Assembly: GCA_015231915.1 (NCBI GenBank) | Contig: JADGAR010000005.1 | Location: 35,716-99,715, forward strand | DNA length: 64,000 nucleotides | Direction of reading: 5' to 3' | From: Magnetococcales bacterium | Lineage (GTDB): Bacteria > Pseudomonadota > Magnetococcia > Magnetococcales > Magnetaquicoccaceae | In this document: in pieces, positions 1 through 64,000 of the stretch | Position numbering within the stretch: the stretch's first letter is position 1 | Layout: every line of letters starts with the position of its first letter | Notes under the pieces: generated by a model | The model's database searches: none | Seen by the model: the letters and a program-made list of their open reading frames with translations, nothing else | Told to the model about the DNA's origin: nothing | Translations under genes and position numbers: made by a program

Positions 1-824
1 GTTCCCCAGAGACCCTTGGAGTTGCTTTTCAACTCTCCCGATGACAACCCCGTGATGGGCATGGTGAGGCCAGAGGAGTCCTGGCGACCTTCGCCACCGG
101 GCAACGGCGTGCCCGGCACACTGCCCGGACCTTTTGGGCGCATGCCTTTGCCTGCGGAGGATGCCTGGGAGAGCGCTGCGGAAATGCGCGAAGAAACCAC
201 GGTGGCAACGACTTGTGATGTGGTGCGATTGACCTGTTGCTGCGTGGCGGAACCGGAATCCAGTGTGCCGATGGCGCCAAGGAAATTCAATACGTCCTGC
301 ACGCCGATTTGACGTTCCGTACCGCTGAACAGCGTGGCGCCATTATAGGTCAAGGTGGTGATGTTGGTGCGTGTTGACTGCATCCAACTGGCAGCGTTGG
401 TCGTAAACGTCATGGGCTTGCCTCCCACCATGAAGGTCATGGTCTGGGAATTGCGCATCGCACTCAAATTTTTGTAGCTGCCGCTGTAGATCTCCACGCC
501 AGACACGGTCAACGTGAAGGTGTGATTGGTCTGATCCGGATGAGCGCCAATCTGGTTGATCGGTACACTGCTGGTGAAGGTGAACGGAAACCCAGCAATC
601 GTTCCACTGATGGTCGAACCGCTTTCCAGGGTGGAAGGGAGACTCGGATTGATGCTGTAGGATTGACCGCAAAAGGAGCCGCTCAGGACGGTTGCTGAAT
701 TCGCCAAATACTGTTTTTCAAGAACATTCCAAGTACTGCCAATTTCACAGCCGGCTTGGGCATCGACCAGAGGCAAGAGCAAAGTGGATGCGAAGACAGG
801 AAACAATACATAAGTTTTATTCAC
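1..824 (-). CDS. Secreted protein with signal peptide, possibly the N-terminal part of an autotransporter; truncated by window start
   Basis: Translated by hand: GTG at 824 preceded by AAAAAAGGAAATTCT; VNKTYVLFPVFASTLLLPLVDAQAGCEIGSTW...; open to position 1 with no stop. Absent from the ORF track because it runs off the edge. Confidence 0.7.
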   Translation of the reverse strand, partial: MNKTYVLFPVFASTLLLPLVDAQAGCEIGSTWNVLEKQYLANSATVLSGSFCGQSYSINPSLPSTLESGSTISGTIAGFPFTFTSSVPINQIGAHPDQTNHTFTLTVSGVEIYSGSYKNLSAMRNSQTMTFMVGGKPMTFTTNAASWMQSTRTNITTLTYNGATLFSGTERQIGVQDVLNFLGAIGTLDSGSATQQQVNRTTSQVVATVVSSRISAALSQASSAGKGMRPKGPGSVPGTPLPGGEGRQDSSGLTMPITGLSSGELKSNSKGLWG

Positions 825-975
825 AGAATTTCCTTTTTTGGTTGGCTCACATTATTCACGAACCTTCCGCCCCGCAAAGCACGGTTGCCCGCTTTGGCGA
901 TTGCGTCTCAGAATTATGCACACTCTATCGCAAACAGACGAGCGGGTCAACGGCACGCTGTGTCAACTACAAGAA

Positions 976-3639
976 TTATTCCTGGCCAGCTACATCACCC
1001 GAGACATCCTCCGGCATCCCGAGCGCCCGATTGATCGCGGCATACACCTGGGAGCGCTGAATCGGCTTGGGTAACACATAAAGATCCGGGATGTCGGCAG
1101 TCTTGGCGCGCAGGTCGTCGTTGCCGAACAACAGGATCGGCGGGGTCTCCAGGCCGGGGAAGGTGCGCAGACGACGGGTCTCCTCCTCCCCGCCCGACGG
1201 GGAGAGGGAGCAGTCCAGACAGATGATATCGAAATGGAGCGGCGCGCCATCAGCGCCATTCATGGCATCCGTGGCATGGCACTCCCCAAGCTCGGTGACC
1301 TCCAACTCCCTGGCGAGGAGCAGTTTTTTCAGGATCAAACGGTTGACCGGATGGCGGCCCGCCACCAGCGCCCGGCGGCCCGGCAGGGGGGCGGCATTCG
1401 CGGAGATGCTGCCGTTCTCCTCCTGGGGCATTTCCATGGGAAGGGTAAGCACGAAGATGCTCCCCTCGTTCACCCGGCTGGTCACCCGGATGGTCCCCCC
1501 CATCAGTTCGATGATCCGCTTGGTGATGGCCAACCCCAGCCCGGAACCGCCATAGGCCCGGGACAGCGAGGTGTCGGCCTGGGTGAAAGGATCGAAAATG
1601 GCATGCTGCATCTCTTCCGGGATGCCGATGCCGGTGTCGGCGATGGTGATGAGCAGGGTGCCGGGCGCGGCAGGACGCGGGGCCAGTTCCACGCGCAGGG
1701 AAATGCTCCCCTTGTGGGTGAACTTGATGGCATTGCCCAACAGATGCATCAGGACATGCCGCAGCCGGACCGGATCCCCGACGAGACGCAGGGGCGCGGA
1801 GGGGGTCACCTCGCAGAGGAACTCCAGGGACTTCTCCCTGGCCCGGGCCGCGATGCGCTCCTCGGTCCCCGCCACCAGGGCATGCAGATCGAAGAGCTGC
1901 TTGTCCAGGATGAACTGCTCCGAGTCCAGCCTGGAGATGTCCAGCAGGTCGTCGATCATGGCCGACAGCCGATCCGCACCGCCCAGCAACTCCCTGAGAT
2001 AGCGCCGCTGGGTCTTGTTGAGTTCGCCACTGCTCTTTTCCAGCACCAGATTGGCGCAGCCGATGACGGTGTTCAAAGGGGTGCGCAACTCGTGGCTGAT
2101 GTTGGCCATGAAATCGTTCTTGACGCGGATGGCGGCCTCGGCGGCCTCCCGCGCCTGCTGCAGGGCCGCTTCCAGCTCGATCCGCAGGGAAACGTCCTCC
2201 TTGATCGCCACATAGTGGGTGGTCCCCTGCTCCGGGTCGTGGATCGGGGAGATGGCATTGAGTTCCCAATAGCCGGTGCCGTCCTTGCGCCGGTTGTGCA
2301 ACTGCCCCCGCCACACCTGGCCTGCGGAGATGGTCTCCCACAGGTTCTTGTAGGTGAGCGCAGGGGTGGTGCCCGATTTCAGGAACCCGGAATCACGCCC
2401 GATGCTCTCGTCAGGGGAGTAGCCGGTCAGAATGGTGAATTGCGGATTGACGTACTCGATGCGGCCCTGCTGGTCGGTGATCATGACCGCCGCCGGACTC
2501 TGCTCCACAGCCCGCGACAGCTTGCGGATGGCGATCTCGGCCCGTTTGCGCTCCTCCAGTTCGGTTCTGAGGGAGTCGCGGGTGGAGACGATCTCCCCGG
2601 TCAGACGGATGAAACGGTTGCGCAGCGTCAGGAGTTCGTCCATGCGCGGCTGGCTCTCCTCGCTCCTGGCATCCAGGACGTTTTTGGAAAAATCCATGAT
2701 GTCGCGCGTGATCTGCCCGATGTTGCGGGTGATCCAGTACATGATGATCAGACAGGCGAGAATCAAAACAGCGGCGGTGATGAAGCGTTGCCCCCGCTCG
2801 GCGGCCAGGATGGATTGCACCAGGGATTCCATGGCGCCGATGGGTTCCAGGGTGACCAGTTGCAACAGCAGGTCCGAGGAACCGTAGTCGAAATAGGATT
2901 GTCCGGCGACCAGATGGCGCCCCATGGTCTCGGCGAGGGGCCGCCCGGAGGTGAGGGTGGCAGGCTGATTGTTGGCGATAATTTTCAAATTTTCGCCTTC
3001 GAGCAGTGCGACCAGACCGGTATAACGACCGACCGGCCCCTGGATCCGGGAGAGGAAATCGTCGTTCAGGGGCGCGGCCAGCATCAGGGTGGCGCGCGGT
3101 TCGCCCTGCTTGTCCGGGATCACCTCCGAGGTGATCAGGTAGGGGGCGCCGGCGATGGCGGTCAGGAAGGTCTGATTGTGGCTGAGTTCCATGAGGAGCG
3201 GCGAGGGATCCAGCAACTCCCTGGGGGGCGGCTCCGCCTGCCCCTGGTAGATCTCGCGCACCGTGCCCTCGGCGTCGAGCAGCAGCAGCAGCGGCAGGGG
3301 CGTGAAACCGCGCAGCACCGAGGAGCGGGGCAGCCAGGCGGGGGGACGGTCATGGCGCGCCACCTTGCCGCTGACATCCACCGGCTCCCAGTGATCGAGA
3401 TAATCGAGGAAATTCTTCTGCGAGGCCAGCAACCGGACGGATTGGTGATAGGCGCGGATGTGGTTGTCGAAGAGGATCCGATTGGCGGCGGCCTTTTCGC
3501 CCAGCATGACGGTGAATCGTTCCTGGAAAATGGCACGCAGGTGACTGGTCTGGATGGTGTCCAGCAGACTCCAGGTGGCGGAGGCGACCAGCACGGTGGC
3601 CAGCAGCGCCTTGAGGGTCAGGGGGATTCGAGCGAGCAT
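976..3639 (-). CDS. Membrane hybrid sensor histidine kinase (sensor region, PAS, HisKA, HATPase_c, degenerate receiver)
   Basis: FMANISHELRTPLN H-box, DTGIGIPEEMQ and GGSGLGLAITKRI G-boxes, PAS region AVEQSPAAVMITDQQGRIEYVNPQF, C-terminal receiver-like domain. Confidence 0.93.
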   Translation of the reverse strand: MLARIPLTLKALLATVLVASATWSLLDTIQTSHLRAIFQERFTVMLGEKAAANRILFDNHIRAYHQSVRLLASQKNFLDYLDHWEPVDVSGKVARHDRPPAWLPRSSVLRGFTPLPLLLLLDAEGTVREIYQGQAEPPPRELLDPSPLLMELSHNQTFLTAIAGAPYLITSEVIPDKQGEPRATLMLAAPLNDDFLSRIQGPVGRYTGLVALLEGENLKIIANNQPATLTSGRPLAETMGRHLVAGQSYFDYGSSDLLLQLVTLEPIGAMESLVQSILAAERGQRFITAAVLILACLIIMYWITRNIGQITRDIMDFSKNVLDARSEESQPRMDELLTLRNRFIRLTGEIVSTRDSLRTELEERKRAEIAIRKLSRAVEQSPAAVMITDQQGRIEYVNPQFTILTGYSPDESIGRDSGFLKSGTTPALTYKNLWETISAGQVWRGQLHNRRKDGTGYWELNAISPIHDPEQGTTHYVAIKEDVSLRIELEAALQQAREAAEAAIRVKNDFMANISHELRTPLNTVIGCANLVLEKSSGELNKTQRRYLRELLGGADRLSAMIDDLLDISRLDSEQFILDKQLFDLHALVAGTEERIAARAREKSLEFLCEVTPSAPLRLVGDPVRLRHVLMHLLGNAIKFTHKGSISLRVELAPRPAAPGTLLITIADTGIGIPEEMQHAIFDPFTQADTSLSRAYGGSGLGLAITKRIIELMGGTIRVTSRVNEGSIFVLTLPMEMPQEENGSISANAAPLPGRRALVAGRHPVNRLILKKLLLARELEVTELGECHATDAMNGADGAPLHFDIICLDCSLSPSGGEEETRRLRTFPGLETPPILLFGNDDLRAKTADIPDLYVLPKPIQRSQVYAAINRALGMPEDVSGDVAGQE

Positions 3640-3692
3640 CCGGGGGCCTGTTCAAAAGGCCGCCGGGAGCGACTCCCGGCGGCCAGGGGCGG

Positions 3693-5174
3693 TCAATCCA
3701 CTTCCAGCTGGATCTTGGGGTTGGGGGCATCCTCGCGGCCCGACGGATTGGTGAACTGGTCGTTGAGATTCTGGACATACTGATCGGTCATCTTGAGGAC
3801 CCGCTCCACCCGCATTTTGGCCAGGTTGCCCCATCCCGCCGGATGGGTGTTGAGCAGGAGACGCAAGGGATGGGTGTTCTTCCGGAAGGCGTTCCTGACG
3901 TATTCGAGCAGATCCGGCTCCGTGATCTCCTTGTGCAGCCGCTTGAGAATCAGCCCGGCGGTGAGCTTGCGCAGCATGAAATGGACGAATCCGACGCCGG
4001 AGACCACCACCACCGCCGCAATGGCGGCAAGGATCTGCACCCATTGCTCCTTGGCCAGCCAGGTGTCGAGCGAGAACCAGGAGGCCACCGGATAACCGGC
4101 CATCATCAGCCCTCCCACCCCGGCGGCAAGCACCAGCAACAGGATGCCGTCCAGAATGAGGGTATGCTTGCGCCAGCGCTTGAGCAGCCCGGTGAGAATG
4201 GGAGGGGTCTGGGTGCCGATGAGCTTGGCGGTATGCTCCAGGACGCCGATGATCCGGTAGGCCCGCTCCACTTCGACCCGGCGGATCCGCTCGTCGATGT
4301 CGTGCATGTCCTCGGCGCGCTTGTTGTGATAGCGGATACGCAGGGTCTCGTCCTCGATGGGATGGGCAGCGTCGAGGTTGAAAATCTGGTAAAAACGGCC
4401 TGCGGTCAGACCGCACTGGGCCAGGGCACGCTGCCAGGCGGCGGTAACGTCCTCCAGATTGTCCTCCCGCACGGTGCAGTCCACCTGGTTGAGGATGAAG
4501 AGGAATTTATTGGAGTCGGAGCGATTGATGGTATTCTTCACCAGGTGATCCAGGGTATCCTTCATGGCGCCGGGTTCCGGGTGGCGGGCATCGAAGAAAA
4601 CCAGCACCAGATCCGCGAGGGTCATGATATGGTCCGTGATCCGCAGGGTGGAGGTGCGCTGGGCGTCGGCATCGAAACCGGGAGAGTCGATGAGGATCTT
4701 GCCCAGGAGCTTGTCGGTGGGGCAGGTCTTGAGTTGAAGATAGGCGTCGATCCGCTTCCCCTCGCCCTGGACCACGTGTTCGATCTGGCGGCTGATCTGG
4801 TAGAAGGGAAAACGGGGATCCGCGTCCAGGGCCAGACCCGGCAGGGTACGGACCTTGTCCTCCTTGCTGAAACAGATGACCGTGAACTTGTCGTCCACCG
4901 CCTGATTGCCGGTGCGTTGCAGCTTTTGACCGAGAAAACTGTTGATGAAGGTCGATTTGCCGGAGGAAAAGGTGCCCAATACCGCAATCAGCGGCCACCA
5001 GGGTACCCGGGTGGCGAAGGAGTCGTCCCGACTGAGCACCCCCATGCGGTAAGCGACCCGATCCAGTTCCCGGAAACTCTGCACGACCTGCAACAGGACG
5101 GGATTTTCCTGTTTGAGGTGCTTTTCAAGGCTGTTGAGGCGTCTGTCGATCTGGCTGCTGGCACTGTTGAACAT
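3693..5174 (-). CDS. Dynamin-like GTPase with C-terminal hydrophobic segments
   Basis: P-loop GTFSSGKSTFINSFLG, DSPGFD switch motif, LNQVD G4-like motif, two hydrophobic stretches. Confidence 0.8.
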   Translation of the reverse strand: MFNSASSQIDRRLNSLEKHLKQENPVLLQVVQSFRELDRVAYRMGVLSRDDSFATRVPWWPLIAVLGTFSSGKSTFINSFLGQKLQRTGNQAVDDKFTVICFSKEDKVRTLPGLALDADPRFPFYQISRQIEHVVQGEGKRIDAYLQLKTCPTDKLLGKILIDSPGFDADAQRTSTLRITDHIMTLADLVLVFFDARHPEPGAMKDTLDHLVKNTINRSDSNKFLFILNQVDCTVREDNLEDVTAAWQRALAQCGLTAGRFYQIFNLDAAHPIEDETLRIRYHNKRAEDMHDIDERIRRVEVERAYRIIGVLEHTAKLIGTQTPPILTGLLKRWRKHTLILDGILLLVLAAGVGGLMMAGYPVASWFSLDTWLAKEQWVQILAAIAAVVVVSGVGFVHFMLRKLTAGLILKRLHKEITEPDLLEYVRNAFRKNTHPLRLLLNTHPAGWGNLAKMRVERVLKMTDQYVQNLNDQFTNPSGREDAPNPKIQLEVD

Positions 5175-5322
5175 GCGATCACTCCGGGCTTTTCAATAAA
5201 AGTTACACCAAAGGGTCCGATCTCTGGTAAGATGATGCGGGACCCAGCAATCCAAGGCATACGAATGACTGGTTCGGTCTCATCCCCTGCAACCGTTTTA
5301 GACCAAAACAAGGAGAGATGCT

Positions 5323-6618
<1,296 letters not shown>

Positions 6619-6650
6619 CCCCCATTCCATTCCTCCCCGGTTGACAGGAT

Positions 6651-6678
6651 CCGGAGGGAACTTCATAGTTCCCTCCGG
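6651..6678. terminator. Perfect 11-bp hairpin between gltA and ilvB (terminator or attenuator candidate)
   Basis: CCGGAGGGAAC-TTCATA-GTTCCCTCCGG; no clear poly-T follows. Confidence 0.5.
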
Positions 6679-6741
6679 GGTCGTATTCGGCAATGCCAAT
6701 GGGAAAGATGGTCTCATCAATGCTTCGGGAGTGAACCACAC

Positions 6742-8439
6742 GTGAAACTGACTGGCGCGCAAATCGTCATTCAAACCCTGCTGGATCTGGGGGTCGATAC
6801 CCTGTTCGGCTACCCTGGCGGGACTGTTCTGTACATTTATGACGAAATCTACAAGGCCAAAGGCCGACTCAACCATATCCTCACCCGGCACGAACAGGGC
6901 GCGGTACATGCTGCCGACGGTTACGCACGGGCCACCGGACGGGTGGGGGTGGCCATCGTCACCTCCGGACCGGGGGCCACCAACGCCGTGACCGGATTGG
7001 CCACGGCCCACATGGACTCCATTCCGCTGCTGTGCATCTCCGGTCAGGTGCCGGTGCCCCTGATCGGCAACGACGCCTTCCAGGAGGCGGATACCGTGGG
7101 GATCACCCGCTCCTGCACCAAACACAACTTCCTGGTGCGGGACGTGGCGGACCTGGCCCGGGTGCTGCGGGAGGCCCATTACATCGCACGCACCGGACGC
7201 CCGGGACCGGTGCTGGTGGACATCCCCAAAGACGTGACCGCAGCCACGACCGAATACGTCCATACCACCGCCGAACCGAAGATCCGCTCCTACAAGCCGA
7301 CCCTGATCGGCCACGCCGGGCAGATCCGCAAGGCGGCCAGGCTGATCCAGCAGGCCAAAAAGCCGGTGCTGTACGTGGGGGGGGGCGCGGTCTCGGCGAA
7401 TGCGTCCGAGGAACTTTGGCAACTGGTGCAGGCGCTCCATTTCCCGGTGACCAACACCCTGATGGGACTCGGCTCCTTTCCGGCGGCGGACGGACGCTTC
7501 ATCGGCATGCTGGGGATGCACGGGACCTTCGAGGCCAACATGGCGGTCTCCCACTGCGACCTGCTGGTGGCCATCGGCGCCCGCTTCGACGACCGGGTGA
7601 CCGGCAAGATCTCTGCCTTCGCCCCGCACGCCACCATCATCCACATCGACGTGGACCCCACCTCCATCTCCAAGAACGTCAAGGTGGACCTGCCCATCGT
7701 GGGGGATGTCAGGCATGTGCTGCGGCAACTCAACGAGTTGATCCTGAACCGGGAGTATCTCGCCGAAACCCCTGACCTGATCCCCTGGTGGGACGAGATC
7801 GAAACCTGGCGCAAAAAGAACAGCCTGCGCTATACCCAGGGTTCGGAGATCATCGAGCCGCAGTACGTCCTGGAGTGCCTGTGCACCCTGACCAAAGGCG
7901 AGTCGATCGTGGCCACGGACGTGGGGCAACACCAGATGTGGACCGCGCAGTTCTACGGCTTCCAAAAGCCCCGCCGCTGGCTCACCTCCGGCGGACTGGG
8001 GACCATGGGTTACGGCCTGCCTGCGGCCATGGGGGCACAGGTGGCCCATCCGCAAGCGCAAGTGGTGTTGATCACCGGAGAAGGCTCCATCCAGATGAAC
8101 ATTCAGGAGTTCGCCACCTGCCGGCAGTACGGACTGCCGGTCAAGGTGGTGATCCTCAACAACGGCTATCTGGGCATGGTGCGGCAGTGGCAGCAGTTCT
8201 TCTACGAGGGGCGCTACGCCGAATCGAACATGTCGGTCACCCCGGACTTCATCAAGCTGGCGGAGGCGTATGGCGCCCTGGGGCTGCGCGCCGACCGGGC
8301 CGCCGACGTGATGAAGACCCTGGAACAGGGACTGGCGCATCCGGGGACCGTGATCATGGATTTCCATGTCAACCGGGAGGCCAATGTCTATCCCATGGTC
8401 CCGGCGGGCGCGGGACTGAGCGAGATGATTCTGATTTAG
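6742..8439 (+). CDS. ilvB: Acetolactate synthase large subunit
   Basis: ThDP enzyme: [67 protein letters not shown]. Confidence 0.96.
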
Positions 8440-8448
8440 GAGGACGGT

Positions 8449-10015
<1,567 letters not shown>

Positions 10016-10032
10016 CATGGGAGCGTAACGCC

Positions 10033-10230
10033 ATGACGGATACCACTCGCACGCTGCCTCGACCCGTGGGTGAGGCAGTCCCCCCACTGACGGACGAGCA
10101 GATGTGCGCGGCCTTGCAGGAAGGGCAGGCATTGAGCAAAAGGATGGCGGATTGTTTCCGGAAAACGGTCACCATTACCGACAAGGAGCTTTCTTTCCGT
10201 TTTGTCAATCATCCTGTTCCCGGCGCTTGA
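10033..10230 (+). CDS. Small hypothetical protein (65 aa) upstream of the C39-like peptidase
   Basis: ATG at 10033 to TGA at 10230, 9 nt before the next ORF: MTDTTRTLPRPVGEAVPPLTDEQMCAALQEGQALSKRMADCFRKTVTITDKELSFRFVNHPVPGA. Confidence 0.5.
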   Translation: MTDTTRTLPRPVGEAVPPLTDEQMCAALQEGQALSKRMADCFRKTVTITDKELSFRFVNHPVPGA

Positions 10231-10239
10231 TGGCTGCCC

Positions 10240-11742
10240 ATGACGAGTCGGCTACAGAGGGGTATCAACAACCAAATCCAGGTTTATCGATTCCAGGACT
10301 GGGATCAATTCTGGGGAACTGTCGCCACATGTAGTGCCGATCATCAATGTACGCAGGTGCAATACCTCGGTCGTTATCTGCGGATGATGAAGGCAGAGAC
10401 GCTGGTCGTCGAGTCTCACTATATTGATCGGCACTACATGGATGAATTCGCCTCGTATTATGCCCGCAAGCGGGGAGCACCCCCCAATTATTGCCAGCGC
10501 GTCCATCTTTTTTCCGAAACCATGGAGGGAGAGAGATCATTCGACGATCGGTTACGAGAGGCTGCAAGTGATGAAAAAGGGCTGGAGCGTGTTCAGCAGG
10601 AACTGAACGATTGCTATCTTGGATATATCGTCATTCGCCCCGTGGACAATGCGCCCATCGGTCGGACAGTACTTCGTCCGTGGCATGACAAACCGGAGCG
10701 TCATTTTCCCACCAGTGTGGAATATGTCGTCCATTTGGCTGGATTACGACTGAAGATCAACGGGCTGGCCTTTCAGCAGCAAGACCAGGCGGTTGCCGCG
10801 TGCGCCACGACGGCAGTTTGGTCGGCATTGCAATGTATTTGCCGACGGGATGGAGGGCATGCCCCCACCCCCTCTGCCATTACCGAGGCAGCAGTACGGC
10901 ATTTGCTGGTTGGAGGACGACCCTACCCTTCTGAAGGGTTGACCGTGGAGCAGATATCCGAATCCTTGCGGCAATACGGCTATGCACCGGTCTTGTTTCG
11001 TGTGGCCGATCCTCCGCAAGAATTTCAATTTTTACTGAATATTTATCTGCGTTCCGGTATCCCAGTCATTTTGGGGCTGCACAAAACCGGCGACAACCAT
11101 ATTGGACATGCCGTCACTGTGGTCGGATACGAAGCAAAGGGAGAATTCCTGGGTTTGGGACAGATCAATGCCGATTTCATGAACGTCGTGAGCGCCAATT
11201 TGGCCTCCGACAAGATCTACATTCATGATGACCGCTTGGGTCCTTACGCCAGAGCCAGATTACAGGTGACTGACAAAGACTTGGCACTGACCATGGAATT
11301 GCCCAATGGTGCAGATGAAAGCTGGAAGATTGGTATTGGTATCGTGCCGTTGTATGAAAAAATGCGCGCAACTGGCGAAGAATTATTCAAGGAAGCGGCA
11401 GGCAGGGGTTTGCCATTCATCAAACTCATTACCGTTCCCAAAAGTACACCAATTGGTCTAACGCTATTTTTCCAACGAGCCGGGGAATATCAGCAATCTC
11501 TTTTCCGCTCCGCGCTCGATGCGGAACGTCTGACCCGCTTTCAAAAAAATGCCGCCTTGAGTCGGTATGTAGGGATTGCGAGATGGAGCGTGAATGGCAG
11601 GACAATCATGGATACGGCATGGGACACGACGGACAGAATCAAAATATCCGGGGGTTCGTTCATCGGTGCAGTGTGTTATGATGCTGTCCATTACAAACAT
11701 GCAGACTGGTTGGCGGATCACTGGAACGGCATTGCCGGATAA
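10240..11742 (+). CDS. C39/papain-like cysteine peptidase-fold protein (500 aa)
   Basis: Candidate Cys-His-Asp motifs in order: QAVAACATTAVWSAL, IGHAVTVVGYE, IYIHDDRLGPY. Confidence 0.6.
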   Translation: MTSRLQRGINNQIQVYRFQDWDQFWGTVATCSADHQCTQVQYLGRYLRMMKAETLVVESHYIDRHYMDEFASYYARKRGAPPNYCQRVHLFSETMEGERSFDDRLREAASDEKGLERVQQELNDCYLGYIVIRPVDNAPIGRTVLRPWHDKPERHFPTSVEYVVHLAGLRLKINGLAFQQQDQAVAACATTAVWSALQCICRRDGGHAPTPSAITEAAVRHLLVGGRPYPSEGLTVEQISESLRQYGYAPVLFRVADPPQEFQFLLNIYLRSGIPVILGLHKTGDNHIGHAVTVVGYEAKGEFLGLGQINADFMNVVSANLASDKIYIHDDRLGPYARARLQVTDKDLALTMELPNGADESWKIGIGIVPLYEKMRATGEELFKEAAGRGLPFIKLITVPKSTPIGLTLFFQRAGEYQQSLFRSALDAERLTRFQKNAALSRYVGIARWSVNGRTIMDTAWDTTDRIKISGGSFIGAVCYDAVHYKHADWLADHWNGIAG

Positions 11743-11761
11743 CGACAGGAGAACAAAATCA

Positions 11762-12403
11762 ATGATCAAACACGGCCCGGTGGCCAGGGAAGGGTGGCCC
11801 TTCATCGCGATTTTCGTATTGGTGGCACTGGCGGGGACGTGGTCTTCCCTGGCGCGACCGGTAGTGGGGATCCTGTGGTTGTTGGCCATCTGGTGCGTGT
11901 GGTTCTTCCGCGACCCGGATCGCCAGACGCCCCAGGGAGAGGGGATGGTGATCGCCCCGGCGGACGGACGGGTGGTGGCGGTGGAGGTGGTGCCGGAAGC
12001 GCCCCTGTCGGGACTGCCGGCGCGCAAGTTCTCGATTTTCATGAACGTGTTCAGCGTGCATGTGAACCGTTTTCCCGTTCCGGGCCGGGTGGAGAAGGTG
12101 AGCTACCATGCGGGCCGTTTCCTGAACGCCGCGTTGGACAAGGCGTCATCCGAAAACGAACGGATGGAGGTCCTGGCCAGGACGGCGTCGGGGGTGCCGA
12201 TCACCTTCGTGCAGGTGGCGGGTCTGGTGGCGCGGCGCATCGTCTGTTACCTGCAACCCGGCCAGAGTCTGGCGGCAGGGGAGCGGTTCGGGCTGATCCG
12301 TTTCGGCTCGCGGGTGGATGTCTACCTGCCGCTGACCGCGCACATCGAGTTGGCCATCGGCGATGCGACCGTTGCCGGCGAGACGGTGATCGCCCGTTTG
12401 TGA
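11762..12403 (+). CDS. psd: Phosphatidylserine decarboxylase (short form)
   Basis: MVIAPADGRVV, FMNVFSVHVNRFPVPG, LIRFGSRVDVYLP processing-site region. Confidence 0.93.
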   Translation: MIKHGPVAREGWPFIAIFVLVALAGTWSSLARPVVGILWLLAIWCVWFFRDPDRQTPQGEGMVIAPADGRVVAVEVVPEAPLSGLPARKFSIFMNVFSVHVNRFPVPGRVEKVSYHAGRFLNAALDKASSENERMEVLARTASGVPITFVQVAGLVARRIVCYLQPGQSLAAGERFGLIRFGSRVDVYLPLTAHIELAIGDATVAGETVIARL

Positions 12404-12452
12404 TCGAGCGCCATTCCTTGTCCATCAGCCATCATTAAGGGGAGCAGCCGCC

Positions 12453-13271
12453 GTGTCCACCGTGTCCGAGATCACGAGCAAGCGAGGGGCATACATCTTT
12501 CCGTGCCTGTTGACCACAGGAGGGATGTTTTTTGGGTTTTACGCCATCATGGCGGCGTTGACCGGGAAGTACGAACAGGGAGCGCTGGCCATTGTGGTTG
12601 CCGGGGTGTTCGACGGGCTGGACGGTCGGGTGGCGCGGGCAATGAACGCCACGTCGGCCTTCGGCAAGGAACTGGACAGCCTGGCGGATTTTCTCTCTTT
12701 CGGGATCGCGCCGGCGGTGCTGATCCACCAGTGGGCCTTGACGCCGTTCGCCAGGGTGGGCTGGGCCGGGGCGTTTCTGTTCGCCGTGTGCGGGGCCTTG
12801 CGGCTGGCGCGGTTCAACGTGCAGAAGTCGGCGGCGGACGAGGAGGTGGCGAAACGCTATTTTCAGGGGTTGCCGATTCCGGCTGCCGCCGGGGTGTTGT
12901 CCTCGACGGTCCTGTTCTATGTGACGCTGGGGATCGCCCCCTCCGCACCCGGCAACGAAGCGGCAGGGATTGCCGATTTCTGGCGCTGGCTGCCGTTGTT
13001 TCTGGTCTATGCCCTGGGCATATTGATGGTGAGCGGGATTCGTTTTCGCAGCTTCAAGGAGTTCTCCTGGCACCGGAAGCGCCCGTTTCTGGCCATGGTG
13101 AGCGTGGTGGTGTTCATCACGGTGCTGACGATTCACATGGCGACCACCCTTTTCGTGGTGGGCTGGGCCTATCTGTTGTCCGCGCTGCACAGCCACCGGG
13201 AATACCGCGCACTGCTCGCCCAGGGCCAGGAGGAGGAAGAGGACGAGGAGAAGGATTTCAACGCCACTTGA
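12453..13271 (+). CDS. pssA: CDP-diacylglycerol-serine O-phosphatidyltransferase
   Basis: CDP-alcohol phosphotransferase motif DGLDGRVARAMNATSAFGKELDSLAD; follows psd. Confidence 0.94.
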   Translation: MSTVSEITSKRGAYIFPCLLTTGGMFFGFYAIMAALTGKYEQGALAIVVAGVFDGLDGRVARAMNATSAFGKELDSLADFLSFGIAPAVLIHQWALTPFARVGWAGAFLFAVCGALRLARFNVQKSAADEEVAKRYFQGLPIPAAAGVLSSTVLFYVTLGIAPSAPGNEAAGIADFWRWLPLFLVYALGILMVSGIRFRSFKEFSWHRKRPFLAMVSVVVFITVLTIHMATTLFVVGWAYLLSALHSHREYRALLAQGQEEEEDEEKDFNAT

Positions 13272-13296
13272 GGGAAACCAAGAATCGGGAGCCGCC

Positions 13297-14313
13297 ATGC
13301 CACAAACAAATGTGGAGTCTCAGCCAGAGAGTCTTGCCAAGTTGGTTGACATCTCCCAACCCCATGACCGCCTGATCAAGGCATTGCTATCACAACCAGA
13401 AACGACGGATCAATTTTTCCGTGAACACCTGCCTGCGGAGATCGTAGAGCAATTGACAGCGGACTTGCCCGAATTGGTAGAAGGTTCGTTTGTGCCAGAT
13501 GCCCTAAGCCTGTTCATCTCCGACAAACTGTTTCGCGTAAAAACGGCCCAGGGTGCCCCAGCGTTCATCCATGTATTGACCGAACACAAAAGCTATCCAG
13601 ATCGCAAAGTATCTTGGCAGATTGCACGCGGCATCATGGCCTGCACAGAACAGTTTATCCGAGAAATGGGCAAAAACTGGGAATCGCTGCCAGCCGTTAT
13701 CCCGGTGTTGATCTACCACGGCAACTCCCCATGGAACCATCCCAATAATCTGATTTCCCTGGTCGATGCCAACAGTGCCATACACCCATGGCTGCTGAAT
13801 GTCCAATATATTCTTGTCGATTTGAGTGCCACGGCGGATCCACTCTTGTCTCGACACGCCCGCTTGCGGGCAGGGTTTCTGGCATTGAAATACGGAACTC
13901 GCAGTCCGGCAGAACAGACAGAAGCCCTTGGACAGATTGCCGATGCACTGCGGGATGCACCAGAACTTTTGGTGCCAGTGATGATTTATTTAATGGCTAC
14001 ATTCACATTACTAAAGAAGAAAACCGTGCATGAGATCGTCATGCATGTCAAACCAGGGGAGGAACCGGAAATGATGTCCATCTTTGCACAAGAGATCTTG
14101 AACAACGGCAAACCAGAGTGGGCCGCCATGGTGCGGAATGAAGGCCGCCAGGAAGAAGCCGCTTACATGCTGCTCAAACAGATGCGGCGCAAGTTTGGCC
14201 AGACTCCGGACTGGGTGACCGAGAAAGTCAGGTCGGCAAACCTGGAATTGATCGAGACCTGGAGCGACAACTTCGTCTTCGCCAACTCCGTGGACGAGGT
14301 CTTCGCGCAGTGA
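13297..14313 (+). CDS. Rpn/YhgA-like nuclease (PD-(D/E)XK, transposase_31 family)
   Basis: PHDRLIKALLSQPETTDQFFREHLP, FIHVLTEHKSYPDRKVSWQIARGI, VIPVLIYHGNSPW. Confidence 0.85.
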   Translation: MPQTNVESQPESLAKLVDISQPHDRLIKALLSQPETTDQFFREHLPAEIVEQLTADLPELVEGSFVPDALSLFISDKLFRVKTAQGAPAFIHVLTEHKSYPDRKVSWQIARGIMACTEQFIREMGKNWESLPAVIPVLIYHGNSPWNHPNNLISLVDANSAIHPWLLNVQYILVDLSATADPLLSRHARLRAGFLALKYGTRSPAEQTEALGQIADALRDAPELLVPVMIYLMATFTLLKKKTVHEIVMHVKPGEEPEMMSIFAQEILNNGKPEWAAMVRNEGRQEEAAYMLLKQMRRKFGQTPDWVTEKVRSANLELIETWSDNFVFANSVDEVFAQ

Positions 14314-14454
14314 GCGGATTGCCCGGATCGGACGACACCTTGCCATTTTCCGGTCCGGATTCTCCATTTCTCCGTTTACGTTCGAAAGGTTTGATGAAAA
14401 GCCCATTGCCATCCAAGCGGGAGGCGAAAAAGGCGGATCCACAGGTGCCTCGTT

Positions 14455-14945
14455 TCACGCCAGAGAAAGTTTGACTGGCGGCAAAAAAGCATTGCATATC
14501 AACACTTTTAGTTGCACCCTGTATCAACTGATCGCCAAGAGCAACATCAAACAGATTCTCCAACCCGTCATTTTCCTGTTACATTCCGTTACGGATAATG
14601 AGTTCGCAACCGTATCACTTGCTCCACCATTTTTATTTTACATGGTTTTATCGTTGTCTGGAGTGGATTTTGGGGTGGCTTGAGTAAAGACGAAAAAGTC
14701 AAATATTTCCAATGGTTGCGAGGGGCGATTGAAAAACGCACTTGGTCAAAACTTGAGATTGCAGGCTTTGGAAAAAGCGGCCACTATTCTGCCCACGGCC
14801 CCATTCTCCAAAACCTGTAGCCCCGCTATGGGTGGGTCCGGGAATTACGGACTCATTTAATGGTATGATATTGTGAGAATATGTCACCGGATTTCATGGG
14901 ATTTTCGGGGATTTCGGCGGAACAAGGGAAATAGGTATAGTGTCC
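14455..14945 (+). mobile_element. Partial MITE-like element, copy 1 (one TIR only)
   Basis: Homologous to the reverse complement of 17729-18141 from 'TCACGCCAGAGAA' onward; its 83-bp right TIR at 14863-14945 matches 18142-18224 closely; no left TIR found upstream. Confidence 0.65.
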
Positions 14946-15020
14946 CCGGATTTTGTCCCCGGATTTCGGTATAGTGTCCCCGGATTTTAGTGTCCCCGGA
15001 TTTTAGTGTCCCCGGATTTC
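14942..15020 (+). repeat. Cluster of five 'GTCCCCGGATTT' motifs
   Basis: Motif starts near 14942, 14955, 14975, 14992 and 15008. Confidence 0.85.
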
Positions 15021-15080
15021 GATTATGCCCCAGGATTTCGGATTAAATAGGTATAGTGTAACCGGATTTAGCGATCTACC

Positions 15081-15143
15081 GGATTTATGGGATTTATGGG
15101 ATTTATGGGATTTATGGGATTTATGGGATTTATGGGATTTATG
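15081..15143 (+). repeat. 9-bp tandem repeat (GGATTTATG)x7
   Basis: Seven uninterrupted perfect units, counted directly. Confidence 0.95.
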
Positions 15144-15154
15144 CGTCCCCGGAT

Positions 15155-16423
15155 TTAAAGGTATCCTAATATTTCTCCTGATTTCCTTGAATTAAGGGAA
15201 ACAGGACCGTTCGTGCTAGACATTGAAACAAGATCTTTGTCGACGAGCAGACGAAGCGAAGAATCAAAGCTCATAACAGATTTGCAATAATGATTCTTGA
15301 GTGTTTGAATACTGCACGCTCTACCGTAAAACTTTCTATTATGCAAAGCCAATAAAATCTGTCTCGCGTCGCTATCTATATCAATGCGTCGGCTAAAACC
15401 GACAACTGATTGATCGAGACGTTCCAATACAGAATCATAGCTGCCAATACCAAAATAATGACTATGTGTTTGCCGGATAGTGGCGACATCTGATGATCCG
15501 ATCATCACAACTTCAAAACCATCGCTAGCTGGGTACTGATATTCATATTCAACATACTTCTGGCTTGCCTTATCTGAATCTCTGCTAACAATATCCCATG
15601 TTACGAATGAACCTGTATTCCAATCAAACACAATGATCCAGTTATTGAATCCAGCACGTTTTTCCTCTTTAGCGATCAGCGTTTTAATAATATCCTCGTT
15701 CACATAGCTGTCAAATACACGGTTAGAATCCGAATTTCTTATGGTATTTTCAGCTTTTTCTCGGAGAAGGTCAATATCGATTTTTTGTTGAGGCGAGGGT
15801 TTTCTTCCAGATTCAATTTCGTGGAAAACTGCCGACAATCTCTTAAAGTAATTAATTACTTGATCATCGCCCTCTTTCTCCTTTAGCCGGTATCCGTAAA
15901 TAACGGACGTCCGCTCTATGCTTTCTGCCCAATAATGTTGGACTTGGCTACGAATTTGCAATTCAAGAGCGCATCCAGAATGATCCAATATGATATGGAG
16001 CGCTCGATAGCCAGTATCATCCCTCCCATTTTCTCGGTAGTCTGTGATTCGTTTAATGGAGAATCCAACTGCTCCTAATATCTCTTTATTAATAAATTTC
16101 ACCACATTGTCAATATCTTTGTTTTCATTTACAACTATTCTGCATCCACCAATATCTTGTAGTTGAGTTAATCGAACGCTAAATCTGTTGAGTTTGCGAA
16201 TAATTTGGGGCTTTCGTTTTAATCTCTGAGCTACATAATATTTGATACCAAGAGAAGAAAGCCAATTTTGAAGTTTTACAGTACAATCTGTGAGAGGTTG
16301 AAGATGTGACTTTCTGTATTCATCAAAAATGTCATGGAATTTACGCGTATCTTCCACAGAAAGATCATCTTGCATTGCAAGAGCTTTTCCTGCACGGTCA
16401 ATCTTGGACCTTGATAAGGACAT
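15155..16423 (-). CDS. RelA/SpoT synthetase-domain protein, single-domain (toxSAS/defence candidate)
   Basis: VAQRLKRKPQIIRKL, LQDIGGCRIVV, DTGYRALHIIL, LELQIRSQVQHYWAE; no HD hydrolase, TGS or ACT domain seen. Confidence 0.8.
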   Translation of the reverse strand: MSLSRSKIDRAGKALAMQDDLSVEDTRKFHDIFDEYRKSHLQPLTDCTVKLQNWLSSLGIKYYVAQRLKRKPQIIRKLNRFSVRLTQLQDIGGCRIVVNENKDIDNVVKFINKEILGAVGFSIKRITDYRENGRDDTGYRALHIILDHSGCALELQIRSQVQHYWAESIERTSVIYGYRLKEKEGDDQVINYFKRLSAVFHEIESGRKPSPQQKIDIDLLREKAENTIRNSDSNRVFDSYVNEDIIKTLIAKEEKRAGFNNWIIVFDWNTGSFVTWDIVSRDSDKASQKYVEYEYQYPASDGFEVVMIGSSDVATIRQTHSHYFGIGSYDSVLERLDQSVVGFSRRIDIDSDARQILLALHNRKFYGRACSIQTLKNHYCKSVMSFDSSLRLLVDKDLVSMSSTNGPVSLNSRKSGEILGYL

Positions 16424-16604
16424 GTGATACCTCTACGACTAATGATGTTGACAACATAGGAGATAAAATATTATCCACCTGCTCGACGCTGCATATCCTC
16501 ATTCCTTTGAGGTAAGGACGTTAGTACAGTCTCGCCACTATGCAAGCGTTACACGCAAAGCCGACAGCCCAGCATTGCAGGGTCAGAATTGAGTGTGCGA
16601 AATC

Positions 16605-16680
16605 CGGTGACAAAATCCGATGACATGACAAAATCCGGTGACACCATACCTCTGGAAATCCGCTACCAAATCCGGTAGGG
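16605..16680 (-). repeat. Degenerate cluster of the same 'ATCCGGTGACACCATACC' repeat family, opposite orientation
   Basis: Repeated AAATCCGGTGACA / AAATCCGATGACA / AAATCCGGTGACACCATACCT. Confidence 0.7.
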
Positions 16681-16753
16681 TCGAGAACTGGCGCGCCGAT
16701 TGAGGAAAGGAACTCAATCCCACTCACTTCACGTTTCCAGTTCCCGCCACATC

Positions 16754-16786
16754 GAACCGGACGTGCGGTTTTCCCGCATCCGGCTC
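16754..16786 (-). ncRNA. Group II intron domain V
   Basis: Minus strand GAGCCGGATGCGGGAAAACCGCACGTCCGGTTC, the domain V hairpin pattern, just downstream of the RT ORF. Confidence 0.85.
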
Positions 16787-16798
16787 TCGGACAAGGTA

Positions 16799-17590
16799 TC
16801 ACACTTTCGCACGCAGGAAGTTGAGCCGCAATTGTTGCATAGAGATCAGACCCAGCTTTTGATGCAGGTATCTGTCTGGGTATCGTGCTTCCCCATTGCC
16901 TCTTTGCTTATGCTTTCTGCACAACCACTGACGGAGCCGATGTTTGGTATGAGCATCAACAGAAGCATATGAGCGACGAACTGCGCCTACAGAAAAATAG
17001 TTGGCCCAGCCTGTCAACTTACGGTTGATATCTTTCACCAATTCTTCGGCATCTTCCCATAACCATCTTTGATCTGTGCGGTCGCTGATTGTAGCGCAAA
17101 ATTTCTCCACGCTCTTCTTTGACGGCCACGTCCCTAAAATGGCTCGGCCTCCCTTCATGGTCGGATAATATCGACCAATGGTATAGCCCAGAAAATTGAA
17201 CGTCTCTTCAGGAATACAGCAAATTCGGGTCTTTTCTTCGTTTACCGTCAGTTTCAGCTTTGCCATCATCTCCCGCATGATTCGCATCGCCGCTTCCGCC
17301 GAACCTTGACAACATATGACGAAATCATCGGCATAGTTGACAATGTGACCGTCCAATACATTTTCATGACCCAGGGCTTTCCACCCCAGTATGAAACGGC
17401 GCATGTAAAGGTTTGACAGCAAGGGCGAAATTGGTGCCCCTTGCGGTGTACCCCGCTTGGTGTCTTTGGCTACGGTCGTTTGACTTTTGTTTCCTTTGTC
17501 GTCTTTCTCTTCAACCGGCATTGTCAACCACATCTTAATCAGATGCAGCATCTGGCCGTCGCTAATCCGACGACTAATCAGAAAATCCAA
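16799..17590 (-). pseudogene. ltrA: Group II intron reverse transcriptase/maturase, 5'-truncated
   Basis: GTPQGAPISPLLSNLYMRRF, IVNYADDFVICC and maturase region; N-terminal RT blocks absent and ORF begins at a repeat junction. Confidence 0.88.
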
Positions 17591-17645
17591 TCAGAAAATC
17601 CGAAATCCGGGGACACCATACCTATTTCCCTTAATTCAAATCCGA

Positions 17646-18224
17646 GGACACCATACCTATTTCCCTTGTTCCGCCGAAATCCCCGAAAATCCCATGAAAT
17701 CCGGTGACATATTTTCACGATATCATGCCATTAAGTGGGTCTGTAATTCCAAAACCTACCTATGGCTTGTTCACAGATTTTGGAGAATGCGTCCGCGGGC
17801 AGAATAGTAGCCGCTTTTTTCGAATTCTGCAAGCCCAAGTTTTTACCAAGTGCATTTTTTAACTGCTCTTCGTAACTATCGGAAATATTGAATTTTCTTG
17901 TCTCTGCTCAGGCCACCCCAAAACCCACGCCAGACAACAATAAAACAATGTAAAATAAAAAATTGTGGAGCAAGTGATGCAGTTTTGAACTCATAATACG
18001 TAATAAAGTATAACATGAAAATGACGGGTTGGAGAATCTGTTTGATGTTGCTCTTGGTTGCCAGTTGATACAGGGTGAAACCAAAATGATTGATATGAAA
18101 TATTTTTTTTCGCAAGTCAAACCTTCTCTGGCGTGAAAATAGCATGATATCGTGAAAATATGTCACCGGATTTCATGGGATTTTCGGGGATTTCGGCAAA
18201 ACAAGGGAAACAGGTATGGTGTCC
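17646..18224 (-). mobile_element. MITE-like element, complete copy (579 bp) with 83-bp terminal inverted repeats
   Basis: 17646-17728 is the reverse complement of 18142-18224 with 3 mismatches in 83; internal segment homologous to 14455-14862 in inverse orientation. Confidence 0.8.
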
Positions 18225-18323
18225 ACGGATTTCTTTTGATGTCCCACGATTTCTTTGGCGTGTCCCCGGATTTCTTTGGCGCGGGATGTACAAGAACCCA
18301 GGCGCTTGATCGAAGTGTCCGCT

Positions 18324-18641
18324 TTATCTGGGAGACAATTTCAGTTCCAGTTTGCACCCAATGGCATCGGCATAACGACGCAGGGTAGCCAGGGAGGGCG
18401 AAGTGCGCCCATTGCCCAGCGAAGACTCCAGCCGGGAAATGGCACTTGCAGTAGTCCCCATGCGTTGAGCGATCTGCTGCTGGGTTAGCCCAGCCGCTTT
18501 ACGTGCCATCAAGAACACGGAAAGAGCAGAATATTCGTCCTCTAGGGCATCGTAGGCAAGTTTGAAACCTGGACGTTTGAAGGCCTCCTGCAATTCCACA
18601 TTTAGGTCCATCGGTACGGGATTATAGCAGTCATCTTCCAT
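18324..18641 (-). CDS. XRE/HigA-like antitoxin
   Basis: HTH_XRE: ARKAAGLTQQQIAQRMGTTASAISRLESSLGNGRTSPSLATLRRYADAIGCKLELKL. Confidence 0.9.
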   Translation of the reverse strand: MEDDCYNPVPMDLNVELQEAFKRPGFKLAYDALEDEYSALSVFLMARKAAGLTQQQIAQRMGTTASAISRLESSLGNGRTSPSLATLRRYADAIGCKLELKLSPR

Positions 18642-18960
18642 GTTGCACCTCCTTCAACCGCTTGCGGGCAAGGCGAAGTTCATCGTGGGGAGTCTCGTTG
18701 CTCTTCTTGATAAAGCCATGCAGGATCACAATGGTTCGTCCGGTCTGCATACAATAAAAGGCACGTCCGGCTCCTTCTTGTCCACGGCAACGTAACTCGA
18801 ACAAACCACCACCCATGGCACGTGAATGCGGCATCCGCAAATCAATGCCATGCTCATACAGCAAATCAGCAAGGCGCAAAAAATCAGCATACACGTCGTC
18901 TGGCCAAGATTTGATCCCTTGGTGAACACGCTCGCTATAGAAAGAAATCGTCCAGTTCAT
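18631..18960 (-). CDS. RelE/HigB (gp49-like) toxin
   Basis: LRMPHSRAMGGGLFELRCRGQEGAGRAFYCMQTGRTIVILHGFIKKSNETPHDELRLARKR; overlaps the antitoxin ORF. Confidence 0.9.
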   Translation of the reverse strand: MNWTISFYSERVHQGIKSWPDDVYADFLRLADLLYEHGIDLRMPHSRAMGGGLFELRCRGQEGAGRAFYCMQTGRTIVILHGFIKKSNETPHDELRLARKRLKEVQHGR

Positions 18961-18981
18961 ATGGCGATATTAGCATTCCTG

Positions 18982-19179
18982 CTAATAAGTGGCAAGCACT
19001 GTTTCAACCAACCCAACAAAGGAGCAAACAACCATAAAAAATTGGATCCAACCGGGCGATACCGTCACGGTATCCGCCCCTGTTACCCGTTTCTTGAGCA
19101 CCACTTTGCCAGTGGCGTCTACCCCATGAAGTTGAAAGATATTCTTTGCCGAATCCAACCCGATTGTTGTAACGTTCAT
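18982..19179 (-). pseudogene. IS110-family transposase, N-terminal fragment
   Basis: MNVTTIGLDSAKNIFQLHGVDATGKVVLKKRV resembles the IS110 DEDD transposase N-terminus; homology ends after about 35 aa. Confidence 0.8.
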
Positions 19180-19281
19180 TTTGGATCCCTCAAGGATTTA
19201 TGAATGATTGCATACACCTCCATTCTGGCACATTCGATGCCTTTTCAGAAAGGATGGGTCCATCCCATCACCATAGCCATT

Positions 19282-22200
19282 TCACCGCGACGTGATCGCT
19301 GCCAGTTCCCGTACCACCCGATGGATCACCTCCGACCACTCCCCCGGCACCTCCTGACGAAACAGCCGCACCACGCCGGGATACCAGGGGGAGTCGGAAC
19401 GATCCTCCAGCCAACGCCAGTCGGTGCCGATCCAGGGCACCAGCACCCAGCACGGTTTTGCCAAGGCCCCGCACAGATGCACCAGGGCGGTGTCCACGCT
19501 GATCACCAGGTCCAGTTGCGCCACCACGACCGCCGTGTCGGCAAAATCGTTCAGGTGACTGCCCATCTCCAATAGCGGCTGATCCGACGGCGGCAAGGCG
19601 GTCTCCCCCTTCTGCAAACCGACGAACCGTACCCCAGACACCGCCCACAACGGCCTCAAGGCCGCCAGACCACTCAAGGAACGATTGCCGTCATTGCCGT
19701 GGGTGGCCGAACCCCGCCAGACCAGACCCACCCGCAACCCCCTCCCTTGCGGCAACGCCAGACCGTCCCGCAAGGGCGGTGGCCGCAAATAGGGCAGTAC
19801 CGCAGGCAAGGTCGCCAACGTCACCCCTAGATGCAAAGGGATGCTCAGCAGGAATGTCCAATAATCATGCAGATGCACCGTCTCCGTCGCGACGGTCACC
19901 CGCATTCGCCCGTCCTCTTCCAAAACGCGCAGCAAGGAGAGCAACGGCGGACGACACACCAGCGTCACCCGCACCGCGCCCCGCTCCAAAAGCGTCCGAC
20001 AGAACCGGCAAAACTGGATCATGTCGCCGAATCCCTGCTCGCCGATCACCAGAAACGAACGGCCCGCCACCTCCTCCCCGCGCCACATGGGAAAAGGCAA
20101 TACGGGCGGGATCACCTTGCGCCCAGGCATGCGCTCGTGATGGCGCGCCTCGTACCAGGGCCACCCCTCGGCAAACCGACCCCCACGCAACAGCACAAGA
20201 CTCAGATTCCAGGCCGCCTCGGCATAAAAATCCGGCTCCAGGCGCAACGCCTCCCGCAATACCGACTCGGCCTCGGCGTCACGATGCCAATCATGCAACA
20301 GACTCCCGAGATTATTGCAAGCCAAGGCCCAGCCGGGACGCACACGGAGCGCCTCCCGATAGGCGGCGAGCGCCTCATCGAAATACCGTGCCTCGCGATA
20401 GAGATTGGCGAGATTATAATGGGCATCCGCCATGCCCGGCTGCAAGCGGAGCGCCTGCAGATGGGCCGCCTCCGCCGCGCCGACACCTCCGCGCGCAGCC
20501 AACACCAGTCCCAGATTGGTCCAAGCCGCAGCAAAACCGGGCTGGACGCGCACCGCCTCCCGCAGGGCCGCCTCGGCCTCCTCGAGCCGCTGCAATCCCA
20601 AAAACAAGGTGCCCAAATGGTTATGCCCCTGCGCGCCATCCGGCCACAGGGCCACCAGCCGCCGATACCAGACCTCGGCCTCATCCGGCCTGCCCAGTCC
20701 CTCGCACACCACGCCCAGGGCGCGCAACACCTCCCGATCCCCCGGCAGTTTCTCCAGGGCGATCCGCAACGGCTCCCGCGCCTCGGCCAGGCGCCCCATG
20801 ACCTGCAAGACCACCCCCAGCGCCTTCCAGCCGAAAGCGTGCCCCGGCTGCCACGCCACCAGCCGCCGCGCCAGGGACTCCACCTCCCCGAGCGCCCCCT
20901 GGCCGAAGCGGATGGCCAACAGAAAATCAAACAACGCGCGGGCCGCTTCCTCCACCACGCCCGGCCAATCGCCCGGCACAGGCTGATGAAACAGCCGCAA
21001 CACCCCCGGATACCAGGGGGAATCCTCCCGACCCTCCAGCCAGCGCCAGTCCGAAACCCGCGGCAGCAACACCCAGCACGGTCTGCCCAGCGCCCCGCAC
21101 AGGTGGGCCAAGGCGGTATCCACCGTGATCACCAGATCGAGCCGCGCCACGATGGAGGCCGAATCGGCAAAATCCCCGATCCCGCCCCCCAACGCCACCA
21201 ACGGCTGTCCAGGGGGCGATGCCAGGGATTCTGCCTCCCCCTCCCCCTTCTGCAGAGCGAAAAAGGCGATGCCCGGCACCTGCCACAAAGGGGCCAACGC
21301 CTCCAATCCCGGCAGGGATCGATTGCGGTCATCGCCGTGCAAGGCCGATCCCCGCCACGCCACGCCCACCCGCACCCTGCCGTCGTCAGGCAACACGGCA
21401 CTCCAGCGTCGGTCCCGTTCGGGCAACGTCGCAAGATAAGGAATCCGCGCCGGAATGGTCTCCAGGGTGGTGCCGAAACGGCCCGGCAGATCCAGAATGA
21501 AGGTCCAGTAATCATGAGGTGGCACCTCCAGCAGATCGGTCGCCACCATGACCTGCTCCCTGGCCAACGCCGGCTCCAGCAAAGGCACCAGCGCCGGAAA
21601 GGTCACCAGGGTGAGCCGCACCGCGCCGGCCTCCCTGAGCAGGGCGGCATAACGGCAGAACTGGATGGTATCCCCATACCCCTGTTCGCTGACCATCAGC
21701 ACCGCCTTGCCGCGCACCTCCTCCCCCGCCCAGCGGGGAAAGGGCAGCGCCACCGGCAGCACAGGCCGATCCGGTCGCGACGGATGGCAACGCAGCTCGT
21801 ACAACGGCCACGCTTCGGCATAGCGCCCGGTCTTCAACAAGCGCCAACCCAGTTGCCAGGCCGCATCCACCGACCCTGGCGCACGACGCAGCACCTCCCG
21901 GAGCAACCCCTCGGCCTGAGCGCCCCGGCCCTGCCCGTACAGGACGACCGACAGCTCATGCCAGGCGGCGGTCAACTCCGGATCCAGACGCACGGCCTCC
22001 CGCAAGGCGGCCTCGGCCTGCGGCAAGGCATCCCGCAGCCGCAACACCAAACCAAGGTTGTGATATGCCACCGCAAAACCCGGATGACAACGGATCGCCT
22101 CGCGCAACAGGGCTTCGGCCTCGTCCAAACGCCCCCGGCCCTGGGCCAGCGCCCCCAGATTGATCAAGGCCCCGGCATGACCCGGACTCAGACGCAACAC

Positions 22201-22485
22201 CGCCCGCCAGATCGCCTCGCTCTCCTCCCCCAGCGTCCGCCGCACCGCCCCCAGGGCGAAGAGGGTCTCCACGTCCCCAGGCAACCGCTCCGCCGCCCGC
22301 GCCAACGGCTCCAGCGCCTCTTCGTCGCGTCCCTGCCGCTGCAGGGCCATGCCCAGCGCCTTCCAGCCGAACCCCTCGTCCGGGGCGAGTTCCGTCCACG
22401 CGCGGGCAGCCGCCTCCACCTCCGCGTAACGGCCCTCTCCGAACCAGACGATCAAACGTCGTACCGCCTCCTCGCCGTCGCTCAC
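19282..22485 (-). CDS. TPR protein with two TPR-glycosyltransferase-like halves (internal tandem duplication)
   Basis: Repeated TPR units plus two copies of (V)SEQGYGDTIQFCRY / GEQGFGDMIQFCRF and DLVITVDTALAHLCGAL / DLVISVDTALVHLCGAL; start placed at GTG 22485. Confidence 0.8.
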   Translation of the reverse strand: MSDGEEAVRRLIVWFGEGRYAEVEAAARAWTELAPDEGFGWKALGMALQRQGRDEEALEPLARAAERLPGDVETLFALGAVRRTLGEESEAIWRAVLRLSPGHAGALINLGALAQGRGRLDEAEALLREAIRCHPGFAVAYHNLGLVLRLRDALPQAEAALREAVRLDPELTAAWHELSVVLYGQGRGAQAEGLLREVLRRAPGSVDAAWQLGWRLLKTGRYAEAWPLYELRCHPSRPDRPVLPVALPFPRWAGEEVRGKAVLMVSEQGYGDTIQFCRYAALLREAGAVRLTLVTFPALVPLLEPALAREQVMVATDLLEVPPHDYWTFILDLPGRFGTTLETIPARIPYLATLPERDRRWSAVLPDDGRVRVGVAWRGSALHGDDRNRSLPGLEALAPLWQVPGIAFFALQKGEGEAESLASPPGQPLVALGGGIGDFADSASIVARLDLVITVDTALAHLCGALGRPCWVLLPRVSDWRWLEGREDSPWYPGVLRLFHQPVPGDWPGVVEEAARALFDFLLAIRFGQGALGEVESLARRLVAWQPGHAFGWKALGVVLQVMGRLAEAREPLRIALEKLPGDREVLRALGVVCEGLGRPDEAEVWYRRLVALWPDGAQGHNHLGTLFLGLQRLEEAEAALREAVRVQPGFAAAWTNLGLVLAARGGVGAAEAAHLQALRLQPGMADAHYNLANLYREARYFDEALAAYREALRVRPGWALACNNLGSLLHDWHRDAEAESVLREALRLEPDFYAEAAWNLSLVLLRGGRFAEGWPWYEARHHERMPGRKVIPPVLPFPMWRGEEVAGRSFLVIGEQGFGDMIQFCRFCRTLLERGAVRVTLVCRPPLLSLLRVLEEDGRMRVTVATETVHLHDYWTFLLSIPLHLGVTLATLPAVLPYLRPPPLRDGLALPQGRGLRVGLVWRGSATHGNDGNRSLSGLAALRPLWAVSGVRFVGLQKGETALPPSDQPLLEMGSHLNDFADTAVVVAQLDLVISVDTALVHLCGALAKPCWVLVPWIGTDWRWLEDRSDSPWYPGVVRLFRQEVPGEWSEVIHRVVRELAAITSR

Positions 22486-22498
22486 GGAGCAATCTCCT

Positions 22499-24139
22499 TC
22501 AGGGCGTGCCACGGTTTTCGATGATCCATTCCGGCTGGACCACCCCCTCCTCCCCTCCGGCAGGGGGAGCAACGGTCTCGATGGTCCATTCGGGCTGGAA
22601 CACCTCGGACCAGTAACTGGCGGGAACGGTCTCGATCCGCCACTCCGGGGCCACGACCTCCGCTGCGGTATCGCCGCCCTCCTCCAAAGCGGCCAGATCC
22701 AGGATCGCGCCACGCTCCCAGGCGCGCAGACGCGCCTTGATCACCTGCTCCAGGTCTGCCGGATCGGTCTCTTTTTCCGGCAGCACGTCCGAACCCAGCG
22801 TGACGAAAAAGGCCCCCATGGCATTGTGCAACTCGGCATACGCCACATCCCGGCGGGTCCGGGAGGTGATCCGCTCCACCTCGCGTTGAATCAGATCCAG
22901 TTCGTTCATGGAGGCAGCCTGACGACCGGCCTGGGCGTGCCGGTCCAACCGCTCGTTGATGTCGCTCAACGCCTGGGCCGTGACATACTCCTCCAGCGCC
23001 TGCACCAGACGCCGATACCCCACGTGGACCTGGGCCAGCACGCTCATGCTCACGGCCTGGCGCATCAGCAACTGATACTCCTCCCGCGTTTGCGCCAAAG
23101 CCAGCCGCGACGGCGCGGAAAAGAGATTCAGCAGATTCCAGACCAGCTTCATCCCGGACTCCGCCCAGACGTGGTTGATGTAGGCATCGGCGCTATTGTA
23201 ATTCTTCCCGGTGTGAAACTCCAAGCCGGGCAGCAACCGCAACAACTCCATGCGGGTCTCCCGGGTTTGAATGCGCACCTGATAATCCCGCTCCCGCAAC
23301 TCCGGGCGCTGCCGCAAGGCGATCCGCTCCAGCCGCGTCAACGGCGGAAACCGCCCCAGATCCGGCAACGTCACCTCCTCCTCCTGGGGACCCGCCAGGA
23401 CGAACGGCTCCCCGGGATTGACGTTCATCAGTTCGGCCAGCGCCACCTTGGCCCCGGACAACCCTTTCCACAACTCCTGAATCTGCTGCCAGTTCTTCAA
23501 CAGCCCCTTCTGATAATCCAGCAGCTGCATGGGGGGCTGCAATCGCTGTTGCTCCGCCTCCCTGGCATTGTCCAATGCCTTTTGCACGCGCGACATCAGC
23601 GGGGTCATGGCCGCCTCCATCCGCTGGGCGGCCCAGGCCCGCCAGTAGATCCCGCGCACATCCTGGAGCAGGTTGTGCGCCGCCTTGCGCCGCAACTCCC
23701 TGGCGATCAACACCCGGTCGGATTGTTGCCGGGTGTGCAGATAACTCACGCCGAAATCCAGGACATTCCACGCCATCGACAATGCGCGGGTGGTGTCGTA
23801 CAGATCCAGGGAATCCGAGGGCCGACGGCTGCGCTCGTCATAGCCGGCCATCGCCGTCAGCGCGGGGAGGTTGCGATACGACTCCACGTCCGTCACCCTT
23901 TGCGCCAACGCCACGTCCATCACCTTGACCCGCGTGGCCAGATGATGCCGTATCGCCCGCGCCATGGCCCCCTCCAGGGTCACCCGGCCCGGCGACTCGC
24001 TGGCGAACAGCGTCAGGAAATCCTCCCGGATGCGCGCCTCACGCTCGCCCGGCGTCAAGGGCACGGGGGTACGCGCGCAACCAGACATCAGCAGCGCGAT
24101 CACCAGCCCCATCGCCAAGCGCCATCCGTTGTTCCCCAT
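22499..24139 (-). CDS. TolC-family outer membrane protein, putative lipoprotein
   Basis: Signal/lipobox MGLVIALLMSGCARTP; long helical TolC-like body. Confidence 0.75.
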   Translation of the reverse strand: MGNNGWRLAMGLVIALLMSGCARTPVPLTPGEREARIREDFLTLFASESPGRVTLEGAMARAIRHHLATRVKVMDVALAQRVTDVESYRNLPALTAMAGYDERSRRPSDSLDLYDTTRALSMAWNVLDFGVSYLHTRQQSDRVLIARELRRKAAHNLLQDVRGIYWRAWAAQRMEAAMTPLMSRVQKALDNAREAEQQRLQPPMQLLDYQKGLLKNWQQIQELWKGLSGAKVALAELMNVNPGEPFVLAGPQEEEVTLPDLGRFPPLTRLERIALRQRPELRERDYQVRIQTRETRMELLRLLPGLEFHTGKNYNSADAYINHVWAESGMKLVWNLLNLFSAPSRLALAQTREEYQLLMRQAVSMSVLAQVHVGYRRLVQALEEYVTAQALSDINERLDRHAQAGRQAASMNELDLIQREVERITSRTRRDVAYAELHNAMGAFFVTLGSDVLPEKETDPADLEQVIKARLRAWERGAILDLAALEEGGDTAAEVVAPEWRIETVPASYWSEVFQPEWTIETVAPPAGGEEGVVQPEWIIENRGTP

Positions 24140-24350
24140 ACCTGCCTCGTGCAAATCCATCGTTCCCCGACAAAGCTGTTTGCACCTGGAATGCCATGAT
24201 TCTTTACAGGTCGACATTTCTTTTTACATGATATTTTTCCAATTTTTTCAATTAATTAATCAACAACCACACGACAACGCCGTCCAAAAGGAGGACACGC
24301 GCCTTGACACCTGACATTAAATATCGTTGCTTTTCAAAAAGTTGACAATT

Positions 24351-24373
24351 CATTGGGATATCGCTTCCCAATG
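24351..24373. promoter_or_regulatory. Operator-like inverted repeat next to a TTGACA box
   Basis: CATTGGGA-N7-TCCCAATG perfect arms; TTGACA at 24342-24347; upstream of CDS 24452. Confidence 0.4.
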
Positions 24374-24451
24374 GTCCCGACTTTGCTGTATCATTCTCTT
24401 GGAACCAAAGAGAACATCCACCAACGCAAATTTTCGGGACAGGGGGTTGTC

Positions 24452-25171
24452 ATGCATCGCATCCCTTCCACATTGCTGGCCATTGGTCTTCTGCTGATCG
24501 CCTCCCCGGTCCAGGCCGAAAAGCTGATCGTCTTCAAGGCGGCAGGCGTTGCATTGACCCCCGGTCAGGCCATTGACGGGGATCAACCCCTGCAATTGAC
24601 CAACGGCCAAAGCGTGGAACTGATCGCCGAGAATGGCCGGGTGGTCAAACTGGCCGGCCCCTACCAGCAGCCCCCTGCCCCCGGCAAACCCGCACGGGAA
24701 GAGACGGTCACCGCATCGCTGAAGGCCATGGTGACCTCCGGTGGGGTGAACACCTCCCACATGGGGGTGACCCGGGGCGTCAGTCAGGCGGTCTCCAGCG
24801 GCAAGGAGTGGCTGCCCGACCCCTGGCTGATCGATGTCACCAAACCCGGCACCCACTGCCAGCGGGCCGGCCAGCCGATGATCCTCTGGCGCCCTGCGGT
24901 GGACCAGGAGACGAACGTCCGTCTGGCCACCTCCGGCAACACCTGGAAGGCCAGCGCCCGCTGGCCAGCCGGGGCGGAAAAACTGGCTCCCCCACCCACC
25001 ATGCCCATCAAGGACGGTTCGCTCCTGCAGGTCAGCCTGGACAAAAGTCAAGCCGACCTGACCGTCAGGATGATCCCGGAACAGGTGACCGCACCGCCGG
25101 TACTGGCCGCATGGCTGAACGAAAGCGGCTGCCGCGCCCAATCCCTGGCTCTGCTGCGCACGCTCAATTGA
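24452..25171 (+). CDS. Hypothetical periplasmic protein with signal peptide
   Basis: MHRIPSTLLAIGLLLIASPVQAEKLIVFKAAG. Confidence 0.7.
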   Translation: MHRIPSTLLAIGLLLIASPVQAEKLIVFKAAGVALTPGQAIDGDQPLQLTNGQSVELIAENGRVVKLAGPYQQPPAPGKPAREETVTASLKAMVTSGGVNTSHMGVTRGVSQAVSSGKEWLPDPWLIDVTKPGTHCQRAGQPMILWRPAVDQETNVRLATSGNTWKASARWPAGAEKLAPPPTMPIKDGSLLQVSLDKSQADLTVRMIPEQVTAPPVLAAWLNESGCRAQSLALLRTLN

Positions 25172-25211
25172 ACACCCCGGTGACGCGGCGCCGATGGTTG
25201 GAGCGGAGGGG

Positions 25212-27179
25212 ATGAGACGCCCGCGAGATTGGCGCGGCTTCGTCATACTGGCCGTGATCGCCCTCCTGTCTGCCTGGCTGAGCCGGGAACTGGTACAACG
25301 CATCACGGTCCTGAACATGCTCGAGCAATGGACCGGGGACATGCGCATCGGTGCCCGCCCCGCAGAGCCGCAACACCCGGAGATCATCATCGTCTCCATC
25401 ACCGAGGAGACCCTGGAAACATTCCCCTACCGCGCCCCCATCGACCGGAAGTTTTTGAGCGACCTCCTGCAAACCCTGGAAAAACGTGGCGCCAGGGCCA
25501 TTCTGCTGGACATCCTGCTCGATCAGCCCACGGAACCGGACAAGGATGCCGCCATGAAGGCCACGCTGGCGGGGATGCGCATCCCCACCGTGGTGAGTTA
25601 TGTGCATGGCAACCACCAACTGACCCCCCGGCAATCCCGCTTTCTGGACGATTTCGTCCCTGCCCGGCAGCGTGGCCTGGCCAATGTGGTCCGGGACCAG
25701 TTCGACAACACCGTGCGTTGGATCTTTCCCGGGGCCACCGTACCGGACCAGGGATACATCCGGGGGGTTGCTGGCGTGATGGCCTCCCTGCTGGGCATTG
25801 CGCCGCCCGACGACCTGATCACCCTGGCGTGGCATGGCCGGCCCGACAGCGAGACCGAGCCGTTCCGCACCTATCCGGCCCACACGGTCACGCTCCTTCC
25901 TGAGGCGTGGTTTGCGCAAAAGATCATCCTGATCGGCGCGGACCTCTCCTTGACCGACCGGCATCGCACCCCCCTCTCCTCCTCGCCCGTGCTGGCCAAG
26001 GGGCTGAACCAGTACGGCACCCCCGGTGTGATGATCCATGCCCACGCTTTGGCCCACATCCTGGACCGCCGCCCCACCCCCGACCTGGGCAAGGCCGGCA
26101 GAGGCGCCATGCAGTTGCTCTCCACCCTGCCCGGTCTGCTGCTGGCTGCCGTTGAACTGGGTTTTCAGGCCCGCCTGATCCTGGCCATGGTCTTGACCGT
26201 CTGCTACTGGATCGGGGCCATTCATCTGTTCGCCATGGGCGGCCCTCTGCTGCCGCTGCTCGCCCCCACGCTGGCCTTCATTCTGGCGCTGGGATCCGGT
26301 GATCTTTACCTGGGACGCGACGAACGGGAACAACGAAAATTCATTAAAAATGCCTTTCGTCGTTACCTGGCCCCAGCGGTGGTGGAACAACTCCTCAACG
26401 ACCGCGCCTCGTTGCGTCTGGGCGGGGAGCGTCGCGAAATGACGTTCATTTTTACGGATGTCGCTGACTTCACCCCGTTTTCCGAGACCATGGAGGCGAC
26501 CGAACTGACCAACCTGCTGAACCGGTATTTCAACGGCATGTGCCAGATCATACTGCGCCACGAGGGGACGGTGATCAATTTCGTTGGGGATGCGCTTTTC
26601 GCGCTGTTCGGCGCGCCTGCCCGCCAGGACGATCACCCCCGCCGCGCCCTGGCCTGCGCCATGGAACTGGACGCCTTTGCCCAGGGGTTTCGCCAGAGGA
26701 TCCATCGGGAGGGCATCCCCTTCGGCGAGACCCGGATCGGCGTTCACACCGGCCATGCCGCCATTGGCAACATGGGGTCCGAGGAACGGTTCCAGTACAC
26801 CTCTCTGGGAGACGCGGTCAACACCGCCGCCCGACTGGAGGGATTCAACAAATTTGTTGGTACGCGTATTTGCGTATCTGAAAAAACCATCGGTCGTTGT
26901 CCCGGCTTCCACGCCCGCCCGATCGCGGAAGTCGTCTTGAAGGGCAAATCCCATCCCATCGCCACCTTCGAACCGCTGACCGCCGAGCAGGCGGACACCC
27001 CCGACATGCGGACCTACCGGGAGGCTTACGCCCTGCTAACGTCCGGACAGGTCGCTCAGGCGCAACGTCTGTTGGCGCCTCTGGCCAGCCGGAACGCCCC
27101 CGATCCCTGCGCCTTGTTTCACCTGCGCCGGCTTGAGGCAGGGGCGCAAGACACCCTGGTGCAGATGGACAGCAAATAG
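25212..27179 (+). CDS. CHASE2-domain adenylate/guanylate cyclase
   Basis: CHASE2-like extracellular region, TM segments, class III cyclase motifs FTDVADFTPFSETMEATELTNLLNRYF and FVGDALFALFGAP. Confidence 0.9.
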   Translation: MRRPRDWRGFVILAVIALLSAWLSRELVQRITVLNMLEQWTGDMRIGARPAEPQHPEIIIVSITEETLETFPYRAPIDRKFLSDLLQTLEKRGARAILLDILLDQPTEPDKDAAMKATLAGMRIPTVVSYVHGNHQLTPRQSRFLDDFVPARQRGLANVVRDQFDNTVRWIFPGATVPDQGYIRGVAGVMASLLGIAPPDDLITLAWHGRPDSETEPFRTYPAHTVTLLPEAWFAQKIILIGADLSLTDRHRTPLSSSPVLAKGLNQYGTPGVMIHAHALAHILDRRPTPDLGKAGRGAMQLLSTLPGLLLAAVELGFQARLILAMVLTVCYWIGAIHLFAMGGPLLPLLAPTLAFILALGSGDLYLGRDEREQRKFIKNAFRRYLAPAVVEQLLNDRASLRLGGERREMTFIFTDVADFTPFSETMEATELTNLLNRYFNGMCQIILRHEGTVINFVGDALFALFGAPARQDDHPRRALACAMELDAFAQGFRQRIHREGIPFGETRIGVHTGHAAIGNMGSEERFQYTSLGDAVNTAARLEGFNKFVGTRICVSEKTIGRCPGFHARPIAEVVLKGKSHPIATFEPLTAEQADTPDMRTYREAYALLTSGQVAQAQRLLAPLASRNAPDPCALFHLRRLEAGAQDTLVQMDSK

Positions 27180-27235
27180 CATCGACAATTTGACATCCCC
27201 CGCATAACGCATTGAAATTCAATTGACAATGCCGT

Positions 27236-27251
27236 GGCATGCTTATTGCAA
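27236..27251 (+). promoter_or_regulatory. Sigma-54 (-24/-12) promoter upstream of the Hsp70 paralogue
   Basis: TGGCATGCTTATTGCA: TGGCAYG-N4-TTGCW with exact GG-N10-GC spacing. Confidence 0.7.
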
Positions 27252-27345
27252 CTTTCCATAAAGGCATTAACAATGGCCAGGATGGCTCTTGGCCAAGGCG
27301 ATTCTTTTCCAAAATTTGCAACCCGCATAGGCAAGGACAAACATC

Positions 27346-29457
27346 ATGAGCAAAATCATCGGTATTGACCTGGGCACCACCAATTCGTGCGTCGCCATAC
27401 TGGAAAACGGCACGCCAAGAGTCCTTGAAAACGCGGAAGGAGGCCACACCACCCCGTCGATGGTGGCCTATTCCGCAGACGGGGAACGCCGGGTGGGAGT
27501 GACCGCGAAGCGGCAGATGGTCGTCAACCCGGAAAATACCCTGTACGGGATCAAGCGGCTCATGGGCCGGCGGTTCGACGACCCGGTGATCCGGCGGGAG
27601 CGGGAGACGGCTGCCTATCGGATGGTGGAACTGGCCAGCGGCGATGTCGGGGTGTCGGTGTGGGGCAAGGAGCTGGCCCCGGCAGAGGTGGCGGCGATGG
27701 TGCTGCAACGGATGAAGCGGATCGCGGAGGAGGCGTTGGGCGAGTCGGTGCGGGAGGCGGTGGTGACGGTGCCGGCCTACTTCACGGAGGCGCAGCGCCA
27801 GGCCACGCGGGACGCCGGACGGATTGCGGGATTGAATGTCCTGCGCATCATCAACGAACCGACGGCGGCAGCGCTGGCCTACGGACTGGACAAGACAGAA
27901 GGGCGGATCATCGCCGTGTACGATTTGGGCGGCGGGACCTTCGACATTTCCATCCTGGAGATCGACGACGGGGTGTTTCAGGTTCTGGCGACCAACGGCG
28001 ACACCTTTCTGGGTGGCGAGGATTTCGATCAGTGCATCGTGGACTACCTGGCCGAGGAGTTCCGGGATCAGCATGGCATGGATCCGCGCCAGGACAAGGA
28101 GGCGCTGCAACGGATGCGGGAGGCGGCGGAAACCGCGCGCATCGAACTGTCCAGCGGCTTTCGCGCGGAGATCAATCTGCCGTATCTCTGTTTCGACGCC
28201 AACGGCCCCAAGAATCTGCGTCATGTCCTGACGCGCGCCAAGCTGGAGGATCTGGTGGAGCCTTTGGTGCGTCGCACCATGGAGCCGTGCGCCCAGGCGT
28301 TGGCGGATGCCGGGATCGACGCGGAACAGATCGACGAGGTGATTCTGGCGGGAGGCATGACCCGCATGCCGCGCATCCGGCAGACGGTGGCCAATTTCTT
28401 CGGTCGCGAACCGCGAGCCGGGGTGAACCCGGATGAGATCGTGGCGCTGGGGGCGGCGATTCAGGGCGGGGTGCTGGCCGGGGAGATGAGGGATCTGCTG
28501 TTGCTGGACGTCACCCCTCTGTCGCTGGGCATCGAGACCAAGGGCGGGATTTTCAATGTGCTGATCCCCAAGAACGAGACCATCCCCTGCCTTTTTACGA
28601 AAGCCTTCACCACGGTGATGGACAATCAGAAATTCGCCACGGTACGGGTGGCGCAAGGGGAGCGCGGGGTATTTGCCGCCAATCATTTTCTCGGGGAGTT
28701 CATTCTGGACGGGATTCCGCCCGCCGAACGGGGCACGCCCCGCATCGAGGTATCGTTCGTGGTGGACGCGGATGGCATGGTGAAGGCATCGGCGATCGAC
28801 AAGGCGAGCGGTCGTGAGCAATCGATCCACGTGCAGGTGTCCGGTGGACTGGAAGAGCACGAGATCCAGCGGATGATCCGGGAGGCGGAACAGTACGCCG
28901 AGGCGGATGCGCGTCAGCAGCGGTTGGCGCGATTGCTCAATCAGGCGGACAACGTGTTGCAGCGTGTCAAACAGTTCCTGTCGGCCAAGGAGCACACCCT
29001 GGACGGCAGCTGTCAGGAGCAGTTGGTCAATGGGGGGTTGCGACTGCAGCGCGCGGTGGATGACGGGAGCAATTTGAACGACATCGCCGAGCTGACCACG
29101 GCCTTGAGCGGGGTGCTGGCCCAGGCCACCGGCGCGACGACCGCCCCGGCGGCAGGGGTCGCGGAGGATGCGGAGTTGTCGGAACTGGAAAAAGAATTTG
29201 CCGCGCTGGAGGAGGGAGACAGCGACGATCTTTTCGACCTGGAGCCGCGCGAGAAACTGTTCGAAGAGGGTCCGGACGCCGAGGAGCTGCGCCAAATCGC
29301 CGCCGCCGTCCGCCCCTTGGATCCCGTGCCGCAGGCCGAGGTGATCCGGATGCAGGAGCTGCTGGAGGCTGCGGCCCTGCGCCAGATGCCCATCTCCCTG
29401 TCCGCGCCCAAGGATGCCGAGGAGGAAGACGAGGAGTGGATGGCCATGGCCAGTTGA
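27346..29457 (+). CDS. Hsp70/DnaK-family chaperone, divergent C-terminus
   Basis: [34 protein letters not shown]-type motifs, [14 protein letters not shown], acidic C-terminal extension ending [12 protein letters not shown]. Confidence 0.93.
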
Positions 29458-29486
29458 GCTTGCGCCAGACAAATCCGGCATCAACC

Positions 29487-29522
29487 GCACGGGCCTTGGG
29501 AATGTGTGCCCGAGGCCCGTGC
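29487..29522. terminator. Strong hairpin downstream of the Hsp70 gene
   Basis: GCACGGGCCTTGGG-AATGTGTG-CCCGAGGCCCGTGC, 14-bp stem with one G-T pair; no poly-T. Confidence 0.5.
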
Positions 29523-29574
29523 CATTTGCGGCACACGGCTCACAGCCGTATTCAAATGGAAGATGAGTGGCAAC

Positions 29575-30966
29575 ATGAAGATTGCGATCAAGAATCTGGG
29601 CGCCATCAAACAGGCGGAATTCACGCTGGGAGATCTGACGATCATCTGCGGTGAAAACAATACCGGGAAGACATATGCCACCTATGCATTATATGGATTT
29701 CTGACCTTCTGGCACGAGGCCTTTGCCATCCCGGTTCCGGAGGAAGATGTGCAACGCCTTTTAAATGAAGGCAGTATCGAACTGGATATTCAAAGCTACA
29801 CAAGCAACGCACCTGCATTCCTTCAAAAGGGATGCAGGGCCTTTACCGAGAAGCTGTCCCGTGTTTTCGCATCACCAGAGCGGAATTTTTCGGACAGCGA
29901 CTTCTCTGTGGATCTGGATGCAACCGATATTCAACCGAAAGCGACCTTTGAACTCAGAATGGGGACAGCGTCAACAAATATACTGTCAATCTCCAAAAAA
30001 GGCGCTTCTCCATTTGTCACTATTGCCCTGTTGTTCGATAAGGATAAGGTAAAAATCCCGAACGAAATGATCAAAGAAATCATTGGCGTCACTCTAAAAA
30101 ATATTATTTTCGGAAATCTGTTCCCAGAGCCATTTATTGCGAGTGCGGAACGAACCGGGTCTGCAATCTTCAGGAAAGAGCTTGATCTCCAACGCAATCG
30201 ACTTCTTGAAGAAATAGGATCAACGAAAAACGAAATAAACAAAACAAACCTTATTGCAAAGATCCATACCGACTATGCCTTACCTGTAAAAGAAAATCTT
30301 GAATTCATACGTCAACTTGAAAAATATGCAAAAATAGATAGCGTTGTTACAAAAGAACATGTCGAGATACTTGATGATTTTACAGATATCATCGGAGGCT
30401 GTTATTATATCGCAAAAAATGATGAATTACATTACATCCCAAAAGGCAAACCCATCAAACTGACCATGAATGCCAGTTCGAGCGCAGTACGCTCTTTATT
30501 GGATATTGGCTTTTACCTGCGACATGTCGCCGCGCCAGGCCATTTACTGATGATCGATGAACCGGAATTGAATCTCCATCCAGAGAATCAAAGACGGGTT
30601 GCCCGCCTGATTGCCCGCCTGGTCAATATCGGGGTCAAAGTGTTTATCACAACACACAGCGATTATATTGTTAAAGAACTAAATACATTGATAATGTTAA
30701 ATCAAAACAATGAGCGGATAAAAAAGATCGCCGAACGTGAGCAATATCGAGATTCAGAAATCCTCAACCCAGACAAGGTCCGGGTCTATATTGCGGAAAA
30801 AGCTCTTATTAAATTGGAGGGCGCACAACGAAAAACACGATGCCAAACGCTTGTCCCAGCCAAAATTGACAATAAGCTTGGCATTGAAGCACGCAGCTTC
30901 GACAAGACCATAGATGAGATGAACCGAATTCAGGATGAGATTGTTTGGGGGGAAACCGATTCATGA
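29575..30966 (+). CDS. AAA-family (SMC/ABC-like) ATPase, probable defence component
   Basis: Walker A CGENNTGKT; Walker B and downstream LLMIDEPELNLHPENQRRVARLIARL...KVFITTHSDYIVKEL; alternative start 29563. Confidence 0.85.
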   Translation: MKIAIKNLGAIKQAEFTLGDLTIICGENNTGKTYATYALYGFLTFWHEAFAIPVPEEDVQRLLNEGSIELDIQSYTSNAPAFLQKGCRAFTEKLSRVFASPERNFSDSDFSVDLDATDIQPKATFELRMGTASTNILSISKKGASPFVTIALLFDKDKVKIPNEMIKEIIGVTLKNIIFGNLFPEPFIASAERTGSAIFRKELDLQRNRLLEEIGSTKNEINKTNLIAKIHTDYALPVKENLEFIRQLEKYAKIDSVVTKEHVEILDDFTDIIGGCYYIAKNDELHYIPKGKPIKLTMNASSSAVRSLLDIGFYLRHVAAPGHLLMIDEPELNLHPENQRRVARLIARLVNIGVKVFITTHSDYIVKELNTLIMLNQNNERIKKIAEREQYRDSEILNPDKVRVYIAEKALIKLEGAQRKTRCQTLVPAKIDNKLGIEARSFDKTIDEMNRIQDEIVWGETDS

Positions 30967-31565
30967 CCGATAGCGACATTTTGCTCGACATGCTTCATAA
31001 AGAAATCACCACATCAACAAATGATAGTAAAATAAAACTCAAAGAAGAAAACAGCTATGCAGTTACCATTGCCGATCTGCCATCAGATGCTATTATTATC
31101 AAAACAGATTCCTTTCCTGCACCTCTTGGGTGCTTTCAAAATACCAGAGGAGAATGTAAACGTGCTGACTACATTTTGATCAGTGAGACAAAAAAAGTTA
31201 TTTTATTTATAGAACTCAAAGGAAACAAAGAAGATGGCAGTACGATAATAAAACAACTAAAGGGTGCGCTATGTGTTGCAGCGTATTTCAGAGAGATTGG
31301 AAAACAATTTTGGGATAAAAAAGATTTTCTAGACGGATATAAAAATCGCTTTATCGGTATCACCGAAATAAGCATAAGCAAAAGAACATCAATAGTAAAA
31401 CAAGAAAAACTGCACGATTCACCTCAAAAATTTTTAAAAATCTCCTCTCCTCGTTACCTGATATTTGGACAGCTGGCAGCATTGTTATCCACAACACCAA
31501 CCCTCCCCCGTAAGGTGCGAAAAAGATTGACAAGCCGACAGGCGCTCAGACATAATTTGACATAA
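30963..31565 (+). CDS. PD-(D/E)XK-like putative nuclease partner of the ATPase
   Basis: ATGA overlap with upstream ATPase; ADYILISETKKVILFIELKGN...IIKQLKGAL resembles a D-x(n)-ExK core. Confidence 0.55.
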   Translation: MTDSDILLDMLHKEITTSTNDSKIKLKEENSYAVTIADLPSDAIIIKTDSFPAPLGCFQNTRGECKRADYILISETKKVILFIELKGNKEDGSTIIKQLKGALCVAAYFREIGKQFWDKKDFLDGYKNRFIGITEISISKRTSIVKQEKLHDSPQKFLKISSPRYLIFGQLAALLSTTPTLPRKVRKRLTSRQALRHNLT

Positions 31566-31594
31566 ATCAAATTTCAAGAATGGAGAACAACACA

Positions 31595-32236
31595 ATGTCC
31601 AAGGCACTCACCTATCTGGCCAAGACACGCCCCGAAGCAGCAGCCAATCTGATGGGATTTTACAAAAACAGCGTCCAGGCGTTGGATGAGAAGACCCGCC
31701 ATCTGATTCAGATTGTCACCAAGGTGACGGTGGGGACAGAGCGTGGTTTGCGGCAGTATGCCCCGAAGGCGCTCAAGGCGGGGGCGAGCCGGGAGGAGAT
31801 CCTGGACGCGGTCTTGATGGCGTTTCCGGCAGCCGGGTTGAACAAGGTGCTGGATGCCATCGACGTGATGCGGGAGATGGATCTGTTGCCGGAAGTGGCG
31901 GATGCATCTCCGGCAATGGAGACCTCGCGGGTACTGGGCGAACTGGCCGACTTTCCCGTGGGGCGGATGCGATGCGTGGAGCATGCCGGAGCATCCTTGT
32001 TGGTGTATCGCACGGAGGCCGGTTCGGCGCGGGTGTACAGCGCCCGCTGTCCCCACTCCAAGGCCAATTTGTGCAAGGGGACGGATCATGGCACGCGGGT
32101 GGAGTGCCGGGTACACAACTGGACCTTCGATCTGGCCAGCGGCGCCTGTCTGGAACCGGCGGGGGGCAGCGGACTGACGGTGATTCCCAGCGAGGTTCTG
32201 GAGGGCCGGATCGTGCTGTCCGGCAGCGGGTCATGA
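31595..32236 (+). CDS. Fusion of carboxymuconolactone-decarboxylase/AhpD-like domain and Rieske [2Fe-2S] domain
   Basis: N-terminal CMD-like [49 protein letters not shown]; Rieske ligands CPH...CRVH. Confidence 0.75.
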
Positions 32237-33096
32237 CCCCTGCCGCCGGGACCGATGATCCCGTCACGCCGGAGGGGATCTATCTCAATCGCCGTGTTTT
32301 CATGCAGGCGACCCTGGCGGCGTTGTTGCCGGTGGATTTGCAGGAGCGCCAGACACCCTTCGAAGAGATCACCGGGTACACCAATTTCTACGAGTTGGGC
32401 AGCGGCAAACAGGAACCCAAGGTCAATGCCGGACGACTGCGCATTGCCCCCTGGCACATCACCATCGATGGCGAGGTGGCCAAGCCCGCCACCGTGACCC
32501 TGGAGGAGCTTGTGCGGCCCCACGCAGTGGAGGAACGGGTCTACCGCATGCGTTGCGTGGAGGGGTGGTCCATGGTGATCCCCTGGCAGGGGATTGCCCT
32601 GGGCGAGGTCTTGAGGCGTTGCGAGCCGACCGATGCCGCGCGTTATGTGGCCTTCACCTCGGTGCTGGATCCGGAGCATCTGCCTGGCCAGCAGAGGCCG
32701 ATCCTCGATTGGCCCTATCGGGAGGGGCTGCGTCTGGACGAGGCCCTGCATCCTCTGACCCTGCTGGCCACCGGCCTGTACGGCAAGCCGCTTCCTCCCC
32801 AGAACGGCGCGCCGATCCGTCTGGTGGTGCCGTGGAAATACGGCTTCAAGAGCATCAAATCCGTCGTGCGCATCACCCTGACGCGGGAGCGTCCGGCGAC
32901 CTCGTGGAACCTGCATGCCCCGGAAGAGTACGGCTTTTATGCCAATGTCAATCCTGCGGTGGACCATCCCCGCTGGAGCCAGGCCAAGGAGCGGCGCATC
33001 GGCGAGTTTCTGAAACGAGAGACGTTGCCGTTCAACGGTTACGCCGATCAGGTAGCCGCCTTGTACGCGGGGATGGATCTGCGCCGGGAATTCTAG
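32233..33096 (+). CDS. msrP: Protein-methionine-sulfoxide reductase catalytic subunit MsrP (YedY)
   Basis: [12 protein letters not shown] Tat-like N-terminus; [17 protein letters not shown] Mo-cofactor Cys; [19 protein letters not shown] overlap with upstream gene. Confidence 0.93.
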
Positions 33097-33098
33097 TC

Positions 33099-33698
33099 AT
33101 GGCAGCCTTTACTCTCCGTGGCTGGCGGGGCCTGCTGATCTTTTTGCCCTTTGCCGCCGCGCCGCTGCTGTGGTTGACATTCGGCGCGGATCCGGGGGCC
33201 AATCCCATCGATCGGGTGATCCGTTTTCTGGGGGACTGGGCGCTGCGCTGGTTGCTGATCACCCTGCTGGTCTCCCTGCTGACACGGTTGCCGGGATGCG
33301 CCTGGCTGCACCCTTTGCGGCGCATGGCGGGTCTGTGCGCCTTTTTCTACGCCCTGCTGCACGTGTCGGGCTATGTGGTGCTGGATCAGTTCTTCGACTG
33401 GTCGGCCATCATGCTGGACCTGCGCAAGCGCCCCTACATCACTGTCGGCATGTTTGCCTTTTGCGCATTGATCCCCCTGGCCGTGACATCGACGAACGGC
33501 TGGATACGCCGCTTGCGCACCCACTGGCGCACCCTGCACCGCCTGGTTTTTCCGGCGACGTTGTTGGCCCTGGCCCATTATTACCTGATGATCAAGGCCG
33601 ATTATGCCCTGTTCTGGTGGCACGCCGGGCTGGGCGGGGTGCTGCTGGGGTGGAGGGTGGTCAGTCCGGTGCTGGCCGTAAAAGAAAGATACGGATGA
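33099..33698 (+). CDS. msrQ: MsrQ (YedZ) heme-binding membrane subunit
   Basis: Ferric-reductase-like membrane protein; LRRMAGLCAFFYALLHVSGYV and RLVFPATLLALAHYYLMIKAD; follows msrP. Confidence 0.92.
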   Translation: MAAFTLRGWRGLLIFLPFAAAPLLWLTFGADPGANPIDRVIRFLGDWALRWLLITLLVSLLTRLPGCAWLHPLRRMAGLCAFFYALLHVSGYVVLDQFFDWSAIMLDLRKRPYITVGMFAFCALIPLAVTSTNGWIRRLRTHWRTLHRLVFPATLLALAHYYLMIKADYALFWWHAGLGGVLLGWRVVSPVLAVKERYG

Positions 33699-33754
33699 AG
33701 AGGCACTGTCATCAGAAGGAAAGAAAAGCAGGGCAGATCAGGAGGGGCAATTCC

Positions 33755-34027
33755 ATGAGCGCTCAGAATTCCCGTAAGCGTCGGCATGTGTGGGAGGGGG
33801 AAGCCCAACAGGCCCCCCAATCCCGACAGAAAAAGGGGCATCGTGAATTGAAAGCGCCTGCAACCGATCCCCTCGGATCCATGGCCCCGGACTTGAAAAG
33901 GCCACAATCCAGGCGGCAGCCCTCTTTCACGAACCATGCGCTGGGCACGGACTTGCAGACGAATACCCGTCTACACCCCACCTTCGATCTGTCTGCGGAG
34001 TTCAACCCACTCAGGCACCCAGGTTGA
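33755..34027 (+). CDS. Small basic hypothetical protein overlapping the 3' end of the TOPRIM gene
   Basis: AGGAGGGG 8 nt upstream of ATG; MSAQNSRKRRHVWEGEAQQAPQSRQKKGHREL...; no recognised family. Confidence 0.35.
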   Translation: MSAQNSRKRRHVWEGEAQQAPQSRQKKGHRELKAPATDPLGSMAPDLKRPQSRRQPSFTNHALGTDLQTNTRLHPTFDLSAEFNPLRHPG

Positions 34028-34810
34028 GATATCCTCGGTGGAGCGATGAAGAGCGGATAGAACCTTTTCCCGGAATGCCCATGCACCCTTGAAGCCATTT
34101 TCCTTCAACCAGTCATCCATGGCCCAAAACAGATCCTTGCCCGCGAACGCATACAGAAAATTTTGATATCTTACTCCCTGTGGACGACATTCGGGGAGAT
34201 AGCGCTGGAAGTCGTTCAACACATCTGCCTCGTGAACCAGTTGTTCCTCCTGGTGGTTGGCGACAACAGTCTTAAGCCCTTCCTGGCAATGCTGCTCATC
34301 CAAAACATCTGGGTATGAGTGTTGCTCTTTTCCCCGTTTAGGACCGAAACAGGAAGGAAGATCCTTGAATCGCTTTCGATTGGCGCTCAACGCTGTTCTT
34401 GCAGCCTGATAATCAGTAATCCGATCCCTGGCTAATTCAAGAGCCTGACGATATCGATTCCGATCCGGGGCCTGATCTCCCAGCGCCTTGGTGACGATGG
34501 CTGGATCAATCAGATAGTTTTCGATCTCCTTGCGCTCCCAGCGCCAGCCGAAGACGCACTGCTCATTGTCAGATTGCCAAACGCGGGGCTGCCCCACCGG
34601 GTGCTTCCAGTCATCGAGAAAATCTCCATCCAATATCCCCGACACCGACACTACGTCCCCAATGGCGTACCGTTTGGCAATGATTTTCTGGCCCATACCA
34701 TACTTGCCACCCTCGGGTCTGATGTCGCACGCTCCCCTCAGGAGCTTCCCGAGAACCCTCACATCTGGACTACCCGTGCCACCTTCGCACAAAAGCACAT
34801 TTACAGGCAT
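33971..34810 (-). CDS. TOPRIM/DUF4435-like protein, AriB-like effector
   Basis: VNVLLCEGGTGSPDVRVLGKLL, VSGILDGDFLDD, RWERKEIENYLI; overlaps the ATPase gene. Confidence 0.6.
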   Translation of the reverse strand: MPVNVLLCEGGTGSPDVRVLGKLLRGACDIRPEGGKYGMGQKIIAKRYAIGDVVSVSGILDGDFLDDWKHPVGQPRVWQSDNEQCVFGWRWERKEIENYLIDPAIVTKALGDQAPDRNRYRQALELARDRITDYQAARTALSANRKRFKDLPSCFGPKRGKEQHSYPDVLDEQHCQEGLKTVVANHQEEQLVHEADVLNDFQRYLPECRPQGVRYQNFLYAFAGKDLFWAMDDWLKENGFKGAWAFREKVLSALHRSTEDISTWVPEWVELRRQIEGGV

Positions 34811-35928
34811 AACCGCCCTCCCGGCAGGCGATAGATCTCCTCAGGGCTGACAAGAGAAGAAATGGCTTCGGAATGGGTGGTCAACAAAAACTGGCAATGC
34901 GGACCGATAGTTGGCAGCGCCGCCAAAAGCGCTTGGGCCAAAGGTGGGTGCAGATTGAGATCAATTTCATCAATCAACACGATGGAGTTGCGGATTTGCA
35001 TCCTAACGAATTCATAGAGCATCGGAAAGATGGACTGCTCGCCTGCTGACATCTCTTCGATATCATAAGTTCTGCTTCCATCAGAAAGACAAAAATAATA
35101 ATCTTCAGGTGTCGGCGTGCCCCCCCTAAACATCGGCTCCGGCCTGGAAAATGATCGACCAGGAAACACTTTTTTGTAGCTGTTTTCAAGCTCCATCAAC
35201 CAGTCGCTATCGCCACCGGCCAACTGATTCATCCACCACCCATTGAGGTGTTTTCTCAGTCGGGAAACGCCAATTGAATATTGGTAGTTGCGACGTTGTG
35301 TTTGTGCGTCATCGTCATCGCCGTGATGACCTCGACCCTTCTCCAGCGAATCCGGCTGGGGCGATGTCAGATTCCTATACTGGTCAAACCAAAAAATGCC
35401 AGGAAGACGCGCAAACAAATCTCTGGCGTCAGCAACGCCACTCTTCACCAGTTGAGACGCATAAGACCGTCCACGGAACTGAAAAATATTCTCCTGCTGT
35501 TTCCCATTGACGATAAAGTAGTAACCTCCTTCCAGCCTGACAGTCACCTGCTTCGCATTTCCGGGCTTGATAAACTCTCTACCTTCAGCATGATGACTCC
35601 TGTTTCTGTACCACAGATCAGCTGCTTCCTGAGTCGCACTGACTTCGTCATCACTGAAATGGACATCCAGCTCAATGATTGGCGTCCCCCACTTCTCATA
35701 GCGTCCAAACACCCACCCTTGCCAATCAAAGTCGCTTGCGTCATGGGCTTTCTCGGTGATTCTGGACAGGCATAAGGCGATCGCTTGAAGCACGGTCGTC
35801 TTGCCAGTTCCATTGTCCCCAAGGATCAAGAACTGGTCCGCGACATCATCTGTGAGCTTGTTCTTGATCTGGATCTCAAGATTTTTGAATCGTTTGAAAT
35901 TTTCCAGCCTGACTCTTGAAATCTTCAT
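34801..35928 (-). CDS. AAA ATPase, AriA-like
   Basis: MKISRVRLENFKRFKNLEI, Walker A LGDNGTGKTT, MSAGEQSIFPMLYEF signature, SIVLIDEIDLNLHPPLAQ Walker B, LLTTHSEAI. Confidence 0.8.
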   Translation of the reverse strand: MKISRVRLENFKRFKNLEIQIKNKLTDDVADQFLILGDNGTGKTTVLQAIALCLSRITEKAHDASDFDWQGWVFGRYEKWGTPIIELDVHFSDDEVSATQEAADLWYRNRSHHAEGREFIKPGNAKQVTVRLEGGYYFIVNGKQQENIFQFRGRSYASQLVKSGVADARDLFARLPGIFWFDQYRNLTSPQPDSLEKGRGHHGDDDDAQTQRRNYQYSIGVSRLRKHLNGWWMNQLAGGDSDWLMELENSYKKVFPGRSFSRPEPMFRGGTPTPEDYYFCLSDGSRTYDIEEMSAGEQSIFPMLYEFVRMQIRNSIVLIDEIDLNLHPPLAQALLAALPTIGPHCQFLLTTHSEAISSLVSPEEIYRLPGGRLCL

Positions 35929-36093
35929 GGTTCAACCTCCCAAACTGGCACGCAACGCAGGCTCCACTCTCGGTAGAAGCGATCTCGAGAATGAGGAAAG
36001 CTTCTTGATCATGAGGGGGAACCGGTGAGGCAAAGCAGTCCAATTCTTCCGAGGTGGCATTTACGAAATCGTCAAAGCCCAGTGCCTCCCCCC

Positions 36094-37089
36094 TCAAAAA
36101 TGACGCCATCCCCCCCGATCCAACGCCAACGGCTGGCCACCTTGCATGACCTGGATTGTCTCGCCAGTGGTGATTTCACCAATATCCGTCAAGGGCACCC
36201 CCACCTCCCTTGCCAGGGCGGCAACCAGATCCACGGCCCCCGGCGAGACGGTAAAAAGCAATTCGTAATCCTCGCCGCCGGTAAGCAATAATGGCAATAA
36301 CGCACCATCCTTTTCCAGCAGGTCACGAGCAACTGGCGAAAAAGGGATCCTGCCGGTTTCAATCACCGCGCCCACCCCGGATGCGGCGCACAAATGACCG
36401 AGATCCGCCACCAGACCATCCGAAAGATCGATCACCCCATGGGCCACGGCAGAATCGGCCAAAGCCAGACCCAACGCCACCCGCGGCTCCGGCAGATCCA
36501 GACGCTCCTCCAGGAATTGCCGATCCGCCGCCACCGCCAAACGTCCCTGCCGCACCGCCAGACCCAGGGCGGCATCCCCGATGGTCCCGGAGACCACGAT
36601 CCGATCCCCCGCTTGCGCCCCGGAACGCAACATGGCGCGATCCTGACTCACCAGGCCCATCAATGTCACATTAACAAAAATCCCCCCAAGGCTGCCCGTG
36701 GTATTCCCTCCCACCACCGTCACCCCGAACCGCTCCCCCTCCTCCCGCAATCCCGCCGCAAACCGCTCCACCCAGGTGAGCGGCGTCTCGGGGGGCAGAC
36801 TGAGAGAAAGAAGATACCAGCAAGGCCTGGCGCCCATGGCCGCCAGATCCGACAGATTGACCCGCAACGCCTTGCGCGCCAGACGATCCGGATCCGCCCC
36901 CGCCGCGAAATGAATCCCCTCCACCAAACCATCCACCGTGGCCACCAGCTGCTGGGTGCGCGGTACCGTCAGGACCGCTCCGTCATCGCCGATCCCCACC
37001 GCCACCCCGGCTGCCGCCGGCAACTGCACGGGCTGCAAGAGATCCCGAATCAATGCGAACTCACCCAACCCCGCCACGGTCTCCGCCAT
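36094..37089 (-). CDS. thiL: Thiamine-monophosphate kinase
   Basis: GEFALIRDLL, GIGDDGAVL, LSDLAAMGARP, GGEDYELLF; start at 37089. Confidence 0.95.
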   Translation of the reverse strand: MAETVAGLGEFALIRDLLQPVQLPAAAGVAVGIGDDGAVLTVPRTQQLVATVDGLVEGIHFAAGADPDRLARKALRVNLSDLAAMGARPCWYLLSLSLPPETPLTWVERFAAGLREEGERFGVTVVGGNTTGSLGGIFVNVTLMGLVSQDRAMLRSGAQAGDRIVVSGTIGDAALGLAVRQGRLAVAADRQFLEERLDLPEPRVALGLALADSAVAHGVIDLSDGLVADLGHLCAASGVGAVIETGRIPFSPVARDLLEKDGALLPLLLTGGEDYELLFTVSPGAVDLVAALAREVGVPLTDIGEITTGETIQVMQGGQPLALDRGGWRHF

Positions 37090-37601
37090 CACTCGGTGCC
37101 TCCCCCGCGAATCCGGCTGGCCAGGTTGTCCATCACCCCGTTCACGAACGAACCGGAACCGTCCCCGCCATAACGCTTGGACAGCTCGATCGCCTCGTCG
37201 ATCACCACCTGAATCGGCAACTCCGGCTCGGCCAGCAACTCGTATACCCCCTGCCGCAAGATGTTGCGATCGATGGTCGAGATGCGCGACAACGACCAGT
37301 TCCTGGCCCCCAGCGTGATCCAACGATCCAACTCCTCCAACCGGCTCCAGGTCCCGGCTGCCACCTTCTGGAAATAGTCCAGATCGGCACGCCCCCCGGC
37401 GTTGTCCTCGCACAACTGGCCAACCGCCCGGTGGATGCCGTCTCCGGAAATGTCGGATTGATACAAGGCCAGCAGGGTCAACTCCCGCGCCTTGTGACGA
37501 CTGGTGCCCGTGTCCTGGCTCTCCGGACGGGCGGTGCGGGGTTCCCCCCGCCGCAGGGTAGCATTCATGTCGGTTCCGCTCTCCACCCTCGTGTCAGCCA
37601 T
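37089..37601 (-). CDS. nusB: Transcription antitermination protein NusB
   Basis: [54 protein letters not shown]. Confidence 0.94.
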
Positions 37602-38070
37602 CGAAGCGCTTGAAAAGATCCACCATCTCGATCACGGAGAGGGCGGTCTCCCAACCTTTGTTGCCGCCCTTGGTCCCGGCCCGCTCGATGGCCTGCTCCA
37701 CCGTATCGGTGGTCAACACCCCAAAGCCCACCGGCACGCCGCTCTCCATGGCCACGGCTGCCACCCCCTTGCTCACCTCGGCGGCCACATAATCGAAATG
37801 GGGCGTCGCACCCCGAATCACCGCGCCCAGGCACAATACCCCATCGAACCGGCCACTGCGGGCCGCCCGCTGCGCCGCCATCGGAATCTCGAACGCCCCG
37901 GGCACGCGCATCAGGGTCATATCCTGCTGCCGCGCCCCATGACGCACCAGACAATCCACCGCCCCCTCCAACAACCGCTCGGTGATGAAACTGTTGAAGC
38001 GCGAGACGATGATGGCAAACCGCCTCCCTCCGGCATCCAGATGTCCTTCCACCACGTTCCATTCGCTCAT
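37594..38070 (-). CDS. ribH: 6,7-dimethyl-8-ribityllumazine synthase
   Basis: [74 protein letters not shown]. Confidence 0.97.
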
Positions 38071-39320
38071 GACGCGCGTGACTCCTTTTTCGGCTTGCAG
38101 GCCTTGTCGGCAAACTGTTGCATGAGATGTCCCATTTTATGATGCTTCACCTCCAGATAGGAGGCATTGTTCGCCCGCGCCGGGATCTCGATGGGCACCC
38201 GCTCCACCACTTCCATGCCGTACCCCTCCAGACCGATGATCTTTTTGGGATTGTTGGTCATGATCCGCAGACGCTGCACCCCAAGATCCTTCAAAATCTG
38301 GGCGCCGATCCCGTAATTGCGCAGGTCCGGCGGAAAGCCCAACTCCTTGTTGGCCTCCACCGTGTCCAAACCCTGATCCTGCAGGTTGTAGGCGAGCATC
38401 TTGTTGACCAGCCCGATCCCCCGCCCCTCCTGACGCAAATACAACACAATCCCCCGCCCCTCCTGAACGATACGCCGCATGGCCGCGTGCAACTGACTCC
38501 CGCAGTCGCAGCGCAGACTGCCGAACAGATCCCCGGTCAGGCACTCCGAATGGACCCGCACCAGCACCGGCTCCCCGGCAACCACCTCCCCCAACACCAT
38601 GGCCACATGCTGAAACTCGTCAACATCATTCGTGAAGACAATCAGCCGCCAATCCCCGCCCACCTCCACGGGAATGCGCGCCTCCACCACCCGATGGACC
38701 AGGTGCTCGTGACCGGTGCGAAACGCGATCAGATCGGCGATGGTGGCGATCTTGAGGCCCATCTTGCGGGCCATGACCATCAGATCCGGCACCCGTGCCA
38801 TGGCGCCATCCTCCTTGAGGATTTCGCAGATCACCGCCGCCGGCTTCAACCCCGCCATGCGCGCCAGATCCACCGAGGCCTCGGTGTGACCGGCCCGCAC
38901 CAATACCCCGCCATCCCGCGCCACCAGAGGAAAGACATGCCCGGGCCGCACCAGATCGCACGGCGAGGCGTCATCGGCGATGGCCACCGCCACGGTGCGC
39001 GCCCGGTCCTGGGCCGAAATCCCGGTGGTCACCCCGCTGGCCGCCTCCACCGACACCGTGAACGCGGTCTTGAACTGGGCATTATTGTCCGCCACCATCA
39101 ACGGCAATTGCAACCGTTCGACCCGCTCCCGGGTCAACGTGAGACAAATCAAACCCCGGCCATGCATGGCCATGAAATTGATCGCCTCCGCGCTGGCATG
39201 CTCGGCGGGAATGACGAAATCCCCCTCGTTCTCGCGGTCCTCGTCATCCACCAGGATCACCATGCGACCCTGACGAAACTCTTCCAGCACTTCCTCGATG
39301 GGATCAAAACGAAAAGACAT
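38067..39320 (-). CDS. ribBA: Bifunctional DHBP synthase / GTP cyclohydrolase II-type protein
   Basis: [61 protein letters not shown]. Confidence 0.95.
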
Positions 39321-39326
39321 GAGAAT

Positions 39327-39983
39327 TCAAAATCCCTGTTCCCGCAAAAAGGCCTCGTCCATACAACGCCGCGTCGGGACCCCACCCCGACCCAGCAACC
39401 GTTCCACATACCGACCCAACAGATCGGTCTCCACGTTCACCTCCCGGCCTGCCGTCAGGCCTGCCAGGGTGGTCTTTTTCCGGGTGTGGGGAATCAGGTT
39501 GACGGAAAACCGGGTCCCCTCTGCCACATCCGCCACCTGATTGACCGTCAGACTCACCCCGTCCACCGCCACCGACCCCTTGGGGACAATATACCTCCCC
39601 GTCTCCCCTGGCACACGGAACCATGTTTCCAACGAACGCCCCCGGGGGGTGATCCGCTCCACCCGGCCCACCGCGTCCACATGCCCTTGCACCAGATGGC
39701 CATCCAGGCGATCCCCCAGGCGCAGGGCGCGCTCCAGGTTCACCTCCTGGCCCGGCAACAGCGCCCCCAGGGTGGTCACTTGCAGCGTGGCGGAGGAAAC
39801 CTGAACCGCGAACTCCCCGCGTCGCCACTCCACCACGGTCAGGCAGGCCCCGGAGACCGCGATGGAGTCCCCCAACCGTACCGGCTCGGCAGCGAATCCG
39901 CAGCGGACCCACAGCACCCAATCGGCTGCGGATTTTTCCACGGCCCGCACGCTCCCCAGTTCCTCGATCAGGCCAGTAAACAT
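39327..39983 (-). CDS. ribE: Riboflavin synthase alpha subunit
   Basis: MFTGLIEELGSVRAVEK, GDSIAVSGACLTVV, DGVSLTVNQV; start at 39983. Confidence 0.95.
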   Translation of the reverse strand: MFTGLIEELGSVRAVEKSAADWVLWVRCGFAAEPVRLGDSIAVSGACLTVVEWRRGEFAVQVSSATLQVTTLGALLPGQEVNLERALRLGDRLDGHLVQGHVDAVGRVERITPRGRSLETWFRVPGETGRYIVPKGSVAVDGVSLTVNQVADVAEGTRFSVNLIPHTRKKTTLAGLTAGREVNVETDLLGRYVERLLGRGGVPTRRCMDEAFLREQGF

Positions 39984-41086
39984 CGCGTCCCCTCGAAATC
40001 CCCTTCGATCAGGATGTCCTCTCCCACATGGGAGATGCGTGTGGCCACCAGCCGCTGGGCATCGGCCAGGGAGCCGATCCCGGCCATTTCCAACAGGCCG
40101 CGCGCCTCCCGGCCTCCGATCAGCTTGGGCGCCAGAAACAGCGCCAGCCGATCCGCCAGTCCCGCCTCCAGGAGAGCGCCGGTCAGCATCCCGCCCGCCT
40201 CGCACAACACGCTTGTCACATCCATGTCCGCCAACTTGTGCATCAGATCGGCCAGATCCACCCGGCCATCGTGATTTTCCCGGCAGGGGATCACCCGCAC
40301 GTTCTCCCGCGCCCCCAGGGCCTCGGCGCGGGCGAAACTCGCGCCATGACCGGCAGCGATCCACAGCGGGGCCGTTGCGGACGACTTGAAGACCCTGGCG
40401 TCATCCGGGATGCGCAAGCGCGAGTCCACCACCAGCCGGATCGGGTCCCGTCCCCCCTTCATGCGGCAGGTGAGGGCCGGATCGTCTGCCAGCACCGTGC
40501 CGATTCCCACCATCACCACGTCGTGGGTATCCCGCATCCGTTGCACCCTCTGTCTGGCGATGGGACCGGTGATCCATTTGCTCTCCCCGGTGCGGGTGGC
40601 GGTCTTGCCGTCCAGGGAGGCGGCTGCCTTGAGGGTGATCATGGGCCGCTCCTGCTCGATCCAGGTGACGAACGGTCGGTTCAGCTCCTGTGCCTCGGCC
40701 TGGCGCACTCCCATGATAACCTCGATGCCCGCTGCCCGCAATCGCTCCACCCCACGTCCGGAGACTTGCAGATTGGGATCGGACATCCCCACCACCACCC
40801 GCGCCACTCCGGCCCGGATCAGGGCATCGGCGCACGGCGGGGTCCGGCCATAATGGCTGCACGGTTCCAGGTTCACGTAGGCCGTCGCCCCCCGCGCCCC
40901 CTCCCCGGCCTCCCGCAGGGCGAACACCTCGGCATGGGGCGCCCCGGCATACGGGTGGTGCCCCTCGCCGAGGATCACCCCATCCTTGACGATCACGCAC
41001 CCCACCATGGGGTTGGGCCGCGTCCGCCCCGCTGCCCGCGCCGCCAGACGCAGGGCCAGGGCCATGTAGCGACGGTGGGAGTTCAC
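39968..41086 (-). CDS. ribD: Bifunctional riboflavin deaminase/reductase
   Basis: MALALRLAARAAGRTRPNPMVGCVIV, GAPHAEVFAL, LEPCSHYGRTPPCADAL; GTG start. Confidence 0.96.
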   Translation of the reverse strand: MNSHRRYMALALRLAARAAGRTRPNPMVGCVIVKDGVILGEGHHPYAGAPHAEVFALREAGEGARGATAYVNLEPCSHYGRTPPCADALIRAGVARVVVGMSDPNLQVSGRGVERLRAAGIEVIMGVRQAEAQELNRPFVTWIEQERPMITLKAAASLDGKTATRTGESKWITGPIARQRVQRMRDTHDVVMVGIGTVLADDPALTCRMKGGRDPIRLVVDSRLRIPDDARVFKSSATAPLWIAAGHGASFARAEALGARENVRVIPCRENHDGRVDLADLMHKLADMDVTSVLCEAGGMLTGALLEAGLADRLALFLAPKLIGGREARGLLEMAGIGSLADAQRLVATRISHVGEDILIEGDFEGTRCLLA

Positions 41087-41463
41087 GCGATTTCCCGGAC
41101 TTCCGCTTCGACGTGCGACAGCAGGGTGATTAGAATGTTTTTGGTTTTGTCACTACTTAAAATGTCTTTTATGCACATGATGTATTTTATTTGATCATAA
41201 CATGACCACTGATTATCATCTGTTGTAATTTTGATTGGAAAAATATATAATTCATACATAATCGTAAACAGTCTGTAGCGATATTTCAGGACAGGCACGT
41301 GCAGATCAAACCCATAAACGAAATCATCACTGGAGCGGATTCTCCTGACCTCAGCGACAATGGCATGATTGGTCTTCTCTGCAAGGTAACCCGCTTGCTC
41401 CCGCAGTACGCCAACCGGAGAAAACAAGGTTTCCTTGGACACTTCCGGCCAGAAATTTTCCAT
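41083..41463 (-). CDS. Hypothetical protein (126 aa)
   Basis: Complete ORF, locally AT-rich, overlaps ribD start. Confidence 0.55.
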   Translation of the reverse strand: MENFWPEVSKETLFSPVGVLREQAGYLAEKTNHAIVAEVRRIRSSDDFVYGFDLHVPVLKYRYRLFTIMYELYIFPIKITTDDNQWSCYDQIKYIMCIKDILSSDKTKNILITLLSHVEAEVREIA

Positions 41464-41481
41464 CGCATCCTCCTCGGCTAC

Positions 41482-42291
41482 TCAACAGAGGCGAAAAAAG
41501 AGCGGCAAATGATCCGAATACTTGCTGGCGTTGGGAGTCCCGTGCCGACCGAGCAGCGACGTTGCACGGTACTCGGTCAAGACACGGATGTCCCGATGAT
41601 CGAACCGATCCAACAAATCCGGACGCACCAGAACCTGATCGAACTGATACCAGTACATGGTATGCCTGGAGCTGGCATAATAACAAGTTCCAGGCGGCCC
41701 GGGGGAGCCATCGCCCAGCAGACCCCACATGGGATTATAGAAAAAATCGTACTGCCGGCCATCGACCGTCCGGCTTTTGCGCTCGGCAATGGCGCGGCTC
41801 ATCACGGCGTTCATCCCGTTGCTCCGGGTCATGCCGTCCTCGAAGGGACCGAGATTGAAATCCCCCGCAACCAGCGTCCTGGCATGGCCCAACTCCTGCT
41901 CCACGCCACGAATCGCCTGCATGAGGCTCTCGCACTCCTTCAACTGATCGTAAGCGTCCGCATGGCGTTTGCTGTACAAATGGGCAACCACCAGCAGAAT
42001 CTCTTCTCCGCCGTACAAGCGCAACCGTCGGATCGTCCATCTGTCGGATTCGAACAAGACCGCATGCGACAGATCGCCAAATTTCGAAAAAATCAGGATC
42101 CTTTCGCACAACTGGCTCTTCAGGAAAAAAAAATCCTCATCCACATGGTCATTGAGATCGGCAACCAACTCCAATGGATCAATGCCGCATTCCGCCAACA
42201 TCAACACATCCACGTCATGTTCGGCAACCAATTGGGCGATCACCTCGCCCAACGGTTGCCGATGGATGTTCCAAAAGAGAAAATTGACCAT
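41482..42291 (-). CDS. Endonuclease/exonuclease/phosphatase (EEP) family protein
   Basis: MVNFLFWNIHRQPLGEVIAQLV...DVLMLAECG, TLVAGDFNLGPFED, KYSDHLPLFFRL. Confidence 0.8.
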   Translation of the reverse strand: MVNFLFWNIHRQPLGEVIAQLVAEHDVDVLMLAECGIDPLELVADLNDHVDEDFFFLKSQLCERILIFSKFGDLSHAVLFESDRWTIRRLRLYGGEEILLVVAHLYSKRHADAYDQLKECESLMQAIRGVEQELGHARTLVAGDFNLGPFEDGMTRSNGMNAVMSRAIAERKSRTVDGRQYDFFYNPMWGLLGDGSPGPPGTCYYASSRHTMYWYQFDQVLVRPDLLDRFDHRDIRVLTEYRATSLLGRHGTPNASKYSDHLPLFFRLC

Positions 42292-42310
42292 GCCCCGGCC
42301 AACGACTGGA

Positions 42311-43576
42311 TCACAGGCCCGGATAGACAGGAAAACGGCGGCACAGTTCGGCGGCCTGGCCACGCACCTCGGCCTCCACTGCCGCGTCCCCACCCGGATG
42401 GGCGGAAAGGGCGTCCACCACCTTGACGATCATCTCCCCCACCTGCTGAAACTCCGCCTCGCCAAACCCCCGCGTGGTGGAGGCGGGGGTGCCCAGGCGA
42501 ATCCCGGAGGTGATGAAGGGCGAACGCGGGTCGTTGGGAATGGCGTTCTTGTTGCAGGTCAGTCCGGCGCGCTCCAGGGCCTGCTCGGTGTCCTTGCCGG
42601 TGATGTCCCGCGAGGTGAGATCCACCAGCATCAGGTGATTGTCCGTCCCCCCCGAAACGATCCGCAACCCGCCGGCCACCAGCGTCTCGGCCAGGCGCCG
42701 GGCATTGGCCCGCACCTGCCGGCCATACTGCGCGAACTCCGGGGACAAGGCCTCCCTGAAGGCCACCGCCTTGGCCGCGATCACATGCATCAGCGGACCA
42801 CCCTGGATCCCCGGAAAGATCTTCGAGTTGATCTTTTTGGCCAGATCCTCCCGGTTGGTCAGGATCATCCCGCCGCGCGGACCCCGCAAGGTCTTGTGGG
42901 TGGTGGTGGTGACAATGTCGGCATGGGGAAACGGGCTGGGATGCTCCCCCACCGCCACCAGACCGGCGAAATGGGCCATGTCCACGATCAGGGCCGCCCC
43001 CACCCCGTCGCAAATCTCCCGGAAACGGGCGAAATCGATCACCCGGCTGTAGGCCGAGGCCCCGGCCATGATCACCTTGGGACGATGCTCGCGGGCCAAC
43101 GCCTCCACCTGATCATAATCGATGCGCTCGCTCACCGGATCCAGGCCGTACTGCACGGCCCGGAACATCTGCCCGGAAAAATTGGGCTTGGCCCCATGGG
43201 TCAAATGGCCGCCATGGGCCAGGGACATCCCCAGCAGAAGATCGCCCGGCTCGATCAGCGCCAGGAGTGCCGCCATGTTGGCCTGGGAACCGGAATGGGG
43301 CTGCACGTTGGCATACTCGCAGCCGAACAGCTCCCTGGCCCGGGCGATGGCCAGGTCTTCGGCCTTGTCCACGAACTCGCAACCGCCGTAATACCGCTTG
43401 TGGGGATACCCTTCGGCATACTTGTTGGTCAGCACGCTCCCCTGGGCCTCCAGGACCGCGCGGCTGACGATGTTTTCCGAGGCGATCAGTTCGATCTGAT
43501 CCCGCTGCCGGCCCAACTCTTCGCCGAGCGCGGCATACAGCTCCGGATCGGCGTCACGCAAGGATTCCATGTTCAT
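42311..43576 (-). CDS. glyA: Serine hydroxymethyltransferase
   Basis: [52 protein letters not shown]. Confidence 0.98.
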
Positions 43577-44025
43577 GATTCGCTTTCTTTCCCAAGTTGA
43601 TCCATTTTCTCCAGACGCCGCCGATGTCGATCCCCCTCGAACCGCTCGTTCAGCCACACCTCCACGATCCCCCTGGCCACGGCCTCGCCCGTGGTCCGGC
43701 CCCCCAGCACCAGCACATTGGCGTCGTTGTGCCGCCGGGACATGCGCGCGCCATGCTCGTCATGACACAACGCCGCCCGCACCCCGGCGAAACGGTTCGC
43801 CGCCATCGACATCCCCAGCCCGGTCCCGCACAACAAGATCCCCCGCTGCCCCTCCCCGGCCAGCAACGCGCGGCACAACCGCCCCGCCTGATCAGGATAG
43901 TCCACGGAATCCGCGGCATCCACCCCGAAATCCCTCACCTCCAGATGATGTTCGGCGCGCAGCCAGTCGCGCAAGGCATTCTTCAATGCCACGGCGCCAT
44001 GATCACAGGCCATCAGGATATGCAT
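43573..44025 (-). CDS. rpiB: Ribose-5-phosphate isomerase B
   Basis: [71 protein letters not shown]. Confidence 0.96.
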
Positions 44026-44046
44026 CGTCCTCTCCCTTCCCAGGCG

Positions 44047-45234
44047 TCAAAGCGGTTCCATGCTGTCCCACTGCAAGCACTGGGGACACTTCCAGTAGAT
44101 GTCCTGCGACTTGAACCCGCAGCGGGCGCACTGGAACGCGTGCTGCACCGCCAGCATCCGATCCAGCTGGCGCTGCGCGGTCAACACCGCCTCCTGCCAA
44201 TGATTCTGTCTGGCCAGCAGCAGAATCAACGGACAGATGATCCCCAGGGAGCCGGGATGCTTGGCCATGCCGGCCCGCAACAGTTCGGTGGCCTCGACCA
44301 GGCGCCCCTGCTCTTCCAGCATCCGGGAGCGGTAGACCACCAGCCGCGCGGAACTCGAAAAGGCATGCACCGCCTCGTTCATGCACTTCTCGAACCCTTC
44401 CGGATCCCCGTCCCGCTCGTAGGCCCGGCGCAAGGCATCGGCCAGCATGAAAAAATGGCTGGGCCGGCTGGTCTTGAGCGCCTCGAAACTCTTGATCGCG
44501 CCCCGCGTCCTCCCCTGGGTGAGCTGGGCCTCCCCCAGCAACCGATGGGCCTCCACGCAACCGGGAAAGACCTTGATCGCCGCCTGGTAGTGATCCATGG
44601 CCTCGTCGCCCGCCACCCCGGAACCCTGCCGGCTCTGGATCTCCATCCCCATCCGTACCCGGATGTGGGCCTCCCGCCGGGGATCCGGGGTGCGGGTCAC
44701 CTTTTCCAACCGCTTCAGAACCTCCAGGGCCATGTCCCAGCGCCCCTCGTTCTCGTGCATCCCCTGCAACCCGGCCAGGGCCGCACGATGCTCCGGGTCC
44801 ACGGTCAACACCTGACGATAGGCGTCCACCGCCCGATCCACGAATCCCCCCTGCCGATAGTCCTCGGCCAGGGCATACAAGGCCGCAGTCCGGTGCTCCA
44901 CCGAAAGACTGGGCCGCGCGATGAGATTCTGGTGAATCCGGATCGCCCGCCCCACCTCCCCGCGCGCCCGGTAGAGCTTGCCCAGCGACAGATGGATCTC
45001 CACCGTCTCCGAGTTGATCCGCACGAACTTGATGAACTCCTCGATGGCCTTGTCCGGCTCATCCGCGAGCAGAAAATTCAACCCGCGAAAATAGAACGCC
45101 GCCTCCTGGCCTTCGTTGCGCTGCCGGATCCTCCGGGCCTCCTCCTCCCGTCCAAGACGCCGACCGGCGCCAAAAACGATCGCCCCCAAGGTGACAGAGA
45201 GCGCTGCCCAACCAATGAGGTGTGGAAAATCCAT
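44047..45234 (-). CDS. lapB: Lipopolysaccharide assembly TPR protein LapB
   Basis: TPRs plus C-terminal rubredoxin-like FQCARCGFKSQDIYWKCPQCLQWDSMEP. Confidence 0.9.
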   Translation of the reverse strand: MDFPHLIGWAALSVTLGAIVFGAGRRLGREEEARRIRQRNEGQEAAFYFRGLNFLLADEPDKAIEEFIKFVRINSETVEIHLSLGKLYRARGEVGRAIRIHQNLIARPSLSVEHRTAALYALAEDYRQGGFVDRAVDAYRQVLTVDPEHRAALAGLQGMHENEGRWDMALEVLKRLEKVTRTPDPRREAHIRVRMGMEIQSRQGSGVAGDEAMDHYQAAIKVFPGCVEAHRLLGEAQLTQGRTRGAIKSFEALKTSRPSHFFMLADALRRAYERDGDPEGFEKCMNEAVHAFSSSARLVVYRSRMLEEQGRLVEATELLRAGMAKHPGSLGIICPLILLLARQNHWQEAVLTAQRQLDRMLAVQHAFQCARCGFKSQDIYWKCPQCLQWDSMEPL

Positions 45235-45261
45235 TAAATAATTCCGGATTCTTCGCTAAAG

Positions 45262-45561
45262 TTATAAATCATTTACCAACGGCAGATTGCGCAGATTGGC
45301 CAACTCCTTTTCCAGGGCTTGTTTCTGCGCGCGCAGACGGTCCACCCGGTGGCGGTATTTCAATCCCCCGGCCCACCCGGAAAAGGCACCGAAAAAAAAG
45401 CCGAGGAACAGGGGCACGAACACCACGACGAACAAGGGCACATGGTTGATCGTCCAGCCTCCCGGAAGATTCACCATCACCTCGATCTGGTTGATGATGG
45501 CAAACAGCACGGCCAGGCACCCAAAGACCGTCACCACGATCAGATGGATCCAACCAAACAT
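45262..45561 (-). CDS. lapA: LapA-domain membrane protein
   Basis: Two TM segments with C-terminal coiled coil; between lapB and ihfB; start at 45561. Confidence 0.75.
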   Translation of the reverse strand: MFGWIHLIVVTVFGCLAVLFAIINQIEVMVNLPGGWTINHVPLFVVVFVPLFLGFFFGAFSGWAGGLKYRHRVDRLRAQKQALEKELANLRNLPLVNDL

Positions 45562-45648
45562 GGACCAACCATTCCGATGAGAGAAGACCAACAAAGAGCG
45601 CCGGTCGGCGCCCCGTCACCGGGGGCCGACCGACATGGCAATCACGTT

Positions 45649-45924
45649 TCAGGCATCCACCCGCCTGCGCAGTTCCTTCCCTGCCTTGAAAAACAGCACC
45701 CGCTTGGCATCCACCTGCACGGGATCTCCGGTCTTGGGGTTGCGTCCGTCGCGGGAACGACGGTATTTGAGGCCGAAGCTGCCGAAACCGCGCAGTTCCA
45801 CCCGATCACCCCGATCCAGGGATGCGCTGATGGTATCGAACACGGTATTCACCGCCACTTCGGCATCCTTGCGCGACAGCTCCAACTGGGTGGCGATCGC
45901 GCTGATCATCGAGGACTTGGTCAT
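45649..45924 (-). CDS. ihfB: Integration host factor subunit beta
   Basis: MTKSSMISAIATQLELSRKDAEVAVNTVFDTI...GRNPKTGDPVQV. Confidence 0.92.
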   Translation of the reverse strand: MTKSSMISAIATQLELSRKDAEVAVNTVFDTISASLDRGDRVELRGFGSFGLKYRRSRDGRNPKTGDPVQVDAKRVLFFKAGKELRRRVDA

Positions 45925-45942
45925 GAGCACAGACCTCCTTCG

Positions 45943-47667
45943 TCATTTCCGACCGGAGTCACCGGCCTGTTTCTCCAGGGCTTGGCTCAGGACCTCGCCC
46001 AGGCTGCTGGTGGCGCTGCCGGGGTCTGCGGCATATTCCTTGATGCTTTGCCGCTCCTGAGTCAACTCCATGGAACGAATGGAGAGCATCACCTTGCGCT
46101 TCTGGCGATCCACCTGGAGCACCTGGGCCGTCACTTCGCCGCCCAGTTTGAAATCCGCGCCTTCCCGGTCATCACGGGAGTATTCGGTTTTGCGCAGGAA
46201 TCCTTCCATGTCGTCGCTCAGTTGGACCACCACGCCGGCCTGGCTCACCTCCTTGACCGTGCCGGTCACCATATCTCCCTTGCCATGGGCGTCGGCCCAC
46301 TGGCTCCAGGCATCCGGGGTGGCCTGCTTGAGTCCCAGGGAGATGCGCTCCTTTTCGGGATCCAGGGACAAGACCACGGCATCGACCTCCTGGCCGCGCT
46401 GATAGGTCTTGAGCAGGTCCTCGGGGGGATTGGGCTCCCAGGTGACATCGGAGAGATGCACCAGTCCGTCGATGTCGCCGTCCAGGCCGACGAACAGGCC
46501 GAACTCGGTGATGTTTTTGATCTCGCCCCGCACGGTGGTCCCCACCGGATACTTTTCGGCAAAGGTCTGCCAGGGATTTTCCATGCACTGCTTGACGCCC
46601 AGGGAGATGCGGCGCCGTTCGGCATCCACGTCCAGGACCATCACTTCCACTTCCTGGCCGACGTTGAGCACCTTGGAGGGGTGGAGATTCTTTTTGGTCC
46701 AGGCCAGTTCCGAGACGTGGGCGAGGCCTTCCACGCCCGCTTCCAGTTCCACGAAAGCGCCGTAGTCGGTGATGTTGGTCACCACACCCCGGAAACGGGC
46801 GCCGGCGGGATATTTGGCGCCGATTCCTTCCCAGGGGTCGGTCTGGAGCTGCTTGATGCCCAGGGAGATGCGCTGGGTCTCGGAGTTGAACTTGATCACC
46901 TGCACCCCGACGGTATCGCCCACGGTCACCACGCTGGAGGGGTGCTTGACCCGCTTCCAGGACATGTCGGTGATGTGCAGCAGGCCGTCCAGGCCACCCA
47001 GGTCCACGAAGGCGCCGTAGTCGGTGATGTTCTTGACCACGCCGTCCAGGATCATCCCCTCGTGGAGGGTTTCCAGCAGGGCGGTACGGGCGCTTTCGCG
47101 CTGCTTTTCGATGACGGAGCGGCGCGACACCACGATATTGCCGCGGCGGCGGTCCATCTTGAGGATTTCGAACGGTTGTTCCTCGTCTTGCAGACGGGCG
47201 ATGTCGTGGACCGGGCGCACATCCACCTGCGAGCCGGGCAGGAAGGCTGCCAGGGTCTGGATATCCACCGTGTAGCCGCCCTTGACCTTGCCCATGATGC
47301 GGCCTCGCACCACGGCGTGATCGTTGAAGGCCTTCTCCAGGGCGAGCCACGCCTCTTCGCGCTTGGCCTTCTCGCGGGAGAGCACGGCCTGGCCGTTCTG
47401 GTCCTCGCACCGTTCCACGAAGACATCGACCTTGTCACCCACTGCCAGGGTGAGGGTCCCGTCGGCATTGAAGAATTCGCGGACATTCAGGCGGCCTTCG
47501 GACTTCAGGCCCACATCGATGACGAACTCTTCCCCCTCGCGCTGGATGATGGTCCCGGTGATGACCTGACCCTCCTTGCCAACGCCTTTATTAAACGACT
47601 CTTCCAACAATGCGCCAAAATCTTCATCTTCAAATTCAAAGTCACGATTCAAGGATTGAGAAGCCAC
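45943..47667 (-). CDS. rpsA: 30S ribosomal protein S1
   Basis: Six S1 repeats, e.g. GMILDGVVKNITDYGAFVDLGGLDGLLHITDMSWKRVKHPS. Confidence 0.97.
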   Translation of the reverse strand: MASQSLNRDFEFEDEDFGALLEESFNKGVGKEGQVITGTIIQREGEEFVIDVGLKSEGRLNVREFFNADGTLTLAVGDKVDVFVERCEDQNGQAVLSREKAKREEAWLALEKAFNDHAVVRGRIMGKVKGGYTVDIQTLAAFLPGSQVDVRPVHDIARLQDEEQPFEILKMDRRRGNIVVSRRSVIEKQRESARTALLETLHEGMILDGVVKNITDYGAFVDLGGLDGLLHITDMSWKRVKHPSSVVTVGDTVGVQVIKFNSETQRISLGIKQLQTDPWEGIGAKYPAGARFRGVVTNITDYGAFVELEAGVEGLAHVSELAWTKKNLHPSKVLNVGQEVEVMVLDVDAERRRISLGVKQCMENPWQTFAEKYPVGTTVRGEIKNITEFGLFVGLDGDIDGLVHLSDVTWEPNPPEDLLKTYQRGQEVDAVVLSLDPEKERISLGLKQATPDAWSQWADAHGKGDMVTGTVKEVSQAGVVVQLSDDMEGFLRKTEYSRDDREGADFKLGGEVTAQVLQVDRQKRKVMLSIRSMELTQERQSIKEYAADPGSATSSLGEVLSQALEKQAGDSGRK

Positions 47668-47742
47668 GGAACAGCACCTTCGGTTTATAGGTTGAATGAG
47701 GACGATTCCTCGAAACGCCCCTCCGGACCACCCGGCGGGACA

Positions 47743-48435
47743 TCACGCGAACAAGGTCGCGATCAAATTATTCACTCTTTCCCGGCTTTGCGCCAGTGTC
47801 AATGAGGAGGTATCGACGAGAATTGCGCCCGGGGCGGCGCACATGGGGGCGTGGTCCCGTTCGGCATCCCGCTGATCGCGTTCCTGCATGCGGGCGATCA
47901 AGTCGTGCAGTATAACGGTTTCTCCCCTGGCTTGCAACTCCAGAGCACGACGTTTGGCCCTCGCCTCGAGGGAAGCGGTCAAAAAAATTTTCAGGTCCGC
48001 GTCGGGCCACACCACGCTGCCCACGTCGCGACCGTCCAGGATTGCGTCGCGACCCGCGCCGTAGCGGCGCTGGAACCCCAACAACGCCCGCCGCACCCCC
48101 GGCAGGGCCGCCACCCGCGAGGCGGCCTGACCGACCTCCTCGGCACGCAGGGCCAGGGTGACCTCCTCGTCGCCGAGAAAGGCGGCGTACTCCCCGTCCT
48201 GTACCGGACGAAAGGCGAAGGGCATCTCGCCGGCGGCGGCGGCCAAGGCATCCGGATCCCCGATCCCGGCGCGCAGCGACAGCAGCCCCACGGCGCGGTA
48301 GAGCGCCCCCGTCTCCAGATAGGCGAGTCCGAAACGGGCCGCAGCCGCCCGGCAGACCGCACCCTTGCCCGCGCCGGCGGGTCCGTCCACCGCCACCACC
48401 CGGCGGTTGCCCTTGGCGGTCATCGGCTCATCCAT
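47743..48435 (-). CDS. cmk: Cytidylate kinase
   Basis: VVAVDGPAGAGKGAVCRAAAARFGLAYLETGALYRAVG; DGRDVGSVVWPDADLKIFLTAS. Confidence 0.95.
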   Translation of the reverse strand: MDEPMTAKGNRRVVAVDGPAGAGKGAVCRAAAARFGLAYLETGALYRAVGLLSLRAGIGDPDALAAAAGEMPFAFRPVQDGEYAAFLGDEEVTLALRAEEVGQAASRVAALPGVRRALLGFQRRYGAGRDAILDGRDVGSVVWPDADLKIFLTASLEARAKRRALELQARGETVILHDLIARMQERDQRDAERDHAPMCAAPGAILVDTSSLTLAQSRERVNNLIATLFA

Positions 48436-49753
48436 GGCTTTCGATCCTGGCACCAAGATCGGCCATGCGGGCGGCGAAACCCGGAAAGGAGGTCTCCACG
48501 TTGGCGCGACCGATCACCGTGACCGGGGCGCGCGCCGCCAGGCCCGCCACCATCAGGGTCATGGCCACCCGATGATCCTGGAAGGCGTCCGCCACCCCGC
48601 CGCCATCCAGGCCGCCAGGACGACCACGGATGCGCATCCCGTCGGGCAGTTCCTCGATATCGGCCCCCTGGGCGGCCAACCCCTTGACGATGGCCGCGAT
48701 GCGGTCGCTCTCCTTGACCCGCAACTCCTCTGCCCCGGTGACCAGGGTCTCGCCGTCGGCGCAGGCGGCGGCCAGGGCGAAAACGGGAAACTCGTCGATG
48801 GCGCGCGGGACCACCTCGGGTGGCACCCGGATCCCCTTGAGCGGAGAGTGGAACACCGTCAGATCGGCCACCGGTTCCCCCCCCTCCAGGCGCTCGTTGC
48901 CGATCTCGATCCGTCCCCCCATCTCCCGCAGCAGATCCAGCAAACCGGTGCGGGTGGGATTGATCCCCACCCCGGTCAGAGTCACCTCGGAGCCGGGGAT
49001 CAACAGGGCGGCCACCATGGGAAAGGCAGCCGAGGAGATGTCGCCGGGCACCCGCATCGTCACCCCGTGCAGCGCGATGCCGCCGCGCACCGACACGGTC
49101 AACCCGTCGCGGCCCACCTCGGCCCCGAAGGCGGTCAGCATGCGCTCGGTGTGATCGCGGGAGAGGGCCGGTTCGGTGATGGCGGTCTCGCCGGCGGCGT
49201 AAAGACCGGCCAGCAGCAGCGCGGTCTTGACCTGGGCAGAGGCCACCGGACTGAGATAAGGGATGCCGATCAACTCCGTGCCATGCACCGCCAGGGGGGC
49301 GCACCGTCCGCCATCCCGGCCCAGGATGCGCGCCCCCATGCGGGTGAGCGGGGCAACCACCCGTCCCATGGGTCGCCGCCGCAGGCTGTCGTCTCCGGTC
49401 AAAACGGAAAAAAAAGGCTGTCCGGCCAACAGACCGGTCAACAGCCGGATCCCGGTCCCGGAGTTGCCCATGTCGAGCACGTCGCGGGGTTCGTTCAGGC
49501 CATCCCGACCCACCCCCGCGATCCGCCAGACCCCGGCATCGTCGCGCCGGGCATCCACCCCCATGGCACGAAACGCCGCCACGGTGCGCAGCACGTCCTC
49601 CCCTTCCAGGAGGTGATGGATCTCGCTCACCCCCTCGGCCAGGGCGCCGAAAATCACCGCCCGGTGGGAAATGGACTTGTCCCCCGGAGGCTGCAACTCC
49701 CCGCGCAGGGGGGCATCGACCGGGTGGGAAACGAGCATGGGTGCGGAATTCAT
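48428..49753 (-). CDS. aroA: 3-phosphoshikimate 1-carboxyvinyltransferase
   Basis: GELQPPGDKSISHRAVIFGALAEG, MGNSGTGIRLLTGLL, RVKESDRIAAI. Confidence 0.96.
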   Translation of the reverse strand: MNSAPMLVSHPVDAPLRGELQPPGDKSISHRAVIFGALAEGVSEIHHLLEGEDVLRTVAAFRAMGVDARRDDAGVWRIAGVGRDGLNEPRDVLDMGNSGTGIRLLTGLLAGQPFFSVLTGDDSLRRRPMGRVVAPLTRMGARILGRDGGRCAPLAVHGTELIGIPYLSPVASAQVKTALLLAGLYAAGETAITEPALSRDHTERMLTAFGAEVGRDGLTVSVRGGIALHGVTMRVPGDISSAAFPMVAALLIPGSEVTLTGVGINPTRTGLLDLLREMGGRIEIGNERLEGGEPVADLTVFHSPLKGIRVPPEVVPRAIDEFPVFALAAACADGETLVTGAEELRVKESDRIAAIVKGLAAQGADIEELPDGMRIRGRPGGLDGGGVADAFQDHRVAMTLMVAGLAARAPVTVIGRANVETSFPGFAARMADLGARIESHG

Positions 49754-49923
49754 CGAAAACCTCTTCGAGCGACCGGTGGAAAAAATGTAAAAGGTGACGC
49801 AGAAATCCGACGCAGTCAAGCACAGCCATCTTAAGCCCCACCCATTTCCTCGTCGAGCCGCAACGCATCGATCAGGGTCGGAGGAGCATCCCCCTTTCAA
49901 ACAGATCCCATCATGTTCCGGGT

Positions 49924-50274
49924 TTACCGTCCAGATTCCGCCAATGCGGGGGCTTGGGGAAGGGCATGGCGATCAGGGGTCACGGTCAACCGCAAGCCAA
50001 CCGCTTTCAAGACCGCCGTCAGGGTGCGCAAGGTGGGATTGCCTTTCGGAGACAACGCCCGATAGAGGCTTTCCCTTTGGATTCCCGCCAATTCAGCCAC
50101 CCTGGGCATGCCGTAGGCTTCGACTACATGACGCAAGGCCAACAACAACACCGCCGGCTCCTCCTCGTCTTCCATGGCAGCCTGGAGATATTCCTTCGCC
50201 AGTTCCGGGTCATCGCGCAGTTCTCGCACCAGGGACTCGTCGTGTGATACGCTCGCCTTGTCCAGGTTTTTCAT
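49924..50274 (-). CDS. HigA-type addiction module antidote (no recognised toxin)
   Basis: VVEAYGMPRVAELAGIQRESLYRALSPKGNPTLRTLTAVLKAVGLRLTV; start at 50274. Confidence 0.85.
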   Translation of the reverse strand: MKNLDKASVSHDESLVRELRDDPELAKEYLQAAMEDEEEPAVLLLALRHVVEAYGMPRVAELAGIQRESLYRALSPKGNPTLRTLTAVLKAVGLRLTVTPDRHALPQAPALAESGR

Positions 50275-50275
50275 G

Positions 50276-50452
50276 TCAGACTCCGTGCCTGATCCAAGCC
50301 ATGCATTGGTGGGCAAGCAGATGGGTTTGCAGACGATTGCAAAAAGTCCGATCCGCTTCGCAACCCGGCAATCCCAATTCCATGCCGGTGGCATTGGTAA
50401 AGAAAAAATCGTCCGTGGAAATTCGATCAAATGAGTCGGAGCACCGTGCCAC
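50276..50452 (-). CDS. Small uncharacterised ORF (58 aa) directly upstream of the antidote gene
   Basis: Hand-translated GTG 50452 to TGA 50276-50278: VARCSDSFDRISTDDFFFTNATGMELGLPGCEADRTFCNRLQTHLLAHQCMAWIRHGV; below the track's size cutoff. Confidence 0.3.
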   Translation of the reverse strand: MARCSDSFDRISTDDFFFTNATGMELGLPGCEADRTFCNRLQTHLLAHQCMAWIRHGV

Positions 50453-50458
50453 GCTGGC

Positions 50459-50902
50459 TCAGCTGGCAAAAAAATCATCATCGAGCACCTGCTCCCAGGT
50501 GAACGGGCACCTCTCCCGAAAGGTCTCTTCGGGCAGACCGGTCTCGACGGCGGCGTAGATTCTCGCCTCCTGATAGGCCTCGCCGAGAGTTGCCCGACAC
50601 TGCTCCTCGAGGGAAGGACTCTCCTGAAAATCGGCGCGCAACTGATGACGGTGTTCCAGCAGAATCAACCGCAAACGGTTGGAACACGGTTCCGGCAAGA
50701 ATTGATGTTTCAATAATTGCCAACAGACCACGACCAGGGCACACCTGGCCCTGAGGCGTACCTCTCCGGCCAGACGCTCGATCTCGGCGGCCAGATTGTC
50801 CGCATCCAGGGACTCCGGCTGACCGGCGCGCAGCAACTCCACCTGTCGCACGATCCAGGTGTAACGGTCCGCGTTGAAATCAATCCCCTGCAAGCCTGCC
50901 AT
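50459..50902 (-). CDS. DUF29-family protein, copy 1
   Basis: YTWIVRQVELLRAGQPESLDADNLAAEIERLAGEVR...LLKHQFLPE; same architecture as the next gene. Confidence 0.8.
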   Translation of the reverse strand: MAGLQGIDFNADRYTWIVRQVELLRAGQPESLDADNLAAEIERLAGEVRLRARCALVVVCWQLLKHQFLPEPCSNRLRLILLEHRHQLRADFQESPSLEEQCRATLGEAYQEARIYAAVETGLPEETFRERCPFTWEQVLDDDFFAS

Positions 50903-51365
50903 CCGCAACCTCGTCCACCGTTGGCAAGTACCGGATATCCACCACCTGATGCCATGAAAACGGCGCCTGCTCCGGAAAAACGGCCAGCGCCAACCCGGTC
51001 TCAATGGAGGCACGTTGACGCGCCTCCTCGTAAGCATCCATGAACATCCCTTCCACATGGGGACGCAGTCCGGGATTGTCCGCCAACGTCTCCCGCAACC
51101 GCTGCCGCTGTTCGCGCAAGGTCAGCCGCCAACTGTTGCAACGCCGCTCCGGCTGATGACGCCATTTCAGGAGATGCCACAAAATCAGGATCAAATGGCT
51201 CATGGCCGCCCGTCTGGCGCTTCTGCCCATCTCCTCCATCTCCTCGGCCAGATTGGCCAGATCCAACTCGCCCGGATTTCCCGAACGCAGCAGCACGGCC
51301 TGGTGGTGCAGCCAGGAAACAAAATCGCCATCATAATCCGCGACCGCCTCCATGGAACCTCCCAT
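50880..51365 (-). CDS. DUF29-family protein, copy 2
   Basis: DFVSWLHHQAVLLRSGNPGELDLANLAEEMEEMGRSARR...LLKWRHQPERR; alternative start 51353. Confidence 0.8.
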   Translation of the reverse strand: MGGSMEAVADYDGDFVSWLHHQAVLLRSGNPGELDLANLAEEMEEMGRSARRAAMSHLILILWHLLKWRHQPERRCNSWRLTLREQRQRLRETLADNPGLRPHVEGMFMDAYEEARQRASIETGLALAVFPEQAPFSWHQVVDIRYLPTVDEVADGRLAGD

Positions 51366-52261
51366 CACTCCGCTTTTCCCGAAGTGGACACACCGGCCAC
51401 GATCCGGTCCCGGGTCCGCTTCGAGCGGGCGAAGACCCCGTAGAGACCGTCCCGGTCGGCGTCGCGCACCCGTTTGGTCAGCATGTCCAGTGAGGCGCGG
51501 AAACGGGCCAGGGTGTCCAGGATCGCCTCCTGGTTGGCGATGCAGATGTCCCGCCACATGGCCGGGTCCGAGGAGGCGATGCGGGTGAAATCCCGAAACC
51601 CCCCGGCAGCGTAACGAAACACCTCGGCAAGCAACTCCTCCTCCAGGTCGGAAAGGGTGTTGACCACATTGTAGGCGATCAAATGGGGCAGATGACTGGT
51701 GGCGGCCAACACCTGGTCATGATGATGGGCATCCATGGTCTCCACCCGCGACCCCACCGCCTCCCACACCTGACGCACCAGATCCAGGGCCTCCGGGGAG
51801 GTCCGCTCCGTGGGGGTGAGGATGGTCCGGCTCCCGTGGTACAGGGTGGCAAACGACGCCTCCACCCCGGAGTGCTCGGTCCCGGCGATGGGATGGCCCC
51901 CGACGAAGTGACACCCTTCCGGCATCAGACTCTCGCACGCCAGCACCATGCCCCCCTTGACGCTCCCGGCGTCCGTCACCACGGCCCCAGGCTGGAGCGC
52001 CGGGGCGATGTCCCCCACGATGCGCGGGATCGTCAACACCGGGGTGGCCACCAGCACGAAATCCGCGTCCCGCACCCCCTGGGCGGGAGAGGTGGTCCAG
52101 TGGTCGATCACGCCCAGTTCCAGCGCCCTGGTCAGGGAGTCCCGCGAGCGGTTGACCCCCACCACCTCGCCCACCAGATTCTTCTCCTTGAGGGCGCGCG
52201 CCAGGGAGCCTCCGATCAGACCCACCCCGATAATCGTCATCCGTCGAATGAAAAAAGCCAT
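51365..52261 (-). CDS. tyrA: Prephenate/arogenate dehydrogenase
   Basis: MTIIGVGLIGGSLARALKEK, HFVGGHPIAGTEHSGVEASFA. Confidence 0.93.
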   Translation of the reverse strand: MAFFIRRMTIIGVGLIGGSLARALKEKNLVGEVVGVNRSRDSLTRALELGVIDHWTTSPAQGVRDADFVLVATPVLTIPRIVGDIAPALQPGAVVTDAGSVKGGMVLACESLMPEGCHFVGGHPIAGTEHSGVEASFATLYHGSRTILTPTERTSPEALDLVRQVWEAVGSRVETMDAHHHDQVLAATSHLPHLIAYNVVNTLSDLEEELLAEVFRYAAGGFRDFTRIASSDPAMWRDICIANQEAILDTLARFRASLDMLTKRVRDADRDGLYGVFARSKRTRDRIVAGVSTSGKAE

Positions 52262-52292
52262 GTTTGTCCAATCTTGCGCGACCGTTGGAGGA

Positions 52293-53390
52293 TTACAATG
52301 CACACACCGGATAGGAACCCAGCACCTTCACGGTCACGCCGGCCATGGCGGCCAGTTCCTCCAGCGCCCCGGCCACGGGCGGGTCGTCCCGGTGCCCGGC
52401 CAGATCCAGAAAAAAGAGGTACTCCCACGCCTGCTTGCGCGAGGGCCGGGATTCGATGCGGGTCAGATTGATCCCGCGCCTGGCGAAGATCCCCAGCACC
52501 TGATAGAGAAATCCGGGCTGATCCCGAAAAAAGAAGAGCAGACTGGTCTTGTCCCGCCCGGAACGGCCCGGCCCCTGCCGACCGATCACCAGAAAGCGGT
52601 TCTCGTCGGCCTGGTCCTCGATGTGCTTCGCCAGCACGACCAGTCCCCGGGCATCGGGGAGTTCGGGGCTGGCGATGGCCGCGCTGCCCGCTTCCCGGCA
52701 GACGATCTCGACAGCGGCGGCAGCGCTCTCCACCCCCCGCAACCGGATCGAGGGCATGCGCCGTTCCAGCCACGCCCCACACTGGCTGGCGGCCAACGAG
52801 GTGGCATACACCGTGTGAATCCGCTCCATGGCGCTCTCCATGGAGAGCAGCGCATGGGTAGTGGAGAGATAAACCTCCCCGCAGATGGCCAGGGGGGAAT
52901 CGACGAAGCGGTCCAGGGTATGGCTCACCATCCCCTCGCTGGAGTTTTCCACCGGGGCCACCCCGTAATCGGCCCGTTTCGCCTCCACCTCGCGGAACAG
53001 CTCGTCGATGGTCGATGCGGGCACCAGGGCGAAGGAAGAACCGAACTGCTTGAGGGCCGCACGATGGGTGAAGGCCGCCTCCGGTCCGAGATAGACCACG
53101 GAGAGCTTTTTCTCCAGACTCAGAGAGGCGGAGATGATCTCGCGCCAGATGCGGTGCAGGGCCACCTTGGGCAGCGGCCCGCGATGACGGGCCTCCAGCC
53201 GCCGATGGATGTCGGCCTCCCGTTCCGGGCGGTAGAACGGCGTCTCCCCGTCCGGATCGCGCCCCTTGAGCCGGCCCACCTCCATGACCTTTTCGATCCG
53301 TTCCATGAGCAGATCATGGATCCGATCATCGATCGCGTCAATGGCCTGCCGCAAGGACAGCAGGTCGGTTTCGTCGTGGCGTGCGCTCAT
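52293..53390 (-). CDS. pheA: Bifunctional chorismate mutase / prephenate dehydratase
   Basis: Chorismate mutase N-terminus [60 protein letters not shown] domain [18 protein letters not shown]. Confidence 0.96.
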
Positions 53391-54175
53391 TTGAAGGACT
53401 GCACCAGCGAGCCGACCACCAGTGACCAGCCGTCCACCAGCACGAACAGGATCAGCTTGACCGGCATCGAAATCACCAGGGGCGGCAGCATCATCATGCC
53501 CATGGACATGACCACGCTGGCCACCACCATGTCGATGATCAGGAAGGGAAGATAGATCATGAAACCGATCTGGAAGGCGGTTTTGAGTTCCGAGATCATG
53601 AAGGCCGGCACCACCAGCCGCAAGGGGGTATCCGCAGGGCTGGGGGCCTGTTTGATGCCGGCCAGACGCATGAAAAGCTCCAGGTCCTTGGCGCGGGTCT
53701 GACGCAGCATGAAGGCGCGCACCGGGACCACGGCCCGTTCCAGGGCGGTCCCCTCGTCGATGGTCTTGGCCAGATACGGCTGGATGGCGTCCTGGTTGAC
53801 CCGGTCGAAGACCGGCCCCATGACGAAAAAGGTGATGAAAAGCGCCAGGGAGATCAACACCTGGTTGGGAGGCTGCCCCTGCAGCCCGATGGCCTGACGG
53901 ACGAAGGACATCACCACGATCACCCGGGTAAAGGAGGTGACCATGATCAAAAGGGCCGGCGCCAGGGAAAAGAGGGTCATGAACGCCAGAATCTGGAGTC
54001 CGACCCCCACCTGTTCCGGATCGGCCTTGCCAGCGGCGTCGCCGGTGGAGAGTTTCACCCCCGGCAGGGCAATGGAAGCGGCCTCGGCCAGCGGCGACCA
54101 AAGCCAAAAAGCGGTGACCCCGAAGAGGATCACCGCCAAAAGGACCAGCGCACTCCTTGACTTATGAAACCTCAC
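53387..54175 (-). CDS. fliP: Flagellar biosynthesis protein FliP
   Basis: [55 protein letters not shown]. Confidence 0.97.
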
Positions 54176-54474
54176 CGCGATGCGTCCTCCTCCTTGGGGG
54201 GTGGCAGGTCTTCCGGGGCCATTTCGGCCAGCAACGTGACCCGGTCGCGAGAGACCCCGAGCAGCCAGGCCCTGGAACCCACCCGGACCAGGCGCACGCC
54301 CACGCCTGGCGAGAAGTTGCGGCCATCCTCGATGCGGATCGGGCCGCCGCCGCCCATGCGCGGGGCGTATTTGCGCCCCAGTCGCGTGGCCAGGGTGGCC
54401 AGGACGATCAACAGCAGGAGATAACCGACGATGCGTGTCACCTCCCCCGCGAGATCGATGGGGGGAGAGTTCAT
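54172..54474 (-). CDS. fliO: FliO/MopB-family flagellar protein
   Basis: Single TM plus basic domain, between fliP and fliN. Confidence 0.75.
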
Positions 54475-54869
54475 CGACGCAGGCTCTCCAGCCGTTCCGA
54501 CAGGGAGACGATATCGGTGATGCGCACGCCCAGCTTGTCCTTGATCATCACCACCTCGCCATAGGCGAGCAGGCGGTTGTTGACGTGGATCTCCAGGGGT
54601 TCGTCGGCCTCTCTTTCCAGTTCGATCAACGACCCTTTGTTGAGTTTCAGGAGATCGCGGATCTGCATGCGCACCTGGCCCAGGCGCACCGAGATCTCCA
54701 GGGGGACATCCATGAGGAGTTCCATGTTCTTGGGCATCCCATCGGCACCCGTGGCGCCGGAACCCGCATGCCTGGGCGCCCCTCCTCCGCCCATCTCCAA
54801 CTCACGGAGGACATCGGGATCCAGCAAGGCATCCGGTCCGCCACCCATCATGTCATCTGCGCTCATCAA
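54471..54869 (-). CDS. fliN: Flagellar motor switch protein FliN
   Basis: [71 protein letters not shown]. Confidence 0.97.
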
Positions 54870-54881
54870 TCCGCTCCCGAA

Positions 54882-55877
54882 TCACCTGTCGATGGGCAAT
54901 GCCCGCGTGATGCGTATCGCCCGTTTGCCATCCACGACTCCCGCCATCCCCATGAATTTGGGCTTGCCCTCCACCTCCACCTCCATCTCCTCGGAGAGGT
55001 CATGGCTCAGGGTCAAAACGTCACCGACGTGCAGGTCGAGCATTTCCTTGACGGACATGTGCTCCTTGGAGACCACCGGCGACACCGCCAGGGTGACCTG
55101 GCCCAATTGATGGTACAGGGAGTCGATCCAGGCCGAAGAGCCTTCCACGAGGTCCTTCTGCTGGAATCCCACTTTCAATTGCTGCTTGAACAACTCCAGG
55201 ATGACCGAGGGGTAACAGATGGTCAACGTCCCCTCGGAGTCGCCCACCTCGATGGCGAACGAGATGAGAAACACCGTTTCATCCAGAGGCATCACGGCAG
55301 CGAACTGGGGCTGATTCTCCCAGCGGGTCTGGACCAGTTTAAACGAGTTGTCCAGTTTTTTCCAGGAGAGTTCGATCTGTTCCCTGGTCACGTCCATGAT
55401 ACGGTCGATGACCTTCATCTCGAAGGGGGAGAAGTTGCGGAACGGTCGCTCGGAATCCCCGGAACCGCCGAAAAACCCCTCCAGGATGTGGTACATCACC
55501 TCGCCATCGATGGCCAGCAGGCTCATGGACTGGGATGGCTCCACTCTAAGAATATTGATGAAGATCGGCGGATCCAGGCCATGCAGGAAACGCCCGAAGA
55601 TCTGGTTGGTGGTGGTCTTGGGTTGGACATGCACCTCGCGTCCCACCTTCTGGGTCAGCTTGAAGGAGAGTTGCGATGCCAGATGTTCGTTGATCAGGTC
55701 CAGGCCGGGCAGAGCGCCGACCCGGATGGCGGTCTTCTGGCCGAAGAAGAAGGAGGTGACCTTCTTCTCTTCCTTGGCAGAGGATTCCTCGTCGCCGCCA
55801 CCGCCAACGTCGAGGGTGCCCTCGTCCAACCCCGCCATCAAGGCGTCAATTTCGTCTGCGGAAAGAATCTGGGTCAT
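54882..55877 (-). CDS. fliM: Flagellar motor switch protein FliM
   Basis: ILSADEIDALMAGL N-terminal CheY-binding motif; C-terminal SpoA domain. Confidence 0.97.
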   Translation of the reverse strand: MTQILSADEIDALMAGLDEGTLDVGGGGDEESSAKEEKKVTSFFFGQKTAIRVGALPGLDLINEHLASQLSFKLTQKVGREVHVQPKTTTNQIFGRFLHGLDPPIFINILRVEPSQSMSLLAIDGEVMYHILEGFFGGSGDSERPFRNFSPFEMKVIDRIMDVTREQIELSWKKLDNSFKLVQTRWENQPQFAAVMPLDETVFLISFAIEVGDSEGTLTICYPSVILELFKQQLKVGFQQKDLVEGSSAWIDSLYHQLGQVTLAVSPVVSKEHMSVKEMLDLHVGDVLTLSHDLSEEMEVEVEGKPKFMGMAGVVDGKRAIRITRALPIDR

Positions 55878-55907
55878 CTTGCGTTTCCCGTCAGGCCGAC
55901 CGCCCGG

Positions 55908-56489
55908 TTATTGAATCACGAACTCGGTAAAATAGACCCGGGTGATGGAGCCGTTCACCAGCAGCGCATTGATCCTGGCCAGCAGTTCTTCCCGGAGGCG
56001 GAATTTCCCTTCCAGGGCCTGCAACTCCTTGGAGGTCTTGGAAGTCAGCAGGGCCAGGATGATATCCTGCAACTGGGCCTTGCGCCGTTCCAGTTCCTGT
56101 TCCAGGGGGGATTTTTCCGGGGCTGCGGGTGCGCCGCCGCCATGGCCGCCACTCTCGGCCTTCTTTTCCTCCTTGCCATCCTTCTTGGCACTGCTGTCAT
56201 CCATCTCCAACTGGATGGTGGTTTTGAGGTAACGGTTGCCCTTCGGCTCGTTCAGGTTGACCACGAACGGGTCGAGCTTGAACATGCCGCCCACCATCTC
56301 CTCGGGTTTTTTGGACTTCTGTTCTGGAGTGGGTTCCAGTTTCTCGGCCTCGGCGCCCTGTTTGGCGCTCATGGAGGAGCCGACGAAATACCCCCCGCCA
56401 CCGCCCAGCAACAAGGCGATCACCGGGAGGATGATCTTCATCATGCCTCCACCACCGCCGCCCCCACCTTCTTCCGCATCTTCAGCCAT
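55908..56489 (-). CDS. fliL: Flagellar basal body-associated protein FliL
   Basis: Gly-rich N-terminus, TM helix, LDPFVVNLNEPKGNRYLKTTIQLEM. Confidence 0.92.
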   Translation of the reverse strand: MAEDAEEGGGGGGGGMMKIILPVIALLLGGGGGYFVGSSMSAKQGAEAEKLEPTPEQKSKKPEEMVGGMFKLDPFVVNLNEPKGNRYLKTTIQLEMDDSSAKKDGKEEKKAESGGHGGGAPAAPEKSPLEQELERRKAQLQDIILALLTSKTSKELQALEGKFRLREELLARINALLVNGSITRVYFTEFVIQ

Positions 56490-56582
56490 GGCGCCCTTCC
56501 TCTTTGCTCTTGTCTCGAGATCCCAAACCGGTTCAAGTTAACCAGATTTACCGCCATTGCACAACACCCAATGGCTTTTTTT

Positions 56583-58046
56583 TTAACGTTTCAGAGAGAT
56601 CAGCTCCTCGAGCATGCCGTCGGAGACGGAGACGATGCGCGAGTTGGCCTGAAAGCCGCGCTGGGTGGTGATCATGCGGACGAATTCCGCCGACATGTCC
56701 ACGTTGGACTGCTCCAGAGAGTTGGAGACGATGCCCCCCAGACGACCGCTCTGGGGCACGCCCACCCGGGGCAGGCCGGAGGCGACGGTTTCCTTGTAGA
56801 GATTGGAGCCGACCTGCTCGAGAGCGCCCTCGTCGTTGAAGTCCACCAGCGCGATCTGGAAGAGCTTCTTGACCTGGCCATTGGTGTAGCTGCCGGCGAT
56901 CTCGCCGTCCGCGTTCACGGAGAGCTTGTCCAGAAATCCGGAGGCGTACCCGTTCTGGGAGAGTTGCAGGGTGGCGAAACCGCTGGCCATCTGGATGGAC
57001 CCGGCGGCGCCGGTGTTGTTGGCGCTCTCGGCGGTCGCGGTCCCGGTGCCATAGGTCAGTTCCAGGGTCTTTTTGGAAAAGTCGTTGGTGGAGTCGGCCA
57101 GGGTGTTGATGGCATCGCCGAAGTCGAAGAGGATCTCCTGGGGTTCGGCCCCCGCGAAACTGAATTTCAGCGGCGTCGAGCCTTCGCTGTACAGCTTGCC
57201 CATGGTGTTGAATTTCAGGATGCCGGCGGTGTAACCGGCGCCTGTGGGGGCTGCCTTGACGTTGGCCGCAGTCTGGTCGATGGCCTTCAACGTGCCGTCG
57301 CCCGCCTCGTCGGTCACCGCGTGCCACGCCCAGGTATTGTCGTCCCCGGCCACGGCGGTGGTCAGCTTGCGGAACTGGATTTCCACGTTGTGACCCTTGC
57401 CCTTGGAGTCGATGACCCTTAGCGAGGTGGAAAAGTCGTAGGTGGACGGGTCCGTGGGGCTGTAGGTGACGGTCGCCGCCTTGGCCACGGTATTGGAGTC
57501 CAGGTTGACCCCCACCACGGCCTTGCTGGTGGGCATGGGATCGGTATTGGTGAATTTGGACATATTGATCGCCTTGGTCCCACCGGAAACCTGCAGGCCG
57601 TCGATGTCCAGCTCCCACCCTTGCAGCACCTGACCGCTCGGATTGATCAGATCCCCCTTGAGGTCCCGCTTGAACGACCCGGCGCGGGTATAAAAGGTAT
57701 CCATGGGACGCCCGGAGACATCCAGCTTGGAGGTGAGGGCCGGATCCTTCACCATGAAAAACCCCTTGCCGTCGATGGAGACATCGGTGACGTTGGACGT
57801 GGAGATGAAACCTCCCTGGGCCATGTTCTGCTGGACCGCCGCCAGCCCGACGCCGGTACCGACCTGATTCTCCTTCCCGGATCGACTCGAACCCACGCTC
57901 TGAATCAGGACATCCTCGAACGAGGAGGTGCTCCCCTTGAACGCCGTGGTATTGGCGTTGGCCAGGTTGTTACCGATCACGGTCATGGCCTCGCCAAAAT
58001 TGATCAAGGCGCTGGAACCCGCAAACATCGCTTGCATAATGGACAT
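56583..58046 (-). CDS. flgE: Flagellar hook protein FlgE
   Basis: AMFAGSSALINFGEAMTVIGNNLANANTTAFKGSTSSFEDVL; C-terminal VDMSAEFVRMITTQRGFQANSRIVS. Confidence 0.95.
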   Translation of the reverse strand: MSIMQAMFAGSSALINFGEAMTVIGNNLANANTTAFKGSTSSFEDVLIQSVGSSRSGKENQVGTGVGLAAVQQNMAQGGFISTSNVTDVSIDGKGFFMVKDPALTSKLDVSGRPMDTFYTRAGSFKRDLKGDLINPSGQVLQGWELDIDGLQVSGGTKAINMSKFTNTDPMPTSKAVVGVNLDSNTVAKAATVTYSPTDPSTYDFSTSLRVIDSKGKGHNVEIQFRKLTTAVAGDDNTWAWHAVTDEAGDGTLKAIDQTAANVKAAPTGAGYTAGILKFNTMGKLYSEGSTPLKFSFAGAEPQEILFDFGDAINTLADSTNDFSKKTLELTYGTGTATAESANNTGAAGSIQMASGFATLQLSQNGYASGFLDKLSVNADGEIAGSYTNGQVKKLFQIALVDFNDEGALEQVGSNLYKETVASGLPRVGVPQSGRLGGIVSNSLEQSNVDMSAEFVRMITTQRGFQANSRIVSVSDGMLEELISLKR

Positions 58047-58085
58047 AATGCTCTCCGTCGGCAAAAAACTGCAACAAAACTTAAG

Positions 58086-58754
58086 TTAATTCACCGTTGC
58101 CTGTTCCACCTGGCGCACATCCGCCAGATTGACACGCCGGCCATTCACATCGATGGTCACCCCGTCGGTGCCATTGATCACCGCCCTCACCACCCCGGCC
58201 TCCAGGGTGGGTACTGCGACCTGATTGCCCTCCGCATCCGTCGTGGTGACGGAAAAGGTGTAATTGCCATTCGCAAGATCGGAGGCGTTGATGTTCAGGG
58301 TCTGTTCCCCCTTGGCGAACAACTGGCCGGTGAGCGAGTGGACCTGTCGTCCGCTCTCGTCGAAGATATTGATCGTCGCCCCGCCCGCCGCCGGCATATC
58401 GAAGCGGACGCTCCCCTTGCCATTCTCCATGACCATGTTGTTGCCCGCCACCACCGCCACCTTGCCAATATAGGAGACGGCATTGTTCATCTGGCCGACG
58501 TTCTGGGTGGACAGCAGTTTCTGCAACAGTTCATTGCTCTTCTGCTGCTCGCCGAGGCTGCTGAACTGGGCCATCTGGGCCGTGAAGTCGCTGTTCTTTT
58601 CCGGCTCCAATGGGTCCTGATACTGCAACTGCGCGGTCAACAGCTTCAGGAAATCCATGCGCAACTTTTCCGCATCCTGAGTCGTATTGACGAATTTTCC
58701 CGCATTGGCATCCGCCTGAGGGATCGCGCCAAAAATTCCAGATGTAGTCCCCAT
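58086..58754 (-). CDS. flgD: Flagellar hook assembly protein FlgD
   Basis: DFLKLLTAQLQYQDPLEPEKNSDFTAQMAQFSSLGEQQKSNELL. Confidence 0.95.
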   Translation of the reverse strand: MGTTSGIFGAIPQADANAGKFVNTTQDAEKLRMDFLKLLTAQLQYQDPLEPEKNSDFTAQMAQFSSLGEQQKSNELLQKLLSTQNVGQMNNAVSYIGKVAVVAGNNMVMENGKGSVRFDMPAAGGATINIFDESGRQVHSLTGQLFAKGEQTLNINASDLANGNYTFSVTTTDAEGNQVAVPTLEAGVVRAVINGTDGVTIDVNGRRVNLADVRQVEQATVN

Positions 58755-58815
58755 CCCAGTCACTCCCTTGCTAGTCGTAAATCCTGCCGCAACCACCCAG
58801 CCGGCCATCAAAGGC

Positions 58816-58832
58816 TATCAAGTTTCGCGCCA
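58816..58832 (-). promoter_or_regulatory. Sigma-54-like element upstream of flgD
   Basis: Minus strand TGGCGCGAAACTTGATA, GG-N10-GA. Confidence 0.4.
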
Positions 58833-58959
58833 ACCGCGCACAGGATTTACAACCTACTGATAAATCTATTTTTTCTCAAACAAACATCCCGCAATCCCTG
58901 CCCATGGCGCCAAAGCCCGACACCCCGTGCCGCCACCAGGGCAACAATTGCCGCCCGGA

Positions 58960-60225
58960 TCAAACGATGAGGCTCAAACCGCCACCCTCCACGTTTCTGG
59001 TGCGGGGCACGGGCTGCCCGGCGGGAGTCGGCTCCACCTCCGTCAGAGGCGTCCAGGCCGACTCCCCGCCGCCGCGCCAGGGGGAGAACTCCCGGCGGTC
59101 GCCGGCATGACCGCCCTGAAAGCCCCACTCCGGCGCGGTCTGCCCACCGCGTCCATCCTCCACATGCACCGTCACCTCGCCCAGGCCCAGCGCCTGGCGA
59201 GCCAGGGACTCGCGCAGTTGGGGCAACTGACCGCGCAACAGATCGCGGGCCGCCTCCGAATCGGTGGTGATCATCAGGTGAACCTGATTCCGATCATCGA
59301 CCACCAGCCGCATGTCCAGGCTGCCCAACTCCCTGGGGTTGAGGGTGATGCGCACCTGCTCCGAGGCGCCGGGACGGGAGATGACCCGCAACCGACCGGT
59401 CTCGTCGGCGAGGTCCTCGGCGAACCGGGGCGCGTTGGCCTGCAAGGAGGCGCGCGGGGCCACTTCCGGCTTCTCCTCTGCAGCGCGGGAGACCGGATTG
59501 CCGGCCAGACGCAGCAGCGCAGCGAAATCGTTCTTCTCCTCGCCACCCTGCGCCTGGAGTGAATGCATGGCATCGCCCCCGGCCAGTGCGGCCATCACCC
59601 GGATCCCCGACATCTCGAAGGTCGCCATGGCCGACTGGGGGGACGGGATCCCGTTCTGTCCCACCGGCATGCCGGGGAGAACCGGGCGGTTTTCTCCTCC
59701 CGGTCCGGTCGCCCCGTTCAGCGGGGGAGGCGGGAGTTGCCCGCCGACCGGACTCGTCGCCAGCCCCGGGGCAGGCTGGGGCATGCCGGCGACCTGGGGG
59801 AGCGGATGGGCGACCACGGGGAGCGCCAGGATCTCCCGGCCATCCTGCCCTTTCCGACGATCCCTGCCCTTGTCGGCCTTGGCCGCCTCTTTTTGGATCC
59901 GTGCGTCGGCAGAGTCGTCGCCGGCCTCTTGCAACTCCTGCGCCTGTTCGGATTGCTCTTGACGATCCTCACGGTCGGTGCGCAACTCGCGGAGTTCCCG
60001 TTGCTGCCGCTGATGGACCTCCAGCGACTCCTGATTGCGATCCACGCGCGCCGGCGGCTCCTGGTCCGTTTCCGGCCTGGCATCGGGCTTGCGGGCCTCG
60101 GCCTTGCGCAGGGCCTCCTGGAAACGGTCGGCCTCCTCCCGGACGGCCTGAGCAGAGGTCGGTTTTTCCATGGCGGGGGCGGAGCGAGGTTCCAACTGGA
60201 ACAGGGACATTTTGGCTGGTGTCAT
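58960..60225 (-). CDS. fliK: Flagellar hook-length control protein FliK
   Basis: C-terminal LRVISRPGASEQVRITLNPRELGSLDMRLVVDDRNQVHLMITTDSEAARDLLRGQLPQLRESLARQGL-type region. Confidence 0.9.
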   Translation of the reverse strand: MTPAKMSLFQLEPRSAPAMEKPTSAQAVREEADRFQEALRKAEARKPDARPETDQEPPARVDRNQESLEVHQRQQRELRELRTDREDRQEQSEQAQELQEAGDDSADARIQKEAAKADKGRDRRKGQDGREILALPVVAHPLPQVAGMPQPAPGLATSPVGGQLPPPPLNGATGPGGENRPVLPGMPVGQNGIPSPQSAMATFEMSGIRVMAALAGGDAMHSLQAQGGEEKNDFAALLRLAGNPVSRAAEEKPEVAPRASLQANAPRFAEDLADETGRLRVISRPGASEQVRITLNPRELGSLDMRLVVDDRNQVHLMITTDSEAARDLLRGQLPQLRESLARQALGLGEVTVHVEDGRGGQTAPEWGFQGGHAGDRREFSPWRGGGESAWTPLTEVEPTPAGQPVPRTRNVEGGGLSLIV

Positions 60226-60285
60226 TGCATACTCCCGTAGAGGCTCGGCAAGGATACGGTCGGAACGCCTTCAAGAGCACTCCAT

Positions 60286-60302
60286 TATCAACCGGCGTGC
60301 CA
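60286..60302 (-). promoter_or_regulatory. Sigma-54-like element upstream of fliK
   Basis: Minus strand TGGCACGCCGGTTGATA: consensus -24 with TTGAT at -12. Confidence 0.5.
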
Positions 60303-60490
60303 TAATATCAACATGATGAAATAAAAGGATTTTACTGCGACAAAGCCTGCGACCTGCCCGGCAACTTCCTCCCATCGACAGGCAGTTTCTGCCCGCCCGC
60401 CGGGCGGCGATTTTGCCGGTGCTTGCCCACACGGCAAAAATGGGGATAAGCTGTCACGCAATTCACCACGCCAACCGGGACGGAACCGCC

Positions 60491-60736
60491 ATGATGCAAA
60501 TCGATACCGCCGAATTTCAGGCCCACCTGCCCGACTATTTAAGGCGCGTGGAAGAGGGAGAGGTGATCCGACTCACGTCGCGTGGCCAGGTTTTCGCGCG
60601 CCTGGCCCCGGAACCGAATGAAACGGACGCGGCCCGCAAACGCTTGGCCATGCTGCGTGGTTCCGTCATCGTCGGCGATATCCTGGCCCCACTGGACGAA
60701 GAGCATGAATGGACCGGGGATGAGGATCATCTGTGA
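60491..60736 (+). CDS. Phd/YefM-type antitoxin
   Basis: MMQIDTAEFQAHLPDYLRRVEEGEVIRLTSRGQVFARLAPE. Confidence 0.88.
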   Translation: MMQIDTAEFQAHLPDYLRRVEEGEVIRLTSRGQVFARLAPEPNETDAARKRLAMLRGSVIVGDILAPLDEEHEWTGDEDHL

Positions 60737-61115
60737 TACGCATGCCATGCTGTTCTGGGCTGACGCGCCGCACAGACTCGGCGCCTCCGCCAGCTTGGCC
60801 ATTGAACAGGGATTACAGACAAACTGCCTGTCCTGTTCGGACATCAGCCTATGGGAAATCGCCATGTTGTTCTCCAAAGGACGATTACGGCAAGATATTG
60901 ATGCCCGCATCTTCCTGGCCGATCTCATTGCAGCCATGAATCTGGAGATTCTCCCGATCACACCAGCCATTGCCGTTTTGGCGCAATCCGCGATTTTCGT
61001 CCACAAGGATCCTGCGGATCGCCTGATCGCCGCGACAGCGATCCATTACAGGGCACCATTGATCACCAAGGATGATCATTTACACCATATTCAGGCATTA
61101 CAAACCATTTGGTAA
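60720..61115 (+). CDS. PIN-domain (VapC-like) toxin
   Basis: MRIICDTHAMLFWADAPHRLG...DISLWEIAMLFSKGRL...KDPADRLIAATAIHYRAPLITKDD; overlaps antitoxin. Confidence 0.92.
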   Translation: MRIICDTHAMLFWADAPHRLGASASLAIEQGLQTNCLSCSDISLWEIAMLFSKGRLRQDIDARIFLADLIAAMNLEILPITPAIAVLAQSAIFVHKDPADRLIAATAIHYRAPLITKDDHLHHIQALQTIW

Positions 61116-62110
61116 CCCGAACCCACCCCGGCCACCAATTCCGCAATGATCTCGGCGGCGGGTTGAATGGAACGCACCAGCCCCACGCTCTGACCGGCCA
61201 TCACCGAACCGTGCTCCACGTCGCCGTCGATGGCGGCGCGGCGCAACGCGCCGGCCCAGAACCGTTCCAGATCCAGTTGGGCATCCGCGCGGGCCTTGCG
61301 ACCCTCCCGCACTTCCTGGAGCAACGCCATCTGCAACTGGTTGAACCGCTCGGTCCCCTTGTTGACCAGGGCGCGCACCGGGATCACCGGCAGGGCCGGA
61401 TCGAACTGCACCGTCACCTGGGCATCCCTGGATTGTGCCCTGATGAAACACTGCTTGAAATTGTCGTGGGCGATGCACTCCGCAGCGCAGACGAAGCGGG
61501 TCCCCACCTGCACCCCAGCCGCCCCCAGCCCCGCCATGGCGGCGGTCATCTCCGCGTTGGCGATCCCCCCGGCCACGAAGACCGGCACCTCCCCCCGGAC
61601 ATGGGGCAGGATCTCCTGGGCCAGCACCGTGGTCGAAACCGGTCCCACGTGCCCTCCCGCCTCGTGCCCCTCGATGATCAGGGCCTCCGCCCCGCGCTGG
61701 ATCAGACGGCGCGCCAGGGCGAGGGAGGGCGCGAACAGGATCACCCGGATCCCGGCGCTCCTCAGGGCATCGATGGTATCGTTGCGGGGAATGCCGCCCG
61801 CCAGGACGCAATGGGTCATCCTTTCCGCGATGACCATCTCCACATAGGCGGGCAGGTCCGGATTCATGGTGATCAGGTTGATGCCGAAGGGCTGACTGGT
61901 CAAAGCGCGGGTGGCGCGGACCTCCTCCCGCGCCAATTCCACCGGCATGCTCCCGGTGGCCAGGACGCCAAACCCCCCGGCATTGGAAATGGCGGCCACC
62001 AGATGCCGCTCGGACAGCCACGACATGGCCCCCCCGAGCACGGGATGCCGGGTCCCCAGAAAGGCTGCGCCCCGCGCCCAGGAGTCCGGTGGTACGGTGT
62101 GCGATGTCAT
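61091..62110 (-). CDS. Nitronate monooxygenase / FabK-like flavoprotein
   Basis: LGTRHPVLGGAMSWLSERHLVAAISNAGGFGVLATG; IIEGHEAGGHVG; VFVAGGIANAEM. Confidence 0.9.
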   Translation of the reverse strand: MTSHTVPPDSWARGAAFLGTRHPVLGGAMSWLSERHLVAAISNAGGFGVLATGSMPVELAREEVRATRALTSQPFGINLITMNPDLPAYVEMVIAERMTHCVLAGGIPRNDTIDALRSAGIRVILFAPSLALARRLIQRGAEALIIEGHEAGGHVGPVSTTVLAQEILPHVRGEVPVFVAGGIANAEMTAAMAGLGAAGVQVGTRFVCAAECIAHDNFKQCFIRAQSRDAQVTVQFDPALPVIPVRALVNKGTERFNQLQMALLQEVREGRKARADAQLDLERFWAGALRRAAIDGDVEHGSVMAGQSVGLVRSIQPAAEIIAELVAGVGSGYQMVCNA

Positions 62111-62191
62111 GCGACTTTCTCCATTGCTGCTTCATTGAAAAAAAAACCGGGCAACACGCCCGGTTTTCCCTCTGCACGAAAATGCCGCTGA

Positions 62192-62596
62192 TCAAGCCGC
62201 CTCAGCGATATCTCCGCCAAGTTCCTCGTCCTCGTCCTCATCCACCGGCAGGATCGGCTGGGCTTTGTTCTGGCCCGCGTTGCGCCGCGAGGAGGGACCG
62301 ATACAGACTTTCAGCCGATCTTCCAGCCGGTTCAACGCCCACTTGGGATCGATGTTCACCAGGGAACAGATCCAGTTGAAGGAACCCGGCTCCATGGAGG
62401 AGGAGTGAAACCATTTCCGCAACGTGCGGTAATCGTAACGAAAGACCGGATCCTCCATCACTGCGGGATCCTGCCGGTACCGCTCCAAGGCCACCAGATC
62501 CCGTACCGCCCGGTCCATGACCGCCATCCAGAGATGGGTGTCGTTGTTGTCCACCGCCGGCTCGTGCAGGATCTCCGAAACGACTGATTTGTTCAT
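62192..62596 (-). CDS. Hypothetical protein with acidic C-terminus
   Basis: MNKSVVSEILHEPAVDNNDTHLWMAVMDRAVRDLVALERYRQDP...DEDEDEELGGDIAEAA. Confidence 0.65.
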   Translation of the reverse strand: MNKSVVSEILHEPAVDNNDTHLWMAVMDRAVRDLVALERYRQDPAVMEDPVFRYDYRTLRKWFHSSSMEPGSFNWICSLVNIDPKWALNRLEDRLKVCIGPSSRRNAGQNKAQPILPVDEDEDEELGGDIAEAA

Positions 62597-62961
62597 ATCG
62601 CAACTCTCCCTGTTAGACCTGAAAAGCAAGTGTTCTGTAGAATGGATTGCGCATGGGAGCGACCCACGCAACGCGCCACGGTCGGTGTGCGTCACAATAT
62701 GTAACAGGCCCGCCGGACAGAATGGCACTTCCAAAACGGATTCAGTCTAGCCGAACCATTCCGAAAATGATATAAAAATTTTCAGGCCGCTTCATTTTTA
62801 TTGCTCCCTGACGGAAAATTGCATTTCCGGCTAAGGAATTGACTGCGGCGCGCCTTGATTTTCGTGCACACTGTGAAGTAGAATGAATTGCAAAAGAAAG
62901 ATAGTCACAAACCGTAACAACCGTAACAGAAACGCCGCGCGGCACTAGGGGAAATTTCCAT

Positions 62962-64000
62962 ATGTCCGAGGAAGATGATGAACTGTTGGGCATGTTCGTG
63001 CAGGAAGCCACGGAACACCTGGAGACCATCGAACCCGACCTCCTGACCCTGGAGGAACAAGGGGACAACACCGACCCGGAAATCATCAACCGGCTTTTCC
63101 GTGGGGTCCACTCGATCAAAGGCTCTGCGGGCTTTTTCGGCCTCTCCAGCATCACCAAGCTGAGCCACACCATGGAAAACCTCCTGGGCAAGGTCCGGGA
63201 CAAGTCCATGTCGGTGACGCCCGCCGTCACCGACAGTCTGCTGTCGGGTCTGGACAAGCTGCAAACCATGATCCATGACGTGACGGGCAGCGACTCCGTG
63301 GACGCCAGCGAGCAGATCGCCACCATCCAGGCCATTCTGGAAGGGGCCGGCATGGCCTTGCCCCCGCCCAAGGAGCTCCCGAAACCCGCCGCGCCCGAAG
63401 AAAAACCTGTCGAAAAACCGGCGGAGGATACCGGGCCGAAAGGTGTCGTGCTGACCGCCGCCGCCCTGCCGCCGACCCCCAAGAGCGCCGCGCCGGCTGG
63501 CGGCCACACCTTCGACCTCGCCAATCATCCCGCAGCCGTGACCGACGCCATCACCCACGGTCGCCGCTTCTATGTGGTCACGAACACCCTGCCGGCAGGC
63601 AAGGAAGACAAGGTCACCCAATACAACACCGTCAAGGCGCTGATGGAATCGGTGGGCGCCATCGTCGCCACCCAGCCCTCCTTCGACTCCAACAAGGATC
63701 TGGAAGCGCTGAGCGACACCACCGTGTACACGCTCATCTCCACGGTCCTGGAGGAAGATCTGCTGTTGTCTTTGCTGCAGCTCGACGCCGCGTCGCTGGA
63801 GAAGCTGCCGACCCCCGCCATGCCCGCGCAACAGGCAGCGCTGCCCGCCGCAGCACCGGCTGCCAAAAGACCGCCTCCCCGCGCCGCCACGCCCGCGAGC
63901 GACGACGACGACGATGCCCAACCCCCGGAGGAGGCGGCGTATGTCCCGCGCCTGCGGAAACCCAAACAGGCCCCGCTGCCCAAAAAGAGCTCCTCCACCC
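62962..64000 (+). CDS. cheA: CheA-like chemotaxis histidine kinase, N-terminal part (truncated by window end)
   Basis: ATG at 62962: MSEEDDELLGMFVQEATEHLETIEPDLLTLEEQGDNTDPEIINRLFRGVHSIKGSAGFFGL (Hpt); absent from ORF track because no stop occurs before the window end. Confidence 0.9.
   Translation, partial: MSEEDDELLGMFVQEATEHLETIEPDLLTLEEQGDNTDPEIINRLFRGVHSIKGSAGFFGLSSITKLSHTMENLLGKVRDKSMSVTPAVTDSLLSGLDKLQTMIHDVTGSDSVDASEQIATIQAILEGAGMALPPPKELPKPAAPEEKPVEKPAEDTGPKGVVLTAAALPPTPKSAAPAGGHTFDLANHPAAVTDAITHGRRFYVVTNTLPAGKEDKVTQYNTVKALMESVGAIVATQPSFDSNKDLEALSDTTVYTLISTVLEEDLLLSLLQLDAASLEKLPTPAMPAQQAALPAAAPAAKRPPPRAATPASDDDDDAQPPEEAAYVPRLRKPKQAPLPKKSSST

Follow-up and report, generated by a model that had tools for sequence, protein, structure and literature searches.

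The inverted repeat at 17638-18232 of the stretch of Magnetococcales DNA analysed here (the window, 64,000 nucleotides) is probably a one-off fold-back relic of two known kinds of mobile DNA, in which ends of the TIRYT transposase type enclose a decayed junction between two segments, B and A. A repeat search places its arms at 17638-17732 and 18138-18232, each 95 nt long and together 95% complementary, with five mismatches (at 17645, 17659, 17671, 17672 and 17729); with the 405-nt gap between them they make up a unit of 595 bp. The initial annotation had described 17646-17728 and 18142-18224 as inverted repeats, and our recount gives exactly the 3 mismatches in 83 nt that it reported; the GATATCGTGAAAATATGTCACCGGATTTCATGGGATTTTCGGGG...GGTATGGTGTCC core that it assigned to the arms is likewise found there. 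Allowing up to two mismatches, the 12-mer GGTATGGTGTCC occurs 16 times in the window, whereas 100 shuffles averaged 4.8 occurrences and never exceeded 10.

The arms are composite. In the left arm the outer ~30 bp are a TIRYT-type terminal inverted repeat (TIR), followed by GTTCCGCCGAAATCCCC..., a TIR-like filler, and then by an inner ~20 bp that correspond to the truncated end of segment A; the right arm repeats this in inverted form. Some 65 of the 95 bases in an arm are thus foreign to the transposase unit, as is the whole interior, and we read the inner ~20 bp together with the interior as a decayed B-A junction and not as the body of a transposon. Further TIR material flanks the unit on both sides: another copy of the outer TIR, AAATCCGGGGACACCATACCTATTTCCCTT (17603-17632, within a feature at 17602-17637 on the plus strand found by repeat search and pattern scan), abuts a group II intron fragment, and two degenerate TIR-like units detected in the repeat search lie outside the right arm (18233-18273, minus strand).

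The outer ~30 bp of the arms, AAATCCGnGGACACCATACCTATTTCCCTT, have 39 matches in the genome at up to three mismatches, grouped in clusters at a small number of loci and spread over five contigs; a reversed-pattern control has none. On contig C59 such a cluster adjoins the gene of a 224-aa Y1 transposase (PF01797/Y1_Tnp, 1e-13), which also matches the NCBIfam model REP_Tyr_transpos at 1.3e-18, a score below that family's cut-off. When the surroundings of 80 homologues of this protein, drawn from genome contigs of many phyla, were scanned with the repeat core, it was present within 600 bp at 48 of the 80 loci, compared with 1 of 80 for the reversed pattern. Its polarity at these loci is strict, upstream cores being in plus orientation by 44:1 and downstream cores in minus orientation by 47:4, and the upstream core often stands exactly 57 bp ahead of the gene. 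Two loci read directly (L166 and L172) have inverted repeats around the transposase gene, and the resulting '+ gene -' arrangement has the same polarity as the arms of 17638-18232.

Searching the literature for the sequence of the repeat brought up no relevant publication. The arrangement is that of the TIR-associated tyrosine transposases, TIRYT or TIRtron (Di Nocera et al. 2013, PMC3733652), Y1 transposases whose flanking TIRs share the motif GGGGWSAS and also occur as dimers and clusters. Here too, a Y1 gene lies between inverted repeats that carry this motif, in the form GGGGACAC, and the repeats form dimers and clusters. The C59 protein has the motifs NHVH, WQ and YVELNP, close to those tabulated for TnpAY1 subclass 2.1, namely NHVH, W[EQ] and YIELNP-like (Y[IV]ELNP) (Quentin et al. 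2018, PMC6006769), and is by these motifs of the subclass 2.1 type; TIRYT/TIRtron and TnpAY1 subclass 2.1 are probably one and the same. The unit in the window differs from a TIRYT in that its repeats enclose 405 bp of unrelated sequence as well, and its arms reach 95 nt because non-TIR sequence has been duplicated along with the TIR.

Relatives show what this transposase family does produce. Its TIRs occur there as 66-bp inverted doublets, with eleven +- pairs spaced exactly 48 bp apart, and as ~140-bp internal-deletion copies in which the two ends enclose the initial 14 codons of the transposase gene; both are derivatives of a MITE-like kind. Like these doublets with their fixed spacing, the unit in the window resembles REPINs in having two inverted copies of a transposase-associated repeat (Bertels and Rainey 2011, PMC3116915). 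REPINs, however, are short doublets in high copy number that form a hairpin through the spacer, whereas 17638-18232 is ~600 bp long, present in a single copy and non-palindromic in its interior, and the repeat here carries no GTAG foot. TIR clusters in the order '- gene +', the reverse of the '+ transposase -' polarity, surround single genes on contigs C59, C56 and C95 of this genome (G000), at 14935-16651 of the window and at L067. At the C56 locus, near-identical coding stretches of ~630 bp (L032, 2583-3350 and 3-635) lie ~2.7 kb apart and adjoin the TIR cluster.

The interior of the unit is read on the minus strand, B first and then A. Segment B (17948-18138) is decayed and ends like the 3' end of a tRNA (CATCACTTGCTCCACAA, terminus ...CTCCACCA). 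Segment A (17709-17947), also decayed, is cut at GAAAATAT/GTCACC and is 73-74% identical to its relatives; it is a homologue of a ~265-bp sequence that follows tRNA and tmRNA 3' ends across the order. Neither segment gives grounds for a coding interior. The 96-aa ORF inside the unit (17876-18166, minus strand) has no Pfam or NCBIfam match, and a protein-coding interior was dropped; as first annotated, its frame is not kept in the second copy, where it is broken and a 70-aa ORF stands instead. One frame is open in the relatives' A (e.g. SNVSNGYAGRFENALGR...) and broken in the copies of the window, so that a coding A was rejected as well. As to a known RNA, an Rfam search of nine loci brought no match for A that reached the gathering score, and its consensus fold lies only 1.75 standard deviations below shuffles, for which reason we make no RNA claim. 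The unit is non-coding, and its earlier description as non-autonomous is supported.

Of 48 genomes from the order, 35 have segment A, and there it occurs without the arms of the window. Where the left end of A is intact, it lies behind a tRNA (Met/Ile2-CAT, Ala or Lys), the tmRNA 3' end or a B-type end (...GTATCACTTGCTCCACCA, a CCACCA end), with one exception, a locus in G036; the tRNAs observed ahead of A include Met/Ile2, Val, Ala (three anticodons) and Lys, along with the tmRNA. B in turn follows Rpn-family genes in the window and in the relatives G002, G004 and G007; in G005 and G039 the B-type ends are likewise preceded by the ends of Rpn-type genes. After the B end in G002 comes an ORF that, by reading alone, looks like a P4-type integrase.

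At the opposite side from A we find an operon of a small ORF, ORF2, and a large serine recombinase (LSR; PF07508 and PF13408). ORF2 lies within 12 kb on the same contig for 34 of 99 copies of A, the two being convergent in 32 of these 34, at distances from 61 bp to about 11 kb. Examples of this element family (among them L245, L249, L251, L253-L255 and L262) have the order tRNA/tmRNA 3' end, conserved A, cargo, ORF2, recombinase and DUF2924-like ORF, and the ORF upstream of the recombinase is one that we take to be DUF2924-like. A tyrosine integrase was considered as the enzyme of A, and none of the eight integrase loci of the genome carries A or B; a serine recombinase fits this role instead, and A probably forms the terminus of an integrative element on its tRNA side. 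In the order, A resembles the tRNA-side end of the LSR integrative elements found at tRNA and tmRNA genes, the difference being that the window holds decayed ends only, with the A end alone remaining of an element that elsewhere has the recombinase gene within it. Neither ORF2 nor the recombinase has a match in the window, and we therefore regard its A and B as relics. In two genomes a TIRYT gene lies inside the recombinase-associated ORF2 (L140, 4701-5688; L031, 1779-2704), and at L140 about 40 codons of ORF2 are repeated either side of it.

In copies of A (such as L101, L117, L119 and L121) a short motif, GGACCCRC, GGACTCAC or GGACCAG, recurs three to five times in direct and inverted orientation, and by eye its occurrences appear to change together within each copy of A, in the manner of co-evolving binding sites or alternative hairpins. 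We tentatively suggest, at rather less than even confidence, that the interior is what remains of a kind of small integrative element in Magnetococcales that has been little described, with seemingly co-varying A repeats and 0-8 kb of cargo, the boundaries of which TIRYT repeats may then colonise and where they can make fold-backs. At two loci in this genome the cargo would include a candidate or known defence gene; at the comparable C59 locus a kinase matches PD-T4-6 in PADLOC.

A second copy of the B-A junction lies close by in the window. Copy 2 (14453-14987, minus strand) is inverted relative to copy 1, 83% identical to it over 537 nt, and has one arm only. Its segment B (14314-14645, plus strand, end ...GTATCACTTGCTCCACCA) directly follows an Rpn-family gene on the outer side (13297-14313, plus strand; PF04754 and DUF4351), and its segment A (14643-14882, plus strand) is cut at the same junction with the TIR as in copy 1. 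The single arm, which spans 72 nt with three differences from the left arm, passes into a TIR cluster and a 9-bp tandem (14859-15152 in all, minus strand); this tandem, GGATTTATG, has about seven units at 15073-15152. The right arm of copy 1 joins B where copy 2 has Rpn-side sequence. Between the inverted copies stands a RelA/SpoT-domain gene (15155-16423, minus strand; PADLOC PDC-S33, 5.5e-59), a candidate defence gene, with TIR units 5' of it (16601-16660, plus strand, from the pattern scan); we discarded the idea that it is a conserved resident, as no close relative was found in 48 genomes of the order. The two copies also enclose the 3' part of a group II intron (16676-17590, minus strand), recognised by its Rfam Intron_gpII match and a reverse transcriptase/maturase gene (16799-17590) that lacks the N terminus; TIR units adjoin both ends of the fragment. 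Beyond the right arm, on its outer side, comes a toxin-antitoxin-like pair (Gp49/DUF891 and HTH_3; 18324-18960, minus strand). G001, the closest genome, has flanking genes of 89-93% identity but only 0.9 kb in place of 13279-19272 (6 kb), so the whole 6-kb island is variable. Carriage by a plasmid was also considered, and copy 2 has no match in the plasmid collection.

The initial annotation took the unit for a MITE, and that reading stands in part: the ends do come from a mobile family and the unit is non-autonomous. Like a MITE, it has terminal inverted repeats (95 nt, five mismatches) and no conserved coding capacity. A genuine MITE would be a TIRYT-ended unit that had taken up part of an integrative element and is mobilised as a whole by TIRYT acting in trans, and several observations favour it. 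The transposase with matching ends that the annotation proposed to look for exists in the genome (C59), the outer ends match in the right polarity, and internal-deletion derivatives of the TIRYT unit are present in the relative L066. The match to the autonomous transposase, however, covers the outer ~30 bp only, and the arms extend 65 bp inwards into non-TIRYT DNA, far beyond the matching ends of the transposase. No further copy of the two-armed unit occurs among 61 genomes, a limited sample of this uncultured order and mostly draft MAGs in which repeats collapse and repeat counts are lower bounds, and the second copy of the B-A junction is one-armed. There is no target-site duplication longer than 5 bp, those present lying within repeat sequence, and no exact empty site in the 61 genomes; what is missing from the sister genome G001 is the larger island as a whole. 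By the rule that the annotation itself had set (no other copies or empty sites), its MITE claim fails, and we consider it unlikely that this unit is a MITE. The same evidence makes it most likely that the unit as such no longer moves. What counts against a fold-back relic is that the outer ends, in the order + ... -, are oriented as in a complete TIRYT unit, which leaves some probability of movement as a whole; the limited sample of genomes counts against it as well.

The arms themselves carry a record of their history. A ends at the same base in copies 1 and 2 and is followed in both by the TIR cluster, which shows that this junction is older than the split of the two copies. Over the 72 nt common to the three arms, there are 3 differences between left and right, 3 between left and copy 2, and 6 between right and copy 2. 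The left arm departs from copy 2 at three sites in the A end, all within a 20-bp stretch, which narrows the basis of the comparison; at each of them the right arm has the base of the left arm and copy 2 has the consensus of the relatives. Because these three derived bases are common to both arms, the right arm must have arisen from the left by inverted duplication. This order of changes places the duplication of the arm after the divergence of copies 1 and 2. The TIR parts of the left arm and copy 2 show 0 differences in 52 positions while the interiors differ by 17%, and such identity despite diverged interiors suggests later homogenisation. These data also bear on the idea that two TIR clusters inserted independently on either side of the relic, so that the arms are alike through the repeat family only. 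Opposite-orientation clusters do flank other genes here (C59, C56 and C95), but independent insertions would not produce a stretch of A end and an exact A-TIR junction in both arms, nor the shared derived bases, and we hold this reading to be more doubtful still than a MITE. Finally, a regulatory or terminator hairpin serving the neighbouring defence and toxin-antitoxin genes is very improbable, given that the interior is decaying (83% identity between copies), the unit is not conserved and the genomes searched hold no second example. In its favour, arms so long and nearly perfect could fold into a stable hairpin or cruciform, and the unit is placed between the region of the RelA/SpoT gene and the toxin-antitoxin pair.

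For a fold-back relic we propose the following sequence of events. The outer ends are the terminal repeats that belong to a Y1/HUH transposase of TIRYT type, and the enzyme presumably spread them in trans through single-stranded intermediates. The B-A junction would bring together the tRNA/tmRNA-side end of an LSR integrative element (A) and a tRNA-3'-like attachment end (B). TIR units came into A before the copies split, given that both have the same junction, and the block of B-A and TIR is now present twice, inverted around the RelA/SpoT candidate defence gene. In copy 1, an inverted duplicate of the A end and its TIR stretch was then added on the side of B, as the shared derived bases show, and this produced the long, near-perfect arms; fold-back template switching or recombination between TIRs are plausible molecular routes for this step.

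The repeat described here represents a family of many phyla that is tied to its transposase by strict polarity. The unit at 17638-18232 would illustrate in detail a way for MITE-like structures to form with no mobile family behind them, in which the end-repeats of a transposase land in the end of another element and an inverted duplication follows. It further points to a widespread serine-recombinase element in magnetotactic cocci, in which the tRNA-side end is conserved and the cargo varies, some of it being related to defence.
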